A stretch of 64,000 bases of DNA from Parvularcula bermudensis HTCC2503 (lineage in GTDB: Bacteria; Pseudomonadota; Alphaproteobacteria; Caulobacterales; Parvularculaceae). How positions within the stretch are numbered: position 1 is the stretch's first letter; each line of letters starts with the position of its first letter. This document shows, one piece after another, positions 1-64,000 of this stretch. The position numbers and the translations under genes were made by a program. The DNA lies in contig NC_014414.1 in the NCBI RefSeq assembly GCF_000152825.2, forward strand, positions 2,768,501-2,832,500. Reading direction: 5' to 3'. The notes under the pieces are model-generated. The model was not told the DNA's origin. It was given only the letters and a program-made list of their open reading frames with translations, and searched no databases.

Positions 1-323
1 TGAACATTCCGCGACAATGTCGATAGCGCCCCTACCCGCAGCGGCTTGATCGGCTGGCCGACCCGTTGGGCAAGCGTGTCGACCAGTTCCGCCCCCACAG
101 CGAAAATGGCATCGGCGTGGGACAAGGCAATCATCCCCGCTTCGGTCAAAATCAACTGTTTCCCCCGCCTCTGAAAGAGGGACATCCCAAGACGATCTTC
201 CAGCTTTTTGATCTGTATCGAGAGCGATGACTGCGAAACATTCAGGCGTTCGGCCGTCCGCGTCAGGTTCCCCTCATGCGCGACGGCCCAAAAATATCGA
301 AGATGGTTATAGTTCAGCGCCAT
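1..323 (-). CDS. LysR-family transcriptional regulator, N-terminal part (cut by window edge)
   Basis: The reverse strand from an ATG at 323 reads MALNYNHLRYFWAVAHEGNL and continues with a typical LysR winged helix-turn-helix (TAERLNVSQSSLSIQIKKLE, residues about 22-41). The frame is open to the window edge at residue ~107, so the effector domain is missing here. It diverges from dabB with a 98-bp gap. LysR proteins next to DabAB or other carbon-concentrating genes usually act as CO2- or bicarbonate-responsive regulators of the divergent operon; that role is inferred from position. The N-terminus also resembles NhaR-type LysR proteins, so ion response is an alternative. Family call is firm, function is not. 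Confidence 0.85.
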   Translation of the reverse strand, partial: MALNYNHLRYFWAVAHEGNLTRTAERLNVSQSSLSIQIKKLEDRLGMSLFQRRGKQLILTEAGMIALSHADAIFAVGAELVDTLAQRVGQPIKPLRVGALSTLSRNV

Positions 324-421
324 ATCATCGTTCTCTTTTTTCGAACGAAATCTACTATTCTATATATTTTATATAAAAGAAAGGCGTCGGTAAAGAGGCG
401 GTGAAAAGGGGAGAAAAGCCG

Positions 422-1984
422 ATGCTAGCGCAGGTCTTGTTCGTGTTCGGGCCACTGACCGTGGCGGGATTGTTCGTAACCGCTGGCCTTCTCGCGGCCA
501 TTGGACCCCGAAAGGTTGCGCCTGTCTGGGCCTTAATTATATCAATGGGCGCCCTCGGCGTTGCGCTGGCCTTGGCGCTTGTTTCCTTAACGTCCAGCAC
601 CGCTCAGCCAATGGGGGCGATCGCTGCCCCCCTTGCCCAGGCCTTCCTCGTTGATTCATTGAGTGCGACTTTGTTGGTGCTGGTCGGATTTCTCGGTGTG
701 ACGGTGATTAAGTATTCTGATCGCTATCTCGACGGGCATCCGCGGCAGCCTAGGTTCATCGCCCTTCTCTGCCTAGCCGTGGCCGCAGTGGCGGTGCTGG
801 TGACCAGTGATGATCTCCTTTTACTGACTTCTGCATGGATAATCAGCAGTTTGATTGTCCACTTCCTTTTGACATTCGATGGCGCCAGGCGTCAGGCGGT
901 GGCGGCGGCTCGCAAAAAATTTGTGATCGCCCGCCTCAGCGATCTTTCTTTGCTTGTCGCTGTCGTGATCCTGATCACAGGGTTCGAGACCCGGTCGATG
1001 ACCGACATTATGCAGATCGTCCGAACAGATGGCAGCTCTCTTCCCGCCGGAATCGGGCCAGCAGCTCTTTTCATTGCGATCGCTGCGATTCTGAAATCGG
1101 CGCAATTCCCAACTCATATCTGGCTGACGGAGGTGATGGAGGCGCCAACCCCCGTTTCCGCCCTCCTCCATGCGGGGGTGGTTAATGCCGGGGGGTTCTT
1201 GCTCATCCGCTTTGCGGACCTCCTCCTCCTCTCCCCCATAACGATGTTCAGCATTGCGACAGTCGGCGGCCTTACGGCCATCATTGGGGCACTGATGATG
1301 TCCACCCAAACGAGCGTCAAAAGTGCCCTTGCCATGTCGACCGTTGCCCAAATGGGGTTCATGATTTTTCAATGCGGAATTGGCGCGTTCAGTTCGGCAG
1401 CGCTCCACCTGGTCGCCCATTCTCTCTATAAGGCTCACGCATTCCTCGCCGCAGGAACACCCATGGCGAGAAAGATCCCAACGGCCGTGCCGTCGTCCAT
1501 CGCCGCCTTGGCTTTTGTCACCATGGGGGGCCTCTATGTCGGGATTGCGGCTTTGCTGGGCAAGGACCTCTGGGTCTCCCCCGCGATTGCCGGTCTTGGG
1601 ATGATTGTGGTGTTCGGTATAACGAGCTTTGCGGCCCCCCTCTTCCGCCGTCTTCGGACTGTCCCCTTCGCCCTTCTTGGGGGCGTGGGGGTGACCCTCA
1701 TCTATTTCACACTGCAAAGCCTGACGGCACAGCTTCTCCAGGGCATTGTCCCTCCCCCGGGATCGATGGCGCTCAATGGGCTGATCTCTCTTGTGGCAAT
1801 GGTCGCTCTCTGCGGTGCCGCTACATTCGCTCAGGCCACAGGTGCGCTGACACTTCGCCAAAGAGACGGCGCCCTCTATCTGCTTCTCTTCCGAGGGTTT
1901 TACATTAATACGCTCTGGGATCGGATTATTTCCCTTTGGCCAACCCATTCCGTGACCTCGCACCGGAGGACTTCCTATGAATAG
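422..1984 (+). CDS. dabB: DabB-like proton-conducting membrane subunit (inorganic carbon transporter subunit B)
   Basis: A 520-residue, very hydrophobic protein of the NADH-quinone oxidoreductase subunit 5 (NuoL/MrpA) family. The antiporter core is visible, with TM lysines and the segment FPTHIWLTEVMEAPTPVSAL at about residues 229-248. No other complex I gene is nearby; instead the downstream gene is DUF2309/DabA. In the DabAB system this subunit is thought to couple proton flow across the inner membrane to CO2 hydration by DabA. The frame opens with a GTG at 401, but the ATG at 422 is preferred because AGGGGAG lies just upstream. It overlaps dabA by 8 bp, indicating translational coupling. 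Confidence 0.9.
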   Translation: MLAQVLFVFGPLTVAGLFVTAGLLAAIGPRKVAPVWALIISMGALGVALALALVSLTSSTAQPMGAIAAPLAQAFLVDSLSATLLVLVGFLGVTVIKYSDRYLDGHPRQPRFIALLCLAVAAVAVLVTSDDLLLLTSAWIISSLIVHFLLTFDGARRQAVAAARKKFVIARLSDLSLLVAVVILITGFETRSMTDIMQIVRTDGSSLPAGIGPAALFIAIAAILKSAQFPTHIWLTEVMEAPTPVSALLHAGVVNAGGFLLIRFADLLLLSPITMFSIATVGGLTAIIGALMMSTQTSVKSALAMSTVAQMGFMIFQCGIGAFSSAALHLVAHSLYKAHAFLAAGTPMARKIPTAVPSSIAALAFVTMGGLYVGIAALLGKDLWVSPAIAGLGMIVVFGITSFAAPLFRRLRTVPFALLGGVGVTLIYFTLQSLTAQLLQGIVPPPGSMALNGLISLVAMVALCGAATFAQATGALTLRQRDGALYLLLFRGFYINTLWDRIISLWPTHSVTSHRRTSYE

Positions 1985-4409
1985 TGAGCTGTCGATAAAA
2001 GACCACCTTAGGCTGACCAGTGCCTCGGATGTATACCCCGACCCCCGTCTTATGGAGGCGATCACGATCGCGCACAGGGTTGTGGCCCCAGTCTGGCCTC
2101 TGAATGATTTCGTCGCGGTCAATCCCGCACTCAATTTCGGCGATCAGCCCTTCGGCGACGGTGCGGGAACCCTCCAAGCAGCGACAGGGGGCCGCTTCAT
2201 GCTGTCTAAGGGGGACCTGGCCACGGCGGCGGCCGACGGCCGGATCCCATCCCAATATGTGGCCATGGCGCTTGAGGATCTAGGCCTGGCAACGCGTTAC
2301 GCTGTCGACGACATCATGCAATCGCTACTCAGCAAGGAAAGCGAGGACGCTCTTGCCTTTTGGCCGAGCGTGGCGGACCTCGCCAGGGCGACAGGTGAAA
2401 AGCCGTGGGCTGATTTTGTCACCGACCAAATCTCAAGCTGGGCCGCAAGTTATTTTCCCGATAACAGCGCCGCGGTAAAGGCCCCATGGGGCACTCATCC
2501 TCCTTTCGCCGCCTGGCGGCGCTATAGCCAGCGGGATCGGGAACCAGGCTTTATGGGCCTCAAGGGGTTCCGTCAGTGGGCGGGAACACTGGATGAAGAC
2601 CCCCTCACGCTTCTCACGACGGTGATGGAGAGACTAAACCTTCCGCCCTCTTACTTGTCACCGTATTTTTCACGGCTATTGGGGAGTATCCGGGGATGGG
2701 CCGGTCACGCACGGTATCGGGAATGGCATGGCGATGTGCCAGTCGCCCATTCGATGGTCACCGCCCTATTGGCCATCCGGGCGGCCTATGACCTTGCTTT
2801 ATTCGAGCTATTGCCCAACGAGAGAGCCGCGGACCCGTGGACGATGTTCCTGAATCGGAGCGAGGAACCGCAGCGCATGTCGGTTGACGATGCGGTCCTG
2901 GTCGCGCAGACCGCCCTTGAATTGGCGGAGCAAGATAATTTTATTGCTCAGCTAAGGGACCAAAGAGCGATTGTTCGTGACGTTCCCCGACCATCGATAC
3001 AGGCGGTCTTTTGTATTGATGTGCGGTCAGAGCGTTTACGCCATGCCGTCGAGGCCGAAGACCCCCTCGCCCAGACCTATGGTTTCGCGGGGTTCTTTGG
3101 GGTTCCTCTTTCCGTCCTGACAAAGACGGCGGAGCGGCGAGATCATTGCCCCGTCCTCTTGTCACCAACTTTGCATTGTACCCATACCGCGCATAGTCCA
3201 CAATATGGCGAAGCCGCTTCGGCATGGAGTGGATTTCGGTCCGGGGTCGTCTCCGCTTTCGCCTTCGTGGAAAGTTTTGGGTTGGGCGCGGGCGCCTCTA
3301 TCCTAAAGGCGCTGAGTCACCGAAAGGCCGCTCCCGCTCTGCCGTCCGTGGGGAACCCCGATCCCCTTCCGCCAGTTGACGAAAGGACCGACCTTGCCCT
3401 GCGGATCCTCAAGGGGATGAGCCTTGGAGACAATCTGGCGCGGCTGGTCCTACTCGTGGGCCATGACGCAACGACTGAAAATAATCCCTATGCCGCCGGC
3501 TTGGCCTGCGGTGCCTGTGGTGGACATAGTGGAGCGCCGAATGCCGTCATCGCCGCGCGTATCCTCAACGATCCAGAAGTTCGCACAAGATTGGCCGACC
3601 GCGGCGTTGCTCTGCCCAGCGACACCCGGTTCCTCGCAGCGCTTCATGATACGACAACGGACGATATCACATTCCTGCCTGAACCGTTATGGCCAGAGAG
3701 CCATGTTACCGATTTGGACAAAGCGAAAGCTGTCTTTTCGGCGGCGGGCGCCGCAACCCGGCGGGCCCGTGCCCATGGCCTCGGTCTGACCGGTAAAACC
3801 GTCGAGCCACAGATTCGCCGGCGGTCTCGGGATTGGTCCGAGATACGCCCGGAATGGGGCCTTGCGGGATGCAATGCCTTTATCGCGGCCCCCCGTGCAC
3901 GGACCTATGGTATGGACCTTGAGGGGCGGGCGTTTCTCCATTCCTACGATCACACGACGGATACGGAGGGGGGCATCCTTGAGCTCATCATGACGGCACC
4001 GCTTATCGTTGCCTCCTGGATCAGTTATCAATATTACGCCTCGTCAATCGATAACGAGACATTTGGGAGTGGTGATAAAACACTCCACAATAATATTGGT
4101 GATATTGGGGTCTTGGAAGGGGCATCGGGCGACCTTCGGGTGGGTCTCCCCATTCAATCCGTTCACGATGGAATGCGGTTACGGCATGAACCCACCCGGT
4201 TGCGCGCCCTGATCGAAGCCCCCACCGAAGCCATTGATGCGGTGTTTGACAAACATCCCGATGTCAAAGCTCTTTTTGATCATGGGTGGCTACATCTGAC
4301 CGCCATCATTGATCAGGGGGCGGCCTTCTATCGTTATCAACCTGGTGGGCGCTGGATCGAGACCGGTGCCGCAACGCCGGCAGTCTTTGCAGCGAGGGCC
4401 GCGGAATGA
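1977..4409 (+). CDS. dabA: DabA-like inorganic carbon transporter subunit (DUF2309, beta-carbonic-anhydrase-like)
   Basis: An 810-residue DUF2309 protein, the usual DabA length. DabA is a cytoplasmic, membrane-attached zinc protein related to beta-carbonic anhydrases that, with DabB, energises one-way hydration of CO2 to bicarbonate. The expected zinc and catalytic residues are present: C346 and D348 in FCIDVRSERL, H496 in LVGHDATTEN, and C511 in LACGACGGHS, with the H-to-C spacing of 15 seen in characterised DabA. GGAGGA lies 7-9 bases before the ATG, inside dabB. It overlaps the following cysD by 4 bp (ATGA), so the three genes form one operon. Confidence 0.93.
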   Translation: MNSELSIKDHLRLTSASDVYPDPRLMEAITIAHRVVAPVWPLNDFVAVNPALNFGDQPFGDGAGTLQAATGGRFMLSKGDLATAAADGRIPSQYVAMALEDLGLATRYAVDDIMQSLLSKESEDALAFWPSVADLARATGEKPWADFVTDQISSWAASYFPDNSAAVKAPWGTHPPFAAWRRYSQRDREPGFMGLKGFRQWAGTLDEDPLTLLTTVMERLNLPPSYLSPYFSRLLGSIRGWAGHARYREWHGDVPVAHSMVTALLAIRAAYDLALFELLPNERAADPWTMFLNRSEEPQRMSVDDAVLVAQTALELAEQDNFIAQLRDQRAIVRDVPRPSIQAVFCIDVRSERLRHAVEAEDPLAQTYGFAGFFGVPLSVLTKTAERRDHCPVLLSPTLHCTHTAHSPQYGEAASAWSGFRSGVVSAFAFVESFGLGAGASILKALSHRKAAPALPSVGNPDPLPPVDERTDLALRILKGMSLGDNLARLVLLVGHDATTENNPYAAGLACGACGGHSGAPNAVIAARILNDPEVRTRLADRGVALPSDTRFLAALHDTTTDDITFLPEPLWPESHVTDLDKAKAVFSAAGAATRRARAHGLGLTGKTVEPQIRRRSRDWSEIRPEWGLAGCNAFIAAPRARTYGMDLEGRAFLHSYDHTTDTEGGILELIMTAPLIVASWISYQYYASSIDNETFGSGDKTLHNNIGDIGVLEGASGDLRVGLPIQSVHDGMRLRHEPTRLRALIEAPTEAIDAVFDKHPDVKALFDHGWLHLTAIIDQGAAFYRYQPGGRWIETGAATPAVFAARAAE

Positions 4410-5299
4410 AGTTAAGTCGTCATTTGATCGAGCTTGAGAGCGAAGCGATACATATCCTCCGTGACGGTGTCGCAGAGTCCGAGAACCCGGTGCTGCTCTT
4501 TTCCGCCGGGAAAGATTCAACGGTCCTTGCCCATCTGGCTCTGCGCGCCTTTTACCCATCGCCGCCGCCTCTCCCCCTGCTTCATATCGATTCGACATGG
4601 GAGTTCGGCGACTTGCTCCAATTCCGCGACAATTTTGCAGCCGAGCATGGCTTCAACCTTATCGTCTATGCGAATGAGGAGGGACGGCGCCAGGGGCTCA
4701 ATCCATTCGACCACGACAAGCTGTATACGACACGAATGCGCACCGACGCCTTGAAGGCAGCTCTCGACCAAGGCGGCTATGACGTTATTTTCGGGGGTGC
4801 CCGGCGGGATGAAGAGGCGACACGCGCGAAAGAGCGTATTGTCTCGGTCCGTGGACCAGGACACAGTTGGGAGCCCCGGCGGCAACGACCGGAATTATGG
4901 ACTCACTTCAATTGGACCCGCGCACCGGGAGAAACACTGCGGGCCTTTCCGATCTCCAATTGGACGGAACGAGACCTCTGGACCTATATCATTGCCCGGA
5001 ATATCAACCTCGCGCCCCTCTACTATGCCGCTGAGCGACAGGTCGTCGAGCGCGACGGCACCCTGATTGTCGTTGACGAGCCCGATCGGATGCGCTGGCT
5101 CCCCGGGGAAACATCCCGCCCACAGATCGTCCGTTTTCGGACCCTAGGGTGCTGGCCGGTCACCGGCGCCGTCTCCTCCAGCGCGAAGAATGCAGGCCAA
5201 GTTGCCTATGAGAATCTTACCGTCAATCTTTCAGAACGTCAGGGCCGCGTGAGCGATGCGGGCTCCCTTGAGGCTCAAAAACGCGAGGGCTACTTCTGA
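4406..5299 (+). CDS. cysD: CysD-like sulfate adenylyltransferase subunit 2 / PAPS-reductase-family protein
   Basis: A 297-residue adenine-nucleotide alpha-hydrolase with the PP-loop LLFSAGKDSTVLAHLAL at about residues 30-46 and the CysD C-terminal block GCWPVTGAVSSSA. CysD makes adenosine phosphosulfate from ATP and sulfate, normally with the GTPase CysN encoded next to it. No cysN, cysC or cysH is found in this window, and the gene is fused by a 4-bp overlap to the end of dabA. This suggests either a CysN encoded elsewhere or a specialised role linked to inorganic carbon uptake. Length and motifs are intact, so it is probably active as a nucleotide-binding enzyme. The link to carbon uptake is inference from position only. 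Confidence 0.85.
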   Translation: MKLSRHLIELESEAIHILRDGVAESENPVLLFSAGKDSTVLAHLALRAFYPSPPPLPLLHIDSTWEFGDLLQFRDNFAAEHGFNLIVYANEEGRRQGLNPFDHDKLYTTRMRTDALKAALDQGGYDVIFGGARRDEEATRAKERIVSVRGPGHSWEPRRQRPELWTHFNWTRAPGETLRAFPISNWTERDLWTYIIARNINLAPLYYAAERQVVERDGTLIVVDEPDRMRWLPGETSRPQIVRFRTLGCWPVTGAVSSSAKNAGQVAYENLTVNLSERQGRVSDAGSLEAQKREGYF

Positions 5300-5420
5300 G
5301 GCGTTGAGGTCTCGATAAACCGAACGAGCATAGTTGACGACACGGCAGAGGCCTCACCCCCCGGGCTCAGCGTCCCTGTCGCGAGAAGCCGCCCATACAG
5401 AATGGTTTTCACGCAGCGGG

Positions 5421-5458
5421 GCGCCAATTGGCGCTGGAACAAGCGTGCTCCAGCGCCA
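5421..5458. terminator. Strong inverted repeat between convergent cysD and lipoprotein gene
   Basis: TGGCGCTGGA (5429-5438) and TCCAGCGCCA (5449-5458) form a perfect 10-bp stem with a 10-nt loop. It is preceded by a second 14-bp palindrome, GCGCCAATTGGCGC (5421-5434). It sits between two convergent genes, so a bidirectional terminator is likely, although no clear T-run follows on either strand. Confidence 0.5.
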
Positions 5459-5514
5459 TCGCCTTAGGCGAAAGGCCCCCAAACTTCCCGTCGCGGGCCT
5501 CACCGTTAAGCGCG

Positions 5515-6309
5515 TTACTCAGTAGACGGTAAAGCCAAGACAACCCGCGAGGCTTGCGCCGCGATCTGACCCACAGGGCTCGGCTCAGCCGGGGCCATCG
5601 GCGCCCCCTCCGGCCAATAGCCAATCAAGGTTGACAGTTCGTCCTTCACATCTTGTCGATGGGCGTCATCCAGATCCTCAGCACGGTCCATCGCGACCAC
5701 AGCAAATCCATAGGCGTCTTGATATTCTCGTGGATCCGTCACCTGACCATCGGTGACCGCAACCGTATATTCCTCGACCATAACGTCCATCAGATACCGG
5801 ATGATTTCAGCAGGCTGCCCCCCGGCGGCTGCCGCCATATCGGCCAGGTTCTGCTCAGCTGCGGTCAGGAGAGGCTCGATCTCCTCGGCCGGCCGGCCCT
5901 CCTCAAGGGCAGTGGACACTTGCGCGAAAACGTCAGGGGTGAAGCCAAGGGCGTCTAGGCCAGCCCGCTCGGCCTGGTGGGTTTCGGACACGGGATGCAG
6001 AAGGTGAGGCGCGGCCAGCTGCGGCTCGCCCGCGCGGTAGAGAGCCAAACCCGCTTCGACGTGACCGGACATGAAAGCCAGACGTTTGGGCACGGGGAGG
6101 GTGTCCATCCCGCCAGAAGCCTGGCTGCCCTCGCCGCCCTCTCCTTCGCCGCCTTCGCCCTCGCCCATTTCGCCGGCGGGTTCAGCAGCCGTCATCGCGG
6201 CTTCACCGCTCTCCCCCGCCTCGCCGTGATCGCCGCCGCACGCAACCAAGCTGGTTCCCAGCAGAGCAGTCCCCAATCCAAGACCTGCCCATCGCTTCAT
6301 CGACGCCAT
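5515..6309 (-). CDS. Lipoprotein with FTR1/EfeO-like helical region, putative iron-uptake component
   Basis: A 264-residue protein with a lipoprotein signal: MKRWAGLGLG..., lipobox LVAC at residues 21-24. A Gly/Glu-rich low-complexity linker (GEGEGGEGEGGEGS) follows, then a helical domain. The segment VMVEEYTVAVTDGQVTDPRE resembles the repeat in periplasmic parts of FTR1-type iron permeases and EfeO. The ATG at 6309 has GAGGTGG a few bases upstream; the ATG at 6300 is also possible. It diverges from a PiuC-like dioxygenase and shares with it a Fur-like operator at 6360-6377. A role in iron handling at the cell envelope is inferred from these two facts; no permease domain is present in the gene itself. 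Confidence 0.6.
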   Translation of the reverse strand: MASMKRWAGLGLGTALLGTSLVACGGDHGEAGESGEAAMTAAEPAGEMGEGEGGEGEGGEGSQASGGMDTLPVPKRLAFMSGHVEAGLALYRAGEPQLAAPHLLHPVSETHQAERAGLDALGFTPDVFAQVSTALEEGRPAEEIEPLLTAAEQNLADMAAAAGGQPAEIIRYLMDVMVEEYTVAVTDGQVTDPREYQDAYGFAVVAMDRAEDLDDAHRQDVKDELSTLIGYWPEGAPMAPAEPSPVGQIAAQASRVVLALPSTE

Positions 6310-6359
6310 TTTGCCACCTCTTCATTGAATTTGCCGTAGTCTACCGCCACCATACATTT

Positions 6360-6377
6360 TTGCAAATGCCTCGCAAA
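6360..6377. promoter_or_regulatory. Fur-like operator between lipoprotein and piuC-like genes
   Basis: TTGCAAATGCCTCGCAAA matches the pattern TTGC(G/A)AAT(A/G)NNTC(T/G)CAA that recurs in front of the other iron genes of this window. It lies in the divergent intergenic region. It is the most degenerate of the seven copies. Confidence 0.5.
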
Positions 6378-6404
6378 ATCGACTTTAAAGGGTCGACCAT
6401 CCCT

Positions 6405-7082
6405 ATGATCCTGACGATCGCCAATATTCTCGATGACGAAACACTGGCCTCGGTCACCAAGACCTTAGCGTCGCTCACCTGGCAAGATGGGCGGGTCACC
6501 GCGGGGAGGACAGCCGCCCAGGTGAAGAACAACCAACAGGCGATCCTCTCCCCCCCCAAGGGCGAGGCGCTACGGAATGAGCTGAAGGAAGCGATCCTCA
6601 AGAACCCGGTTTTCGCCGCTGCCGCGCGCCCCAAACGCCTTTCCTCCCTCTTGATTAGTAAGGCGACCGAGGGGGGCCATTATGGTCCCCATATCGACAA
6701 CGCGCTTATGGGCTCAGGGGGCACAACCCTCAGGACCGACCTCTCCTTCACTCTCGCCCTGACCCCGCCAGATTCCTACGAAGGCGGTGAATTGACCATC
6801 CACCTTCCGGGTACGGTCGAACGGGTCAAGCCACTGGCTGGAGATCTCGTCCTTTACCCCTCAACGGCGATCCATGAAGTATCGCCGGTGGTGCAAGGGG
6901 CCCGGATCGTCTGCGTGGGTTGGGTCCAGAGTCTCATCGACGACCCACAGATACGGGAGATTCTATTCGATCTCGAAAATCTGAGGGCAAGTTTGCGGAC
7001 CCACCTCCCGCGAAGCTCGGCAGAGCTTCTCACCCTCGATAAAGCGATCGCAAATCTGCTCCGCGTCCATGCAAGGCCCTAG
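6405..7082 (+). CDS. piuC: PKHD-type Fe(II)/2-oxoglutarate hydroxylase, PiuC/YbiX family
   Basis: A 225-residue protein matching the PiuC/YbiX family end to end. It has the opening segment DGRVTAGRTAAQVKNNQQ, the iron-binding HxD motif in GGHYGPHIDNAL, the distal His in LYPSTAIHEVSPV and the 2-oxoglutarate-binding Arg in GARIVCVGW. These cytosolic dioxygenases are typically co-expressed with siderophore or iron receptors; the substrate is unknown. The frame extends upstream to a TTG at 6360, but family alignment starts at ATG 6405, and the upstream stretch is occupied by the Fur-like site, so 6405 is preferred. It is followed by a convergent ferric-iron ABC operon. Confidence 0.88.
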   Translation: MILTIANILDDETLASVTKTLASLTWQDGRVTAGRTAAQVKNNQQAILSPPKGEALRNELKEAILKNPVFAAAARPKRLSSLLISKATEGGHYGPHIDNALMGSGGTTLRTDLSFTLALTPPDSYEGGELTIHLPGTVERVKPLAGDLVLYPSTAIHEVSPVVQGARIVCVGWVQSLIDDPQIREILFDLENLRASLRTHLPRSSAELLTLDKAIANLLRVHARP

Positions 7083-7121
7083 AGCCGCTTCGCGACTGGT
7101 GGTTGACCGGAAACGGCTCCA
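7081..7121. repeat. REP-like palindrome / terminator between convergent genes
   Basis: GAGCCG (7082-7087) pairs with CGGCTC (7114-7119) around a 26-nt loop with CGCGACTGGTGGTTGACCGG. On the reverse strand it is a degenerate relative of the element at 12669-12719 (AGAGCC ... AACC ... CCCA ... GGCTCT). Such short palindromes are widespread between genes in Alphaproteobacteria. Its place between the convergent piuC and fbpA genes fits a terminator. Confidence 0.45.
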
Positions 7122-7138
7122 GCATTCTTCGCGACGAT

Positions 7139-8185
7139 CTATTGCCAGCCCGCCCGGTCGAAAATACGCACCGCCATCGCCTGGTTTTCACCAAGGGCGG
7201 AAGCATTGATGTCGTCTTCGAGAAACTGCCCCAGCTCAATCACCGCCGCTGTGGGGGCAACACCGTCTACCACTGGATACTCATTGTTCCCATTGGCAAA
7301 ATACGTCTGAGCGCTGTCCTCCGTCAGATATTCGATAAAGCGCAAGGCATTGTCGCGGTTGGGCGCCTGGGCCGTGATTCCGGCGCCTGAAATATTCACA
7401 TGAGTCCCCCGGTCATTCTGATTGGGAAAGACGATCCCGATCTGGTCGACGGCTGGATTCCCCGCCGTTTTCATGCGTGCGATATAATAGGTATTGGCGA
7501 TCGAAATCTCGCACTCACCACCGGCGGCAACCGCTTCGATATTCGCCGTATCGTTGGCTTGCGGCGGCCGCGCGAGATTGGCGACAACCCCTTTGGCCCA
7601 CGCCTGTGCTGCGTCTTCGCCGTCATTCGCGATGATCGAAGCGAGCAGTGAGATGTTGTATATATTCGATGAAGACCGCATACAGATCTTTCCCTTATGC
7701 GCGGGATCTGCGAGGTCTTCATACGTTTCCAAAGGCTCAGGCTTTCCGTTTTCTTTGTTGTAGATAATCACGCGCGCCCGTTTAGAGACCCCGAACCACA
7801 GTCCTTCGGGATGCCTCAGATTTGCGGGAATACGGTCTTCTAACAGCGCCGAACGGGTGGCAGAGAGAACCCCGGCCTCTTCGGCACGCCAAAGGCGACC
7901 GGCATCGACAGTGATCAAGATGTCGGCTGGACTGAATTCTCCCTCGGCACTGATCCGTTCGATCAAGGCATCCGCGCTCGCCTCGATCCGATTGACACGG
8001 ATCCCCGTCTGCTCGGTAAAGTCATTATAGAGCGCAAGGTCCGTATCGTAGTGGCGGGAAGAGTAAATATTGACAACGCCAGCTTCCATGGCTGCCGTCG
8101 GCGAGTCCGAAGAGGACGTGTCCCCCCCGCCGCAAGCGGTCAATAGGGTGGTCAAGGCCGTCGCCATCAGTGTCCTGTGCAGCAT
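7139..8185 (-). CDS. fbpA: Ferric iron ABC transporter, substrate-binding lipoprotein (FbpA/IdiA family)
   Basis: About 348 residues with a lipobox LLTACGGG near residue 18, then a periplasmic-binding fold beginning VVNIYSSRHYDTDLALYNDF, characteristic of FbpA/FutA/IdiA proteins. The tandem tyrosines in SIANTYYIARM are the ones that coordinate Fe3+ in the family. It captures ferric iron in the periplasm and hands it to the permease. The frame opens at 8209, but the MLHRTL start at 8185 gives a normal signal peptide. It follows the ATPase gene by some 15-40 bp on the same strand, while the permease is divergent. Confidence 0.88.
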   Translation of the reverse strand: MLHRTLMATALTTLLTACGGGDTSSSDSPTAAMEAGVVNIYSSRHYDTDLALYNDFTEQTGIRVNRIEASADALIERISAEGEFSPADILITVDAGRLWRAEEAGVLSATRSALLEDRIPANLRHPEGLWFGVSKRARVIIYNKENGKPEPLETYEDLADPAHKGKICMRSSSNIYNISLLASIIANDGEDAAQAWAKGVVANLARPPQANDTANIEAVAAGGECEISIANTYYIARMKTAGNPAVDQIGIVFPNQNDRGTHVNISGAGITAQAPNRDNALRFIEYLTEDSAQTYFANGNNEYPVVDGVAPTAAVIELGQFLEDDINASALGENQAMAVRIFDRAGWQ

Positions 8186-8224
8186 CGCTTTTCTCACTTT
8201 CAACAACATCGTCAGAAACTCTCT

Positions 8225-9268
8225 TTAGTCGGATATTAAATCCGACTCGGGCGGGAATAGATGAACGGCGCGTGTCTCCGGCATGGCAAGCACCCGATCG
8301 CCAACTGGAACCGACTTCACCCTTGGATGAAGCACCCGCAGACGCTCCCCTCCCGGGGCCTTCAAGGTCAGAATGACGTCCAGCCCAAGGGTCCGGCGAT
8401 CTGTGACGATCGCCCCCCCTTCCTCCGTCGCGCGCAGCTCCATGGGGGCCTCTCGCACGATCACACGGACCGGCCCATCTGTGACCTTCTCGCTACGCAC
8501 CGACCAATCGCCGAAAGCGGTGCGGATCAACCCGCCGACGCACATTCCCTCCAACTCCGTCCCCCCACCGATCATTCGGGCAACCCCCAAGGTGGCCGGG
8601 GCGTCGTATAGTCGATCGGGCGTGTCGGCTTGCACAATCCGCCCCGCCTCCATCACGGCGATGTGGTCTGACATCATCATCGCTTCGAGCGGGTCATGGG
8701 TGACAAGTAGCGCAACGCAGTCGCGCTGGGCCAGCACCTCCCGGACGGTTTCGCGAAGAGACCGGCGCAACACCATGTCGATGCTGGCGAAGGGTTCATC
8801 CATCAGCAGGACGCGCGGGTTCGGGGCCAAGGCCCGCGCCAGGGCCACTCGCTGCTGCTGCCCCCCCGACAAGGTATGGGGATAGCGCCGCGCAAACCCC
8901 GGCAGCCCGACTTGCTCGAGGAGCTCGGCGACAATGGAACCATGATCGCCGCGCGGATCGAGACCATAGACGATATTCTCCGCCACGGTCATATGGGGAA
9001 AAAGCGCGCCTTCCTGAAACAACAGGCCGATGGGCCGTCGCTCGGGCGGCGGCGAAGAGCGACCGGTTGCCAGAATATCCCCATCGAGGCACAGGCGCCC
9101 CGACTGCATGGCCAGAACCCCCGCCGCCAAGCGCAAGAGCGTGGTTTTTCCGCTCCCCGAGGCGCCGAGAAGACAGGTCACCTGGCCCGCGGCTGCCGTC
9201 AGGGTCACCCCGGTCAGGATCGGCGCGGTCCCATAGCTATAGCCGACATCGTGGAACTCGAGCGCCAA
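8225..9268 (-). CDS. fbpC: Ferric iron ABC transporter, ATP-binding protein (FbpC-like)
   Basis: A 347-residue ABC ATPase of the CysA/PotA/FbpC type. Walker A is GASGSGKTT (about residue 36), Q-loop LLFQEGALFPH, signature LSGGQQQRVALARAL, Walker B VLLMDEP and the switch His in VTHDPLEA. A C-terminal regulatory TOBE-like domain follows from about residue 245. The start is a TTG at 9268; no ATG is available upstream in frame. It is transcribed first in an operon with fbpA and diverges from the fused permease gene; the 86-bp gap holds a Fur-like site. Confidence 0.87.
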   Translation of the reverse strand: MALEFHDVGYSYGTAPILTGVTLTAAAGQVTCLLGASGSGKTTLLRLAAGVLAMQSGRLCLDGDILATGRSSPPPERRPIGLLFQEGALFPHMTVAENIVYGLDPRGDHGSIVAELLEQVGLPGFARRYPHTLSGGQQQRVALARALAPNPRVLLMDEPFASIDMVLRRSLRETVREVLAQRDCVALLVTHDPLEAMMMSDHIAVMEAGRIVQADTPDRLYDAPATLGVARMIGGGTELEGMCVGGLIRTAFGDWSVRSEKVTDGPVRVIVREAPMELRATEEGGAIVTDRRTLGLDVILTLKAPGGERLRVLHPRVKSVPVGDRVLAMPETRAVHLFPPESDLISD

Positions 9269-9285
9269 GTGGACCGATCCTATAT

Positions 9286-9303
9286 TTGCGAATAGTTCTC
9301 AAT
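9286..9303. promoter_or_regulatory. Fur-like operator between fbpC and fbpB
   Basis: TTGCGAATAGTTCTCAAT lies in the 86-bp divergent intergenic region and matches the motif found at the heme and siderophore genes (40419-40436 differs at only three positions). It is placed to control both the fbpC-fbpA and fbpB transcripts. Confidence 0.7.
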
Positions 9304-9354
9304 ATGATAACTGGCGGAGATGGGTTCTGCTGTCCAGAGCCAAGTCGAGGGAAA

Positions 9355-10980
9355 ATGGCGCGCAGCACTCACCTTTTGATCATCGCCCCGATGGCGATCG
9401 CCGCTCTGGTAATGGTGCCGATCGCCGGCGTTTTGTGGAGTTTGACGGAGATCGACCGAGGGACGGTCGCCGCCGCCATTTCCTCAACCTGGGCGGGATA
9501 TGGGCTCAATACCGTCCTTCTAATGGCGAGCGTCGCCCTGTTGTCCGGGGTCATAGGGGTCTCCACCGCCTGGGTCGTGAGTACAATGACTTTTCCTGGG
9601 CGTCGCGCGTTGTCGAGCCTCCTCGTCCTGCCGCTGGCGGCCCCCGCCTATATCGTCGCCTATCTCTACACAGATCTTCTTGATTACACGGGCCCGGTTC
9701 AAGGCTGGCTCCGCGCGAGTTTCGACCTCCCGCCACATTACTGGTTTCCCGAGATCCGCAGCCTGCCCGGTGCGGCCCTGATGTTGAGCCTCGTCCTTTA
9801 TCCCTATGTCTATCTTCTGGCTCGGGCGTCTTTCCTGCGTCAGGGGGCGGCCCCGTGGTTGGCCGCTCGGTGCCTTGGCGATAGTCCCTGGCGGGCCTTC
9901 ACGCGCGTTGCACTTCCGATGGCGCGGCCCGCTATCGCCGGCGGGTTGGCCTTGGTGATGATGGAAACCCTCGCCGATTTCGGCGTCGCGCAATATTTCG
10001 CGGTCCCGACTTTCAGTGTCGGCCTGTTCCGAACCTGGCTGGCCATGGGAGATAAGGTGCTCGCCCTTCAAATGGCGGCGATGATGCTGTGCCTTGTTGC
10101 CCTCTTGGTCCTTCTTGAGGTGTTAAGCCGCCGGGGGCGCATTGCGACTGAGGGGGCAGCCCGCCATCATCTGGCGCCGATGGTTCTCTCCCCAAAGGCG
10201 ACGATTGGGGCCTGGATTTTATGCGGCTTCCCGATCCTGTTTGGGTTTCTCATCCCTATGGCCCGGCTCGTTTCCCTCACCCTTGCGGCGGGGGACCCGC
10301 AAATGCCCTCGGCCCTGATGGAATACACCCTCAACACTGCAAAGGTCGGGGTCGCCGCCGCCATCGCCGCACTCCTCCTCGCCATCGTAATGGCCGCAGC
10401 GGCCCGGCAGGCGCCGAACCCCGCCATGCGCAGCGGCATCCGTCTTGCGACCCTCGGCTATGCGCTTCCCGGCACCCTATTGGCGATCGGGCTCCTCTCA
10501 CCGATCGGCGCTCTCGATCAGTCGCTCACCAGGCTGATCAGGAATCAGTTTGGGTGGGAGGCCGGTCTCCTTCTGACGGGAACGATTGCCCTATTGGTCT
10601 ATGCATTGGTCATCCGCTTTCTGACCGTCGCCTATAATAGTGTCGCCAGCGGATTGGCGCAGATTTCACCGAGCACTGAAGCGGCCGCTCGATCCCTTGG
10701 CGCGCCCCCGCTGAGGGTGATCCGCACCATCCACCTGCCAATGTCCGCCCCGAGCGTGCTTGCAGGGGGGATGCTGGTTCTCATCGATGTCTTTCGCGAA
10801 TTGCCGGCGACCCTTATCCTTCGGCCCTTCAACTTCGAGACCTTGGCAACCCGCGTTTATCGACTGGCCAGTGATGAACGCTTGGCCGAGGCATCGACGG
10901 CGGCTCTTATCATTGTCCTGCTCGGCCTGGTGCCGGTGTGGTTCCTGAACCGCGCCTCTGAGACCCGTACCGCCCCTTAA
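9355..10980 (+). CDS. fbpB: Ferric iron ABC transporter, fused two-domain permease (FbpB-like)
   Basis: A 541-residue inner-membrane protein with about 12 hydrophobic helices forming two BPD_transp_1 domains in tandem. Both halves carry an EAA-type loop: AARCLGDSPWRAFTRVALP near residue 170 and AARSLGAPPLRVIRTIHLP near residue 445. This fused layout is standard for FbpB/FutB iron permeases. ATG 9355 is chosen because GAGGG lies four bases before it; the longer open frame upstream runs through the divergent fbpC gene. With FbpA and FbpC it would form a complete ferric importer, with its genes split across a shared regulatory region. Confidence 0.87.
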   Translation: MARSTHLLIIAPMAIAALVMVPIAGVLWSLTEIDRGTVAAAISSTWAGYGLNTVLLMASVALLSGVIGVSTAWVVSTMTFPGRRALSSLLVLPLAAPAYIVAYLYTDLLDYTGPVQGWLRASFDLPPHYWFPEIRSLPGAALMLSLVLYPYVYLLARASFLRQGAAPWLAARCLGDSPWRAFTRVALPMARPAIAGGLALVMMETLADFGVAQYFAVPTFSVGLFRTWLAMGDKVLALQMAAMMLCLVALLVLLEVLSRRGRIATEGAARHHLAPMVLSPKATIGAWILCGFPILFGFLIPMARLVSLTLAAGDPQMPSALMEYTLNTAKVGVAAAIAALLLAIVMAAAARQAPNPAMRSGIRLATLGYALPGTLLAIGLLSPIGALDQSLTRLIRNQFGWEAGLLLTGTIALLVYALVIRFLTVAYNSVASGLAQISPSTEAAARSLGAPPLRVIRTIHLPMSAPSVLAGGMLVLIDVFRELPATLILRPFNFETLATRVYRLASDERLAEASTAALIIVLLGLVPVWFLNRASETRTAP

Positions 10981-11444
10981 ATACGGGCAAGGCAAGCAAG
11001 GCCGCATGCCCGGCCCATCCGCCGCAAGAAAAGACGAAACGAGACCGCCAACTCACTCCCCAAGCGGATGAATATCGAGGAGCACAGCAGGCGCTTTGCG
11101 ACGACCGAAAATGCACAGCGTAGGTCGGTCGCCCCTTGCAAGACTCCGTTTGACCGGCAAGAGGCGGCGGTGATTGTACTCTTTTCGTGGACGACGGTCA
11201 GATGACTGTTACCCGCCACAAAAAGTGGCATCGGATCAAATACCTTACCTTCGTCGTCCAGGCGTTGTGGAATTGGGAATATCTCGGACCCAGCCGGCCT
11301 CGCCTCCAACGACTTTTCCACCGTCATCGTGCTTCCTTGGCGTAGCCGCCCGGCTTACCCTTTCTATTGCCGAAAGGATGCGTCTTGTGGGGCGACATGT
11401 GTCTTGGTAGCTTTCTCAAACCATTGACCCGAGAGGCACTCGTA
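10981..11444. other. Intergenic region, no gene recognised
   Basis: 464 bp between fbpB and ampC. A reverse open frame of 116 codons (10977-11327) resembles nothing I recognise, starts without a good ribosome site and overlaps the fbpB stop, so it is not called. A TTGACC sequence at about 11424 could be a promoter element for the beta-lactamase gene, but no convincing -10 was identified. Confidence 0.4.
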
Positions 11445-12614
11445 ATGTTGCGATCTAAACTGTCGCTTCTATGCGCACTCATTCTCATGCCGTGTACAGC
11501 GCAATCAGCCACGGAATATTTGTCCGACGACTCCTTTCAAAAGATTGCTGCGCAAACCTTTCGGCCAGTAATCGACGATCACGATCTGCCCGGCTTAGTG
11601 ATCGGCCTGAGCTATCACGGGGAGCATTATGTGTTCACCTATGGCCTGGCCGATCAAGCCAACGAGATGCCAGTCGATGCGAACACACTCTTCGAACTCG
11701 GGTCGGTCAGCAAACTGTTTAACGTGGCCTTGGCTGCATTGGCTGATGAAAAGGGTGTGCTATCGCTCGCGAGCCCTGTCTCAACTGTCGTACCCGAGTT
11801 GAAGGGCAGTGCATTCGATCAGATCACGATCGAAGACCTCGCCGCGCATGCCAATGGCGGGCTACCGTTGCAAGTCCCTTCATCCCTTGAGAGCGAAGAA
11901 GAACTCATTAGGTGGCTTGCGGCGTGGGAACCTATTGCGGCACCCGATACGATTCGATCCTACTCTAATGTCGGCACCGGCCTATTGGGCATGATTGCTG
12001 GTGAAGCTTTCGATACGTCCTATGAAGAGGCGATCACGGCGCATCTACTTAACCCACTGGGCCTGAATGACACCTATATCACCGTCCCCGAGGAGGCGTT
12101 GCCGCACTATGCATACGGCTATATTTCAGGAAGCGCAGAGCCAATCCGTGTGACCCCCGGCGTGTTCGACGCCGAATCATACGGCATCAAATCGTCTGTA
12201 AACGATATGCTCCGTTTCATCGACGTGCATCTGGGCCGAATCGACATACCTGTCGAGATCGAAAGCGCGCTCTCCCGCACGCGTGAGGCAATCTATGATA
12301 CGGCCTATTACGGACAAGGAATGGTGTGGGAAGAGTACAATTGGCCGATCGACCTCGCGCGCCTGACCGAAGGCAATAGCAACGAGATGGCCAGAGAGCC
12401 GCACTCCATTACACGGCGCGACGGACCGATCGACGGAACGACATTCTTGAACAAGACCGGTTCGACAAACGGCTTCGGCGTCTATATTGCTCTCATTCCT
12501 GATGAAAATATCGGGGTGGTCGTTCTTGCTAACCAGCGATATCCCAACCCGGTTCGGGCGGAAGCCACCGTGCATCTTATCGAACATGTTCTTTCGGGTG
12601 ACGACACAGAATAG
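11445..12614 (+). CDS. Class C beta-lactamase family serine hydrolase
   Basis: A 389-residue secreted protein with a signal peptide (MLRSKLSLLCALILMPCTAQS). It shows the three class C motifs in order: SVSK (SxxK, active Ser at about residue 76), YSN (Tyr-Xaa-Asn, near 164) and KTG (near 335, in FLNKTGSTNGFG). AmpC enzymes hydrolyse cephalosporins in the periplasm; related esterases and peptidases share the fold, so true beta-lactamase activity is likely but unproven. The ATG at 11445 follows GAGAGG; the longer frame from 11367 has no signal peptide. No AmpR-type LysR gene is adjacent. Confidence 0.85.
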   Translation: MLRSKLSLLCALILMPCTAQSATEYLSDDSFQKIAAQTFRPVIDDHDLPGLVIGLSYHGEHYVFTYGLADQANEMPVDANTLFELGSVSKLFNVALAALADEKGVLSLASPVSTVVPELKGSAFDQITIEDLAAHANGGLPLQVPSSLESEEELIRWLAAWEPIAAPDTIRSYSNVGTGLLGMIAGEAFDTSYEEAITAHLLNPLGLNDTYITVPEEALPHYAYGYISGSAEPIRVTPGVFDAESYGIKSSVNDMLRFIDVHLGRIDIPVEIESALSRTREAIYDTAYYGQGMVWEEYNWPIDLARLTEGNSNEMAREPHSITRRDGPIDGTTFLNKTGSTNGFGVYIALIPDENIGVVVLANQRYPNPVRAEATVHLIEHVLSGDDTE

Positions 12615-12668
12615 GACGATAGCGGCTGAAGTGAGTCGTCCGACTGACTCCCTTGAAAGGCCTGCCCC

Positions 12669-12719
12669 CTAGAGCCTTTTCACGCGAACCGGTTCCCACT
12701 GCATGGGAAGCGGCTCTCG
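12669..12719. repeat. Alphaproteobacterial REP-like palindrome
   Basis: CTAGAGCC at 12669-12676 pairs with GGCTCT at 12712-12717. The interior, TTTTCACGCGAACCGGTTCC, matches a palindromic repeat I recognise from many alphaproteobacterial intergenic regions. It follows ampC and probably acts as a terminator. Confidence 0.6.
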
Positions 12720-12968
12720 CGGCGTCGCCTCCCACTCCGGACATTCAGGAGAAGCAAGCTCAACTATTTCTGAGACTTTGGCGGAAACCATTACGAGAGA
12801 AATGGTGCGAATAACAGGGGCTAGGGACGAAATTTGGTCGAATGCGGTAACGATCGCGGAATCACGCCGTCCCTTCTTCGACCATCTTCGCCCCTCTGCC
12901 GCTTGCCATTCGCAGGAGGAGGATCAGGGGCGCGGTGTCAAAGCTTGCTGGGACCTACCCCCATCCGG
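12720..12968. other. Intergenic region with a possible repeat fragment
   Basis: No gene is evident. Around 12801-12830 the stretch TGGTGCGAATAACAGGGGCT loosely resembles the left end of the two longer repeats near 44985 and 61363, so it may be a worn third copy. The similarity is limited to about 30 bases. Confidence 0.3.
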
Positions 12969-14660
12969 CTAACGACCGCCGATGACACCGCGAAGACCGC
13001 CGCTCGTCAGAAGGGCGACGTCAGCGAGTGCTAGCGGAAGCGACAGCCGGTTAGGGGCCGCCAGGTAAAGCGGCTCCCATTGCGGATCGAACTTATCCTT
13101 ATAGGTACGAAGCCCATGGAACCCGTAGAACCTTTCCCCATGTTCATACGCAAAGGCGCCAACCTGGGAGAGAAGCGGCGCAAGCCTGTCTTCTTCGAGG
13201 CCGGAGAGCGGCGCCATACCGAGGTCGAGAACCTGAAATCCCTGCTCTTTCCCCCACAACGCCATTTCGATGAACAGGAAATCCATCGTACCGCGCGGGC
13301 TCCTCTCCGTATACCGCATTAAGTCGGGTGCGAGGGACCGGCGCCCTGCTGTTGTCCAGATATTGGCAAATGCCAACGGCCCTTCCGGCCCCTCGACCAC
13401 GGCCATGGGGAAGCACGAAAGATACCTCTCATCAAAGCGTCCGAGGCTGAACGTTTTCTCTTCGCCCTCATGCTGGCTCAGCCATTCGTCCGAAATCCCC
13501 CGAAGGTCGGGAAGCAAGGCGGGCACCTCCTCCACGGGAACGATGCGAAAGCGCAGGCCGTCTCGCAACGACCGTCGGTGCGATTGACGAAGCGACTTGC
13601 GCGCGGACCCGTCGAGCGAGAAGTCGACGAGCGGCATAAGCGCTGTCTCCCCCATTTTCTGGATGATCAATCCCAGCTCGATGAGCATCGGCAGGAGGTC
13701 CCGCCCCACCGAATAGAACGCCAGCGACATGCCGTTCCGGTCGGCGAAGTCGCGAAAGTCGCGCAATAGGCCGAGAACTTCCGCCGAATGGCCGTATGGT
13801 TCGCCCATGACGATCAGCCGACGACCTTTCACCCCATATTGGAGGAAAGTTCGACCCGTCTCGCTCCAGAAAAGGTGCTTGTCCCCCAGCCAGGCCAGAT
13901 GGGCGTCGGGATGACCGTAGTTGCCCTGCTCCAGCGCTGTTCTCAACGGGGCTGCTTCCACCGGCGGCGGCGTGCGGCTCATCGGGGCAGGGGTCATGAT
14001 GCGCCATACGATCGCGATCATCAGGACAACCGCGCCTCCGGCGGCCGCCCGGAGAAACCGCGGCGCGCCCGCATCTTCCAGCACAAAACGCCACCACAAT
14101 TCGTCTGTGTAGGGCACATCGTCGAACATGATCAGCCCGAGCGCGATGAAGGTGCCGAATGCCGCAACGGCCGCCGCCATCCATCCGCGTTCCATCAACA
14201 CCGCCCTTACATTACCGCGTCGATAAAAGGCGCCTCGGCTGGCAACCAAAGCCGCGGTAATCACGCAGAGGCTGACTATTTCTACAGTCGGCGCCCGGCG
14301 GACGACGTCCACGAGAATGGACGCAGCAAGGACGCCGACCGCCAACCCCCACGCCATTCGGGAACGACGGCGAAGGCCCGCGGCAACCAGGAGCAACAAG
14401 ACCCCCACAACACTGGCGAAAAAGTGCGTGGTGTTGATGGCTGTGATCGTCAGGATACCCGCCGTGGTCTCGAGATCCGGAGGCAGGCTGGGCACGGCCA
14501 AAGACCACAGCATGATGACGCCGATGGCAAAGACCAGCAGCGCAAACAGCGGCGGGGCGAGGACAATGACTGCGCCCGCAAAAATACCGGGCACTCGCCC
14601 GAGGCCGAGCCCGATCGCCCATTGCTGGACCCGAGTGACAGCCGCGACGCCCCAACGCAC
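12969..14660 (-). CDS. MprF-like phosphatidylglycerol aminoacyltransferase (DUF2156)
   Basis: A 563-residue protein with an N-terminal half of about six membrane segments and a C-terminal cytosolic GNAT-like DUF2156 domain (from about residue 245, with GVKGRRLIVMGEPYGHS and DLGMAPLSGLEED). MprF/LpiA enzymes transfer an amino acid, usually lysine, from its tRNA to phosphatidylglycerol and flip the product. The membrane half is shorter than in full MprF. The start is a GTG at 14660 without a clear ribosome site; the frame reads on upstream without a better codon. The adjacent upstream gene is an AcvB/VirJ-type hydrolase, the usual partner of LpiA in Alphaproteobacteria. Confidence 0.83.
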   Translation of the reverse strand: MRWGVAAVTRVQQWAIGLGLGRVPGIFAGAVIVLAPPLFALLVFAIGVIMLWSLAVPSLPPDLETTAGILTITAINTTHFFASVVGVLLLLVAAGLRRRSRMAWGLAVGVLAASILVDVVRRAPTVEIVSLCVITAALVASRGAFYRRGNVRAVLMERGWMAAAVAAFGTFIALGLIMFDDVPYTDELWWRFVLEDAGAPRFLRAAAGGAVVLMIAIVWRIMTPAPMSRTPPPVEAAPLRTALEQGNYGHPDAHLAWLGDKHLFWSETGRTFLQYGVKGRRLIVMGEPYGHSAEVLGLLRDFRDFADRNGMSLAFYSVGRDLLPMLIELGLIIQKMGETALMPLVDFSLDGSARKSLRQSHRRSLRDGLRFRIVPVEEVPALLPDLRGISDEWLSQHEGEEKTFSLGRFDERYLSCFPMAVVEGPEGPLAFANIWTTAGRRSLAPDLMRYTERSPRGTMDFLFIEMALWGKEQGFQVLDLGMAPLSGLEEDRLAPLLSQVGAFAYEHGERFYGFHGLRTYKDKFDPQWEPLYLAAPNRLSLPLALADVALLTSGGLRGVIGGR

Positions 14661-14704
14661 AGCCCGCTGGGTCGGTCGCCTTTTCGTGATCTTTATGCCT
14701 TCGT

Positions 14705-15271
14705 CTATCGAGATAAGGGCCTCGTGAGCTGAGTTGCGATAGCCGCGTAATCCGCCCGAAGGGTGTGGCCGCCCGGAAGCGTGACATAGTCGATCTCCGC
14801 AAGCCGTCGCCCCGCATGCTGCTCCGCGTCATCAGAACCGACAATCACCTGCACGCTCACCCCCATCCTGGCGAGGTTGGCGATGGCAGGATCCGTAGGC
14901 TGGTCGTCGGGGCCGTGCCCGCCCCACCAGCCCGCCGGATGGAACCGGAAACCGGCGCGTTCAGCAGGCGCGATCAGCGTGACCCGCGAAATCTGCCTCA
15001 AGACGCTATCGCTGAAATGCGGAACGCTGTGGACCAGCACCGCTCCGAAGGAATAGCCGACGAGTTGGACTGACGCCCCCCTCTCCCGAAACGACGACAG
15101 CCGCTGCTCCAGATAGCGCGCGAAGCCCTCCGGCGTTCGACGCTTCAGAAAGTGCCAGAAGGCGCCGATAACATGGGTATTGCCCCCAGTTGATCGCAGC
15201 GCCTTTGCGAGGCCCCAGGAGAAATAGGGGATGGCACCGTCACCGGACACGATCAGGAAATCAGTGCGCAT
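14705..15271 (-). CDS. AcvB/VirJ-like hydrolase, putative lysyl-phosphatidylglycerol hydrolase
   Basis: A 188-residue alpha/beta-hydrolase of the VirJ/AcvB C-terminal family. The nucleophile motif is GYSFGAVLV (about residues 72-80), the acid is probably in VGSDDAEQH and the His in PGGHTLRAD. It has VirJ length and lacks the extra N-terminal domain of AcvB. No clear signal peptide is seen, although family members are periplasmic. Agrobacterium AcvB hydrolyses lysyl-phosphatidylglycerol and is encoded with LpiA; here it precedes the MprF-like gene by 44 bp in the same direction, so the pair probably sets aminoacylated lipid levels. The family call is good; the substrate is inferred from the neighbour. 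Confidence 0.78.
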   Translation of the reverse strand: MRTDFLIVSGDGAIPYFSWGLAKALRSTGGNTHVIGAFWHFLKRRTPEGFARYLEQRLSSFRERGASVQLVGYSFGAVLVHSVPHFSDSVLRQISRVTLIAPAERAGFRFHPAGWWGGHGPDDQPTDPAIANLARMGVSVQVIVGSDDAEQHAGRRLAEIDYVTLPGGHTLRADYAAIATQLTRPLSR

Positions 15272-15289
15272 GTCGGAACCTCGGGTTTT

Positions 15290-15672
15290 TATCGCTCATG
15301 ACCGGATTCCTCGGTCGCCGGAACCGATCGTATCGCAGGGCACTTCCACGGCAACGCGTCTCCCGTGGGGGTATAGATATAGGCGCCCCCGGCCACCGGT
15401 ACCATGGACGTCAGTTCTGCGTAGACGACGGCGGCAAAACCGCCGGCTCACCCCGCAAGAGCAAAGGAGAAGACCAATCCGGGTCCGGCATAGTTCGCCG
15501 CGGCAACACCGGTCAGGACGAACACACCGGTGCCGATCAGGCATCTGATGCCCAAGAAGATGAGATGCAAGGCCCCCAGCGATCGAGGATGCCCTTGCGA
15601 GACGCGACGGCCGGCAAGAAAGGTTCCCGCCCCGCGCCAATGCAGCGGGCCGGAATCCATCATGGCAATCAT
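15290..15672 (-). pseudogene. Amino-acid permease (APC family) remnant
   Basis: The reverse strand from 15672 reads into RSLGALHLIFLGIRCLIGTG and GVAAANYAGPGLVFSFALAG, the first two membrane helices of a YhdG/CAT-type amino-acid permease. A TGA at about 15448-15450 interrupts it, after which the same frame resumes with GGFAAVVYAELTSMVPVAGG, again typical of helix 3. It then diverges and stops near 15300. Only about a quarter of the usual 450-500 residues remains. It is a 5' fragment with an internal stop, hence a clear pseudogene, between the nitrate island and the acvB-like gene. Confidence 0.8.
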
Positions 15673-15734
15673 CGGTATCGGTGCTCGGACAGACCGCTCC
15701 TGCGACTTGGCGCCCTTGTTACCCTACTCGTTTG

Positions 15735-15756
15735 CCCGGTCGGGACTCGAACCGCC
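15735..15756 (-). other. tRNA 3'-end-like fragment just after nasS
   Basis: On the reverse strand the bases after the nasS stop read GGTTCGAGTCCCGACCGGGC, resembling the T-arm and 3' acceptor strand of a bacterial tRNA. The 5' side of the T-stem does not pair and no other tRNA arms are found. It could be a scar of a tRNA-targeted integration at the edge of the nitrate island, or chance. Confidence 0.3.
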
Positions 15757-16998
15757 TTATTCGGCGCGATCCGTCATTTCGGTGAGGGGAAACCGAAGGC
15801 TGTGCCGCGTAAATTGCTCAAGATAAGGGAGCGGCGCGGCGCTGTCGAACTGGCTGCCGTCGATGAAACGGTCGACCGGCATCGAGATGGCAGATGACCC
15901 GCTACCCAGCACCCAGTCATCAGCATGCGCCCCTTCAATGATATGGGGGCTGCCGGGCGTGGGGATGCCTTCCTCTCGCGCTACATTGCCAAACAGGTCC
16001 GCGCGGTAGGATTCCCGGACGGCACTCGCCACGTCTACCGGGCGGGTGATCTGACCCCACCTTATCATCTGCATGGCGAGCCAATGCGCCTTTGAATGCC
16101 ACGGATACCCGGCCACCGACGGATCAAATGTCGATGCCATTACAGGCGCAGGCCCGGTGGCAAAGGACGGCGCAATATCGTCTTCGCCAATGCCCAAATA
16201 GGGCTCGCGAGCCAGATACCGGATCGCGGCTTGTCTGCCTTCTTCCGTCCCCAGACGCTTGAGCGCCCGAAGCACCGCCCGTACGAGGCGCAGATAGACC
16301 TCTTCGTTCTCTGCAAGCCACGACCGGCGGACACCGAGCACCTTCTCCGGTGCCGCCGCCCAGACTTCCGCCCCCGCCAGAATACGGCGTCCCACCCCCC
16401 GGTGAACGGCAACGCTGTTCCAAGGCTCCCCAACGCAGAACCCGTCGATACTCTCCGCCTCGCATAGTCGCGCCATGTCGGGCGGGGGGGCAACGATCAG
16501 TCGGACATCCCGGTCCGGATGCAGACCGGAGGCGGCCAGCCAATATCGCAACAGGTAATTGTGCGTCGAAAAGGGATAGACCATCGCAAGGGTGATGGGA
16601 GACTTGCCGCGATGCAGGCGCCGGGCAGCGATTGTCCGCAAGGCTTCCGCGGGCACAGGCTGCATGTTTGGCGTATCCGGCTGGACGTCCAGCATCTCTT
16701 CGTACAAAGAATTGGAAACCGTGATGCCGTTGCCGTTCAGGTTGAGGCCGAGGGCTGTGGCGAAGGGCTCGCACCCCGGCTCAAGCTTCAATGCCGACGC
16801 GATCACCATCGGCGAGAGCATGTGCGCTGCATCGAGATCGCCAATCGCCAGCTTGTCCCGGACGCGCGCCCAGGAATGCTCCTTTGACAATGTGACATCG
16901 ATGTCGAATGCGTCGAAAAGCCCCTCTTCCTTCGCAAGGACAAGAGGCGCTGCATCAGACAGCGGAATAAATCCGATCGTCATGGTGTTCTTCGCCAT
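15757..16998 (-). CDS. nasS: NasS-type nitrate/nitrite sensor (NrtA-like, cytoplasmic)
   Basis: A 413-residue protein of the NrtA/CmpA/NasS nitrate-binding family, starting MAKNTMTIGFIPLSDAAPLV with no signal peptide or lipobox, so it is cytoplasmic. It contains the family ligand regions (GLNLNGNGITVSNSLYEEML and GFCVGEPWNSVAVHRG). NasS binds nitrate or nitrite; without ligand it sequesters the antiterminator NasT. The gene lies three bases after nasT, the usual pairing, at the distal end of the nirB-nirD-nasA-cobA-nasT-nasS operon. An ABC-transport role is unlikely because no permease or ATPase of the NrtBC type is encoded nearby. Confidence 0.87.
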   Translation of the reverse strand: MAKNTMTIGFIPLSDAAPLVLAKEEGLFDAFDIDVTLSKEHSWARVRDKLAIGDLDAAHMLSPMVIASALKLEPGCEPFATALGLNLNGNGITVSNSLYEEMLDVQPDTPNMQPVPAEALRTIAARRLHRGKSPITLAMVYPFSTHNYLLRYWLAASGLHPDRDVRLIVAPPPDMARLCEAESIDGFCVGEPWNSVAVHRGVGRRILAGAEVWAAAPEKVLGVRRSWLAENEEVYLRLVRAVLRALKRLGTEEGRQAAIRYLAREPYLGIGEDDIAPSFATGPAPVMASTFDPSVAGYPWHSKAHWLAMQMIRWGQITRPVDVASAVRESYRADLFGNVAREEGIPTPGSPHIIEGAHADDWVLGSGSSAISMPVDRFIDGSQFDSAAPLPYLEQFTRHSLRFPLTEMTDRAE

Positions 16999-17001
16999 CG
17001 G

Positions 17002-17604
17002 TCAAACCTTCCCCAACAGGTCGGCAATCGACAAGATCTCAGCCGCGATCTGCTTGAGCGGCTTGCCGGAGGTCATCGAGCTCTCGCGCATGAGGTCATA
17101 GGCGGCCTTTTCGGACATGCCGCGCTTTTCCATCAGGATCCCCTTGGCCCGCTCGACGGTCTTCCGGGTCTCAAGATCATCTTTGGATTTCTGAAGCTCC
17201 TTCCACAGACCATCGACCATCTTGAACCGCTCGATCGCGATTTCGATGACCGGCAGGACACGCGAGCGGGACAGGCCATCGACGATATAGGCACTCACGC
17301 CGGCGCGAACGGCTTCCTTTGCCAGCGTCCCGTCGCCGTCCTCCACGAACATGACGATGGGCTTGGGGTTCTCGCGTGCGACGGTGCGGAGGTTCTCGAT
17401 GGTGTCGCGATCCGGCGAGTCGCAGTCAATGATGATCGCATCGGGCTGTAACTCGTTGATTCGGTCGAGGAGGCCCACGGAAGAAAGATCATTCGCTAGC
17501 CGTACGACGGCCCGATCCTTCAGGCCATCCTGCACTATGGCCGTGCGATGCGGATCGCTGTCGATAAGAAGGACGATCAGAGGGGGCGTCTGCGCTTCGC
17601 TCAC
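17002..17604 (-). CDS. nasT: NasT ANTAR-domain transcription antiterminator
   Basis: A 200-residue response-regulator-like protein. An N-terminal receiver domain (LIVLLIDSDPHRTAIVQDGL) is followed by a coiled stretch and a C-terminal ANTAR RNA-binding domain (VERAKGILMEKRGMSEKAAY, then LMRESSM). NasT binds paired hexaloop hairpins in leader RNAs and prevents formation of an intrinsic terminator; NasS inhibits it when nitrate is absent. Start is a GTG at 17604. It sits between cobA and nasS in the nitrate operon. Candidate RNA targets are found in this window at 27162-27237 (porin leader) and 30588-30646 (transporter leader). Confidence 0.93.
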   Translation of the reverse strand: MSEAQTPPLIVLLIDSDPHRTAIVQDGLKDRAVVRLANDLSSVGLLDRINELQPDAIIIDCDSPDRDTIENLRTVARENPKPIVMFVEDGDGTLAKEAVRAGVSAYIVDGLSRSRVLPVIEIAIERFKMVDGLWKELQKSKDDLETRKTVERAKGILMEKRGMSEKAAYDLMRESSMTSGKPLKQIAAEILSIADLLGKV

Positions 17605-17635
17605 GGGCTGTTTCTAGGGTTGGAGGATGACGGAA

Positions 17636-18439
17636 TCAATTCGCGACAGCCAAGGGAAGACAGTTGGTGGGTGGCGGTGTGGCAATGCCGGTGCGGGCCG
17701 CAACATCACGGAAGACATCGCCGATCCCGATCAGGACCGGCCCCTCCCTCTCAATCACGGCGTGAAGCAGATCGCTAAGCGACATCGGCTGGCAGTTCGC
17801 GCCCGGCAGAGATACATCGTGCAGGACGACCACCGGCGTTGTGGGCGAAAGCCCCTCCTCCATCAACCGGTTGGCAAGCGCAGGGGCGGTCCTGCCGCCC
17901 ATATAAACGACAAGCGTCGTCGCGACATCGGCGCAGGCGCACCAGTCAAGGTCGGGCAGTTCCCCCTTTCGGCTGTGAGCGGTGATGAACTTCACGCCTT
18001 GGGCGCAGTCCCTGTGGGTTAGCGACACACCGAGGTCCGACGCGGCGGCCAGCGCAGCCGTGACCCCCGGCACAATGTCTACCGGGATGTTCTCAACGGC
18101 CAGCGCCGCTATCTCCTCGCCTGCACGACCAAAGATCATGGGATCGCCGGACTTGAGCCGGACCACCCGCTTGCCCTGTTTCGCGAGCTTGATCATCAGG
18201 GCATTGATGTCTTCCTGCCGACAGGAGACCCGGTGCCCTCGTTTTCCGACCAGCATACGCTTCGCCTCCCGGCGAGCGAGGTCGAGAACCTCGGTGGACA
18301 CCAGAGCATCGAAGAGAATGACGTCAGCCGCCTGCATCGCTCTCACCGCGCGGAGGGTGAGAAGATCAGCCGCCCCCGGCCCAGCCCCAACCAGGGTCAC
18401 CTGTCCCCGGCCTTGCCTGCTGGCCTCATGTCGTTGCAT
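17636..18439 (-). CDS. cobA: Uroporphyrinogen-III C-methyltransferase (siroheme synthesis)
   Basis: A 267-residue SAM-dependent methyltransferase of the CobA/SUMT type. It contains the N-terminal motif VTLVGAGPGAADLLTLRAVR, the RLKSGDPMIFGRAGEE signature (about residues 94-109) and VVYMGGRTAP. It converts uroporphyrinogen III to precorrin-2, the first committed step to siroheme, the cofactor of NirB in the same operon. The ATG at 18439 overlaps the end of nasA by 14 bp, implying translational coupling. No ferrochelatase/dehydrogenase (CysG N-terminal) domain is present, so those activities must come from elsewhere. Confidence 0.93.
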   Translation of the reverse strand: MQRHEASRQGRGQVTLVGAGPGAADLLTLRAVRAMQAADVILFDALVSTEVLDLARREAKRMLVGKRGHRVSCRQEDINALMIKLAKQGKRVVRLKSGDPMIFGRAGEEIAALAVENIPVDIVPGVTAALAAASDLGVSLTHRDCAQGVKFITAHSRKGELPDLDWCACADVATTLVVYMGGRTAPALANRLMEEGLSPTTPVVVLHDVSLPGANCQPMSLSDLLHAVIEREGPVLIGIGDVFRDVAARTGIATPPPTNCLPLAVAN

Positions 18440-21077
18440 GCGCGATCTCCATCAATTTACGGATTTCCGGGCGGCAGCTCCCGCAATTGGTGCCGGCCCC
18501 AGTGCGATCGCCTATTTGGGTCAGGGACGATGCCCCATCCCTCATCGCCCGGCGAATGACGTTCGCCCCCACGCCAAGACAGGAGCAGACGATTGGCCCC
18601 GGGTCGGGCGCCCCTGCCCCCGGAACACCGGCCAGGATTGATGTCCTCGTGTTCAGGCTCGCCACCTTGCCGATCTGGTCGCCCAACCAGTCACGGGCTG
18701 CCGCCACGGGAGTCGGCCCAACCAGCAGTACACTGCGGAGACGTCCGCCGCGGAAAACCGCGCACCTGTAGTGGGCCCCTGCGGCATCCATGTGCTCCAC
18801 CGTCTCGCTGTCTTCCTCATCAGCGCTCAAGAGTTCCCGGGCGAATACGGACCAATCGTGAGGGTGGCTCGTGCCTGCCAGCTCCAGCCGGCGACCGGTT
18901 TCCGTCATGGCCCGCGCCCAGTATGTCTCGCCCGTCGGCGGGGTGACATGGCCAGCGGCAAAACCATACCAGACGGCAGGGTAGGGTTCGATCGTCACTC
19001 GCCCGGACTTCAGCGCGGGCTGTCCGGAGACCGGATCGACGAGCGGCGGAACGAGGGTATCGACCCGTGCCTGGGAGGCTGCCTGACCCGTCCAGTGCAT
19101 CGGAACGAAGACGCTCCCCCGTTGCTGCCGGTCCGTCAGCAACGCGCGGACAACAGCCTCTCCATCGTCATTCTTTACCCGGACCAGCGAGGCATCGAGG
19201 ATTCCATGCGCTGCTGCATCGTCCGGGTGAATTTCAGCGAAGGGTTCTGCGATATGCTTGTTGAGGCGCGCCGCCCGCCCGGTGCGGGTCATGGTGTGCC
19301 AGTGGTCGCGGATGCGACCAGTGTTAAGGCACAGGCCTGGCGCCTCTTCCTTCGGCTCGTCCGTACGGGGCGCAACGAAGCGCGCCCTGCGGTCGGGGGT
19401 GAAGTATCCTCCGCGTCGGAAGAACCGTTCGGTGCGTGATCCGTCACGCCTGACCGGCCAACGAACGGGGGACAACTCGTCGTATTCGTCATCGGTTAGG
19501 CCAGCGAGCCCGCCCAGATCCAGATCGCGACCGCCCTCATTCTCGAAAGCGGTAAGAGCCGCGTATTCCCGGAAAATGGATGCGGTGTTCTCGTAACCGA
19601 ACGCCTCTTCGTACCCCAGACGGCGCGCGAGGTCGCTCATCGCCCACCAATCGTGCCTGGCGAGACCGGGGGCCGGCAGGAAGGCCCGCTGGCGCGAAAT
19701 CCGCCGCTCGGAGTTCGTCACCGTACCGTCTTTTTCACCCCAGCCCGTGGCAGGCAGGAGGATGTCTGCACACTGGGCGGTGTCGGTGTCGGGCACGATG
19801 TCCGACACCACCACCAACGGACAGGCCTTCAGCGCGGCCTTGACCGCGTCGGCATTGGGCATGGAGACGACCGGGTTCGTTGCCATGATCCAGATGGCCT
19901 TGATGCGCCCCGCCGCGACCGCGTCCATCATCTCCACGGCTTTCAGGCCCGGACGCGTAGCCATCCTCGGCGCTCGCCAGAACCGCCGTACCCGGTCCAC
20001 CGAGGCGTCATCGAAATCCATGTGACAGGCAAGCTGGTTGGATAGCCCACCAACCTCGCGCCCGCCCATGGCGTTGGGTTGGCCGGTGATGGAGAACGGC
20101 CCGCCCCCCAGCTTGCCGATGCGCCCCGTTACCAGGTGGGTGTTGATGATCGCATTCACCCGGTCGGTGCCGTCCGCTGCCTGATTGACGCCCATGGAAA
20201 AGAGCGTCACCGTCCGCTCGTTCCGGGAGACGCTCTCGTAAAAACGGATGAGGTCGTCCTTCGGCAGCCTTGTCTCGCGCGCGACCCGATTGATGTCATA
20301 GGCGGCAGCGGCCTCCAGTGCATCCCTCATACCGGATGTGTACTGCGCAATATAGCCATCGTTTCGGGCGGGACTGTTCGCGAGGAAGCGCAGGAGGCCG
20401 CTGAACAGCGCAACGTCACTCCCCGGGGCAATTGCCAGGTGCTGTTCGGCGAGATCGCAAGTGGCCGTGCGGCGTGGATCGATGACCACGATCTTCAGGT
20501 CGGGGCGCGCTTCCTTGGCGGCGAGCACCCGCTGGTAGAGAACCGGATGGCACCAGGCGAGATTCGATCCGACGAGTACCAGGAGGTCGCAGGCCTCAAG
20601 GTCTTCATACGTCCCCGGAACGGTGTCCGAGCCGAAGGCCCGCTTGTGCCCCGCGACCGCCGACGCCATGCAGAGCCGGGAGTTCGTGTCGACATTCGCG
20701 CTCCCGATAAAGCCCTTCATCAGCTTGTTCGCGACGTAGTAATCCTCCGTCAGAAGCTGACCCGACAGGTAGAAGGCCACGCTGTCCGGCCCATGCCGCT
20801 CAATCGCGTCGCGGAACCCTCGAGCGATCCTGTCCATGGCGGCAGACCATCCCGTTCGCTGCCCGTCGACCATCGGAGCCAACAGCCGCCCGTGGCGCCC
20901 CAATGTCTCGCCGAGAGCGGAGCCCTTGGAGCAGAGTCGACCAAAATTTGACGGATGCTGAGGATCACCCGCCACCGAAGCTTCGGCAGCTCCGACGGGA
21001 GTGGCCAGCACGCCGCACCCCACCCCGCAATAGGGGCAGGTCGTTCGTACCGTCGCTGTCGCGCTATCGAAGGGCAT
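18426..21077 (-). CDS. nasA: Assimilatory nitrate reductase catalytic subunit (molybdopterin) with C-terminal BFD [2Fe-2S] domain
   Basis: An 883-residue cytoplasmic molybdopterin oxidoreductase. The N-terminal [4Fe-4S] site reads TCPYCGVGCGVLATPVG, with the fourth Cys in LCSKGSALGE (about residue 49). Molybdopterin-binding regions follow (NSRLCMASAVAGHKRAFG, GINPWGEKDG-like ATGWGEKDGTVTNSERRIS), with a molydop-binding domain near residues 600-715. The last ~50 residues form a BFD-like [2Fe-2S] domain (CSCLGVGANVIRRAMRDG, GTNCGSCRPEI) that receives electrons. It reduces nitrate to nitrite. Its ATG overlaps nirD by 14 bp. No signal peptide, consistent with assimilation rather than respiration. 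Confidence 0.93.
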   Translation of the reverse strand: MPFDSATATVRTTCPYCGVGCGVLATPVGAAEASVAGDPQHPSNFGRLCSKGSALGETLGRHGRLLAPMVDGQRTGWSAAMDRIARGFRDAIERHGPDSVAFYLSGQLLTEDYYVANKLMKGFIGSANVDTNSRLCMASAVAGHKRAFGSDTVPGTYEDLEACDLLVLVGSNLAWCHPVLYQRVLAAKEARPDLKIVVIDPRRTATCDLAEQHLAIAPGSDVALFSGLLRFLANSPARNDGYIAQYTSGMRDALEAAAAYDINRVARETRLPKDDLIRFYESVSRNERTVTLFSMGVNQAADGTDRVNAIINTHLVTGRIGKLGGGPFSITGQPNAMGGREVGGLSNQLACHMDFDDASVDRVRRFWRAPRMATRPGLKAVEMMDAVAAGRIKAIWIMATNPVVSMPNADAVKAALKACPLVVVSDIVPDTDTAQCADILLPATGWGEKDGTVTNSERRISRQRAFLPAPGLARHDWWAMSDLARRLGYEEAFGYENTASIFREYAALTAFENEGGRDLDLGGLAGLTDDEYDELSPVRWPVRRDGSRTERFFRRGGYFTPDRRARFVAPRTDEPKEEAPGLCLNTGRIRDHWHTMTRTGRAARLNKHIAEPFAEIHPDDAAAHGILDASLVRVKNDDGEAVVRALLTDRQQRGSVFVPMHWTGQAASQARVDTLVPPLVDPVSGQPALKSGRVTIEPYPAVWYGFAAGHVTPPTGETYWARAMTETGRRLELAGTSHPHDWSVFARELLSADEEDSETVEHMDAAGAHYRCAVFRGGRLRSVLLVGPTPVAAARDWLGDQIGKVASLNTRTSILAGVPGAGAPDPGPIVCSCLGVGANVIRRAMRDGASSLTQIGDRTGAGTNCGSCRPEIRKLMEIAHATT

Positions 21078-21423
21078 GACGCGACGCCTCGGCCTTCAGC
21101 CCGCGCAGATCGATCAGCACCCGCCCACGGCGGACTTCGACCGGATGGGTCACGACCCTGCCCTCGTCAGGACCGCGCGCCGATCCGGTTTCAAGGTCGA
21201 GGACGAGAGAGTGCAGCGGGCAGGTCACCGCTCGGTCATGGACAATCCCCTGGCTGAGCGGCCCACCCTTATGCGGGCATTGGTCGTTCAGGGCAAAGAC
21301 TTCATCGAGGGCCGTGCGGAAAACCGCGATGCAGGTTCCTCCTGCCTTTACCACCCGCGCCCCGCGCGGCGGAATGTCTGCCAACGCACACACGTCGATC
21401 AGCGTTTGGTCGAGGACATCCAT
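21064..21423 (-). CDS. nirD: Nitrite reductase small subunit (Rieske-type)
   Basis: A 119-residue Rieske-like [2Fe-2S] domain protein with the CPHKGGPLSQG and CPLHSLVLDLETG boxes. NirD is the small subunit of NADH-dependent assimilatory nitrite reductase. The ATG at 21423 follows GGAGG by seven bases and shares its first base with the nirB stop (TGATG), so it is coupled to nirB; an in-frame TTG one codon earlier is less likely. Both Cys-His pairs of a canonical Rieske cluster can be seen, whereas many NirD proteins lack them, so this one may bind a cluster. Confidence 0.92.
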   Translation of the reverse strand: MDVLDQTLIDVCALADIPPRGARVVKAGGTCIAVFRTALDEVFALNDQCPHKGGPLSQGIVHDRAVTCPLHSLVLDLETGSARGPDEGRVVTHPVEVRRGRVLIDLRGLKAEASRHALR

Positions 21424-23870
21424 CAAACAGCCTCCAATTCCCGTGAGATAGTGATGGGCTCGAACTCATGGGCATCCTTTCCAGCCACTCTCGCTGCCCA
21501 CGGATCATCCTGCATGAACTGCTGCGAATAGACGAAACGATCGTAATAGGCCTGTCGTTCGGCCGGGTCGTCGAGGGTATCCCGCACATAGTCGGTGCCC
21601 ACTTTTGCGGCCCATTTATAGATGCGATCGAGATACCATCCCTGCTCCCGATACATCTGCATCAGCGCGCCGATGTATTGTATGGCGTCTTTTTCGGTTG
21701 GAACCGTACAAAGAAGTTCCGTTCCTTTTACATGCATCCCCGCCGCTCCGGCATAGTGGATTTCATATCCGCTATCGACACAGACAACCCCGATGTCCTT
21801 GCACGTTGCTTCTGCGCAGTTTCGAGGACACCCGGAGACCGCAAGCTTGACCTTGTGCGGCGCCCACGATCCCCACAGAAATCGTTCGAGCTTGACGCCA
21901 AGCCCTGTGGAATCCTGCGTCCCGAACCGGCACCAGTCGGTCCCCACGCAGGTCTTCACAGTCCGCAGGCCCTTGGCGTAGGCATGCCCGGAGACGAGGC
22001 CTGCCGCGTTGAGGTCGGCCCAAACGGCGGGCAGATCTTCTTTCTGGACCCCGAGCAAATCGATCCGCTGGCCCCCCGTGACCTTCACCGTGGGAATCGC
22101 GAACTTATCCGCCACATCGGCAATGGCGCGCAGTTCGCTGGGTGAAGTCATTCCCCCCCACATGCGCGGCACCACCGAATAGGTCCCATCCTTCTGGATG
22201 TTCGCGTGGACACGCTCGTTGATGAAGCGGGACTGTCCGTCATCGACATACTCTCCGGGCCAGGCACAGACGAGGTAGTAGTTGATCGCGGGGCGACATT
22301 TCGCGCATCCGCAGGACGTCTTCCACTCAAGCTGTTGCATGACCGAGGGAATGGATTTGAGCTCGCCTGCCACGATCAGGCGGCGGACCTCGTCATGGCT
22401 GAGGTCCGTACAACCGCAGACGGGCTTCACCGCATCTGGATCAAATTCATCGCCGAGGGTCAGGGCGAGCAGCTGTTCGACCAGCCCCGTGCACGACCCG
22501 CAGGAGGCGGACGCTTTGGTATGGGCACGGACCTCATCAATCGTGGTCAGCCCCTCGCCGGTGATGGCGCCTTCGATCTTCGACTTGCACACGCCGTTGC
22601 AACCGCAGATTTCTGCGTCACCGGGCAACGCTGCAACGGCCGCCATAGGGTCCGGCGCCCCGCTGCCCGCAAACGCCGGACCGAAGATCAGCGTATCGCG
22701 ATACTCCGACACGTCCGTGCGGTCCTTGATGTGCTGGAAGAACCAGGCGCTGTCTTTGGTATCGCCATAGAAGACGGCACCGACGATCCTGTCACCTTCG
22801 AGCACAAGACGCTTGTAGATGCCTTTCGCCGCATCGCGGAACACGACCTCTTCACGCCCCTCACCGGTCTGGAAATCGCCAGCGGAGAAAAGATCGACGC
22901 CGGTGACCTTGAGTTTCGTTGAAACTTCAGAGCCCAGATATTCCGCTTCGCAATCTTCGCAAAGCTGCGCGGCAATAACCTTCGCCATCTCGTAGAGCGG
23001 AGCGACGAGACCATAGCAGATGCCGCGATGCTCGACACACTCGCCCACGGCAAAGATGTCAGGGTCCGAGGTGCGAAGATCATCACCGACGACGATGCCA
23101 CGACCAATTTCGAGGCCGGCGTCCTTAGCCAGCTCCGTGCTGGGACGGATACCGGCCGCCATGCAGACCAGATCGGCCTCGATAACACGCCCATTGTCCA
23201 GACGGACGCCCTCCACCCTCTCCGTGCCGAGAATTTCCTTCGTATTGGCCTTGGTCAGGACCTCGATGCCCCGGCGCTCTATCGCTGCCTGGAGGAGATG
23301 GCCTGCTGGCTCGTCCAGCTGCCGCTCCATCAGGGTCGGCGCGAGGTGAAGCACCGTGACGTCCATCCCCCGCTTCTTGAGGCCAACGGCAGCCTCCAAC
23401 CCCAAAAGCCCGCCGCCGATGACGACCGCGCGCCCGCCCTGCTCGGCGGCGGCCAGCATTTTTTCGACGTCATCGAGGTCACGGTAGCCGAGCACGCCAT
23501 CAAGGTCGTGCCCGGGAACGGGAATGATAAAGGGCGTCGATCCAGTCGCGATCAGGAGCTTGTCATATTCTGCCTGCGTTCCATCCGCCGCAGTGACGGT
23601 CTTCCGCTGTCGGTCGATTTCCGTCACCCGCTTGCCGCGGTGAAGGGTAACGCCGTTTTGTTCGTACCAGGCGTCGTCGTGGATGATGATGTCCTCGAAG
23701 GCCTTCTCACCGGAAAGGACCGGCGAGAGCATGATCCGGTCGTAGTTGACGCGAGGCTCGGCGTTGAAGATCGTGACGTCGTACGCGCCCGGCGCGCGCT
23801 CGAACAGATGGTCGAGCACCCGTCCGGGAGCCATGCCGTTACCGATGATGACGAGACGGTTGCGTGCCAT
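21423..23870 (-). CDS. nirB: Nitrite reductase [NAD(P)H] large subunit
   Basis: An 815-residue flavo-siroheme enzyme that reduces nitrite to ammonium in the cytoplasm. Domains in order: FAD/NAD-binding oxidoreductase (NRLVIIGNGMAPGRVLDHL, then VVIGGGLLGLEAAVGLKKRG), two BFD-like [2Fe-2S] segments (ICGCNGVCKSKIEGAITGEG and PVCGCTDLSHDEVRRLI), a ferredoxin-like half domain and the siroheme/[4Fe-4S] domain (GTDWCRFGTQDSTGLG; VSGCPRNCAEATCKDIG). The ATG at 23870 has AAGGGGA six bases upstream and matches the family N-terminus; the open frame continues to 24053 but through leader sequence. It is the first gene of the six-gene nitrate operon. Confidence 0.93.
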   Translation of the reverse strand: MARNRLVIIGNGMAPGRVLDHLFERAPGAYDVTIFNAEPRVNYDRIMLSPVLSGEKAFEDIIIHDDAWYEQNGVTLHRGKRVTEIDRQRKTVTAADGTQAEYDKLLIATGSTPFIIPVPGHDLDGVLGYRDLDDVEKMLAAAEQGGRAVVIGGGLLGLEAAVGLKKRGMDVTVLHLAPTLMERQLDEPAGHLLQAAIERRGIEVLTKANTKEILGTERVEGVRLDNGRVIEADLVCMAAGIRPSTELAKDAGLEIGRGIVVGDDLRTSDPDIFAVGECVEHRGICYGLVAPLYEMAKVIAAQLCEDCEAEYLGSEVSTKLKVTGVDLFSAGDFQTGEGREEVVFRDAAKGIYKRLVLEGDRIVGAVFYGDTKDSAWFFQHIKDRTDVSEYRDTLIFGPAFAGSGAPDPMAAVAALPGDAEICGCNGVCKSKIEGAITGEGLTTIDEVRAHTKASASCGSCTGLVEQLLALTLGDEFDPDAVKPVCGCTDLSHDEVRRLIVAGELKSIPSVMQQLEWKTSCGCAKCRPAINYYLVCAWPGEYVDDGQSRFINERVHANIQKDGTYSVVPRMWGGMTSPSELRAIADVADKFAIPTVKVTGGQRIDLLGVQKEDLPAVWADLNAAGLVSGHAYAKGLRTVKTCVGTDWCRFGTQDSTGLGVKLERFLWGSWAPHKVKLAVSGCPRNCAEATCKDIGVVCVDSGYEIHYAGAAGMHVKGTELLCTVPTEKDAIQYIGALMQMYREQGWYLDRIYKWAAKVGTDYVRDTLDDPAERQAYYDRFVYSQQFMQDDPWAARVAGKDAHEFEPITISRELEAV

Positions 23871-23890
23871 TGCGCATCCCCTTTCGACGG

Positions 23891-23977
23891 CGAGCGGCGA
23901 ACCGCTCGGTTGATGGAAGCAGTTGATGTCCATCCGCTCGAAACGAGCGGCGAACCCACTTTTCATCGTCGAAAAGT
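23891..23977 (-). promoter_or_regulatory. nirB leader with alternative hairpins
   Basis: In the nirB leader (transcribed right to left) there is a 7-bp hairpin ACTTTTC/GAAAAGT with a six-base loop GACGAT (23977-23958). Then come four copies of one 7-mer or its complement: CCGCTCG (23950-23944), CGAGCGG (23940-23934), CGAGCGG (23908-23902) and CCGCTCG (23897-23891). The first can pair with the second or third, and the fourth with the third or second, so mutually exclusive folds are possible. The last hairpin ends about eight bases before the ribosome site. No T-run follows, so translational control is as plausible as attenuation. Confidence 0.5.
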
Positions 23978-24066
23978 AAGGAGGCGCAGACATTGCGCTG
24001 CACCAATACTGGCACGAAAATGCCTCTCCCGCAATGGGATACCCCCGAAACAATCGTCAGGAAGCT

Positions 24067-24705
24067 TCAGGACGAAGGATTTTCACCGATAAGCGCCCTC
24101 GCTGCGGCAAGGTCCTCCGGCGTGTTGATATTGATGAACGGATCCGTCGGCGTGGTGGCGAAAACGGTTGGCACCGATCCGATCCTGAGGTGAAAAGCCT
24201 GCAGCATCCGCTCGTCTTCTTGCAGGACCAGCCGTTCGACATCGGGCAAGAGATCCGTGCCGTAGAGCGCGGTAAGACCATGGATCCGGTCGCGACTGAC
24301 CGCGACGGCAGACCGCGCACGATGCCCTGACATCTCTGCCCTCAGCCGGTCTGCAAGATCGGTGGGCAGGAACGGCGTGTCGACCGGGGACGTCAGCAGG
24401 AAGCGGGCGCCCTGTCCGCGTGCCCATCGAAGCGCCGCCAGCACGCCCATAAGCGGCCCGCCCGGCTTCTCTGTGACCGGATCGACCACCTCGTCCAGCC
24501 CTTCCAGACCGTCCCCCGCTCGACGGACGCTCAGCGCCAGTTGCGCGCATTGCGGAGAGAGACGGTCGACAATCCGGTCCAGAAGCGTCATTCCTGCCAG
24601 CTCGACGCTCGCCTTTTCCTGGCCGAGCCGACGGCTCTCGCCCCCCATGAAGATGACGCCGAAAGTGGTTGGCGGAGAGGGCGGGTTGATCTGTCCATTG
24701 GTCAT
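24067..24705 (-). CDS. mobA: Molybdenum cofactor guanylyltransferase
   Basis: A 212-residue nucleotidyltransferase with the MobA signature FMGGESRRLGQEKASVELAG at about residues 19-38, the EKPGGPLMGVLAAL loop and the metal-binding SPVDTPFLP. MobA attaches GMP to molybdopterin to make the MGD cofactor needed by the NasA nitrate reductase encoded next to it. It reads in the same direction as nirB, 196 bp upstream, and diverges from moeA with a 38-bp gap. The usual GG(X)SRR(M)G(X)DK motif is conserved except that E replaces D in the QEKA segment. Confidence 0.9.
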   Translation of the reverse strand: MTNGQINPPSPPTTFGVIFMGGESRRLGQEKASVELAGMTLLDRIVDRLSPQCAQLALSVRRAGDGLEGLDEVVDPVTEKPGGPLMGVLAALRWARGQGARFLLTSPVDTPFLPTDLADRLRAEMSGHRARSAVAVSRDRIHGLTALYGTDLLPDVERLVLQEDERMLQAFHLRIGSVPTVFATTPTDPFININTPEDLAAARALIGENPSS

Positions 24706-24743
24706 GATCCAACGCTGGCATAATTCTTCGCGAGGATGAATTG

Positions 24744-25928
24744 ATGATCTCTGTCGACGATGCGCTTCGCCAGATTGGCAGCTCCCTGAAGCCCTTGCCC
24801 AGCGTGACGGTCCCCGTCGGCGAGGCCGCCGGCAGGATCCTGGCCGAGGCGGTGAGAGCGAAGGTGACGCAACCGCCCACGGCCGTTTCCGCCATGGACG
24901 GCTACGCCGTGAACATGGTCGCGCCCATGACCGCCGGCACGCAGATCCGGGTTCTGGGCGAAGCTCCCGCGGGACGACCCTATGTGGGCACGCTCACCGG
25001 CGGGGCCGTGCGGGTGTTTACTGGCAGTGCCATGCCCACCGGCGCGAACCACGTCATCATCCAGGAGCATGTGGAGAGGCATGGCGACACCGCGACGCTC
25101 ACCCATGACCAGCGGGCTGCCCGCAACGTCCGACCCGCCGGGGGCGACTTCGCAGAAGGAGACGTCCTCGCCCCCGCCTTGCGCTGGCTGTCGCCGATCG
25201 ATCTTTCATTGTTGAGCGCAGCAGGCGTGGTGGAAACCTCCGTCTACAGACGCCCTCGCATTGCCTTGTTCGCAAATGGCGACGAACTCGTCCCGCCGGG
25301 CAAAGATCTGGCCCGCGGGCAGGTCTACGAATCTCTTTCAACGGGGCTTCTCCCGCTTCTCGATAGCTGGGGCGCTGAGGCCTGCTTTCTTGGGATCGCC
25401 GCCGACCGCGAGAGCGCCGTGGAAGCGATGTTCGAGGCTGCTAGCGACGCCGATATTGTCGTTCCGATCGGCGGGGCCTCCGTCGGTGACTACGACGTCG
25501 CCAAGGCGGTCGGCCGCAAACGATTCGACCTGTACGTCGAGAAGGTGGCGGTGAAACCCGGCAAGCCCGTCTGGTTCGGCACAAAGGCAGAGCAGGCAGT
25601 CCTGGGGTTCCCTGGGAATCCCGCCTCGGCTTTCGTCTGTGCACACCTGTTTCTTCGCCCTGCCCTCCAGGCCCTCAGCGGCGGCGAACCAAGGCTCGAC
25701 CTTCGAACGGCGATTCTCGACGCTCCCCTTCCGCCAAACGGTCCACGCGAGCACTTCATGCGGGCGAGCGTCGCAGAAGAGGCCGAGGGCCGACTGGTCT
25801 GCCAGCCAGCGGCGCGTCAGGACTCCTCCCTGCTGTCGACCTTCGCCGCCTCGAATGCCCTGCTCCGGCGCGGGCCCAATGAGGAAGCCCGCGCTGCGGG
25901 CGACCCTGTCGCGGTGCTTCTTTTCTAG
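24744..25928 (+). CDS. moeA: Molybdopterin molybdenumtransferase MoeA
   Basis: A 394-residue MoeA. Motifs: PPTAVSAMDGYAV (about residues 46-58), GTGAMP-like VFTGSAMPTGANHVIIQEH, then the MPT-binding domain with RIALFANGDELVPPG, VPIGGASVGDYDVAK, KVAVKPGKPVWFGTK and GFPGNPASAFVCAHLF. It inserts molybdate into adenylated molybdopterin. The ATG at 24744 is preceded by CGAGGA; the TTG at 24741 is an alternative. It is divergent from mobA and convergent with the porin gene. The first motif GGxSVG Asp is present, so the enzyme looks intact. Confidence 0.92.
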   Translation: MISVDDALRQIGSSLKPLPSVTVPVGEAAGRILAEAVRAKVTQPPTAVSAMDGYAVNMVAPMTAGTQIRVLGEAPAGRPYVGTLTGGAVRVFTGSAMPTGANHVIIQEHVERHGDTATLTHDQRAARNVRPAGGDFAEGDVLAPALRWLSPIDLSLLSAAGVVETSVYRRPRIALFANGDELVPPGKDLARGQVYESLSTGLLPLLDSWGAEACFLGIAADRESAVEAMFEAASDADIVVPIGGASVGDYDVAKAVGRKRFDLYVEKVAVKPGKPVWFGTKAEQAVLGFPGNPASAFVCAHLFLRPALQALSGGEPRLDLRTAILDAPLPPNGPREHFMRASVAEEAEGRLVCQPAARQDSSLLSTFAASNALLRRGPNEEARAAGDPVAVLLF

Positions 25929-25934
25929 CCGCGT

Positions 25935-27146
25935 TCAGTACGACCACCCGAATTGGAGCCAGAGCTTCGTCCGGTCGGTTGCCAACTCATCGGCGCGATA
26001 GTGAGCGAGCTTCAGGAGACCAGACACCCGGTCCATCCGGACAGAGAGAAGCGCGTCGACTTCCTGCCCGTACCGATCGCCGCCCCCCGCATCGGCAAAG
26101 TCATGGTAGGTCGCGGCGACCTTCACCGCATTGAACGGACCGATTGCCGGAATGTCGAACGCCGCGCCGGCGTAGACGTCCCGCACCCCTTCCGCAGGCG
26201 TCGAAAGAAACACATCGGCATAGCCGTCGAACTTGTGCAGGGTCGCAAGAGGCGTCGAGAACGGAATATCGTCATCGCTTCCCAATATCTCAGCCCCCGC
26301 CGTGAACGCGCCCGGCGCGGCATGGTACGTCCCCTCTAGGGAGGCGTAGCCGGCGGCATAACGCTCCTGCCGGTCGGCATAATCCGTCTGCCATGCACCG
26401 CGCACCCTGCCGGAAAACGAACCGGCACGCGCTTCCGCCGAAGCACCATAGGTTTGTGAGGACTGGCCGGGCGCATCATCATCGAAATCTAACAGGTAGG
26501 CGAAGCCGGACACCGTCGCCTCCATACCCTGCAGGCCCAGCCTGTAATCCACATCCGCGATCAGGCTGTTGGACTCCCAACGGCCCATCGGTGAGCGGTC
26601 GCCGAAAATCCGGTTTACCTGAGCGATAAACGCCGCATCGATGGTCAGCCCCTCTGCCGGTCGATGGACGACCCGGAGGGCATCGAAGGTCTGCTCGTTC
26701 TGGCGCCATCCGACATTGCCGACAAACCGCGCATCGTCGTGGATAATCCGCTGGCGTCCGATGACGAAGGTCGTCGACGCGAGGGAGGTATTCGTCAGCT
26801 GGAACCGGTTCAGTTCGGTCCCTTCTGGGTCCGGGACGACGGGGTACTGAACCTCGCCATTGATCGTGGAGTTGTACTGCTCCTCATGCGCCTCGATATG
26901 TTCGACATCGACGAGGAGCTTGGTAGCTTTGAAGCTCCCGGTCTCGAACCCGACCCGTAGGCGGCTCGTGACGGCCGAAGCGTCCTCCGAGAACCCGTCC
27001 TGATCGACGGTTTCATATCGCAGTCGATAATCCAGGATCGGCGTGGCCGCCGCCACGGCCTGGGCGAAATCGCCACGGTCATCGGCGAGCGCCTGGGTAG
27101 AAGCGAAAAGGCCGCAAAGCCCCGCCGCGAAGGATGTCGTCCGCAT
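25935..27146 (-). CDS. Outer-membrane porin (alginate_exp-like beta-barrel), probable nitrate-island porin
   Basis: A 403-residue protein with a signal peptide (MRTTSFAAGLCGLFASTQALA, cleavage after ALA) and an all-beta sequence ending in aromatic residues (LWLQFGWSY), as expected for an outer-membrane barrel. It matches the alginate-export-type porin family: TPILDYRLRYETVDQDGF, VIGRQRIIHDDARFVGNVGW with the RQ(R)I box, and NSLIADVDYRLGLQGMEATV. It is third in the order narK, kinase/phosphatase, porin. A leader with paired hexaloop hairpins and a terminator stands 15 bases before its start, so nitrate or nitrite passage and NasT control are inferred. Confidence 0.78.
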   Translation of the reverse strand: MRTTSFAAGLCGLFASTQALADDRGDFAQAVAAATPILDYRLRYETVDQDGFSEDASAVTSRLRVGFETGSFKATKLLVDVEHIEAHEEQYNSTINGEVQYPVVPDPEGTELNRFQLTNTSLASTTFVIGRQRIIHDDARFVGNVGWRQNEQTFDALRVVHRPAEGLTIDAAFIAQVNRIFGDRSPMGRWESNSLIADVDYRLGLQGMEATVSGFAYLLDFDDDAPGQSSQTYGASAEARAGSFSGRVRGAWQTDYADRQERYAAGYASLEGTYHAAPGAFTAGAEILGSDDDIPFSTPLATLHKFDGYADVFLSTPAEGVRDVYAGAAFDIPAIGPFNAVKVAATYHDFADAGGGDRYGQEVDALLSVRMDRVSGLLKLAHYRADELATDRTKLWLQFGWSY

Positions 27147-27161
27147 ATCTTGTTCCCCGAT

Positions 27162-27180
27162 AAAAAGGCGCAGAAGCGCC
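27162..27180 (-). terminator. Intrinsic terminator in the porin leader
   Basis: On the reverse strand GGCGC-TTCT-GCGCC is followed by TTTTT, a compact factor-independent terminator only 15 bases before the porin ATG at 27146. Because it lies before, not after, the gene it serves, it is best read as a conditional attenuator within the operon. Confidence 0.8.
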
Positions 27181-27193
27181 GGTTGGAAGATCG

Positions 27194-27237
27194 CGGAACG
27201 TCGTTGTTCCGAGTGCTTGAGCGGCCCGTTCCGCTCA
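27194..27237 (-). promoter_or_regulatory. Dual-hexaloop RNA motif, candidate NasT (ANTAR) target
   Basis: Two hairpins stand six bases apart on the reverse strand. The first (27237-27218) has arms TGAGCGG/CCGCTCA and loop AACGGG. The second (27211-27194) has arms CGGAAC/GTTCCG and loop AACGAC. Both loops are six bases with A at position 1 and G at position 4, the known requirement for ANTAR-protein binding. A terminator follows after 13 bases. This is the standard arrangement of NasR/NasT antitermination leaders, and nasT is in the same island. Confidence 0.8.
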
Positions 27238-27257
27238 CTCTCCGTTCTTGCTCCTCA

Positions 27258-29003
27258 TCAGCCGACGAATAGGACGTAGAGAACCACTAACAGGAAGAAT
27301 TGCAGTGCGCAGAGCGCCTGCCAGAAAAGAAGCGGATTCCGATCGATGAGCGCGTGGGACTGGGCCCGGCGTTCGGCTAGGCGCCCGGGCCGGGACAGGT
27401 CGGCTTCGAATTCAGAAAGCGCCGGTGTTCGCGCGACGGGGTCCGGTTCCAGCGCGCTCTCCAGCGCGGCATCGATGAATACCGGAAGGTCGCCGCGGCG
27501 TCGCGACAGCGGGATATACTGCCAGGACCGTATCCTGCTGGGGACGCGGTGCGCGCCCAGGCCCTCCGAAAAGGGCAGCGCGCCGCTCAACATTTCGTAG
27601 GTGATGGCAGCGACGGAGAAGAGATCGGATCGGTCGGTTGCCGGGTCCCCCAGTATATATTCAGGTGCGGAATAATTGAGAGATCCCTCCCCCGCCCATG
27701 AGAGGTGGACGCTGGCTTCGTCCAGCCCGGCAATCGCCGCCGAGCCGAAATCGATCAGCTTAATCCGCCCATCGCTCAGGACCAGAATGTTCTCCGGCTT
27801 GAGATCACGATGCAGCACCTGCTGGCGATGGGTCTCTCTCACCGCCAGGACGATATCGTGCAGGACGCTCCTCACGGTGGGGAGGTCCGGCTCGGGATGA
27901 TCGATCATCCACTGGCGCAGCGTCTCACCCTCGATCCACTCCATCAGGAGGTAGAGAAAGGGCGTGTTCCCCGTCGAGTAGGTGCGCAGGATGCGGTCCG
28001 ATCCGATCTTTTGGCCGAGCCATTCCTCCCGCGCGATAGCCTCGACGATGCTCACCTCGTCGGTCGCGCGCGCCGTCGGCGCCTTGAGGGCGAACACACC
28101 GCCATCCCCATCCCGCACTTTATAGACGCTGCTCCGCACCCCGCGATGCACGACACGGTCCACCGTGTAAGCATCAATTTTCTGCCCAGGGCTGAGGTCC
28201 GGCAGGAATGCCCTTCCGGTCAGCCTCGCCTCGCGTTCCGGCGCGGTCTCCGCCGGGAGAGCGTCAACCCGGACGCACAGCGCCGTCACATTGTCCTCGC
28301 TGCCATTTTCGATCGCACGCTCGCACAGGCTTCGCGAAAGCGTTTCCAGATCGGGATAAGTCACCATCAGCAGGCGCTGTAATTCGGAGGCGCGAACCGC
28401 TGCAGTGACGCCGTCGGAAAGAAGAACGAACAGGTCGCCCGCCTGCGCCTCGTCCTTGGTGAAACTGGCAGAGAGGTGAGCCTCCGCCCCCAGCGCCGCC
28501 GTCAGCACCGCCTCATCGAGGCTCAATGGGAGGCTATGTTCGCGCGTGAGCCTCTGCCAATTTTCCCCGCGTAGCCGCCAGATGCTGGAATCCCCGACCT
28601 GCGCGAGATGCACCGTGCACCCCTTGATGACGAGCGCGCTGAAGGTCGTGGCCATCGCCCCATCCGGGGATCGTGCCTGGGCGTAGAGCCACGAGTTGAG
28701 CGTGGTCAGGCTCCGCCTGGCGGTCGCCTCGACTGTCCAGGTCGGCGAGGCCGAATAGAGGTCATCAATGAACTGCCCGACCGCCAGCTGGCTGGCCGCA
28801 GCGGCTCGGGGGACGCTCGACAGACCGTCTGCGACGCAGGCCACGACCCCTTTTTCCGTCCGCTCGACCTCGTCATGCGGGCTATGGGCGGCAAAGGCAT
28901 CCTCGTTGACCGGCTTCCTTCCGGCAGCGGAATAACCGCCGATCTCTACGAGAAGAGAAGGAGGGGCGACGGGGGCGCCCCGGAGCATAGTCGATGCTTG
29001 CAT
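27258..29003 (-). CDS. Bifunctional PP2C-type phosphatase / serine-threonine protein kinase, membrane anchored
   Basis: A 581-residue fusion. Residues about 20-245 are a PP2C phosphatase (GRKPVNEDAFAAHSP, VACVADGLSS, LAQVGDSSIWRL, VLLSDGVTAAV, NGSEDNVTALCVRV). Residues about 275-530 are a Hanks-type kinase with an unusual glycine loop (VVHRGVRSSVYKV), the VAIK-type Lys in FALKAP, catalytic HRDLKPENIL and metal-binding IDFGSAAI. A single C-terminal membrane helix follows (LFWQALCALQFFLLVVLYVL). Such fusions recur beside NarK-type nitrate transporters in Proteobacteria. It begins 22 bases after narK, so it probably modulates nitrate uptake by reversible phosphorylation; the substrate is unknown. 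Confidence 0.88.
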   Translation of the reverse strand: MQASTMLRGAPVAPPSLLVEIGGYSAAGRKPVNEDAFAAHSPHDEVERTEKGVVACVADGLSSVPRAAAASQLAVGQFIDDLYSASPTWTVEATARRSLTTLNSWLYAQARSPDGAMATTFSALVIKGCTVHLAQVGDSSIWRLRGENWQRLTREHSLPLSLDEAVLTAALGAEAHLSASFTKDEAQAGDLFVLLSDGVTAAVRASELQRLLMVTYPDLETLSRSLCERAIENGSEDNVTALCVRVDALPAETAPEREARLTGRAFLPDLSPGQKIDAYTVDRVVHRGVRSSVYKVRDGDGGVFALKAPTARATDEVSIVEAIAREEWLGQKIGSDRILRTYSTGNTPFLYLLMEWIEGETLRQWMIDHPEPDLPTVRSVLHDIVLAVRETHRQQVLHRDLKPENILVLSDGRIKLIDFGSAAIAGLDEASVHLSWAGEGSLNYSAPEYILGDPATDRSDLFSVAAITYEMLSGALPFSEGLGAHRVPSRIRSWQYIPLSRRRGDLPVFIDAALESALEPDPVARTPALSEFEADLSRPGRLAERRAQSHALIDRNPLLFWQALCALQFFLLVVLYVLFVG

Positions 29004-29025
29004 GACTGCCCTCCCCCCCCCGTAA

Positions 29026-30489
29026 TCAGGCGCTCACCGCGATCATGGTTACCGTCCCATCTTCGTTGATCTCGGCGATTTCTCCCCGCGGCTCCTCCAG
29101 CAGGAAGGAACAAGCCAGACCGACCAGGGCGGTGGCCGCAAGGACAAGGAAGAAGGCGGCCGCCGGGACCATGGAATAGATGACCAGGAAGACAACGGCA
29201 CCGACATTGCCGTAGGCACCGGTCAGCCCGGCGATCTGTCCCGTCAGCCGCCGTTTGATGAGGGGCACCATGGCGAAGACGGCTCCCTCGCCCGCCTGGA
29301 CGAAGAACGAACAGAGCATGGCGACCGCCACGGCAAGGAATACCGGCCATGACGAGCCGACCATCGCCATCAGAAGGTAACCGACGACGACACCGGCCAT
29401 CAGCACGATCATCGTCAGCCGTCTGCCGAACCGGTCGGAGAAGACGCCGCCACTGGGGCGGGAGACGAGGTTCATGAAGGCATATCCGGAAGCGACCATC
29501 CCGGCGAGAACGGGGCTGAGACCAAACGTCTCCGCAAAGAACAACGGCAGCATGGAAACGACCGCCAGCTCCGACCCGAACGTCGCGGCATAGAGGAAGT
29601 TGAGCGCCGCAACCTGCTTGAACTTGTAGCGGTGGATGAGAGGCACTTCTTCGGTAAAGACCGACTTATTGACCTCATAGGCCTGCCAGGCATTGAAGGC
29701 GTAGTAGGCTGCCAACAGCAACCAGATCGCATACTGGACGGGTTCGGATATCAGCCCCACACGTTCCAGCCGCCAGGCGAGAATGCCGAGTGCGATTTGC
29801 AGGGGTGCCTTCATGATCAGGAGGAGAAAGAAATCGCCCTTGCTCGTCACCTCCATCGCGCGGGTCTGCTTGGCCTTGAAGTAGCGAGAGCCCTCGGGCG
29901 CATCGCTCACATTGCGATAGTACACGAACGAATAGGCAAGCGCGACCAGACCTGTCAGCGCGATGGCATATCGCCATCCCTCATCACCGCCGAAGATGAG
30001 GGCAATGGAGGGGAGCGTGAAGGCGGCAGCAGCGGACCCAAAATTGCCCCAGCCCCCATAGATCCCCTCGGCGGTACCCACCTCATTCGGCGGGAACCAC
30101 TCGGAAACCATCCTTATACCAACCACAAAGCCGGCCCCGACAAAACCGAGCGCAAATCGGGCAATCGCAAGCTGGGTAAAATTGTCGGCAAAGGCAAAGG
30201 CGAGACAGGGAACAGCCGAAAATGCGAGAAGGCCGGAATACACTTTCTGCGGGCCGAAACGGTCCGTGAGGGCACCAATAAGGATCCTGGCTGGGATGGT
30301 CAGTGCCACGTTGAGAATAAGCAACGTGGATATTTGGCTCTTGTCGAGATCGAACGTCACGCGCACCGCTTCGGTCAGCGGGGCGAAATTGAACCAGATG
30401 ACGAAGCTGATGAAGAACGCCACCCACGTCATGTGGAGGATCTTCATCTTGCCTGAGAAGGACAATAAATTCAGTCTGTCAGCGGACAT
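29026..30489 (-). CDS. narK: Nitrate/nitrite transporter, NarK family (MFS)
   Basis: A 487-residue, 12-helix major facilitator protein. The N-terminus has FISFVIWFNFAPLTEAVRV, typical of NarK/NrtP proteins. Nitrate signature-like stretches are GGWGNFGSAAAAFTLPSI (helix 5) and GAYGNVGAVVFLVIYSMVP (helix 11), each a glycine-rich segment with the conserved Gly-Asn. It imports nitrate for the NasA-NirBD pathway. It starts an operon with the kinase/phosphatase and porin genes. Its ATG at 30489 is preceded by a 340-bp leader region with a hexaloop hairpin and an intrinsic terminator. Confidence 0.92.
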   Translation of the reverse strand: MSADRLNLLSFSGKMKILHMTWVAFFISFVIWFNFAPLTEAVRVTFDLDKSQISTLLILNVALTIPARILIGALTDRFGPQKVYSGLLAFSAVPCLAFAFADNFTQLAIARFALGFVGAGFVVGIRMVSEWFPPNEVGTAEGIYGGWGNFGSAAAAFTLPSIALIFGGDEGWRYAIALTGLVALAYSFVYYRNVSDAPEGSRYFKAKQTRAMEVTSKGDFFLLLIMKAPLQIALGILAWRLERVGLISEPVQYAIWLLLAAYYAFNAWQAYEVNKSVFTEEVPLIHRYKFKQVAALNFLYAATFGSELAVVSMLPLFFAETFGLSPVLAGMVASGYAFMNLVSRPSGGVFSDRFGRRLTMIVLMAGVVVGYLLMAMVGSSWPVFLAVAVAMLCSFFVQAGEGAVFAMVPLIKRRLTGQIAGLTGAYGNVGAVVFLVIYSMVPAAAFFLVLAATALVGLACSFLLEEPRGEIAEINEDGTVTMIAVSA

Positions 30490-30587
30490 TTTGGGCCTCG
30501 CGGAGAATGGATTGATGACGAAGGCTGCTCGACAGACGCAATTCTCCAGCGCCGAACGACGCGAAAAGAGACATCAAGACTGTCGGG

Positions 30588-30615
30588 AAAAAGCCGCCGT
30601 GTTCGTCCACGCGGC
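30588..30615 (-). terminator. Intrinsic terminator in the narK leader
   Basis: Reverse-strand arms GCCGCGT (30615-30609) and ACGGCGGC (30600-30593) pair with one bulge and are followed by TTTTT (30592-30588). It lies about 98 bases before the narK start, with no other gene to terminate on that strand, so it is probably an attenuator. Confidence 0.65.
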
Positions 30616-30624
30616 GAGGAAAAG

Positions 30625-30646
30625 ACCCGTTCCCCTTTGAACGAAT
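30625..30646 (-). promoter_or_regulatory. Hexaloop hairpin in narK leader, candidate NasT site
   Basis: Reverse-strand arms ATTCGTTC and GAACGGGT (two G-U pairs) enclose the loop AAAGGG, six bases with A1 and G4. It ends nine bases before the terminator. A second hairpin upstream (AAAACC 30685-30680 with GGTTTT 30655-30650) encloses a long loop, and a clear second AxxGxx loop was not found there, so the match to the dual motif is partial. Confidence 0.55.
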
Positions 30647-30828
30647 CCGAAAACCACTAATGCAGCTTATCGCGAGATCGGTTTTAGTTCAAGCGTTCGT
30701 TGTGTGTTGCAACAAAGGCCGCAAAAAAACGCCATGCAATGACCGAAATTAGCATATATCTGCAAGCGCGGCGCGGGACGGACGTTGCCGGTGGCTGCTT
30801 TTTCCGCCCCGCTTTTGCTTGAGCTTGC

Positions 30829-31359
30829 TCATCGTTCTGCCAATCGCGGCATGATGTCGACGAGATTGCAGGGCCGATGGCGGCAGTCGAGCTGGGCCGA
30901 AATGACCTGGTCCCACCCGTCCTTCACCGCCCCGGTCGAGCCCGGCAGGCAGAAAACGAACGTGTCCATAATGATGCCGGCGCAGGCACGGGACTGCAGC
31001 GTGGAGAGCCCGACACTCCGGTAACTGACCATGTGAAAAATGACGGAGAACCCGTCGATTTCCTTATCGAATAACGGCCTCAACGCCTCCACCGTCACGT
31101 CCCGGCCCGTGAGACCGGTCCCGCCGGAGGTGATGATTGCGTCGATGTCGGGCGCCGCCGCCCATTCCCGCACCTGGCGCGCGATCTGCTCGGCGTCATC
31201 CCTAAGGATGGCGCGCGCAGCCAAGATGTGCCCCGCCCCCTCGATCCGCGCCGCCAATGTTTCCCCCGAGGTATCGTTTTCCGCAGTCCGCGTGTCCGAT
31301 ACCGTCAGGACGGCGATGTTGATTGGACTGAAGGTGAGGTCCTCATTGATCCCGTGCAT
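30829..31359 (-). CDS. moaB: Molybdenum cofactor biosynthesis protein B (MoaB/MogA family)
   Basis: A 176-residue MoCF-biosynthesis-domain protein: INIAVLTVSDTRTAENDTSG at the N-terminus, ITSGGTGLTGRDVTVEAL (the GGTG motif) and VFCLPGSTGAVKDGWD. MoaB-type proteins adenylate molybdopterin. The ATG at 31359 has GGGAGGTGG upstream at normal spacing; an adjacent ATG at 31362 and a longer frame to 31410 exist but fit less well. It overlaps moaE by 17 bp and ends the moaA-moaD-moaE-moaB operon. Confidence 0.88.
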   Translation of the reverse strand: MHGINEDLTFSPINIAVLTVSDTRTAENDTSGETLAARIEGAGHILAARAILRDDAEQIARQVREWAAAPDIDAIITSGGTGLTGRDVTVEALRPLFDKEIDGFSVIFHMVSYRSVGLSTLQSRACAGIIMDTFVFCLPGSTGAVKDGWDQVISAQLDCRHRPCNLVDIMPRLAER

Positions 31360-31810
31360 CATCCACCTCCCAACGCTGACGGTCTGCGATATCGCGGGCG
31401 GTCGGTTCAATCCACCGGCTTTCTCTGTCGACAGTCTCCAGTTTCCAAAACGGTGCCGCTGATTTCAGATAATCCATCATAAAGTCACAAGCCTCGAAGG
31501 CCTCACGCCGATGGGCGCCGGCGGCCGCAACGAAGACGATCGTTTCCCCGGGCCGCATCGTCCCAACCCGATGGCGAACGAGGAGGCTGTCGAGCCCGAA
31601 CCGCCCGATGGCACGCGTCGCTATCTCGCCGATTTTTCGCTCTGTATACCCAGGGTAATGCTGGAGGGTGAGGCTTAGGTCGCCCGATCCCCTGACGATC
31701 CCTGCGAAGGTTACCACGGCCCCCGTTTCTCCCGTGAGAGAGCTGTGAAACGCCGACGCCGCGTCGCTTGCATCGAACGAGGCTTGAGAAACGAGGACGA
31801 CCGGTCTCAT
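31343..31810 (-). CDS. moaE: Molybdopterin synthase catalytic subunit
   Basis: A 155-residue MoaE with GAVVTFAGIVRG (residues about 30-41), LQHYPGYTERKIGEIA, VRHRVGTMRPGETIV, AGAHRREAFEACDFMMDYLK and the catalytic-lysine segment PFWKLE. With MoaD it adds the dithiolene sulfurs to cyclic pyranopterin. It overlaps moaD by 4 bp (ATGA). All conserved Arg and Lys residues of the active site that I can recognise are present. Confidence 0.92.
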   Translation of the reverse strand: MRPVVLVSQASFDASDAASAFHSSLTGETGAVVTFAGIVRGSGDLSLTLQHYPGYTERKIGEIATRAIGRFGLDSLLVRHRVGTMRPGETIVFVAAAGAHRREAFEACDFMMDYLKSAAPFWKLETVDRESRWIEPTARDIADRQRWEVDDARDQ

Positions 31811-32052
31811 CCGCCGGACACCGGCGGCAGGAAGGCGACCTCGACGGCATCCTTCAGCCGCTCGTCGCGATTCACGACACTATCAGCCAAGACGATGCTG
31901 ACACTCGGATGCATCAGGGCTTCCCGGGCCCCGGGATGGGCGCCGCAGACAGTTTCGATGAGGTCCGCTACCGTCGCTGCGGGCCCGACCTCGACATCGC
32001 GCTCGGCACCGAACCGTTCTCCCAGGCGACCAAAGAACAGGACACGCACCAT
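31807..32052 (-). CDS. moaD: Molybdopterin synthase sulfur carrier subunit
   Basis: An 81-residue ubiquitin-fold sulfur carrier (VRVLFFGRLGERFGAERDVE) with the required C-terminal Gly-Gly (FLPPVSGG) that is thiocarboxylated. It partners with MoaE, encoded immediately downstream with a 4-bp overlap, and lies two bases after moaA. Length is normal. Confidence 0.92.
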   Translation of the reverse strand: MVRVLFFGRLGERFGAERDVEVGPAATVADLIETVCGAHPGAREALMHPSVSIVLADSVVNRDERLKDAVEVAFLPPVSGG

Positions 32053-32054
32053 CG

Positions 32055-33062
32055 CTAGCCTCCCGTGACGCTCATATGCCGGGTGAGCACCGGCCTTGCG
32101 CCGCGATCGATGGCGAAATCGTGGGCTTCCGGCTTGCGCGCGATGGCGGCGCGAATTGCATCATCCAGCGCTTTGTCACGGGTCCCGGCACGCAGAACTG
32201 CGCGGAAATCCGTCCGCACCGCCTGCCCCAGGCACGGAAAGAACTGCCCCGTGCAGGTCAGGCGGACGCGGTTGCATCCCGCGCAGAAATTATTCGTCAG
32301 GGGCGTGATGAAGCCGAGGCGTCCACCGGTCTCCAGCACGCGCGTGTACCTCGCAGGCCCACCCGTTCGGTCGGGAAGATCGACGAACCGCCACCGCGCC
32401 TCCATCCGGTCGCGCCACGCGGTGAGGGAGAGAAACTGATCGGCCCGATCCGTCCCGGTCTCTCCCAGCGGCATGGTCTCGATCAGCGTGACGTCGTACC
32501 CTTCGGCGTGGGCCCACTCAATCAACGGGACGAGCCCCTCCTTGTCGTCCGCCAGGGCCACGGCGTTGATCTTGATCGACAGCCCGGCCGCCCTCGCCGC
32601 CTCAATTCCTGCGAGGGCCGCGGTCAGATCGCCCCCCCGCGTCAGGCGCCGATAACGCGCCGCATCGATAGTATCGAGGGAGACATTGATACGCCGAACA
32701 CCCGCTGCGGCCAGGCGCTCGGCATGGTGTCGCAGCTGGGTGCCGTTGGTGGTCAGCGTCACCTCGGAGAGCGCGCCCGCGGCGAGATGCCGGGAGAGCC
32801 GGTCGAACAGCTCACCGATCCCGCGGCGGACCAGCGGTTCCCCGCCCGTGATCCGCAGCTTCGTCACCCCGAGGCGGATGAAGGCGCTTGCGAGCCGGTC
32901 GAGCTCCTCAATCGTGAGAAGCTCCGCGCGCGGCAGGAACGTCATCCGCTCGGCCATGCAGTAGGTGCAGCGGAGGTCGCACCGGTCCGTCACGGACAGG
33001 CGCAGATAAGTGATTTCCCGCCCGAATGGATCCATCAGCGGGGAATGGGAGGTCTCGCTCAT
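32055..33062 (-). CDS. moaA: GTP 3',8-cyclase (radical SAM), molybdenum cofactor step 1
   Basis: About 335 residues. The radical-SAM cluster motif is CDLRCTYC (about residues 28-35), followed by [13 protein letters not shown] and [13 protein letters not shown]. The C-terminal second [4Fe-4S] site is [17 protein letters not shown], and the protein ends in Gly-Gly (MSVTGG) needed for activity. MoaA rearranges GTP with MoaC to make cyclic pyranopterin; no moaC gene is in the window. The open frame extends to 33137, but [20 protein letters not shown] from 33062 fits the family best; ATG 33035 is an alternative. A GC-rich hairpin (33100-33123) precedes it. Confidence 0.92.
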
Positions 33063-34773
33063 CCCTAAAATGTGCGTCGCAACACACAGAATAGCAACCG
33101 CCCCGCCTCGATGAGGGCGGGGCAGCCGTCTGAGCATCTGGTCGCCCCCCCCCGCCCCTACTCCGCGCGACGGCGAGACCCTGATCGTCCTCGACCGTCA
33201 CGACCCGCCTCACGGCCTTTCCTGTCCGACCCTTCGGCAGCATCAAGACACCAGCAATCGTCAGGGCCCCCATCACCAGCATCGTAAGGTCGACACCGGC
33301 AGCCGCGATGTGGTTCGAGAACAGGCCCGTCACGAACAGGTCACCGGTCGTTGCAGTGTTCAGTACGGGAATGGCTGCCAGCAGGCCCCCCGTGGCCAGC
33401 AGCAGATCCTTGGTCGCCCGGTAGTCGTTGCCGCGAAGGAAGGCATAGATAAGCCCTGCGCCCCAGACCGTGAAATAGCTCCAACCGATCATGGCGATCC
33501 GTCCGTCCGGCGCCACAGGGATCAGTCGATCAGCATAGAAGATCGCCGCGCTTGCCAGCGGCAGGCCGCAGGTCACGCCCACGGTCAGCTTGCTGATGGC
33601 CTTGTACACTAGCGGCGAGCGCCTCCCCTCATTGCCATGCAAACGCCGCTCGACCCACATCATCAGCCCCAGGGCGGTGATGATAGCGAGCGACAGGCCG
33701 AGCGCGAGATAAAGGAATTTGAGGGCGATCCCGCCATAGGTCCCGTAGTGCAGCGGCGTCATGGCGTTCAGAACACGGTTGGCGGGCGTGACGTTTTCCA
33801 TGGCTCCGCCGTCGATGCGCTCACCAGTCACCGCATCGACGCGGTAGCCCTCGATCTGCGCCAATTCCGTATCCGCATCGAAATAGAGGTCATAGGTGGC
33901 GGTCTCGTCACCCCAATTTGTGACAATTAGGTATCGTAGCGGATTGCCGCTTTCGGGGTGCGTTCGGTCCTGAAAGTCATCCACCGACATCATCTGAGCC
34001 GCCACGCCGGCGCGTTCCTCAGGCGTGCCGAGGACCGCATCGAACAGCGCTTCGGTGTCGCCCTTGAAGGTGAGCAGCGCGATAGCCGGGGCGAGCAAGG
34101 TCACGACACCAATGACCGCCCCGGTCAGCCCGATCATGGTGTAGAAGGGCAGCCCCCAGAGCCCCAGCACTTTATGGGTGTCCTGCCATTTTAGACGCAT
34201 GGAGCGGAAGAAGCGTAAGGTGAAGAGCTCCTGCAGGATCTTGGTGTGCGCGACCACGCCCGAGATGATCGACAGGAGGAGGATCACCCCTGCAATGCCG
34301 ACGACGCCGCGGCCCACCGTCGTGCCGCCGAGGGAGGCCGGCCACATCAGTTCCCGGTGGAAATCCACGAGCCAATGCGAGAGGCCATGGCCGCGGTCCG
34401 CGATCGGCGCGCCGGTCTGGGTCTCCCATCGCTGCTCGACGAAAATATGCTCGTGGCCACCATCCTCCGTGTGGAGCTCATATTCGATAGCGCCGGTGTA
34501 ATAAGGCTCGATGGGCGTCGGATAGGACAGCCGCGCGAACTCGATCTCCGCATCGGGACCCGCCTGCTCCGCCACCCAGGACGTGAACGTCGCATCGATC
34601 GGCGCCGGGTTCTCCGCCAGCGGCAGGCGACGCGCCGGATCTTCCCAAGTGTGAAGTTCATGCCCGAACAGCGCTGCGCAGCCGGTGAAGGCCACGATAA
34701 ACACGAACAATCCGAGCACGATACCAGACCAGGAATGAAGATCGTAGTTTCGCTTGTGTCTCGCCTGGTCCAT
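32908..34773 (-). CDS. PepSY-associated transmembrane protein (iron-regulated), 3' end uncertain
   Basis: A 621-residue inner-membrane protein of the PepSY_TM family ([20 protein letters not shown]-like N-terminus with the HxWxG box, a periplasmic PepSY region, [20 protein letters not shown], then a four-helix end near [15 protein letters not shown] at ~535). These proteins accompany siderophore TonB receptors and may reduce or release iron. The normal family end is near residue 550; the last ~55 residues run through a G9 tract (33145-33153 as C) and into moaA in another frame. With one more G the frame would stop near 33066. It is the last gene after the TonB receptor and two small membrane proteins. 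Confidence 0.8.
33100..33123. terminator. GC-rich hairpin between PepSY gene and moaA
   Basis: GCCCCGCC and GGCGGGGC form an 8-bp stem with an 8-nt loop just upstream of moaA. No T-run follows on either strand. It could limit read-through from the iron operon into the moa operon. Confidence 0.35.
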
Positions 34774-34777
34774 GGCG

Positions 34778-35098
34778 TCACCCCACCACCGGTTCGAAGA
34801 AGAAGACGATAGTGCCGCACACGGCGGTAACGCCGAGCAGGGCCGCGGCGACCCGCCAGGCGCGCTTTTCCCAATAGGTCCAGAATTGCAGGCCCGCCCA
34901 GATCAGCGGCACAGCGAGCGTCAGCCATAGCGCCTTTTCCGAGAAGGCCCCCGGCAATACATCAAGTGCCGCCGCGCCGATGAAGAGTGTAGCGATGAGC
35001 GACCACAAAATGACGCTGGTCAGCCGCGGCGCCTTCCATGTGGCCACGCCCAGACCAATGACGATCACGGCCACGATACCGAGAACGATGGGGCTCAT
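34778..35098 (-). CDS. Small membrane protein in siderophore-uptake operon (DUF3649-like position)
   Basis: A 106-residue protein with three or four hydrophobic helices (MSPIVLGIVAVIVIGLGVAT, SVILWSLIATLFIGAAALDV, LWLTLAVPLIWAGLQFWTYW). Start ATG 35098 overlaps the stop of the preceding gene by 4 bp; the longer open frame to 35356 is in conflict with that gene. In similar iron operons a DUF3649-type protein lies between DUF3325 and PepSY proteins, but I cannot confirm the family from motifs. It begins four bases before the PepSY gene region, so co-translation is likely. Confidence 0.65.
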   Translation of the reverse strand: MSPIVLGIVAVIVIGLGVATWKAPRLTSVILWSLIATLFIGAAALDVLPGAFSEKALWLTLAVPLIWAGLQFWTYWEKRAWRVAAALLGVTAVCGTIVFFFEPVVG

Positions 35099-35439
35099 GC
35101 CGTCCCTCCCGTCATCATCAGCGCGCCGACCATGACCGCGCCCGCTATGCCGAAAGCGCCGACCCACCACTGGCTCTTGGGAAACCGTGCCGCGACGAGG
35201 AGAGCGATGAAGGCGGCAAAGCTCAACCAACCGAACCAGAGCGGAACACCCCGCTCCCACCCCATTGGCTGGGCGAGAAGCCATAGCGCAATCGTCGCAA
35301 GCCCCCAGCCAACGACCTTCAGCCCGAACCGGGCGGGCGCTGAGTCCTTGACCCAACCGAAAGAGGCACGACGCTCATGCGCCTCAATCCAGAGGACCGT
35401 GGCGATGAGAAGAAGCGAGACCGCAAGCAGCGTCGTCAT
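35095..35439 (-). CDS. DUF3325-like small membrane protein
   Basis: A 114-residue protein with three predicted helices: MTTLLAVSLLLIATVLWIEA followed by the polar HERRASFG segment, FGLKVVGWGLATIALWLLAQ and LWFGWLSFAAFIALLVAA. Layout and position, directly after a TonB receptor and before PepSY, match DUF3325 proteins of siderophore-uptake operons. It starts nine bases after the receptor stop. Function in the family is unknown; participation in iron release at the inner membrane is inferred from context. Confidence 0.68.
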   Translation of the reverse strand: MTTLLAVSLLLIATVLWIEAHERRASFGWVKDSAPARFGLKVVGWGLATIALWLLAQPMGWERGVPLWFGWLSFAAFIALLVAARFPKSQWWVGAFGIAGAVMVGALMMTGGTA

Positions 35440-35447
35440 GGCCCCCC

Positions 35448-37619
35448 CTAAAAATCGAAGTCGAGCCGGACGGCGTAGGTCCGCTCCGCCCCCAGGCGGG
35501 AGAACTCGTCACCGGGCGAAATGACGTTCAACGAGGTGAAGTACTGCTCGTCGAGCGCGTTCTTCACATAGGCACTCAGCTGCATATTCTCCGAGAACTG
35601 ATAGCCAAGCCGAGCATTCACCAACATGCGCTCGCCGAATTCGTTGACATCGAAGTTCTCGTTATCCTGATACATTTTGGACTGATGATTGACATCGACG
35701 CCGCCGAAGAGCCCGCTCGGGTGGCGGTAGTCCATCCCGGCATTGAGCGACCAGCGAGGGGCGAACGGAAATCTGTTGCCAGAGAAATTTTCCTGATTGC
35801 TCTCGCTATCGGGCAAATCCGGGTCGTAATTCGCGTTCGGGAAATCATCGAACTCAGTATGCGAATACCCAAGGCCTCCATAGACGAGGAGGTCAGGCGT
35901 GACCTCGACAGCCATATCGGTCTCGAAACCATAAAGCGTTGACTCCCCGGCATTGATCGTCGTGAAAAAGGTTGGGAAGTCCGGGACCGGCTCGTTGACC
36001 TGCTGATCGCGCCAGTCGGCATAAAAGACGTTCGTGTTCCACTGGATCCGGCCGTCGAGGAAATTCGTCCGTGCCGCCAATTCGTAGTTCCAGAGAAATT
36101 CAGGTTCAAACCGGTCGATACTGCCGTTAAGGGTAAGGATCTGCGCGCCCCCCGCGCGGTAAGCGCGTTGGACGACAAAGGACAGTGTCGCATTCGGATG
36201 GGCTTCCCACCGCACACCGCCTTTCGGCAACCACGCCTCATAGGACGCGTCGACCTCACTGGTTTCTTCGCCGAGCAGGGCTTCGAGAAATTCAAAGCCA
36301 GCAGGCAGCGGCGGATTAGCGATGGACGTGATGGCCGTCGCCACGCTGTCCTGCTCTTCCTTGTCGTAGCGCAAGCCAAAGAGGAGATCTATTGACGGCG
36401 TCATCTCGTACTCGCCGTCAAAAAAGCCGGCGTAATTCGTCGTCTCGTTGCTGTTGGCCGAGACCCGGGAAACGAGAATAGTGGCGGGCAGGCTCGGATC
36501 GACGATCGTGGCCGGGACAATGAAGCTGTCGTTGAACCCATCTTCATTCGTAAAATAATAAAAACCGAGGACACCCTCGAAACGGTCCCCCAGATATTTC
36601 GCTCTGAATTCTTCGGACCAGGCTTCATCCACTCCCGTACGATCGAGGGCCGCGATCGGGGCTGATGTGTTGTCGAAATCCTCCTGCCGGGTGTAATCTG
36701 TGTCCTGATAGGTCGTGATCGACTGAAGCTCGATCCGGTCGGAAAGCCGCCATGTGGCGTTGATCGACTGGATGAAAGTCTCGGTCCCCTCGAGGCCGGG
36801 CGTGTCATAATCGACCTCGCGGATAACGTCGCCCGCATCAAGTGGCTGACCCGGAACCCCATTGGTCGGATCGACATTGTCTTCGCCGGCGAAGTTCTCC
36901 GTGTAGGACGATGTCGAGATGATCGAGATCCTATCCGTCGGCTCGAACAGGAGCTTGAAGCGTCCAGTCTTCAGCTCGGCGGCATCGGCCTCTTCATTGA
37001 GGAACGTGTTGAAGATGAAGCCGTCGCTTTCGCGATAATTGGCCGCGGCGCGGAAAGCCAGCTTGTCCTCAATGATCGGCCCCCCAACGGCCACGGCGCC
37101 CTGGGCAACGCCATTGTTGCCCGCCTCGGCCCGCACTCTGACGTCCCAGTCATAGGTCGGGTCCTGGGTCCGAACATAGATCGCCCCGGCAAGCGCGTTC
37201 CGACCGAAATTGGTCGATTGCGGTCCGCGATAGACTTCGACCTGCCCGAGGTCCCAGCTATCAAGGGGGCCGAAGAAGGTGGTGAAGTTTCCGAGGGGCG
37301 AATCATCCACATAGACCGTAAGGGTCGCGCCGTTGCCCGCGATCCCGCGCTGGTCGATCCCTCGGATCGCGAAACCGAGGCCGCCAAACGATGAGGTCAC
37401 GTTCGGGATGCGATCGACCACGTCATAGAGGTTGACGATCGGCTCACGGAGAATTTCTTCGCTGGTCGTCACATCGACGCTGGAGGTGACCTGATCGAGG
37501 GACTGCTCGATCTTCTGGCCCTGGACGACGATGACATCCCCGTCGCCCTGCGATTGGGCCGCGGCACTCGCCGCCCCCAACAACGCAAGCCCCGATGCGG
37601 CCCCCAACAGACGCTTCAT
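35448..37619 (-). CDS. TonB-dependent receptor, probable ferric-siderophore type
   Basis: A 723-residue outer-membrane receptor. Signal peptide MKRLLGAASGLALLGAASAA; TonB box-like region VIVVQGQKIEQSLDQVTSSV; plug domain with FGGLGFAIRGIDQRG and VEVYRGPQSTNFGRNALAGA (residues about 75-160); then a 22-strand barrel ending in aromatic YAVRLDFDF. ATG 37619 has AGGAG seven bases upstream; the GTG at 37625 is too close to it. It heads an operon with two small membrane proteins and PepSY, and two Fur-like boxes precede it. The ligand cannot be told from sequence. Confidence 0.88.
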   Translation of the reverse strand: MKRLLGAASGLALLGAASAAAQSQGDGDVIVVQGQKIEQSLDQVTSSVDVTTSEEILREPIVNLYDVVDRIPNVTSSFGGLGFAIRGIDQRGIAGNGATLTVYVDDSPLGNFTTFFGPLDSWDLGQVEVYRGPQSTNFGRNALAGAIYVRTQDPTYDWDVRVRAEAGNNGVAQGAVAVGGPIIEDKLAFRAAANYRESDGFIFNTFLNEEADAAELKTGRFKLLFEPTDRISIISTSSYTENFAGEDNVDPTNGVPGQPLDAGDVIREVDYDTPGLEGTETFIQSINATWRLSDRIELQSITTYQDTDYTRQEDFDNTSAPIAALDRTGVDEAWSEEFRAKYLGDRFEGVLGFYYFTNEDGFNDSFIVPATIVDPSLPATILVSRVSANSNETTNYAGFFDGEYEMTPSIDLLFGLRYDKEEQDSVATAITSIANPPLPAGFEFLEALLGEETSEVDASYEAWLPKGGVRWEAHPNATLSFVVQRAYRAGGAQILTLNGSIDRFEPEFLWNYELAARTNFLDGRIQWNTNVFYADWRDQQVNEPVPDFPTFFTTINAGESTLYGFETDMAVEVTPDLLVYGGLGYSHTEFDDFPNANYDPDLPDSESNQENFSGNRFPFAPRWSLNAGMDYRHPSGLFGGVDVNHQSKMYQDNENFDVNEFGERMLVNARLGYQFSENMQLSAYVKNALDEQYFTSLNVISPGDEFSRLGAERTYAVRLDFDF

Positions 37620-37633
37620 ACCCACACTCCTAA

Positions 37634-37651
37634 ATTGATTTTCATTCGCAG
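37634..37651. promoter_or_regulatory. Fur-like operator 1 upstream of TonB receptor (35448-37619)
   Basis: Reverse-strand CTGCGAATGAAAATCAAT keeps the TGCGAAT half of the motif and the TCAAT end. It lies 15 bases before the start codon, so binding would also cover the ribosome site region. Confidence 0.5.
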
Positions 37652-37674
37652 TAGCGAACGATATTGAGATTGTA

Positions 37675-37692
37675 AATAAGAGTTATTCGCAA
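37675..37692. promoter_or_regulatory. Fur-like operator 2 upstream of TonB receptor (35448-37619)
   Basis: Reverse-strand TTGCGAATAACTCTTATT closely matches the operators at 9286-9303 and 40419-40436. It lies about 55 bases upstream of the receptor start, a normal promoter position. Confidence 0.65.
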
Positions 37693-37778
37693 CAAATCGC
37701 CCCTCCCCGTCATGTCGACCCGTGTAAACGCGGCGGTTGCGATACCGCCGCGGGAAAGAACCGCTACGCTCACCCTGC

Positions 37779-38246
37779 CTATCGAAAGGCCAGCGTCACC
37801 CCATCTTCGACGGCTCGGGCCTCGTGCGGGGCCTCAAACGCCAGGCCGTGGCCGGCAAAACTGTCCGCGATGCGGATCACCAGATCGGTCAGTCGTCGCG
37901 GGACGGGGCCGGCGGGAAGCCAGGAGAGGTGCGCGTCGAGGGCCGCCGCGTCCCACGCCTGCGCCGCCACGAAACCGCATGCGACAGACACCTCGTCCCA
38001 GGTCATGCGACCAGAGCCCGGTGGAGAGAGGCTGATCCGGCGAGCCTCCACATGCCCCATGACCCGCGTGAAAAACAGGAGGTCGGCCAGCACCGCGCCG
38101 GCCTCCTCCCCCAGGGCCGTGCGGAACCCGGTCTGGACACAGCAACAGTCCGTTCGGCCAAAGGCATGGGCGCGGAACCCGAAAATGGCGAGCCCGGTCG
38201 CGGGGCCGAGATCGGGGAGGAAAACGTCCGAGAATCGATGGTCCAT
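37779..38246 (-). CDS. Conserved-looking protein of unknown function in heme-uptake operon
   Basis: A 155-residue soluble protein I do not recognise. No signal peptide or membrane segment is seen. Notable features are a Cys triplet in FGRTDCCCVQTGFRTALGE (about residues 31-49), a middle part LADLLFFTRVMGHVEARRIS, and GPVPRRLTDLVIRIADSFAG near the end. It starts 30 bases after the stop of the heme-type TonB receptor and in the same direction, so it is co-transcribed and Fur-controlled. A role in cytosolic heme or iron handling is only inferred from that. Codon and base use match the neighbours. Confidence 0.65.
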   Translation of the reverse strand: MDHRFSDVFLPDLGPATGLAIFGFRAHAFGRTDCCCVQTGFRTALGEEAGAVLADLLFFTRVMGHVEARRISLSPPGSGRMTWDEVSVACGFVAAQAWDAAALDAHLSWLPAGPVPRRLTDLVIRIADSFAGHGLAFEAPHEARAVEDGVTLAFR

Positions 38247-38276
38247 GAGGCAGACTCGCTTTCGTTCCGAGTTCGA

Positions 38277-40403
38277 TCAGTAGGCGATGCGATAGGCGAT
38301 CGACGCCTTGTAATTCCGCCCCGGCTCCGAGACGTCTTCAAAGACCCGCTCGAAGTCCTCCTCTGTCACGTTGTCGACGCCGAGATCGACGCGGAAGCTA
38401 TCGGCAAAGGGCGGCACCCAGGTGGCGTAGAGGTCGAGTACCGTATACCCGTCGCGCTCTTCGGCGATCTCCAATTCGCCGTCGACGAGGTCACGCCGGG
38501 TGAACTCATCGGCCACCTGAAGGCGGGTGCCGAAGGTCGCGCCGATCCCCTGGGTCCGGTACCCAAGATCGAGCGCCAGCCGGCCCGGTGTCAACGTACC
38601 GAGATCGGCGCCGGTGGCCTCATCCTCTCCGTCGATGCTCGAATAGGAGAGATAGCCGTAGAAAAGGTCCGAATCGTAGCGCGCCTCGAGCTCGGTTCCC
38701 GTGAGCCCCGCGTCGGCGACATTCGCCGATTCCGTTGTCCCGGCGGTACACGGAAAGAAGGGCGGCGCGAAACAGGTCGGATCGAAGGCGACATCGACGG
38801 AAAGATTGATGAGGTTCTCCACATCGCTTTCGAAACGGCTGAGCTTCGCCTGGAACCGGTCGCCTTGGGTGATGACGCTAGCAAAATCGAGCGCGATGCC
38901 GACCTCTGTCGTCGCCGTCTTCTCCGGCTCAAGGTCCGGGTTCGGAATGAAATTGTTGTTCACGAAGGTGAAGTTGGGCGGCATGCCAGCAGGGTCGAAC
39001 AGGATCGGGTGCGGCAGCGGGAAGTGCACGCCGTCGAGATAAAGCTCGTTCAGAGACGGGGCGCGAAAGCCTTCGGAATAGCTGCCGAAGACCCGGAACC
39101 AGTCCGAGGGCCCATAGCTCGCGGCGATCCGGGGAGAGACGGCCTCATCTTCATTGTCCGTGCCTGCGGCCTCCGAGCTGTTCTTGAAACTGTCGAACCG
39201 GACACCAGGAATGACGATCAATTCTCCCGGTAACCCGAGGGGCCGATCGAGGATGGCCTCAAGCTGCCCGAAAACGCCGACAAACTCCGCCGAACCGTTC
39301 GGTACGCCGCCGCGGGTGAAGTCTTCGGTCTGGTCGTCGGTTCCGATTTGTTTGTCCTCGAACCAGTCACCGCCGATTGTCGCCGTCAGATCGAGGCCGC
39401 CGAGGGTGAAGCGGGATGCATTGCGCAGGCTGATACCGGTCGTCTCCACGTCGCGGGTCAGAAGTTGAGGGACGCTGTCGTCGAATTCGTCGACGGTGGT
39501 TTCGGTCCAGTAGGCGGTCAGCCGCGCATCGATCAGGTCGCTTGACGGGTTGAAGGCCGCAGCGATCCGAAAGGTATCGGTGACAATCTCCTTCTCGACA
39601 TTGATCGCCCCATCATCGAGCCCGCTTGTCCCCTGGCCGTTGTTCGGCTCAATCGCCGTGTTGTCGAAGCGTTGCCACGACGCCTCCAGCGTCAGGGCGT
39701 CCGTCGCGGTGAAGCTACCCTTGAGAAGGCCGGTCAGAATGTCATCATCCGAGGGCAGATCGGCACCGGACCCCAAAGTAATGTCGCCGGACTGGCGCAA
39801 GGTAAGGCTCGCGAGCCCATCGAGCCGACCTTGGCGCCCGAATAGCGTGACCGTCCCCGCCCCCTCTTCGTTCACGCTTTGATAGCCCGCGCGGAAGCGT
39901 GCACCGAAGGTCTCGTCCGCTGTCAGAAGATCATCGGCATCGACCGTCTCGAACGCGAGCACGCCGCCGACGGCGCCGGTCCCGTAAAGGGCAGAGGCCG
40001 GCCCGCGAACGACTTCGGCCCGGGCGATGAGGTCGGGATCGAGGAAGAAGCGCCCGTCATGGGCGGACAGGAAGGATTGCCGCGCGCCGTCGAGGAGAAC
40101 GAGGACGTTCTGCCCGGAGAGCCCCCGCAAAGTGGGCACCTCTCCCGTCCGCCGCGGCCCGCCGCTGAACTGAAGCCCCGGCACATCGCGCAATGCGTCC
40201 GACACCGTCGAGACCAGACGCGCATCGATCTCGGACCGGTCGATGACCGACACCTGACCGGGATAGTCGATCGCGGGAATGGGATTCGATGTTCCGTAGA
40301 CGGTGATGACATCGTCCTCCGGCGCGTCCTCTTCGTTTTGAGCGAATGCCGTTGCGGCGAACGCCAGTCCGGACACGGACACAATCAAAGCAGCCTTCAT
40401 CAT
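38277..40403 (-). CDS. TonB-dependent receptor, heme/hemoglobin type
   Basis: A 708-residue outer-membrane receptor. Signal peptide MKAALIVSVSGLAFAATAFA; TonB box region DDVITVYGTSNPIP; plug with VSVIDRSEIDARLVSTVSDA and VEVVRGPASALYGTGAVGGV; barrel with the hemoglobin-receptor-type EGFRAPSLNELYLDG and a terminal ASIAYRIAY. The start follows GGGGTGG; ATGs at 40403 and 40400 are adjacent. It diverges from the DUF6607 gene, and a HmuTUV heme ABC system follows 1.5 kb away, so heme is the likely substrate. Two Fur-like boxes lie between the divergent starts. Confidence 0.87.
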   Translation of the reverse strand: MMKAALIVSVSGLAFAATAFAQNEEDAPEDDVITVYGTSNPIPAIDYPGQVSVIDRSEIDARLVSTVSDALRDVPGLQFSGGPRRTGEVPTLRGLSGQNVLVLLDGARQSFLSAHDGRFFLDPDLIARAEVVRGPASALYGTGAVGGVLAFETVDADDLLTADETFGARFRAGYQSVNEEGAGTVTLFGRQGRLDGLASLTLRQSGDITLGSGADLPSDDDILTGLLKGSFTATDALTLEASWQRFDNTAIEPNNGQGTSGLDDGAINVEKEIVTDTFRIAAAFNPSSDLIDARLTAYWTETTVDEFDDSVPQLLTRDVETTGISLRNASRFTLGGLDLTATIGGDWFEDKQIGTDDQTEDFTRGGVPNGSAEFVGVFGQLEAILDRPLGLPGELIVIPGVRFDSFKNSSEAAGTDNEDEAVSPRIAASYGPSDWFRVFGSYSEGFRAPSLNELYLDGVHFPLPHPILFDPAGMPPNFTFVNNNFIPNPDLEPEKTATTEVGIALDFASVITQGDRFQAKLSRFESDVENLINLSVDVAFDPTCFAPPFFPCTAGTTESANVADAGLTGTELEARYDSDLFYGYLSYSSIDGEDEATGADLGTLTPGRLALDLGYRTQGIGATFGTRLQVADEFTRRDLVDGELEIAEERDGYTVLDLYATWVPPFADSFRVDLGVDNVTEEDFERVFEDVSEPGRNYKASIAYRIAY

Positions 40404-40418
40404 CGAACCACCCCTTAC

Positions 40419-40436
40419 TTGCGAATGACTCTCAAT
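40419..40436. promoter_or_regulatory. Fur-like operator upstream of heme receptor
   Basis: TTGCGAATGACTCTCAAT lies 15 bases before the receptor start on the reverse strand. It is one of the two best matches to the motif shared by the iron genes of this window. Confidence 0.7.
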
Positions 40437-40465
40437 CACATTTCATACTCGATCGAGGATTGCAA

Positions 40466-40483
40466 CTGCGAATCATTCTCGTT
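40466..40483. promoter_or_regulatory. Fur-like operator upstream of DUF6607 gene
   Basis: CTGCGAATCATTCTCGTT lies 33 bases before the DUF6607 start. Its presence, separate from the receptor box, indicates that the rightward transcript is iron-controlled too. Confidence 0.65.
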
Positions 40484-40516
40484 ATTAACTTGGCATCAGC
40501 GGTGGAGGTCCCCAAA

Positions 40517-41536
40517 ATGAAAAGCCCATTCTTCCTGGCGGTTGGTGCTGCCGCCCTTTCGGCCTGTGCAACGGCACCTGAAATGGCGCCTGCCGATCCG
40601 GTCGCGCGCCCCATGACTGAAGCGCCCTCGGCGACCTTCGACCGCGACCGCGACCGCGACCGCGAGGCGATCCTCGCCATGGCGGGGACCTACAAGGTGA
40701 GCTTCGATTTCATCGAGACGGCCGCCCTTCGCCAGGGCTATGAGCTTAAAGACCGTAAGCTCTCCGGCGGCTATGAAATCGTCAAGGTGATCGAGGATCG
40801 CGGCGACTTCATCAGCCTTCAGCATATTCTCTATGTCGGCGGGGAGGACAAGTTCCCCCTCAAGCACTGGCGTCAGGACTGGCAGTACGAGCCTGAAAAG
40901 GTCCTGACGTTCATCGGCGGCAATGCCTGGACCGTGACCGAGGTCGATGCGAGCGACCGGGCGGGGGCGTGGTCTCAGGAAGTCTACCAGGTCGATGATT
41001 CCCCGCGCTATGGCGCGGTTGGCGAATGGTCCTACGAAAACGGCATTGCGGCCTGGCAGCCGGCCACGGCCTGGCGGCCCCTGCCCCGCCGAGACATGGT
41101 GAGCCGCGAGGACTATCATGCTGTCGATGCTGTGAACCGCCACGCCATTATCCCCGGCGGCTGGATCCACGAACAAGACAACACCAAGGTCGTGCTCACC
41201 AGCGGCGAGCCTGTTGCCTTGGTCCGCGAGATCGGCATCAACACCTATCGCCACACGGACGAAGTCACATCCGACGAAGTCGATGCCCATTGGGAGGCGA
41301 CCGCAGAGTACTGGGCGGGCATCCGCGCCGCTTGGGAAGCCTTTGAGGACGCAGGCGATCCTTTCGCCCTGACCCTCAAGGGCGAACCGACCGACCTCTA
41401 CACGCCGCTCCTCGACTACGCATCGAAGGTCGAGGACGGTGAGATGACCACCGAAGAGGCGTTGACCGAGGCGAAGGAAGTCATCGGCACCTATACGACC
41501 CTCACCCTTCCGCCGCTCACCGAGCGCCTGCGCTAG
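40517..41536 (+). CDS. DUF6607 family lipoprotein
   Basis: A 339-residue protein with a lipoprotein-type leader (MKSPFFLAVGAAALSACATA, lipobox LSAC), a short charged run FDRDRDRDREAIL, and a beta-rich body: AGTYKVSFDFIETAALRQGY, LQHILYVGGEDKFPLKHWRQ, SREDYHAVDAVNRHAIIPGG, WIHEQDNTKV. This pattern fits DUF6607, whose function is unknown. GGAGG stands nine bases before the ATG. It diverges from a heme-type TonB receptor, has its own Fur-like box and is followed 11 bases later by a heme-monooxygenase-like gene. A role in binding or processing heme at the outer membrane is therefore inferred. Several His and Tyr residues could serve as ligands. Confidence 0.75.
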   Translation: MKSPFFLAVGAAALSACATAPEMAPADPVARPMTEAPSATFDRDRDRDREAILAMAGTYKVSFDFIETAALRQGYELKDRKLSGGYEIVKVIEDRGDFISLQHILYVGGEDKFPLKHWRQDWQYEPEKVLTFIGGNAWTVTEVDASDRAGAWSQEVYQVDDSPRYGAVGEWSYENGIAAWQPATAWRPLPRRDMVSREDYHAVDAVNRHAIIPGGWIHEQDNTKVVLTSGEPVALVREIGINTYRHTDEVTSDEVDAHWEATAEYWAGIRAAWEAFEDAGDPFALTLKGEPTDLYTPLLDYASKVEDGEMTTEEALTEAKEVIGTYTTLTLPPLTERLR

Positions 41537-41547
41537 GAGCGCCCGCC

Positions 41548-41869
41548 ATGTATCTTGCCATGAACCGCTTTTGCATCGTTCCGGACAAGGAAGAGGCCTT
41601 CGAGACGGTCTGGCACGAGCGGGAAACGCCTCTCAAGGAGGTGCCCGGGTTCCGGGCCTTTCACCTCCTGCGCGGTCTGCAACACGATGACCACACGCTC
41701 TATGCCCCGCACCCGGTGCGGGAGAGCGAAGCGGATTTCAAGGCATGGACCCCAGTCGGAAGCCTTCCGCGCGGCCCACAAGAATGCGGGCGACAACAAG
41801 CCCGTCTATCTCGACGCTCCCGAGTTCGAGGGGTTCACCGCTGTGGACGGTGTCTCGGTCGCTCGATAG
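41548..41869 (+). pseudogene. Antibiotic-biosynthesis-monooxygenase / heme-degrading-like protein, frameshifted
   Basis: The first frame reads MYLAMNRFCIVPDKEEAFET and continues through VPGFRAFHLLRG to ESEADFKAWT. It then leaves the family; the next frame continues with SEAFRAAHKNAGDNKPVYLD and ends at 41869. Removing one C from the CCCC at 41750-41753 joins both into one ~106-residue ABM-domain protein of the HmoA/IsdG-like type, which degrade heme or carry out related oxidations. It follows the DUF6607 gene in the heme locus. Either a recent one-base insertion inactivated it or the extra C is a sequencing error. Confidence 0.82.
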
Positions 41870-42619
41870 TTATTCGACCGTGTACGGCTCGTCGAGATCG
41901 AAGATCTCGGCGAGCCGGTCCGCTGTCAGCATGTCGGCGGGCAGACCTTCGGCCGCGACGCGCCCGTCCTTCATCAATAGGACCTCATCACACCAGCGCC
42001 TCACGAGACCAAGATCGTGCAGCACGGCGCCGATGGCCCATCCCTCTCCGGCCAGCCGTTTCAGTAGCTTCATCAGCTTGATTTGATATTTGAGATCGAG
42101 CGCCGCGGTCGGCTCGTCGAGCAGGAGGTAGCGCGCGCCCTCGTCGCTTGGCTCCCAGACCTGCGCCAGCGCGCGGGCAATCATCACCCGCTGCCGTTCG
42201 CCCCCTGACAGGGTGAGGTAGTTGCGCTCCGCCAGCGGCGCGATGTCGAGCAACGCCATGGCTTCCCGACAGATTGCTTCGTCTTGGTGTCGCGTGGACC
42301 GGCGCTCATGGGGCATGCGTCCCATGGCGACGACTTCGTGCACCAGAAAGGGAAAGCTCAAGAGATGCCGCTGCGGCACAACGGCCCGGCGCCGCGCGAG
42401 CTCGCCGCGCCCAATACTACTCAGTGAGCGTCCTTCCAAGGTTACCTTGCCGCTTGTAGGTCGCTCGCTGCCATCGAGGAGCGAGAGCGCGGTGCTCTTG
42501 CCGGCGCCGTTCGGCCCGCAAATGGCGAGAAAAGACCCGGGCACCAAAGCGATATCGGCGCGGTCGAGGATCGGCCGGCCCGACTTTACGACGCTCGCGG
42601 CTTGCAGCTCGAGGTTCAT
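41870..42619 (-). CDS. hmuV: Heme ABC transporter ATP-binding protein
   Basis: A 249-residue ABC ATPase of the BtuD/HmuV class: Walker A CGPNGAGKSTALSLLDG (about residues 34-50), VPQRHLLSFPFLVHEVVAMG Q-loop region, signature LSGGERQRVMIARALAQV, Walker B YLLLDEPTAALDL. The insertion WEPSDEGARYLLLDEP is typical of HmuV. It overlaps hmuU by 4 bp. Together with HmuT and HmuU it moves heme from periplasm to cytoplasm. Confidence 0.9.
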   Translation of the reverse strand: MNLELQAASVVKSGRPILDRADIALVPGSFLAICGPNGAGKSTALSLLDGSERPTSGKVTLEGRSLSSIGRGELARRRAVVPQRHLLSFPFLVHEVVAMGRMPHERRSTRHQDEAICREAMALLDIAPLAERNYLTLSGGERQRVMIARALAQVWEPSDEGARYLLLDEPTAALDLKYQIKLMKLLKRLAGEGWAIGAVLHDLGLVRRWCDEVLLMKDGRVAAEGLPADMLTADRLAEIFDLDEPYTVE

Positions 42620-43677
42620 CCGAACCCTCCGCGTTTCTTATCCCTCAGCAGCAGCCAGAAGAAGAACGGCGCCCCGAGCACGGAGGTGACCACGCCGAGG
42701 GGCAGCTCGGCCGGGCTGACGGCGAGCCGGGCAACGAGGTCGGCCCCGAGGACGAGAACGCCACCCAGAAGGGCCGAACCGGGCAGGACGAAGCGGTGAT
42801 CCGGCCCCGTCACGAGGCGGACGAGATGCGGCACCACGAGGCCCACAAACCCAATCACGCCGCAAACGGCCGTGGCCGCCCCGACGCTCAGCGCCGTACA
42901 CAAGGCAGCAAGGCGCTTGGTCCGCTCGACATTGGTGCCCAAGGCCGCCGCATCCGCCTCACCGAACAGGAGGCTGTTGAGCGGGCGCGCCAGCGTCAAA
43001 ATGCCCGCCACGCCAATCGCCATTAGCGCGATGGCGGGCACCGCCCGGTCCCAGGTCGCGCCGCCAAGGCTCCCCAGCGTCCAGAAGGTCAAGTCACGGA
43101 GCTGGGTGTCGTCGGCCAGGAAAGTGAGATAGCCGATCCCCGACACAGCGAGCGAGTTGGCGGCGACACCAGCGAGCAGCATGGTCGCGACGATGACCCG
43201 GCCCTCCTGCATCGCGAGGCGGTAGATCAGAAAGACGATCACCAGTGATCCGAAGAAGGCCGCGACGGGAAGGGCGAAAGAGCCAAGCGCCTCGGTGAGC
43301 CCCGAAAGAACCGCGCCACCAAGGACGATCACCGCGACGGCAGCCAGCGCGCCGCCCGCCGACACCCCAATCAAGGCGGGATCCGCCAGCGGATTACGGA
43401 AGAAACCCTGCATCGCTGCGCCCGACACGCCGAGGCTCGCGCCGACCGCAAAGCCCAGCACCATGCGCGGCAGGCGGATATTCAGCACAACGCCTGTCTT
43501 GACCTGTCCGGCTATATCCGACCCCGTCAAAATGGCCAAGACGTCGGGAAGACTGACCTTCAACGGTCCCAGCAGGATCCCGAGCACACCAAAGACGAGC
43601 GCCAGCACCCCGCAGGACAGGACGACCACGCGACCACGAGCGGTTCGCCGTGTGGGGTTCACCTTGGGCTTATTCAC
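42616..43677 (-). CDS. hmuU: Heme ABC transporter permease (FecCD family)
   Basis: A 353-residue FecCD-type permease with about ten helices. Recognisable blocks are LGVSGAAMQGFFRNPLADPA, IGVSAGGALAAVAVI, LNSLLFGEADAAALGTNVER and the carboxy region CGVIGFVGLVVPHLVRLVTG. It forms the inner-membrane channel of the heme importer. It overlaps both hmuT (8 bp) and hmuV (4 bp), so the three genes are one operon. Vitamin B12 or siderophore permeases share this family; heme is favoured by the neighbours. Confidence 0.9.
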   Translation of the reverse strand: MNKPKVNPTRRTARGRVVVLSCGVLALVFGVLGILLGPLKVSLPDVLAILTGSDIAGQVKTGVVLNIRLPRMVLGFAVGASLGVSGAAMQGFFRNPLADPALIGVSAGGALAAVAVIVLGGAVLSGLTEALGSFALPVAAFFGSLVIVFLIYRLAMQEGRVIVATMLLAGVAANSLAVSGIGYLTFLADDTQLRDLTFWTLGSLGGATWDRAVPAIALMAIGVAGILTLARPLNSLLFGEADAAALGTNVERTKRLAALCTALSVGAATAVCGVIGFVGLVVPHLVRLVTGPDHRFVLPGSALLGGVLVLGADLVARLAVSPAELPLGVVTSVLGAPFFFWLLLRDKKRGGFG

Positions 43678-44512
43678 CGAGGGCGTCGGCGATCTTCTCG
43701 GCCAGCTCGGCGACCGATTGGGGTGTGCGCGGGCCGAACTGCATGACGCTGTACTGGTCGACCAGGAACACCCGTCCTTCCTGTGCCGCCGTGGTCAGCA
43801 ACAGGGCCGGATGGGTTCGCACGGCCTCGATCCCGCCTTCGCGCTCCGCATGATGGGTCATGACCAGGATGATGTCGGGATCGGCGGCGACCGCGGCCTC
43901 GAGCGACAGCGCGTTGTATCCCGGCCGCCCGGCAAAGACGTTCGTGCCGCCCAGCATGTCGATAACGCCAGCGGCGGCCGTCTCATCGCCTGCGGCGCGG
44001 GGGGCGCCATCCGGCACCGACGCGAAAAAGAGAATGGAGGGTGAGATGCCAACGCGTTCGACGTCGCGACGCGCCGCGGCAATCGTCTTCTCAAGGTCGG
44101 CTTTCATCGTCTCCCCTGCGTCCTCTCGGCCCAGCGCCGTGGCAACGACCCCGACCTTGTCGAGGATGGCTTGCGGCGTGTATTCCGTCTCGAGGCTGAT
44201 GATTTCGACACCGGAGGCCTCAATCTGCGCCAGGGCGGTCTCTGGGCCCGCCGCGCCGCTGATCAGCACGAGGTCAGGCTCCACCGAGAGCACCCCCTCC
44301 GCCGACAGCCGACGAACATAGCCGACTTTCGGCTTCGCGGCCGCATCGTCCGGGTAGCGGCTGTCCCGATCTGTGCCGACCACCCGATCCCCCTCCCCCA
44401 AGGCATAGATGATCTCGGTGAGATCTCCGCCTAGCGACACGATGCGGTCCTGCGCTGATGCGGTGCCGACGAAGGCGGCGGCGACAGACAGGATCGTAAG
44501 AAGACGGCGCAT
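43670..44512 (-). CDS. hmuT: Heme ABC transporter periplasmic binding protein
   Basis: A 280-residue periplasmic binding protein: signal peptide MRRLLTILSVAAAFVGTASA, then IVSLGGDLTEIIYALGEGDR, VGYVRRLSAEGVLSVEPDLV, and the C-terminal VDQYSVMQFGPRTPQSVAEL segment typical of HmuT. ATG 44512 has GGAGGG at eight bases; the longer frame to 44572 lacks a signal sequence. It begins the hmuTUV operon and is preceded by a perfect Fur-like palindrome about 83 bases upstream. Confidence 0.9.
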   Translation of the reverse strand: MRRLLTILSVAAAFVGTASAQDRIVSLGGDLTEIIYALGEGDRVVGTDRDSRYPDDAAAKPKVGYVRRLSAEGVLSVEPDLVLISGAAGPETALAQIEASGVEIISLETEYTPQAILDKVGVVATALGREDAGETMKADLEKTIAAARRDVERVGISPSILFFASVPDGAPRAAGDETAAAGVIDMLGGTNVFAGRPGYNALSLEAAVAADPDIILVMTHHAEREGGIEAVRTHPALLLTTAAQEGRVFLVDQYSVMQFGPRTPQSVAELAEKIADALGE

Positions 44513-44594
44513 TCTACTGCCCTCCGGATTGAGTGAGCCGAACAAGAGAGAGCGCTCTGGTATGCATCGCAAAGAGCCGGATCACGCTCCTAAT

Positions 44595-44611
44595 ATGCGA
44601 ATAATTCGCAT
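44595..44611. promoter_or_regulatory. Fur-like palindromic operator upstream of hmuTUV
   Basis: ATGCGAAT-A-ATTCGCAT is a perfect 8-bp inverted repeat around one base. It is the most symmetrical copy of the motif that recurs before the other iron and heme genes here. Confidence 0.75.
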
Positions 44612-45391
44612 TATCGAATGGTGATGTCCAGTGTGGTATTGCTTGTCACCAGCGCTTCCAGGCGTTCAGGCTCCTGTGAGCGTAGGACCCGCTTCAGGCC
44701 AAACTCTCGTAAGATCGTTTTCCTCTAGCTCTCCGCGACGGAGAGCAGCGCGACACGGGCTCTGCTTCAGTCGCGATAAGGCACGCTACGCGCTGTACAA
44801 GAAAGCCGTGTTCCAATCATCCAACCAGTTAGGCGAAGAGCGATTTCGTAATCGCGTTTAGTACCCTCCAATCTCACGCAATTCGTGCACACACGTGCCG
44901 GATCAGCAAAGCGGCCCGACACCAGATGATGAGCGGCTAACGGGAGGAATGGGAAAACCAACTTAATGCCACAATCAAAGGTTGTGGCGCGAGTAACGGG
45001 CCGAGAAACGAACGATTTCGCTTTTTAGTTCAATGACGTAACCGTCGCCTACCCGATCCTTGTAGCACAGTCTGACGTCGTTCTGTGGCACACGGCCCTT
45101 CCTTTCGGGCCTCCCGACTGCGAACTATCCCAGGCCAAGGCGATGGCTTACCACCCCTCGACGGCAAGATCGCCAGCTGAGCCGCGTGCTATCCCGGAGA
45201 TCGTAGATTGCCGCAGAGGTCGCGGAGCCACACCAGTCGATACCCCTGCCCCCGTGCTGACTGAAAAAGCTCGAGCCTCAATGCAGGGGAGAAGTCGGTC
45301 TCCGTCACGAAGCTCACGCCTTAACCAGAAGCGCCTCCCACCGCCCCGCATCGATAAGACGCCGGCAGCAGCGGGTCAGAGTCATTCGTCG
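44612..45391. other. Intergenic region, no gene recognised
   Basis: About 780 bp between hmuT and the DUF3526 permease gene. It holds repeat copy A (44985-45127). A reverse frame of 64 codons (44767-44961) and others are short, weakly started and unlike known proteins. Low coding potential and the repeat suggest a decayed mobile-element site. Confidence 0.5.
44985..45127. repeat. Dispersed ~143-bp repeat, copy A
   Basis: Shares with copy B (61363-61507) a left block TGGCGCGAGTAACGGGCC followed by GAGAAACGAAC, a middle block TCAATGACGTAA, and a right block with TGTAGCACAGTC and TGTGGCACA about 23 bases apart, at equal spacing in both copies. No open frame is inside. It resembles the end of an insertion sequence or a miniature element, but I do not recognise the family. 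Confidence 0.6.
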
Positions 45392-46606
45392 CTAGCTTGC
45401 GTCATATGTAGGCAAATCATCCAGCGCCTCGTAATCAAACGGCTCCTCGCGGAAAAGCTTCGGGTAGAAGAACGCCCGAAGATCGGCATGAAAGGCACGC
45501 ACCCGGTCTTCGTAGTCGAGCATGGCACCAGCATCCGTCCCGGCAATACGCTGAAAGCGCCGCTCCACGAGCGCCGGTGGCGAGAAGAGGGCGAGACGGC
45601 CGGCCATCCGGTCACGCGCCGCACGCCCGTTGCGATAGGCCTCCGACAAGGCTTCCGCCTTCTGATCGCCGACCTGCTGGAAAGCGAAATACCACTTCCA
45701 CTCGAAGGCGCGTTCCACCGCCGCGAAATCCGCCCATTCGGGGTGACGCTCGAGGAAGGCCGTCATCGTCGCCTCCTTCGGCAGATCCCAGGCGTCGTTG
45801 ACCGCCTCACGCTGCGTCATGATGATCTCGCCGCCGGTGGGGACCTGTATGCTCTGCTCAATGAGGATCTTTCCAGCCGCCGGAAAGACGATGACCAAAA
45901 GGGCCCACACCCCGAGAAGCGACGCGAGGATCACCGGGGCCGGCTGCTGCCGCGCGGCGAACCAGAGGCAAACAGCCCACCACACGCCGACGGACCCGAT
46001 GACGACCGCAACAGCCAAGAAAAGCCTCCCTGGCGACGTCCCGTCGACCAAGCCGCCGATGAGCAGCGGGATCAGCAGGCAAAGGATCAGCGCAGCGGCT
46101 CGCAACAGCGAACGAAGTCGCCAGAGCGATCCGTCACTCCCCGCCGTGGCGGTGAGAAGCTCATACCGCCCCACACTACGTTCGGTCGCCTGAAGATCGT
46201 AGAGCATCACGATCAGGATCAGTGGCACGACGACGGCGACCAAGAACGCGAAATCGAACCGACCGACCAGCGCAAGCACGGGATTCCCAACATCGCTTTC
46301 ATAAATCTGCCCTTCGAGGGCGAGCATTCGGACGCGGTGTTTCCACGGTGCGGCATCGCGTTGGCCCATCGCGGCAAAGGCAAAGTCCGATGGCGGATCG
46401 TAGGTCAGATAGAAACCGTAATAGGCCGCCCCACCCCAATCCTCCTGCTTGGCGAGCTGGGCTGTCCGGCCTTCCCGGTCCATCTCGATCAGCTCATCGA
46501 TCGTTGCTCGCTGTTCCGCAACTTCCGAAAGACCCGACCAGACGGCGAAGGACGACAGGAACAGGACGATGAGCAACCAGACGATCACCGACCGGTCCCG
46601 CAACAT
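45392..46606 (-). CDS. ABC-2 type permease, DUF3526 family (second subunit)
   Basis: A 404-residue membrane protein: an N-terminal helix (VIVWLLIVLFLSSFAVWSGL), a large extracytoplasmic region (about residues 25-130) and further helices (FAFLVAVVVPLILIVMLYDL, ALILCLLIPLLIGGLVDG, VILASLLGVWALLVIVFPAA), then a second soluble segment without terminal helix. This is the DUF3526 layout. The first ATG is at 46606, overlapping the preceding permease by 22 bp; sequence upstream in the same frame looks protein-like but has no standard start codon. With its paralogue and the ATPase it forms an ABC system of unknown substrate. Confidence 0.72.
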   Translation of the reverse strand: MLRDRSVIVWLLIVLFLSSFAVWSGLSEVAEQRATIDELIEMDREGRTAQLAKQEDWGGAAYYGFYLTYDPPSDFAFAAMGQRDAAPWKHRVRMLALEGQIYESDVGNPVLALVGRFDFAFLVAVVVPLILIVMLYDLQATERSVGRYELLTATAGSDGSLWRLRSLLRAAALILCLLIPLLIGGLVDGTSPGRLFLAVAVVIGSVGVWWAVCLWFAARQQPAPVILASLLGVWALLVIVFPAAGKILIEQSIQVPTGGEIIMTQREAVNDAWDLPKEATMTAFLERHPEWADFAAVERAFEWKWYFAFQQVGDQKAEALSEAYRNGRAARDRMAGRLALFSPPALVERRFQRIAGTDAGAMLDYEDRVRAFHADLRAFFYPKLFREEPFDYEALDDLPTYDAS

Positions 46607-48078
46607 GAAGGCTGTTTCCCGAGAGACAGACGATGCGATGCTAATGGCTGGAGCTTTCGTGAAAGATGAAGACTGAGTGCGAGCATGAGACCGGACCAGA
46701 CGATCAGCATGATGAGGGGCGATCCGGCATGGGACAGCCTGACCGAGGCGGGCGCCGCGGTGAACTCAAACTCATCTAGTACGGACCAATTCTCGGACGA
46801 CACCCGCGTCCGGCGTTCGGCTTCGGTGTCGCTGCTACGGTTGATGTCATCTGCATAGGTGAGCTGTTCGGCATGAACCTCATTAAGGGACTGCACGAAA
46901 TCGAAGCGCAACTGCTCCGCCTCCCGCAGGAACCGGTGGTGCATTTCGAGATCGGTCCCGGCAATGGCGCGGGACGCTGCGCCAAGAGCCAACATGGGCG
47001 AGGCCCATCCGAACCGGGAGAGGACATGGGATTGCTCCAGCTCCGCTTCCATCCGCCCTTCGGCATATTCATTCAGAACTCGCGTCAGCTCCCCTTCCGC
47101 ATATTGTGCGACGATACCGCGGAAGTTAATTGGAAGCTCTTCGACCGTCTCCACATCGTACTGTTCCAGCAGGTCGTCGCGGAGGCGGGCAAAGGCGGGA
47201 TCGTTTGCATTGTGGCCGTCACCGACCTCCCGAAGCGCTTCGAGAATGTCCAGATCGGTTTCGATCTTGCCCGGCACTGGCGCGATATAAGCGGCGGCAC
47301 TGACGCCGATCGCGGGCACGAGCAGCGTGACCGCGATCCAGACGGCCGATAGCCCAGCCAGGACGCTCGCGCGCCGTCGCAACGCTGTGCTCGCGACTAA
47401 GGTCATCAGCCCCCAGAGGACGAGATAGACGAAATAGGAGAGCGCGATTGAGACAACGCTGAGGAAGACCTCGCCGGCAGCCAAGGCCATACCCGATACC
47501 ACGAACAGCGGCACCAGGAGCAACACAATCGCCCCCACCAGCGCGACGAGCTTACCCGCCAACAATGTGCGACCGCCAACACCCTGAGCGAGAAGCGGCG
47601 CGAGGGTTCGGCTCTCACGCTCTCGAACGATGGCGCTGTGTCCCAGAAGGATGACCAGCAGCGGCGCAATGACCTGATAGACGAATGCCGGCGTCAGGAG
47701 CGCCATGCCCCCAAGATCCGCACTGGCGCGGGTCTCGGCAAACATCGCCGAGTTCTGTCGGTGTCCTTCGAGGAAGATGGATTGCCCCGTAACCGGATCG
47801 ACGCCCGGATCGAAGATCGCCAACGGCACCGGGGTACGAAAGACATAGTGCCCATAGTGCACCATCCGGTGGGGGTGGCGATCCGGCTGGGCAAGGAAGG
47901 TTTCTTCCGCCTGCTCCTGCTGGTGGTCTCGCACGTGGCGATCTTCGGCAATCCGACTGGTCGTGATGATCGACGTTGCGACGATCAGTACCGCGAAGAG
48001 AACGAAACCCGCGAGGGCGAGGTGGGACCGGCGCCAATAGCGCCACTCATCCGCCGCAATGGTCAGTACGGTGTTCAT
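46585..48078 (-). CDS. ABC-2 type permease, DUF3526 family (first subunit)
   Basis: A 497-residue membrane protein. An N-terminal helix (HLALAGFVLFAVLIVATSII) is followed by an extracytoplasmic region with HRMVHYGHYVFRTPVPLAIF and SIFLEGHRQNSAMF. Then come the helical ABC-2 core (YQVIAPLLVILLGHSAIVRE, GRTLLAGKLVALVGAIVLLL), a large second soluble domain and a terminal helix. GHYVFR and the REXESRTLAPLLAQG block are typical of DUF3526 permeases. It overlaps the ATPase gene by 4 bp and the second permease by 22 bp. Confidence 0.78.
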   Translation of the reverse strand: MNTVLTIAADEWRYWRRSHLALAGFVLFAVLIVATSIITTSRIAEDRHVRDHQQEQAEETFLAQPDRHPHRMVHYGHYVFRTPVPLAIFDPGVDPVTGQSIFLEGHRQNSAMFAETRASADLGGMALLTPAFVYQVIAPLLVILLGHSAIVRERESRTLAPLLAQGVGGRTLLAGKLVALVGAIVLLLVPLFVVSGMALAAGEVFLSVVSIALSYFVYLVLWGLMTLVASTALRRRASVLAGLSAVWIAVTLLVPAIGVSAAAYIAPVPGKIETDLDILEALREVGDGHNANDPAFARLRDDLLEQYDVETVEELPINFRGIVAQYAEGELTRVLNEYAEGRMEAELEQSHVLSRFGWASPMLALGAASRAIAGTDLEMHHRFLREAEQLRFDFVQSLNEVHAEQLTYADDINRSSDTEAERRTRVSSENWSVLDEFEFTAAPASVRLSHAGSPLIMLIVWSGLMLALSLHLSRKLQPLASHRLSLGKQPSCCGTGR

Positions 48079-48788
48079 GCGGCCTCCCGCTCGGCAAAGG
48101 CGCGGTGGACGGTTTCGGTATCGATGGAGCCGCCCTCCGGTGCAGTAAATTCGTCAACGAGAACCCCGCGCCGCAAAAGGCCGATCCGCCCGGCAACCTG
48201 ACAGGCCCCGTACACATCATGGGTGACCATGAGGACGGTTTTTCCATCATCGGCGAGGCTGCGAGTCAGGGCGTGGAACTCATCGATGGCAATGGGATCG
48301 AGGCCGCTGGTCGGCTCATCCATCAGGAGGATGTCCGTATCCCGAAGGATAGCGAGCGCAATGGCCACCTTCTGGCGCACCCCCTTGGAGTAGCCCTTCA
48401 TCTTCCGTCCTCTGGCTTCCTCGGCAAGAGACACCCGCGTGAGCGCCTCTTCTATCGCCGACGACGAACGCGGGGTTGCCGCGAGGGATAGAAAATAGCG
48501 TAGGTTCTCCCTGGCGTTCATGTGCTCATAGAGCGACGCCGCTTCGGGCAGGAACGCGATGGCTTGTCTTGCCCCTCCCACATCCTGCGGAACGCTTTTG
48601 CCATTCACCGTGACCTCGCCACCTGACGGGGCGAGAAAACCCAAGAACGTCAGCAGGGTCGTCGACTTGCCGGCGCCATTACCGCCCAAGAGCGCGTAGA
48701 TCTCACCTTCTCCGACGGAAAAGGAGATGCCTCTCAGCACTTCCGCTCCGGAACGGGCCACACGGAGGTTTTCAGCTTTCAATCGCAT
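48075..48788 (-). CDS. ABC transporter ATP-binding protein (partner of DUF3526 permeases)
   Basis: A 237-residue ABC-2-type ATPase: Walker A LGGNGAGKSTTLLTFLGF (about residues 34-51), the segment IAFLPEAASLYEHMNARENL, signature KGYSKGVRQKVAIALAIL (a variant of LSGGQ), Walker B ILLMDEPTSGLDPIAIDEFH and VTHDVYGAC. It starts 12 bases after the TonB receptor and overlaps the first permease by 4 bp. An export or envelope role linked with that receptor is likely; the substrate is unknown. Confidence 0.87.
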   Translation of the reverse strand: MRLKAENLRVARSGAEVLRGISFSVGEGEIYALLGGNGAGKSTTLLTFLGFLAPSGGEVTVNGKSVPQDVGGARQAIAFLPEAASLYEHMNARENLRYFLSLAATPRSSSAIEEALTRVSLAEEARGRKMKGYSKGVRQKVAIALAILRDTDILLMDEPTSGLDPIAIDEFHALTRSLADDGKTVLMVTHDVYGACQVAGRIGLLRRGVLVDEFTAPEGGSIDTETVHRAFAEREAA

Positions 48789-48800
48789 GGGGGTGATCCT

Positions 48801-50942
48801 TCAGAACTTGAACGAGGCGGAGACGCGGAAATTCCGCGGCGCCCCCGGCTCGACCCAAAGCTGGGAGTAGGAGTTCGAGTAGTATTCCTCATCGAACAGA
48901 TTATCGACGTCCGCCCGCAGACTGACGGCTTCGGTCAGGTCATATTCGGCGAAGGCCCGCGCGACCGTGTAGGCGGGGAGTTCGAAGTCACCGAGACCCT
49001 GGCCGAAGAAATCACCGAACTGGCCAAGGCGGTCGCCGACGTGAGTGACCCCGCCTCCTACGCGGAGGGGAAGGCCATGCACCGCGAAGTCCTTGACCAG
49101 TTGGACCGCCAACTGATGTTCGGGAATGTTGAGGAGGCGCTGACCGGCAGAGATGGTGACGCCGAAGTCAGGATCGTTAAAATCATTCTCCGTCTGCGCA
49201 TCGACATAGGCGTAGGAGAACCACAGATCGAGGCCTTCCTTAATCTCGCCGTTCAGGTCGAATTCAAAGCCGGTGCTTTGCGCCTCCCCGATCGCTGTAG
49301 CGTTGAAGTTCTCATCGACCGTCGAGATGTTCTCCTGCTCGACGAGGAAGACCGTCGCCGTCCCGACTAAGGCGCCATCGCGCAGCTCGAACTTCACCCC
49401 CGCCTCGGTCGAGACAGAGGTGTTTGGATCGAGCCCGCCGGACAGGGGACGGAAGTTCTCTCCATAGGCGGCGTAAAGCGAGACGGCATCGGTCACCTGA
49501 TAGACGATACCGAACTGGGGGCTGACGCGGGTGTCGCTCACCTCAGTCACGCTATCCGCCGCGCGGTTATTCAGCTTACTGCTGAAATCGTCATATCGCG
49601 CCCCGATCCGGATATCGAGGCGGTCGGTCAGGCTGATCTGGTCCTGGATGAAGATGCCCACCGATTCTTGCGTTTCCATGCGGTCGGTCAGCGGGCTGGG
49701 CGTGGGCAGATCGAACTGCCCGTAGACAGGATCGAAGATGTTGATGACCTGAAGGCGCTCGGCAACGGTCGGGTCGGTCGGGCTTTCCCCGTCCTGAATG
49801 CCGCCCCCACGAGCGCGCAGGAACACCTGATCGTTCTCGAACTCGTCCATGTCCGCACCGATCAGGATACGGTGCTCAAGATTGCCGGTGCTGAACTCAC
49901 CGGCGATCTCCCCGCGAACGACGAAATAGGTCGCGTCATAGTCCCGGAAGCGCCGCTCGCGAGACATGTTCTCACCGTCAACGAACAGGAATTGGCGGGA
50001 ACCGGACAGGGTAGCCGCCGTGTCGAAACCTTCGAGCGACGTGTCGCGATAGTTGACGCCGAAGAGACCGCTCCAGTTCGAGGAGAAGTCCGTCTGCAGC
50101 TCGAATTGATGGCCGATCACCTCGGCATCCATCGGGCCATTGCCGGGCTCGCCCAGAAAGGTCTCGATGGGAATCACGCCAAGCTCGTTCTCGACGGCGA
50201 CGACCCCGCGGTCAAACGGCACTTCCTGGTCCGTATACTCTAGATCGTAGACAACCTTTGACCGGGGCGTGAGCTGCACAGCAACAGACGGATAGACCCC
50301 CAACTTCGTCGTTTCGATGGTGTCGCGGAAACTCTCAGCATCCTCGTAGAACCCGACGAGACGCAGCCCGATATTGTCCGCCACGACAAGGTCCACATCC
50401 GCGTCGGCACGGTAGGTGTCAAAACTCCCCGCCGAGAGTCGGATTTCGCTTTCTGGATCGAAGGTCGGTCGCTTGGTGACCAGGTTGATCGTCCCGCCCG
50501 GCTCACCTCGGCCGAGCAGCGCCGCGCGCGGACCTTTCAGCACCTCAACGCTTTCGATGCCAGCGAGGTCACGAGGACCTGCGAAACCCCGACCGGCGTT
50601 GAACCCGTTCACGAGGTAGTTGCTCGGCAGGTTCGCATCGCCCACGAAGCCGCGCAGCGCAAAGGCATTCCACAGGCCACCGAAATTGTTCTGGCGTGCC
50701 ACCGAGGCGGAGAGATCCAGGGCATCGTTCAGATCGAGAGCATTCGCATTGCGCAAGACTTCGGCGTCGAGCGTCAGTTCTGCCTGCGGCACTTCGAGCG
50801 GATCGAAATCACCCTGATAGGCTTGGCGGATGCCGACGACAGTGATGGTATCTTCGTCCGCCTCCTGGGCCGATACGGGGGCCAGGAGCGCGACGGCTGA
50901 ACAGGCAGTGAGAAGATACGCGGAACGGAAAAGGGACGTCAT
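48801..50942 (-). CDS. TonB-dependent siderophore-type receptor
   Basis: A 713-residue outer-membrane receptor: signal peptide MTSLFRSAYLLTACSAVALL...SAQ, plug domain with NNFGGLWNAFALRGFVGD and VEVLKGPRAALLGRGEPGGT followed by INLVTKRPTF (siderophore-receptor signature), and a barrel ending NFRVSASFKF. The frame extends to 51014 but the ATG at 50942 gives the signal peptide. No TGCGAAT-type box lies upstream, unlike the other two receptors, so a metal or regulator other than Fur may control it. It heads an operon with an ABC ATPase and two DUF3526 permeases. Confidence 0.85.
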   Translation of the reverse strand: MTSLFRSAYLLTACSAVALLAPVSAQEADEDTITVVGIRQAYQGDFDPLEVPQAELTLDAEVLRNANALDLNDALDLSASVARQNNFGGLWNAFALRGFVGDANLPSNYLVNGFNAGRGFAGPRDLAGIESVEVLKGPRAALLGRGEPGGTINLVTKRPTFDPESEIRLSAGSFDTYRADADVDLVVADNIGLRLVGFYEDAESFRDTIETTKLGVYPSVAVQLTPRSKVVYDLEYTDQEVPFDRGVVAVENELGVIPIETFLGEPGNGPMDAEVIGHQFELQTDFSSNWSGLFGVNYRDTSLEGFDTAATLSGSRQFLFVDGENMSRERRFRDYDATYFVVRGEIAGEFSTGNLEHRILIGADMDEFENDQVFLRARGGGIQDGESPTDPTVAERLQVINIFDPVYGQFDLPTPSPLTDRMETQESVGIFIQDQISLTDRLDIRIGARYDDFSSKLNNRAADSVTEVSDTRVSPQFGIVYQVTDAVSLYAAYGENFRPLSGGLDPNTSVSTEAGVKFELRDGALVGTATVFLVEQENISTVDENFNATAIGEAQSTGFEFDLNGEIKEGLDLWFSYAYVDAQTENDFNDPDFGVTISAGQRLLNIPEHQLAVQLVKDFAVHGLPLRVGGGVTHVGDRLGQFGDFFGQGLGDFELPAYTVARAFAEYDLTEAVSLRADVDNLFDEEYYSNSYSQLWVEPGAPRNFRVSASFKF

Positions 50943-51077
50943 GACAAACCTCGTGACAGAGAAACGGTACAGGCAAACTTTTGTGCTGACGGTCCCGACA
51001 TCGTACGAAGTCATCTGTATACTCGCGGCCTATGCCATCCGTGTGGAGAGCAGCCGCGGGATCAAGGGGAGAACAGG

Positions 51078-51401
51078 TCAGCGGTACACTGACCATGAGG
51101 GGGGCGCGCGGGCGTCCGCTCCCCAGAAGGCAGCCAAGGGGTTGATCTCCCTCTGAGCGGCCCAATTCAGCGGGCTCAAGATCGCTCGAGGCTCTAGCTC
51201 GCCTGCATCGGCGGGGGGGAGCCCCACATCGTCAGGCTGCGTTGCCGCGAAGAGGCAGATCTCGCATGCATGGAGGGGCGCTTCGCCGTGGCCCCCCTTA
51301 CCATCATGGTGATGGACGGTGACAATAGCCTGGACAAGGGTGAATAGCAGCGCAAGCGCTGCTGTCCCCATTACCCGCCTGCCCCGGTCAACCACCTTCA
51401 T
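51078..51401 (-). CDS. Small His/Cys-containing membrane-anchored protein (DUF2946-like)
   Basis: A 107-residue protein with an N-terminal helix (VMGTAALALLFTLVQAIVTV) followed by HHHDGKGGHGEAPLHACEIC, a His-rich stretch with a CxxC motif, then a polar tail. Small His/Cys proteins of this kind (DUF2946 family) accompany copper- or metal-linked TonB receptors. ATG 51401 has AGGGG seven bases upstream; the frame continues to 51494. It lies between the TonB receptor gene and the divergent Rrf2 gene and reads toward the receptor. Metal binding is inferred from residue content only. Confidence 0.6.
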   Translation of the reverse strand: MKVVDRGRRVMGTAALALLFTLVQAIVTVHHHDGKGGHGEAPLHACEICLFAATQPDDVGLPPADAGELEPRAILSPLNWAAQREINPLAAFWGADARAPPSWSVYR

Positions 51402-51505
51402 GCTATTGCCCCTGCTGCCTGCATCCCGAAGCAGCACAGCAAATTGCGCGAGAGGATCCTCACTGACCTCTTGTATTGACTTCCCTTCGCTCACGCAACA
51501 TCAGA

Positions 51506-51517
51506 TGTTTCATGAAA
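51506..51517. promoter_or_regulatory. Palindrome over the rrf2 start codon
   Basis: GTTTCATGAAAC is a perfect 12-bp palindrome that includes the ATG at 51512. It could be an operator for the Rrf2 protein it precedes. No ribosome site is visible before this ATG. Confidence 0.3.
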
Positions 51518-51976
51518 CGCGATAGTCGTCTCTCCGGCGCCCTCCACGTCCTCCTCCATCTTGCAGAGGCCGACGCCCCGATGACGTCGGAGCGATTGGC
51601 CAAGGCCATGGCCACCAATCCTGTCGTGGTGCGCCGGGTCATGGCTGGCCTGCGGGACGAGGGGCTCGTCGCCTCCGAGAAGGGTCATGGGGGCGGCTGG
51701 ACCCTAACCTGCAACCTGTCGAAGACGACGTTGCGTGATGTGTACCAAGCCCTTGGCCACCCCCCTCTTTTCGGCATGGGGCACCGTAACGAAGCGTCAC
51801 AATGTGCTGTCGAGCAAGCCGTGAACGCGGCACTCGGCGACGCGCTCGACGCGGCCGAGGCGGTCCTCCTTGATCGCTTCGGCAATGTCACTCTCGCCGA
51901 CCTGAGCCGTGATTTTCACGAGCGAATGGTTGCTCGGCCGGATCTAGGGAAAGCAGATAGCTATGCAGACCACTGA
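51512..51976 (+). CDS. Rrf2-family transcriptional regulator
   Basis: A 154-residue winged-helix protein of the Rrf2 family: MKRDSRLSGALHVLLHLAEA, the recognition region SERLAKAMATNPVVVRRVMA, and the wing LVASEKGHGGGWTLTCNLSK. It lacks the three-Cys cluster of IscR/NsrR; only two cysteines are present, apart in sequence. It probably senses something other than Fe-S status. It is translationally coupled to a methyltransferase (14-bp overlap) and diverges from the TonB/ABC operon, which it may control. ATG 51512 is chosen over the TTG at 51476 by family alignment. Confidence 0.85.
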   Translation: MKRDSRLSGALHVLLHLAEADAPMTSERLAKAMATNPVVVRRVMAGLRDEGLVASEKGHGGGWTLTCNLSKTTLRDVYQALGHPPLFGMGHRNEASQCAVEQAVNAALGDALDAAEAVLLDRFGNVTLADLSRDFHERMVARPDLGKADSYADH

Positions 51977-52673
51977 CGACCCTGTCCGAAACCCGTTCCT
52001 CACCATGTTCGACGATGCGGAGCAGGCGGCGCGGTATAAGGACGGACCGCCGAAGTTCATGCCGGGCTTTTGGGACGTGCACCGGATGACGTCGGTTCTC
52101 CTTGCCGAGCGCGTGCCGGAACATGGCCATGTGCTCGTGCACGGTGCCGGTGGCGGGCTGGAGCTGTTGTCCTTTGCCGCGGCCCACGTTTCATGGCAAT
52201 TCACGGGCGTCGATCCGGCGGCCCCAATGATTGAGCAGGCGCGAGCCCTGACGGCGGAACACACAAGCCGGATCGAGCTGCATCATGGCTTCATCGACAC
52301 CGCGCCGGAAGGTCCGTTCGATGGGGCCACGAGCCTCCTCACCCTTCACTTCCTTCCGATGGAGGAGCGCCGACGGACGGCCAGCGAGATCATCCAAAGA
52401 CTGAAGCCCGGCGCGCCCTTCGTGGTCGTTCATTCAAGTTTTGCGCAAAATGATGCCTCAAAGCACCAATGGCTTGATCGGTATGCGGCGTTTGCCGTTG
52501 CGTCCGGCGCCGATCCCGAGATGGCAGGCAAGGCACGCGATGCGGTGGCCGCGAGTAGGGACCTGTTCGATCCGGAGACCGATGCCCAGATTCTTCTTAA
52601 GGCGGGACTGCGAGAGGTGACATCCTTCTATTCAGCGTTCACCTGGCACGGATGGGTCGGGTATGCGCCGTGA
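51963..52673 (+). CDS. SAM-dependent class I methyltransferase
   Basis: A 236-residue methyltransferase. Motif I is VLVHGAGGGLELLSFA (about residues 57-72), motif II acid in FTGVDPAAPMIEQARAL, and a motif IV region DGATSLLTLHFLPMEERRR. The substrate is unknown. Its start lies inside the end of the Rrf2 gene, so the two are co-translated. Such Rrf2-methyltransferase pairs are found in several Proteobacteria, where the methyltransferase gene is often the regulated target; that is general knowledge and not shown here. Confidence 0.85.
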   Translation: MQTTDDPVRNPFLTMFDDAEQAARYKDGPPKFMPGFWDVHRMTSVLLAERVPEHGHVLVHGAGGGLELLSFAAAHVSWQFTGVDPAAPMIEQARALTAEHTSRIELHHGFIDTAPEGPFDGATSLLTLHFLPMEERRRTASEIIQRLKPGAPFVVVHSSFAQNDASKHQWLDRYAAFAVASGADPEMAGKARDAVAASRDLFDPETDAQILLKAGLREVTSFYSAFTWHGWVGYAP

Positions 52674-52720
52674 CCCCTGACAGATCACTGTCCCGCCGCC
52701 GACCGCTTTATTGAATTAGG

Positions 52721-52873
52721 CTATTCCGAAACCGCGTCTTCGGAGTCATCAATGACGTCAACATCTTCGTCGATCGCCTTGGCGACCATAGCATTCTCAA
52801 CTTCTGACTCTTGAGCGGCGGCGGGGCTGCCCGCCATGGCGAGCGCTACGATTCCGAGCGTCGTTCTACTCAT
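52721..52873 (-). CDS. Small secreted acidic peptide (50 aa), unknown function
   Basis: A 50-residue protein too short for routine gene calling. It begins MSRTTLGIVALAMAGSPAAA, a complete signal peptide with an AAA/Q cleavage site, followed by a strongly acidic mature part (VAKAIDEDVDVIDDSEDAVS). ACAGGAGGAG stands at ideal distance before the ATG at 52873, one of the best ribosome sites in the window. The mature 29-residue peptide has about 13 acidic residues and could bind metal ions. It stands alone between the convergent methyltransferase gene and the divergent PhoX-like gene. I do not recognise a family. Confidence 0.65.
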   Translation of the reverse strand: MSRTTLGIVALAMAGSPAAAQESEVENAMVAKAIDEDVDVIDDSEDAVSE

Positions 52874-53047
52874 CAACGACTCCTCCTGTCAGGGCCTTCC
52901 GGTTGTCAATGCAGGTAGCGCCTCAGCGTTCCGCCCGTGATACAATCACGTCTTGGCCTTCGGTATCAACACCGTGACCGATCAAAGGACAGTCACAAAC
53001 CGCGCTTAAGTCCTGTGATTGCTGAACGACGAAAAGGAGTCGGGGCC

Positions 53048-54969
53048 GTGGATGATAGTGAAAACACACCGGTAAATCCCCGCATCGGGACGGGCGCCGC
53101 CACCATCGGCGATGTGATCGAGACCCGATTGTCGCGACGCGGGCTGCTCATGGGCCTCGGCGCAGTCGGCGCTCTGGCGGCGACCGGCTGTGCGACGAGG
53201 GGATCGCGCCCGCGGGTGTCGTCAGCCCCCATTCCGTTCCGCAGTCCGTTCCGCTTCGACGAAATCGCGCGGGGGATGGACGGGACCCACCACGTGCCGA
53301 GCGGCTACCGTGCCGACATCCTGCTGCGCTGGGGTGACCCCCTGTTTCCGGACGCTCCGGCGTTCGACGTGATGTCCCAGACCGCCGCAGCGCAGGAACG
53401 TCAGTTCGGGTATAATAACGACTTCATCGGCTTCTACCCCCTACCCACGACCGCATCGGGGGCCGCGCGCGGATTGCTCTGCGTCAATCACGAATACACG
53501 AGCACCAACCTCATGTTCCCGGGTCTGACGGACCGGGAGATCTCGGCCGCCGAATGCGACGTCGAAATGGCGGCCCAGGGCGGGTCGATCGTCGAAATTG
53601 TTCAGCAGTCCGACGGCACCTGGCAGCTCGATGTCTCGTCTCGCTACAACCGTCGGATCACGACCCGCTCCACGGCGATGGACATCACCGGGCCCGCGGC
53701 CGGGTCCGACCGGCTGAAGACATCCGACGATCCGACGGGCCAACGCGTCATCGGGACCATGAACAACTGCGCCGGGGGGATTACGCCCTGGGGTACCTAT
53801 TTGATGACGGAAGAGAACTTCAACGGCAACTTCCTCGGCGAATTACCGGCGAACCATCCGGAAACGGTGAATTATGCCCGCTACGGTGTCCCCGGCGGCT
53901 GGTACGCCTGGGGCCGCCATTTCGACCGGTTCGATGTGTCGAAGGAACCGAACGAGCCAAACCGGTTCGGCTGGGTAGTCGAGGTCGACATTCTCGACCC
54001 GACTTCCGCCCCGAAGAAACGCACCGCCCTCGGACGGTTCAAGCACGAAGGTGCCGAGAGCGTGGTGGCGCCGGATGGGCGCGTTGTCGTCTATATGGGC
54101 GATGACCAGCGCTTTGATTACGTTTACAAGTTCGTCAGCGCTCGTCCGGTCGATCCCGCGAACCGCGCCGCCAACATGGACCTGCTGGACGATGGGACGC
54201 TCTACGTCGCCCGCTTCGACGCGGACGGCACGGTCGAATGGATGCCCCTCATTCACGGCAATGGGCCGCTCACCGCAGCGAACGGTTTTGCTTCCCAGGC
54301 GGACGTTCTGATCGAAACCCGCCGGGCTGCGGATCTTTTGGGCGCAACCCCCATGGACCGGCCGGAGGACGTCGAGCCGGATCCGAAGAGCGGGCGGGTC
54401 TATGTCATGCTCACCAACAATACGCGGCGCACCGAAGAGCAGGTCGATGCGGCAAATCCGCGTGCCAATAACGCGTTCGGACACATCATCGAGATCGTAG
54501 AGCCGGATGGCGACTTCACGGCGACCCGTTCCGGTTGGGAAATCCTGGTACGATGCGGCGACCCCGCCGACGGGAGCGTCGGGGCGACATGGAACCCGGA
54601 AACGTCCGAAAACGGATGGTTCGGCTCGCCGGACAATTGCGCGATCGATCCGTCGGGGCGCTTGTGGGTCGCGACCGATGGCAATGAGGGGACAGGCCTG
54701 CCGACGGGCTCTGGGCTGTGGCCACAGAGGGCGAAAGCCGCGGGACGGGACGCGCCTTCTTCCGGGCGCCGATCGGTGCCGAGCTGTGCGGTCCGCGGTT
54801 CACGCCCGATGGCGAGACACTGTTCGTCGCCGTCCAGCACCCTGGCGATGGCGACGACGCAACCTTCGAGACGCCGACCACGCGGTGGCCTGACTTTACC
54901 GATGGCATGCCCCCTCGCCCCAGCGTGATGATCATTCACAAGAGCGGGGGTGGCTTGATCGGCGCGTGA
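53048..54969 (+). pseudogene. PhoX-family (DUF839) alkaline phosphatase, Tat-exported, frameshifted near 3' end
   Basis: A ~640-residue PhoX/DUF839 protein. A Tat signal (RLSRRGLLMGLGAVGALAAT) is followed by the beta-propeller with CVNHEYTSTNLMFPG, NNCAGGITPWGTYLMTEENF and RFKHEGAESVVAPDGR. The first frame runs correctly to [18 protein letters not shown] (about 54700), then becomes nonsense; another frame takes over with [20 protein letters not shown] through [20 protein letters not shown] and stops at 54969. One base is missing (or two extra) around 54697-54710. PhoX is a periplasmic Ca/Fe phosphatase releasing phosphate. The GTG start at 53048 has AAGGAG upstream; the frame is open from 52937. 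Confidence 0.85.
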
Positions 54970-55073
54970 TCCGACCGGGATGGTAGGCGCATTTGCGCCC
55001 TACCCGTCCCGGCGAAGCTTCCGACCGAAGGCTGGCGAAACCCACTTTGCATCGGCAGCGCGCCGCGACGATT

Positions 55074-55475
55074 TTATCGGCAATGCGTCGTGTGCGTACG
55101 GTGCGGCCGGGCGAGACGACCGAAATGCGCGACGGCGAGCAACGCCGCACCTCCGACGGTCACCGTCCTTTCCATGTCCTCCGATATGGGCGCAAAAGCC
55201 GCATACAGTACGGCGACATTCCCAAGCGCCGCAAGGCCGAGGAACCATCGAGCGACAGGGCGAGACCCAAACACCACCGCGATGCTGGCAAGCAGTGTCA
55301 GGACAGCCAGCGTCTGATGAACGATCGGAACCTCAGCCACCGCTACCAGGGTGGGAAGGACGATCGCGACGACCGGCAGCGCGATGCAATGAACGATGCA
55401 AAGGGTCGAAAAAGTGGCACCCAATGCATCTGCCATACGCATGCTGCGGACCGCGGCACTTTCGGATTTCGTCAT
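55074..55475 (-). CDS. MerC-domain membrane protein
   Basis: A 133-residue protein with four hydrophobic helices. The first holds the diagnostic Cys-His-Cys segment ATFSTLCIVHCIALPVVAIV, followed by VHQTLAVLTLLASIAVVFGS, RWFLGLAALGNVAVLYAAFA and a last helix. MerC proteins carry mercury, and relatives under Zur control are linked to zinc. The ATG at 55475 is preferred; a TTG lies five codons earlier. Its place a few kilobases from zur suggests metal homeostasis, though no Zur-like box was seen directly upstream. Confidence 0.8.
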   Translation of the reverse strand: MTKSESAAVRSMRMADALGATFSTLCIVHCIALPVVAIVLPTLVAVAEVPIVHQTLAVLTLLASIAVVFGSRPVARWFLGLAALGNVAVLYAAFAPISEDMERTVTVGGAALLAVAHFGRLARPHRTHTTHCR

Positions 55476-55548
55476 GACGTCAATCTTCAAATGGAGTGAA
55501 AGCTGCGCCGACCACCTACGCAGCAGCCGGACGTGAAAGCCGAACCGA

Positions 55549-57726
55549 TCAATCCTCCGTCACAATCTCCATTTCGTCGATCAGCCGCTGTGCGCCATCA
55601 ACCTTTTCCATGACCCAAAGCATGTAGCGCGAGTCCACATGAATGGTCCGCGTCGTACGCGGATCGAAATCCCAGTCTGAGTTCACGCTTTCGATCGTCC
55701 CATCGAACAGCAAACCGACCAATTCGCCGTTTGCGTTCAAGGTCGGGGACCCGGAATTGCCGCCGGTTGAGTCGAGATTCGAGAGGAAGTTGACGGGGAC
55801 GGAGCCGAGCCCCTCCAGAGCATAGGATCCATAGTCACCCGCCTCAATCACGTCGAGCTGACGCTCCGGCGCATCGAACGGCGCCTCCCCGGTCGCCTTG
55901 GCGGCGAGCCCTTCAAGCGTCGTGAACGGATCATAGCGCAGGCCATCCTGCGGGGAACCGCCAAGTACCGTCCCGTAGGTCACGCGCAGGGTAGAGTTTG
56001 CATCGGGGTAGGCAGCAAAACCCTGGCTTTCCTGCCAATCGATGATAGCACGCATATAATCCGGACGAAGTTCGGCCATGCGGCCCGCACGATCCTTTGC
56101 GGCGTTCTCAAGCGCCATCTCATGGTCGTATAGCGCGACAGCCAGCTTGATGAAGGGATCGCGGCTGCGCTCAAACTGGTCAGGGTCCGCTTCCATCAGG
56201 GCCAGCCGTGTTTCGACGTCGTCGAGTTCACTTCTGTCGTAGAAGCGATCCAGAATTTTCGACACCTTCTCCGGGTCCCAATCCCGCGGCAGATCGAGCG
56301 CCCGATCGAATGCCTCCACACGGACATTGTCGTCGGCGGTCATGTAGTCTTCGATGAACAACATCCATTCGGCCTTGTCGACGACCGGATCGTACCGACG
56401 ATCAATCGCCTGCATCCCCTCACGGAAGAACGTCATGTCGCGTTCCTGATAGCCGCTTTCCCGCTCGGTGTTGGGCTTCTGGCGCTCCCTCGCCAGACGG
56501 TAGAGACGTTGCGCGGCGGAGAGAAGCTGTGGGCGCGTGGCGTTATTATAGACCCAGTTGGTCTGTTGTGCCTGGGCGCCTTCTTCAGTGAGCGCATCGA
56601 CTTCGACTAATGTCGCGGCGAATTTTTCGCGCGCGCCGTCAGCCGCTATCCATTCATTCAGCGCGGCCTCCCGCGCCGCCCGGCGCTCGACCAGATTGAC
56701 CCGCCGGGCGCCGGAAATCTGGCCGCCTAGATTTTTCATGTAGTTGTTGAGGCCGGCCAAGCGCGCCTCATATTTGAGGCGCGCATCGGAGCCCTTCGGC
56801 GCGGCCGTCTCGATCGCTTCGATCCACCTTGCCAGGAGGGTTTCAAAGGTCGGATACTGCCAGTCGAAAGTATGTTTCACTTCGGCCAGTCGCGTGTATC
56901 GCTGGGTTGAGCCAGGATAGCCGGCCGCCATGACGAAATCGCCTTCGTCCAGGCCGCCAGCGGAAACTTTGAGAACGTGCTCGGGCGCGAAAGGGACATT
57001 CGCGTCGCTGTGGTCGGCAGGCAGACCATCCGGCCCCACATAAGCGCGGTAGAAAGCGAAATCGCCCGTGTGTCGCGGCCACATCCAGTTATCGATGTCG
57101 CCGCCATATTTTCCGATATTGTCTCCCGGCGCATAGACAATCCGCACATCCCGTATTTCGAGACGGTCGATCAACTTGTATTGCAAACCGCCATAGAAGG
57201 ACGCGACCTGACAGCGGTGGCCTGCCTGCTCTTCGCACGCCGCCACCAGCGCTTTTTCAGCTGCATCGATCGCGGCGAAGACCTCTTCACCAGACATCTC
57301 ACCGTCAATGCCGCTGCGGATCTGGTCCGTGACATCGTCAACCTGTACCGTCACATAGACGCGCGTACCGGGCGCTGCTGGGAGTTCATCCGTATTCGCC
57401 GCAGCGAGGAACCCGTCGGCGAGGTAGTTGTTCTCTTCGGTCGAGTTATACTGAACCGAACCCCGAGCGCAGTGATGGTTCGTCACGACCAGACCCTCAT
57501 CGGACACGAAAGACGCCGTGCAGCCACCTAGGGAAATGACCGCGCCCATGGGAAAGCCGGTCAGATCCGTCAGTGCGGCCGGATCAAGCTCCAGACCCGT
57601 CTCCCGCAGATCATCGGCGATCGCGGGCAATTGGTCCGGCGTCCACATGCCTTCGTCGGCACGGACCAAGCCGATAAAGCCGATTCCGATAGCAAGGGCG
57701 CTGGCGCCAACCTTTAAATAGCTCAT
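55549..57726 (-). CDS. S46 family dipeptidyl-peptidase (DPP7/DPP11-like)
   Basis: A 725-residue secreted serine peptidase. Signal peptide MSYLKVGASALAIGIGFIGL then RADEGMWTPDQLP. The catalytic residues of family S46 are visible: His in EGLVVTNHHCARGSVQYNS (about residue 81), Asp in the middle (DNWMWPRHTGDFAFYRAYVG) and Ser in DSTGGNSGSPTLNANGELVG. These enzymes remove dipeptides from peptide N-termini in the periplasm. The frame extends to 57888, but ATG 57726 gives the signal peptide. It diverges from zur, and a degenerate Zur-like box (57749-57769) lies just upstream. Confidence 0.9.
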   Translation of the reverse strand: MSYLKVGASALAIGIGFIGLVRADEGMWTPDQLPAIADDLRETGLELDPAALTDLTGFPMGAVISLGGCTASFVSDEGLVVTNHHCARGSVQYNSTEENNYLADGFLAAANTDELPAAPGTRVYVTVQVDDVTDQIRSGIDGEMSGEEVFAAIDAAEKALVAACEEQAGHRCQVASFYGGLQYKLIDRLEIRDVRIVYAPGDNIGKYGGDIDNWMWPRHTGDFAFYRAYVGPDGLPADHSDANVPFAPEHVLKVSAGGLDEGDFVMAAGYPGSTQRYTRLAEVKHTFDWQYPTFETLLARWIEAIETAAPKGSDARLKYEARLAGLNNYMKNLGGQISGARRVNLVERRAAREAALNEWIAADGAREKFAATLVEVDALTEEGAQAQQTNWVYNNATRPQLLSAAQRLYRLARERQKPNTERESGYQERDMTFFREGMQAIDRRYDPVVDKAEWMLFIEDYMTADDNVRVEAFDRALDLPRDWDPEKVSKILDRFYDRSELDDVETRLALMEADPDQFERSRDPFIKLAVALYDHEMALENAAKDRAGRMAELRPDYMRAIIDWQESQGFAAYPDANSTLRVTYGTVLGGSPQDGLRYDPFTTLEGLAAKATGEAPFDAPERQLDVIEAGDYGSYALEGLGSVPVNFLSNLDSTGGNSGSPTLNANGELVGLLFDGTIESVNSDWDFDPRTTRTIHVDSRYMLWVMEKVDGAQRLIDEMEIVTED

Positions 57727-57748
57727 AGGTCTCGATCCCTCGGAAGCG

Positions 57749-57769
57749 AAATGATATCTTGTTGCATGT
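57749..57769. promoter_or_regulatory. Degenerate Zur-like site between S46 peptidase and zur
   Basis: The 21-base stretch starting AAATGATATC and ending TTGCATGT matches the perfect palindrome at 58403-58423 at 15 of 21 positions. It lies in the divergent region of zur and the peptidase. Confidence 0.4.
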
Positions 57770-57866
57770 GTGATACCCGACATGGTGAGTGTCAACGGCG
57801 AAGGCATGTGGCCTGCACCAAGTCCGCGGCCACTTCTTGTGGTGAAGAAACAGAACGGGAAAGCCG

Positions 57867-58298
57867 ATGAACGCGCACCGTCATCCATCGACGACCGATC
57901 CGACCCCGAAACTCCCGAAGAACGCCCGTAGGGTGCTCCAAATTCTGAAAGACGCGGGCCGTCCGCTCACCGCCTACCAGGTCCTCGACGAATTGCGCGC
58001 GTTCGGTGTCACCGCCGCCCCTACCGCCTATCGCTCGCTCGACCGCCTTGTCGCCACAGGCCTCGTCCATCGTCTCGAGACGCTTAGCGCCTTCGTCGCG
58101 TGCGACCGCGCCGAGTGCCATGGGCCTGCGGCGATCGCGGTGTGCACCGAGTGCCGCCAGACAACCGAAATGACGGGGGACATGGTCCCCGGTTATCTCC
58201 AAGGCTGGGCGGATGCCGAGGATTTTGCCATCGACACTGTTGCGATCGAAATGCTCGGCCGTTGCGCGGACTGTCGGCGGAATCACCAAGACCCGTGA
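57867..58298 (+). CDS. zur: Fur-family zinc uptake regulator (Zur)
   Basis: A 143-residue Fur-family protein: winged helix with LKDAGRPLTAYQVLDELRAF and PTAYRSLDRLVATGLVHRLE, then the zinc-binding region FVACDRAECHGPAAIAVCTE with CTEC, and a terminal CADC pair for the structural zinc. The spacing and the downstream CobW-type zinc chaperone gene favour Zur over Fur. An AAATGCAATA-type inverted repeat between the two genes is its probable operator. Start ATG 57867 follows GGGAAAG. Confidence 0.85.
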   Translation: MNAHRHPSTTDPTPKLPKNARRVLQILKDAGRPLTAYQVLDELRAFGVTAAPTAYRSLDRLVATGLVHRLETLSAFVACDRAECHGPAAIAVCTECRQTTEMTGDMVPGYLQGWADAEDFAIDTVAIEMLGRCADCRRNHQDP

Positions 58299-58402
58299 CA
58301 TTGGCGCGCTGACGCCGCTGCCTTTCAATATGAGGAATGTCGCTAGCAAGGCCACGCAAGCGCCTGAATATCACCTTGACGTCCAACGCCGCCGCTGTCA
58401 TC

Positions 58403-58423
58403 AAATGCAATATTATTGCATTT
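58403..58423. promoter_or_regulatory. Zur-like operator upstream of CobW-family gene
   Basis: Perfect inverted repeat with 10-bp arms AAATGCAATA and TATTGCATTT around one T, 12 bases before the CobW-type start at 58436. It resembles the AT-rich palindromes bound by Zur in Alphaproteobacteria. Confidence 0.7.
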
Positions 58424-58435
58424 TGCAGGATTGGC

Positions 58436-59363
58436 ATGAACACCCATCAAGACCATCGGCTCCCAGTTACCGTCCTGTCGGGCTTTCTCGGCGCAGGAAA
58501 GACGACGCTGCTCAACCGCGTTCTCAACAACCGTGAAGGGCGCGTGCCCCGAACAAGTGGACGCTGCACGCAAAATCATCCGCAGTTTGAATGCGGATGT
58601 CCGGATCATTGAGGCGAATTATTCAGACGTGCCCGCCGATACCATATTGGACACGGGCCTCTTTGATTTCGATAAAGCGCATGAGCATCCGATGTGGGCG
58701 AAAGAGCTCTATGGGTATGCTGACCATACGCCGGAAACCGAAGAATATGGTGTCACGTCATATGTCTATCGGGCGCGTCGGCCGTTTGAACCGGAAGCCA
58801 TTCATAGACTTCTCAATGGCCCGCTTGCTGGCGTTATTCGAGCCAAGGGGCACTTCTGGATCGCGACTCGCCCAGATTGGGTGGCGGAGTTCTCTCTCGC
58901 CGGGGCGCTATCGAGCATCTTACCGCTTGGCACTTGGTGGGCCAGTGTTCCGCGCGAGCGGTGGCCGGCTGGCGAGTCCATCGAAGCCTATATGAAAGAC
59001 AATTGGCGGGAACCGCTCGGCGACCGACGGCAAGAGATCGTTTTCATCGGTGCAGGGATTGATTGGCCTCAGCTCAAAGCACGCCTCGACGCGGCTCTCA
59101 TTCCCGAAGAGGTGCCGTACTCGCCCGATGCCGCGCCGGTGCTCCCCGACCCCTTCCCGCAGTGGCGGCGCGCCGAGCCTGCTGCGCTCGTGAAGATCGG
59201 ACCGCCAAAGCCCGAAACAAACTCATCTCGCCACCGGCCGCTAGTGCTGCTCGGCTATTTGGAGCAGCAAGCTTTCAATCCGCTCCATCGCGGAGAGCGA
59301 CTCCAATGGCCGGTCATTTACGATGATCGAGAACACCAGCACCTTTCCGCTTTGCGCTACTAG
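58436..59363 (+). pseudogene. CobW/COG0523 zinc-chaperone GTPase with internal deletion and frameshift
   Basis: The gene starts [20 protein letters not shown] and has the Walker [13 protein letters not shown], but at about 58541-58551 it jumps in another frame to [20 protein letters not shown]. About 145-150 residues normally found between are missing, including the CxCC zinc motif, Walker B and NKxD, so the GTPase cannot work. The rest (LFDFDKAHEHPMWAKELYGY, PETEEYGVTSYVYRARRPFE, RRQEIVFIGAGIDW) is intact. The frame then runs past the usual family end into the convergent PBP4 gene, stopping at 59363. The Zur-like operator upstream is perfectly preserved. Confidence 0.85.
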
Positions 59364-60812
59364 GTAGCCAGACAGCGCGTCGACATGGTTGAGCGTCCCC
59401 GTCTTTGCAAAGACGTTGTTTTCCAGCGCTGTTCCTCGAAATCTGTATTTCAGCGTACCGATCGGTGCGCCGCCAACAGGCAAGCTTTCACGGTAGGCAT
59501 CGCCCCAGTCTTGAGCGGCCGCATATCGCAGGAGCGCTGTTATGGTGGCGGGTGTCACACGGTTATAGCTGGAAAGGCCAGACGCGTCAGCGAAATCGTA
59601 GGAGGAACGAGGGACACCGACATCGTTCAAGAAGCGTTCTATATGCAGCAGTCCGCAAAAGGATGAGGCCGTCCCCTCAATCCACCCCAATTGCCGTAGG
59701 AGGACCTCAGCGTACAAATTTTGGCTATCGCGGTTGATCGTGTTCACGATGTCGCGGATCGGCGTTGCCGGGAGCGATGCGATAACCACTCCATCGGATT
59801 TTACTGGTGGAGAAACGCGGCACGTCTTGGGCGAGTCTGGATCATCCAAGTCTGCCTTGATCGTCTCATCCGTATACTGCAAGGCCCGATGCCGTGATCG
59901 AAGCTCGCCCTGAACAGTCACACCCTCGGCCTTGAGGGCCTGTTCGAAGTACCAAACTGCCAGGTGAGCGGGGTCGTCGACGCCGAGATCGAGGGTCATT
60001 GATCGCGACCCGCTTGGCATTTCTCCGTAGAGTCTGGCGGCCCGCTCTCCCTCACGCCGCTCTAGCCGTAAGGCCAGTTCACCGCTGGACGCGCTGGTCT
60101 TTGCTTGGTTTTGAAGGGTGAAGTATCCATCCCCCGCATCAAGCCACGCCGTTTGTACTTGTGCCCCGGGCGACTCAGACGGCCGCACCCTCAGGGGAAG
60201 GATGTTGTCGTTGACGGCGATCGATGAGATCGATGTTGCATAGCCAAACTTAAGATCGTCCCAACTCCAGCCGAGAGGACGGCGTTCGTCAGCGAACCAA
60301 CGGTCGTCGCCAACGATGTCTTCAATCTCCGTGATTCCGCTATCCGCCACAGCCTCAGCGAGTGTTTCCAGACATGGCATTTCGCAACCAGGTCCAAACC
60401 CGACCGTCGGGTCTCCGCGGCCGACCAGCGTCAGGCTCGGCAATCCCGAGCTTCCGCGCACTGACATAACCTGCAGCCCTCGCTCGACCGCAGACAATTC
60501 CGCCGCCGCCGCGAGCGCCGCTGCCGTCACGAACAGTTTCGCGTTCGACGCGGGCATGAACCGTTCTTCCGAACGATGGGCGATAAGGACATTGCCGTCG
60601 AGATCGGTCACCGAGATCCCATAACGCAGCCCGGCAAGAGCTTGGTGCGCGTCCATATCGCCTGCGTCACTCGCGGAGGCTGGAACAGCCATGACCATCA
60701 GTACCGCTAGACGAAGGGCAAGACGACACCAAGGGTGCAATCGCAGCCTGACTATCTTCGCGGGTTCCCTGCCGTTTGCCCTCTCGAATGAAAGATCGTT
60801 CTGCATTGGCAC
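59241..60812 (-). CDS. dacB: D-alanyl-D-alanine carboxypeptidase/endopeptidase (PBP4 family, S13)
   Basis: A 523-residue periplasmic penicillin-binding protein. After a cytoplasmic lead and signal anchor (RLALRLAVLMVMAVPASASD) come the motifs: SxxK in FMPASNAKLFVTAA (about residue 92), SxN in ASGLSSYNRVTP and KTG in VFAKTGTLNHVDAL. It trims peptidoglycan peptides. The long N-terminus before the signal suggests that the start may be later than 60812, but no better ribosome site was seen. It is convergent with the broken CobW gene and ends in a normal family C-terminus. Confidence 0.88.
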   Translation of the reverse strand: MPMQNDLSFERANGREPAKIVRLRLHPWCRLALRLAVLMVMAVPASASDAGDMDAHQALAGLRYGISVTDLDGNVLIAHRSEERFMPASNAKLFVTAAALAAAAELSAVERGLQVMSVRGSSGLPSLTLVGRGDPTVGFGPGCEMPCLETLAEAVADSGITEIEDIVGDDRWFADERRPLGWSWDDLKFGYATSISSIAVNDNILPLRVRPSESPGAQVQTAWLDAGDGYFTLQNQAKTSASSGELALRLERREGERAARLYGEMPSGSRSMTLDLGVDDPAHLAVWYFEQALKAEGVTVQGELRSRHRALQYTDETIKADLDDPDSPKTCRVSPPVKSDGVVIASLPATPIRDIVNTINRDSQNLYAEVLLRQLGWIEGTASSFCGLLHIERFLNDVGVPRSSYDFADASGLSSYNRVTPATITALLRYAAAQDWGDAYRESLPVGGAPIGTLKYRFRGTALENNVFAKTGTLNHVDALSGYLVAQSGKVLVFSIIVNDRPLESLSAMERIESLLLQIAEQH

Positions 60813-61362
60813 GCCTTAGTGATTAGACGCCTTACTAGCAGATTTTGAGAACGGCGACAGTCGGAGGTCACTTGCAACTCCCCACCGTCCGAACCTGAAA
60901 ACATGCAAAAATTCATGACGCAAATTATATTCCGCACTGGATAGTACAACACTAGAGCTTTCGCCCAACTCCATCAGTAGGGAGAATTATTTCATCATGG
61001 CCGGTCTTCTCCCGAGAAAGTTGTTCGGGTATCGAGTTCGCTCTAGCCTTAACTGAGGAGCATCAGAAAAGCTCGGCGCGTTGGACCCGTCTAGCTTACT
61101 CGCCCGCGTCACGCAGAACGACTGAGGGACCTCGCCAATGCTGACGCCCGCGGCAGTGCCGAGGGTGGGTTCTTCATTGAAGCCAGAGCCAACTCAAAGA
61201 CCGAACCACTTTTCGGGAGGCAGCCCCCTCACCATGAGCAGTGGTGAAGCGCATTTTGGGGATATTTTGTAGCTCGATCCCCGGTTGGAACGCACCACCC
61301 GCGCGGAACAAACGAGAAACCATTTGCTTTCAATGCTTTGGCCAATTTCTGTTGAGCAGAAA

Positions 61363-61507
61363 ATGGCGCGAGTGACGGGCCTAGAAACGAACTTTTTCCC
61401 TTTATATATCAATGACATAATTCATGTCGAGACAAATTTTGTAGCACAGTCCCGGGCCGATTTGTGGCACAGTTCTTACCGGCCACAGTTTGCCTCTCGG
61501 CCGCTAT
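61363..61507. repeat. Dispersed ~143-bp repeat, copy B
   Basis: Counterpart of copy A at 44985-45127: TGGCGCGAGTGACGGGCC followed by TAGAAACGAAC, then TCAATGACATAA, then TGTAGCACAGTC and TGTGGCACAGTT. The shared blocks are spaced almost identically, so they descend from one element. It ends about 55 bases before the operator of the toxin-antitoxin pair. Confidence 0.6.
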
Positions 61508-61563
61508 AGGACGCCCCGATACCGGCGAACAGACTGGACATTGACATGTGACGGGCGAAAGAT

Positions 61564-61589
61564 GATATACACACGATAAGATGTATATC
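61564..61589. promoter_or_regulatory. Inverted repeat, probable toxin-antitoxin operator
   Basis: GATATACA (61564-61571) and TGTATATC (61582-61589) form an 8-bp inverted repeat separated by ten bases, 17 bases before the antitoxin ATG. AbrB-type antitoxins usually repress their own promoter through such repeats. Confidence 0.65.
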
Positions 61590-61605
61590 TAGATCGGACA
61601 TCACT

Positions 61606-61836
61606 ATGCAAGTGTCGAAATGGGGAAACAGTTTGGCGGTACGCTTGCCCGCCGATCTCGTCGATAAACTCGGATTGAAAGAAGGCGACGACATTGAGCT
61701 TCTTTCTCTCGGGAAGCATCAGTTCGGCGTCGAGCGAGCCCTGACCCTCGATGAGCGCTTCGCGCTCCTCCGCCAGGCACGGGGCCGGTTAAGCGAGACC
61801 GTCGAGATAGATCGCGACGCCACCCATGAGCGGTGA
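61606..61836 (+). CDS. AbrB/MazE-type antitoxin
   Basis: A 76-residue protein with an N-terminal SpoVT-AbrB swapped-hairpin domain (VSKWGNSLAVRLPADLVDKL, then GLKEGDDIELLSL) and a C-terminal tail (ERFALLRQARGRL) that would occupy the toxin. It overlaps the downstream PIN-domain gene by 11 bp, the usual arrangement of VapB-VapC pairs. It should bind and repress its own promoter, where an inverted repeat is found. Confidence 0.88.
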   Translation: MQVSKWGNSLAVRLPADLVDKLGLKEGDDIELLSLGKHQFGVERALTLDERFALLRQARGRLSETVEIDRDATHER

Positions 61837-62239
61837 GCCGCGGGTTTTCATCGACACGAACGTCCTTCTCTACCTTCTATCTGCCGACACCCGGAAAGCG
61901 GACCGAGCCGAAGAGATCCTGCGATCGGATCGGCTCGACCGGCGGGTCTCGACACAGGTAATCGCCGAATTCGCTGTCAATCTACACCGCAAGGCGGGTC
62001 TGGACTGGCCGACGATCCGCGTTCACATCGAGACGCTCCGCCTCGTCTGCGCCGTCGAAACCGTTCTGAGTAGAGACCAGGACACCGCGATGGAGCTCGC
62101 CGAACGATATCGCTTCAGTTGGTGGGATGCGCAGATCCTTGCCGTCGCGCAGCGCTGTGGCGCGAAAACCCTCTATTCGGAGGATCTCCAGCACGGACAG
62201 GACGTGAGAGGTCTCAGGATCGAGAATCCCTTCCTGTAG
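61826..62239 (+). CDS. PIN-domain toxin (VapC family)
   Basis: A 137-residue PIN-domain ribonuclease. Acidic active-site residues appear in RVFIDTNVLLYLLSADTRKA (Asp at about residue 10), VIAEFAVNLHRK (Glu), and RFSWWDAQILAVAQRCGA (Asp), followed by TLYSEDLQHGQ (last Asp). VapC toxins cut RNA, often initiator tRNA. The gene overlaps the antitoxin gene. All catalytic acids are present, so the toxin is likely active. Confidence 0.88.
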   Translation: MSGEPRVFIDTNVLLYLLSADTRKADRAEEILRSDRLDRRVSTQVIAEFAVNLHRKAGLDWPTIRVHIETLRLVCAVETVLSRDQDTAMELAERYRFSWWDAQILAVAQRCGAKTLYSEDLQHGQDVRGLRIENPFL

Positions 62240-62284
62240 CCGTGACGACCGACGCAAAGCGTTCCCGCATCAGGCTTGACATCG

Positions 62285-62668
62285 TTAGCCCAGGTAGAGC
62301 GCAAGAAGAACCATACCAAGTCCGACATCTATCCAGACACAAAAAGGGATATACCATCCGGGCACGTCAGACCGGAAGAGATTGCTGTGATGGTCAAGAT
62401 CCCAGCCCGCATGCAGGATGAGCGCGACCGGAATGACGACAGGATGCCAGAGCAGACCGAGAAGCGCGGCGATGCCGAAAAGACTGGCCCCGCCCAATTC
62501 TTCGACCAGCGCCCTCACCTGCCCGGTGGCAGCGGCGAAACCGATATAGGCGCCGGCAATGGCCGCGAGGGTCACGGCGCCGAGGGCGACTGACGCTTCG
62601 GGCGGCAGCAGGAGATGAGCAGGAACAAGTACGCCGAGCACCAAAGCAGCGGGAAGTATGCTGCGCAT
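62285..62668 (-). CDS. DUF6010-like small membrane protein
   Basis: A 127-residue protein with about four helices (SILPAALVLGVLVPAHLLLP, ALGAVTLAAIAGAYIGFAAA, ASLFGIAALLGLLWHPVVIP) and a His-rich segment LHAGWDLDHHSNLFRSD before the last helix. The GWDLDHH-type motif is characteristic of DUF6010-like proteins. ATG 62668 shares a base with the stop of the upstream PepSY gene (TGATG); a GTG start at 62695 is possible. It is last in a copper-related operon. Confidence 0.65.
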   Translation of the reverse strand: MRSILPAALVLGVLVPAHLLLPPEASVALGAVTLAAIAGAYIGFAAATGQVRALVEELGGASLFGIAALLGLLWHPVVIPVALILHAGWDLDHHSNLFRSDVPGWYIPFCVWIDVGLGMVLLALYLG

Positions 62669-63387
62669 CAGCGCCGCCGTCGTGTGGATTGCCACTGTCC
62701 GTAGGAACGGCGCATTCGGAACACCAAAATCGTCAGCCCGGAGACAGACACGATCAGACCAAGTCCTGCCGAAATAATGAGCAGCGGGTGGTTAAAATCG
62801 GCGCCGTCGTCATAATCCATGACGTGAAGGCGCCAGAAGAAATCGAACAGCCGCCAGGTATCCGAACGGCGGGCACGGACGACCCCCGTATCAGGATCGA
62901 TATACAGACGCGTGTTTCCGTCATCGTCGAACTGCACTTGCCAGACGGGCCCGCCCGGTCCGTATTCAGAGGGCGGATCACTCAACATCCGTACCGTGGA
63001 GACATGGCCATCGCCGGCGAAGTCGTATTCGGCCACTCGCCTCGCGAGCTCTTCGGATATCGGCGAGAGGATGATTCCCGCTTCAGCATCGACGATTGCG
63101 GTACGCGCCCCTCCGCGCAACTCCCAGACGGGCTCGCCGAGAAGACGGCTCAGCGCCGACTGCTCGACAGCGTCCATACCGGCAGCCTCCACCGCCTCCT
63201 GCAGGGAGACGATGGCGCCGGGCCGCACGGCCTGAGTTGGGTGGTCGGCAATCTTGTGTTCACCGCGGACGCGTTCGATGGGCAGAACGCTCATCACAAA
63301 GCCGCCGAGAATCCAGAGCATCACCTGGAGTCCGATGATCAGCGCAAGCCATTTGTGAAGGCGGACGGCCCATCGCAGGAGCACCAT
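62668..63387 (-). CDS. PepSY domain membrane protein of the copper cluster
   Basis: A 239-residue protein with an N-terminal helix (LHKWLALIIGLQVMLWILGG), two periplasmic PepSY-like repeats (AIVDAEAGIILSPISEELAR; TRLYIDPDTGVVRARRSDTW) and a C-terminal helix (LLIISAGLGLIVSVSGLTIL). The FWRLHVMDYDDGADFNHPLL stretch is typical of PepSY proteins adjacent to CusAB efflux systems. It starts three bases after the CusF stop, so all are co-transcribed with the CusA gene. Confidence 0.82.
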   Translation of the reverse strand: MVLLRWAVRLHKWLALIIGLQVMLWILGGFVMSVLPIERVRGEHKIADHPTQAVRPGAIVSLQEAVEAAGMDAVEQSALSRLLGEPVWELRGGARTAIVDAEAGIILSPISEELARRVAEYDFAGDGHVSTVRMLSDPPSEYGPGGPVWQVQFDDDGNTRLYIDPDTGVVRARRSDTWRLFDFFWRLHVMDYDDGADFNHPLLIISAGLGLIVSVSGLTILVFRMRRSYGQWQSTRRRR

Positions 63388-63390
63388 GGA

Positions 63391-63813
63391 TCAGTGATCC
63401 ATCTCGGCCATGCAGTCGCTCATCTCCGCGCCCTGATCGCACGCATGGGTGACCCGCCAGGACCCGTCGCGGCCCTGCTTGACCATGAACATGATCTCGT
63501 CACCCGCTGAGAGGGTCTCCAGATCGACATCGCGCGTGGTCCCGAAGAACATGGTCATCGCCCCCATATCGGCGCCTTCTAGCGGGCCATGATCGATCTC
63601 GATCCGACGCCCCTCGAGATCTACCGAAACGATCCGTCCCTCGCCGTGGGCCGAGCCTTCGCCCATCGATCCGCCGTGGCCGGGCATATCGTGGTCGGCC
63701 ATGTCATGGGGTGCGGATGGCGTCTCAGCGCTGTCCGGCGCGGTCGCGTCACCGGATCCCCCACAGCCCGTGAGGGCCAGCATTGACGCGGTCAGTAAAA
63801 TGATCGGTTTCAT
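63391..63813 (-). CDS. CusF-like periplasmic copper-binding lipoprotein
   Basis: A 140-residue lipoprotein (MKPIILLTASMLALTGCGGS, lipobox LTGC), a Met/His-rich linker (HDMADHDMPGHGGSMGEG) and a CusF/CopA-type OB-fold domain with IDHGPLEGADMGAMTMFFG, holding the Met and His ligands for Cu(I). It presumably passes copper or silver to the CusABC pump whose inner-membrane subunit is encoded just upstream. CTCCT before the start (reverse strand AGGAG) is a good ribosome site. Confidence 0.88.
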   Translation of the reverse strand: MKPIILLTASMLALTGCGGSGDATAPDSAETPSAPHDMADHDMPGHGGSMGEGSAHGEGRIVSVDLEGRRIEIDHGPLEGADMGAMTMFFGTTRDVDLETLSAGDEIMFMVKQGRDGSWRVTHACDQGAEMSDCMAEMDH

Positions 63814-63831
63814 GAAGTTTCTCCTATCAGG

Positions 63832-64000
63832 TCAATTTTGCGGCACGGGACGGCGGTCGCCAGGAGCGGAAGCGTGCCGATCTTCCAATTGGCGGGAGAC
63901 CCAGACCGTATAGATCACGGGGATCACGATCAGCGTCAGGAGGGTTGTCGAGATCATCCCGCCCAGCATGGGCAGGGCGATGCGGCGCATCACGTCCGAC
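63832..64000 (-). CDS. CusA-type RND efflux transporter, C-terminal end (cut by window edge)
   Basis: The last 55 codons are present and read VMRRIALPMLGGMISTTLLT and LIVIPVIYTVWVSRQLEDRH, then a polar tail and TGA at 63832-63834. RRIALPMLGGM and the following helix are the conserved end of CusA/HME-RND pumps. The remaining ~1000 residues lie outside the window. Confidence 0.85.
   Translation of the reverse strand, partial: SDVMRRIALPMLGGMISTTLLTLIVIPVIYTVWVSRQLEDRHASAPGDRRPVPQN

Follow-up and report, generated by a model that had tools for sequence, protein, structure and literature searches.

A dual-hexaloop leader before the porin gene in the nas island of Parvularcula bermudensis, a probable NasT target with predicted competition for the ribosome site

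The nas island of Parvularcula bermudensis HTCC2503 lies on the minus strand of the 64-kb stretch of DNA analysed here (the window), part of a 2.9 Mb genome on a single contig, and runs in the order narK, PP2C-kinase, leader, porin, mobA, nirB, nirD, nasA, cobA, nasT and nasS (Table 1). The island is interrupted between porin and mobA by moeA, which is encoded on the plus strand (24741-25928) and is convergent with the porin gene. The gene between narK and porin is a PP2C-phosphatase/kinase fusion, and the narK-kinase pair is also found in other alphaproteobacteria, at times directly 5' of nirB (L268, L269). Outside the window, at G000:C1:2377318-2378418, the genome encodes another porin of this family, with 37% identity. 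The nas island of Henriciella aquimarina (L131/L137) is much closer to that of the window (NasT 84% and NirB 82% identical) than is that of the same-genus genome G057 (NasT 74% identical), and these identities suggest horizontal transfer of the island.

Table 1. Genes and leader features of the nas island in the window
Feature	Position	Strand	Remarks
narK-family nitrate/nitrite transporter gene	29026..30489	-	
PP2C phosphatase - Ser/Thr kinase fusion gene	27258..29003	-	stop codon end at 27258
porin-like outer-membrane gene	25935..27146	-	ATG at 27146; weak Pfam Alginate_exp match, under its cut-off
nirB nitrite reductase gene	21423..23870	-	start set by comparison with relatives
nasT, receiver-ANTAR protein	17002..17604	-	sole ANTAR match in genome
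nasS-like nitrate-binding sensor gene	15757..16998	-	
P1 hexaloop hairpin TGAGCGG-AACGGG-CCGCTCA	27218..27237	-	7-bp stem
P1-P2 linker AGCACT, 6 nt		-	
P2 hexaloop hairpin CGGAAC-AACGAC-GTTCCG	27194..27211	-	6-bp stem
Terminator-like hairpin GGCGC-UUCU-GCGCC, -9.0 kcal/mol	27167..27180	-	no overlap with P2
U5 tract behind GGCGC/GCGCC hairpin	27162..27166	-	
P2 3' arm and flank GUUCCGCGAU	27190..27199	-	complementary to 27161-27152: 9 pairs, one G-G mismatch
porin Shine-Dalgarno region AUCGGGGAAC	27152..27161	-	
narK leader hexaloop hairpin GATTCGTTC-AAAGGG-GAACGGGTC, 9 bp	30624..30647	-	
narK leader terminator-like hairpin GCCGCGUG-GACGAA-CACGGCGGC, then U5	30588..30615	-	
nirB leader upstream hairpin GCGC-AATGTCT-GCGC	23984..23998	-	7-nt loop with A1 and G4; conserved block; read by eye
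nirB leader hexaloop hairpin CTTACTTTTC-GACGAT-GAAAAGTGGG (CTTTTC-GACGAT-GAAAAG)	23955..23980	-	loop position 1 is G, not A
nirB Shine-Dalgarno region CGUCGAAAGG	23880..23889	-	10 bp with CUUUUCGACG of hexaloop hairpin

Between the kinase and porin genes (27237-27162), two hexaloop hairpins, P1 and P2, followed by a hairpin with a U5 tract before the porin ATG, are present as described in the initial annotation of this DNA, on the minus strand. Both loops (AACGGG and AACGAC) have A in the first position and G in the fourth, the kinase stop codon lies 20 nt 5' of P1, and the porin Shine-Dalgarno (SD) region, at 27161-27152, is outside the hairpins, at least 32 nt (about 35 nt) 3' of P2. With stems of at least 5 bp, this is the only dual A..G hexaloop in the 64 kb, against an expectation of 0.2 for each shuffled window; when the stem minimum was raised to 6/6 bp, the window contained one and 200 shuffled windows contained four in all. 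The whole window yielded no Rfam match at gathering scores, and none was found near the leader at E values up to 10.

A single match to ANTAR genes was found in the genome (72.7 bits), namely NasT, encoded in the same island as had been stated at the outset. For comparison, we used 75 stretches of relatives (L061-L135), 74 around ANTAR genes of family or order relatives and one porin contig, along with 80 porin loci with organism names and 30 loci from class relatives; the relatives' loci were picked by protein similarity, independently of the hexaloop motif. Of the AAYGRN loops within 230 nt 5' of the nas porin, nirB, narK and nrtA genes, 48/232 on the sense strand were borne on stems of at least 5 bp, compared with 1/124 on the opposite strand there and 149/15469 elsewhere; the density of such hairpins was 1.00 versus 0.03 per kb, an approximately 30-fold sense-strand enrichment in counts that still include some near-duplicate loci. 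The covariance search with a dual-hexaloop model that had been proposed as a check was carried out with a model (R1) built from nine leaders of relatives, the window sequence being left out. Over the 64 kb, the porin leader came out on top, at 21.1 bits (E 0.012). Next was the narK leader, at 13.2 bits (E 0.55), a match that pairs a different P1 and is not significant alone. Genome-wide, 150 of 422 candidates were scored, and the matches listed included three other places (16.1-16.7 bits) but not the porin leader.

The distribution of such leaders is patchy. A hairpin homologous to P2 precedes the porin gene in Henriciella (L131/L137), L061, L062, L063, L140 and L199. Among 30 porin-homologue loci (L002-L031), taken mostly regardless of nas setting, the strict dual hexaloop was present only in the window's own copy; L217, a close relative by porin sequence, has no such leader, and no hexaloop hairpin was found at the internal nrtC-porin junctions of L148, L153, L156 and L161 or at the kinase-porin junction of L175. 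MAFFT alignments of the porin and nirB leaders were poor beyond the conserved blocks and were excluded from pair counts.

The leader is similar to the ANTAR dual-hexaloop antiterminators (EutV/eut of Enterococcus faecalis, NasR/nasF of Klebsiella and AmiR) in its tandem hairpins, whose 6-nt loops both carry A1 and G4, the short linker, the position upstream of a nitrogen gene and the presence of an ANTAR protein; eut leaders located inside an operon, as here, are likewise mentioned in the available text of PMC3369931. The single ANTAR gene, the upstream motif enrichment and the window-free covariance model all back the initial reading of an ANTAR-type dual-hexaloop target, and we consider it highly probable that the element is an intra-operon ANTAR target with two hexaloop hairpins. 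It is very probably a target of NasT, whose binding we infer. No report of NasT leaders before nitrate porins was found in the open-access literature searched, in line with the earlier remark that such control is not usually described for these genes, but the leaders themselves are not rare, given that 36 of 82 rows for nas-linked porins, near-duplicate rows counted, have an A..G hexaloop hairpin within 400 nt upstream.

The initial annotation further envisaged that NasT could switch on only the distal outer-membrane gene, a restriction that is not supported, as narK and nirB, too, have hexaloop hairpins upstream of them, both in the window and in relatives. NasT therefore probably acts on three units (porin, narK and nirB). 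The narK hairpins of Henriciella are CGGTC-AATGGC-GACCG and CCGTG-GATGGA-CACGG; in the window, the narK terminator was indifferent to its hexaloop hairpin (P 0.475 free, 0.473 with the hairpin held). The nirB stem is also present in L061 and L131, with loops GACGGT and GATGGC, and loop position 1 can be G in leaders of relatives as well as in the nirB leader of the window. Such G-type hairpins are rare before nirB: 7 R-A-Y-G-R hairpins, two of them of the CTTTTC type, were counted across 55 nirB upstream regions.

In the window, the 3' arm of P2 and its flank can pair with the porin SD region (Table 1), and the internal leaders of relatives show similar pairings. Seven internal (intra-operon) porin leaders were analyzed (window, L137, L061, L062, L063, L140 and L199), L215, with nrtC 457 nt upstream and loops AAGGGG and AAAGAG, being excluded. 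The pairing was spotted before testing, and the discovery set consists of these seven porin leaders plus the nirB leaders of the window and L131. The P2 segments paired with their own ribosome sites at a mean of -15.0 kcal/mol versus -11.5 kcal/mol with the sites of the other six leaders, and 9 of 5040 permutations were as good. When P2 segments were shuffled 2000 times each, those pairing as well numbered 21 for the window, 188 for L137, 2 for L061, 25 for L062, 17 for L063, 83 for L140 and 518 for L199.

Once the ribosome site has been transcribed, the computed probability of P2 falls from 0.53 to 0.004 in the window, from 0.99 to 0.000 in L061, from 0.90 to 0.03 in L062, from 0.86 to 0.000 in L140 and from 0.93 to 0.000 in L137 (0.265 with a shorter tail); the corresponding values are 0.99 and 0.63 in L199 and 0.13 and 0.12 in L063. 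Holding P2 in the window lowered the cost of opening positions -16..+6 by 3.4 kcal/mol. This gain concerns the whole site: the SD bases by themselves did not become more accessible when P2 was held (mean unpaired 0.59, compared with 0.66 free), and in the minimum-energy fold it is the start region, not the SD, that is paired. The own-site penalty exceeded that of natural porin ribosome sites in 118 of 118 comparisons for the window and for Henriciella L137, 117 of 118 for L061 and for L062, and 111 of 118 for L140, with no specific competition in L063 (51/118 null sites as good) and L199 (18/118). Predicted own-site competition is thus specific in four of the seven internal porin leaders (window, L137, L061 and L062), marginal in L140 and absent in L063 and L199; a permutation test on the penalties among the seven was weaker (167/5040).

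A wider set of 54 leaders was obtained from 76 rows by removal of five near-duplicates and of leaders without an in-range AAYG hexaloop. With a shorter 5' context, the foreign sites that matched the own site in this set were 4 of 53 for the window, none for L061 and L062, 2 for L131, 3 for L199, 10 for L140 and 18 for L063. Penalties were larger in the 38 leaders without an overlapping terminator than in the 16 with one (Mann-Whitney p 2.8e-5; p 1.3e-4 with the discovery set removed), the rows being related, not independent; the rank form of the test was weaker (p 0.023; p 0.075 with the discovery set removed). For nirB, the own-site penalty was 5.9 kcal/mol in the window, 3.3 kcal/mol in L131 and 3.3 kcal/mol in L061, above every null site (175, 174 and 174, respectively), and before the ribosome site is made the hairpin was only moderately populated (0.083 in L131, 0.213 in L061).

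NasS holds NasT in the absence of nitrate. In the mechanism that we propose, without nitrate, NasT would be sequestered by NasS and P2 would give way to pairing of its 3' arm with the porin ribosome site and start region, such that the porin message, carried on the narK-kinase transcript, would be poorly translated; with nitrate, free NasT would bind and hold P2, leaving the ribosome site uncovered. We infer both the co-transcription and the direction of regulation. The U5 hairpin would serve as a fixed partial attenuator or as the 3' end of the narK-kinase message, without itself being switched by P2, and the same logic would apply to nirB, where the 5' arm and loop of the hexaloop hairpin would pair with the ribosome site. 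Ribosome-site release, that is, translational activation, is the main mode that we favour for the porin leader, although we put this forward tentatively and consider it slightly less likely than not. With somewhat greater reserve, we suggest that NasT could be a nitrate-dependent translational activator, the hairpin competing with the ribosome site within operons (porin, nirB) and with a terminator at other leaders, two outputs of one ANTAR protein that would have been swapped in evolution.

The hairpins themselves are of the known ANTAR kind, and the output mode is probably new: descriptions of ANTAR proteins so far concern antitermination or, for actinobacteria, repression of translation, and the open-access literature searched yielded no natural case of an ANTAR protein activating translation by releasing a ribosome site. 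If true, natural activation of translation by an ANTAR switch would extend the family's mode of action, and one nitrate sensor could tune single genes within an operon. NmPAL carries an ANTAR domain. In the engineered NmPAL riboptoregulator, as outlined in the available text of PMC11381354, a protein on a hairpin aptamer similarly unblocks a ribosome site and turns translation on; that system is designed and light-driven, whereas the case in the window would be natural and nitrate-driven.

Several other readings of the leader have to be weighed. NasT on P1 and P2 might control porin transcription by blocking termination at the U5 hairpin, not through exclusive base pairing but sterically or by an interaction with RNA polymerase. 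The hairpin is at the expected place for a terminator, the 64 kb contain 3 perfect hairpins with at least 5 bp and a T5 run directly behind them versus 0.55 per shuffled window, and, of the 22 other porin leaders tested in relatives, 12 have a terminator that overlaps P2, for example in Parvibaculum and relatives (L142, L143, L220), versus 0 of 7 internal ones. Published ANTAR targets, however, depend on the overlap of P2 and terminator, which is used as a filter in the searches described in the available text of PMC3369931 and PMC8934654; the hairpin in the window starts 13 nt beyond P2, its probability up to the U-run is 0.987 when P1 and P2 are free and 0.993 when they are held, and none of the relatives' six internal porin leaders had a detected terminator. 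Unlike in the ANTAR antiterminators, the terminator here is not predicted to be excluded by P2, and we reject the classic antiterminator layout that the initial annotation had assigned to the leader, the probability of the hairpin being independent of P2. The U5 hairpin stands clear of P2, and its predicted folding is much the same whether P2 is held or free; it is likely real but not switched by P2 via base pairing, and we regard antitermination by the other routes as rather unlikely. Alternatively, the U5 hairpin could form the 3' end of the narK-kinase message, with NasT binding shielding or exposing the downstream porin message; the proximity of the kinase stop codon to P1 and the failure to find a promoter-like site on the minus strand between kinase and porin speak for such processing or stability control, which would leave the specific pairing of P2 with the ribosome site unexplained and appears improbable.

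Repression of porin translation by NasT would resemble the actinobacterial ANTAR RNAs, which are also controlled at the level of translation, and draws on the ANTAR translational repression reported in mycobacteria (PMC8164766, available text) and on the increase of Bradyrhizobium narK, which has a predicted NasT hairpin, in a nasT mutant (PMC6759348, available text). In the actinobacterial RNAs as presented there, the ribosome site is within the hairpins and binding represses, whereas the porin site is outside them, on the 3' side of P2, whose formation is predicted to open rather than close the site, with binding predicted to activate; we accordingly give repression little credence. Least probable of all, and very unlikely in our view, is that the hairpins are a NasT sponge or a functionless chance arrangement: the folding energy of the leader alone is ordinary (z -1.17, with 25 of 200 shuffles as good), but the motif is enriched upstream of nas genes and the leader was recovered by a model built without it.

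Ribosome-site release can also be set against NasS-NasT control in Paracoccus denitrificans and Bradyrhizobium, which involves the same regulator pair and gene set. In P. denitrificans, the nas transcript is made without nitrate, whereas Nas protein appears only when nitrate is present or nasS is mutated, with no mechanism given in the available text of PMC5424462. Three hexaloop hairpins (loops AACGGC, AATGAT and GACGAT) precede nasA in P. denitrificans HAMBI_2443 (L295:13867-13929), a U-run being absent in the stretch read. In this strain, which is not that of PMC5424462, the penalties of the nasA hairpins against the ribosome site were 0.26, 0.48 and 0.00 kcal/mol, that is, no competition, and a 7-bp complementarity to the ribosome site (-12.9 kcal/mol) did not displace a hairpin. 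This nasA leader thus does not account, by way of ribosome-site release, for the nitrate-dependent nas translation reported in P. denitrificans.

Further hexaloop hairpins were noted outside the nas leaders. A GGGCAAC-AATGGC-GTTGCCC hairpin on the minus strand of the window (about 37122-37103) lies within a large ORF (35448-37625) and is possibly due to chance. Dual hexaloops occur just 3' of other ANTAR genes (L072:5712-5672, L078:732-690 and L105:8183-8228). In Hyphomonadaceae-like stretches (L109:9733-9652, L117:9696-9615, L125, L126, L127, L129 and L132, at about 9.7 kb), runs of at least two hexaloop hairpins lie directly 3' of ANTAR genes with no nas genes annotated nearby, and these probably represent other ANTAR regulons.
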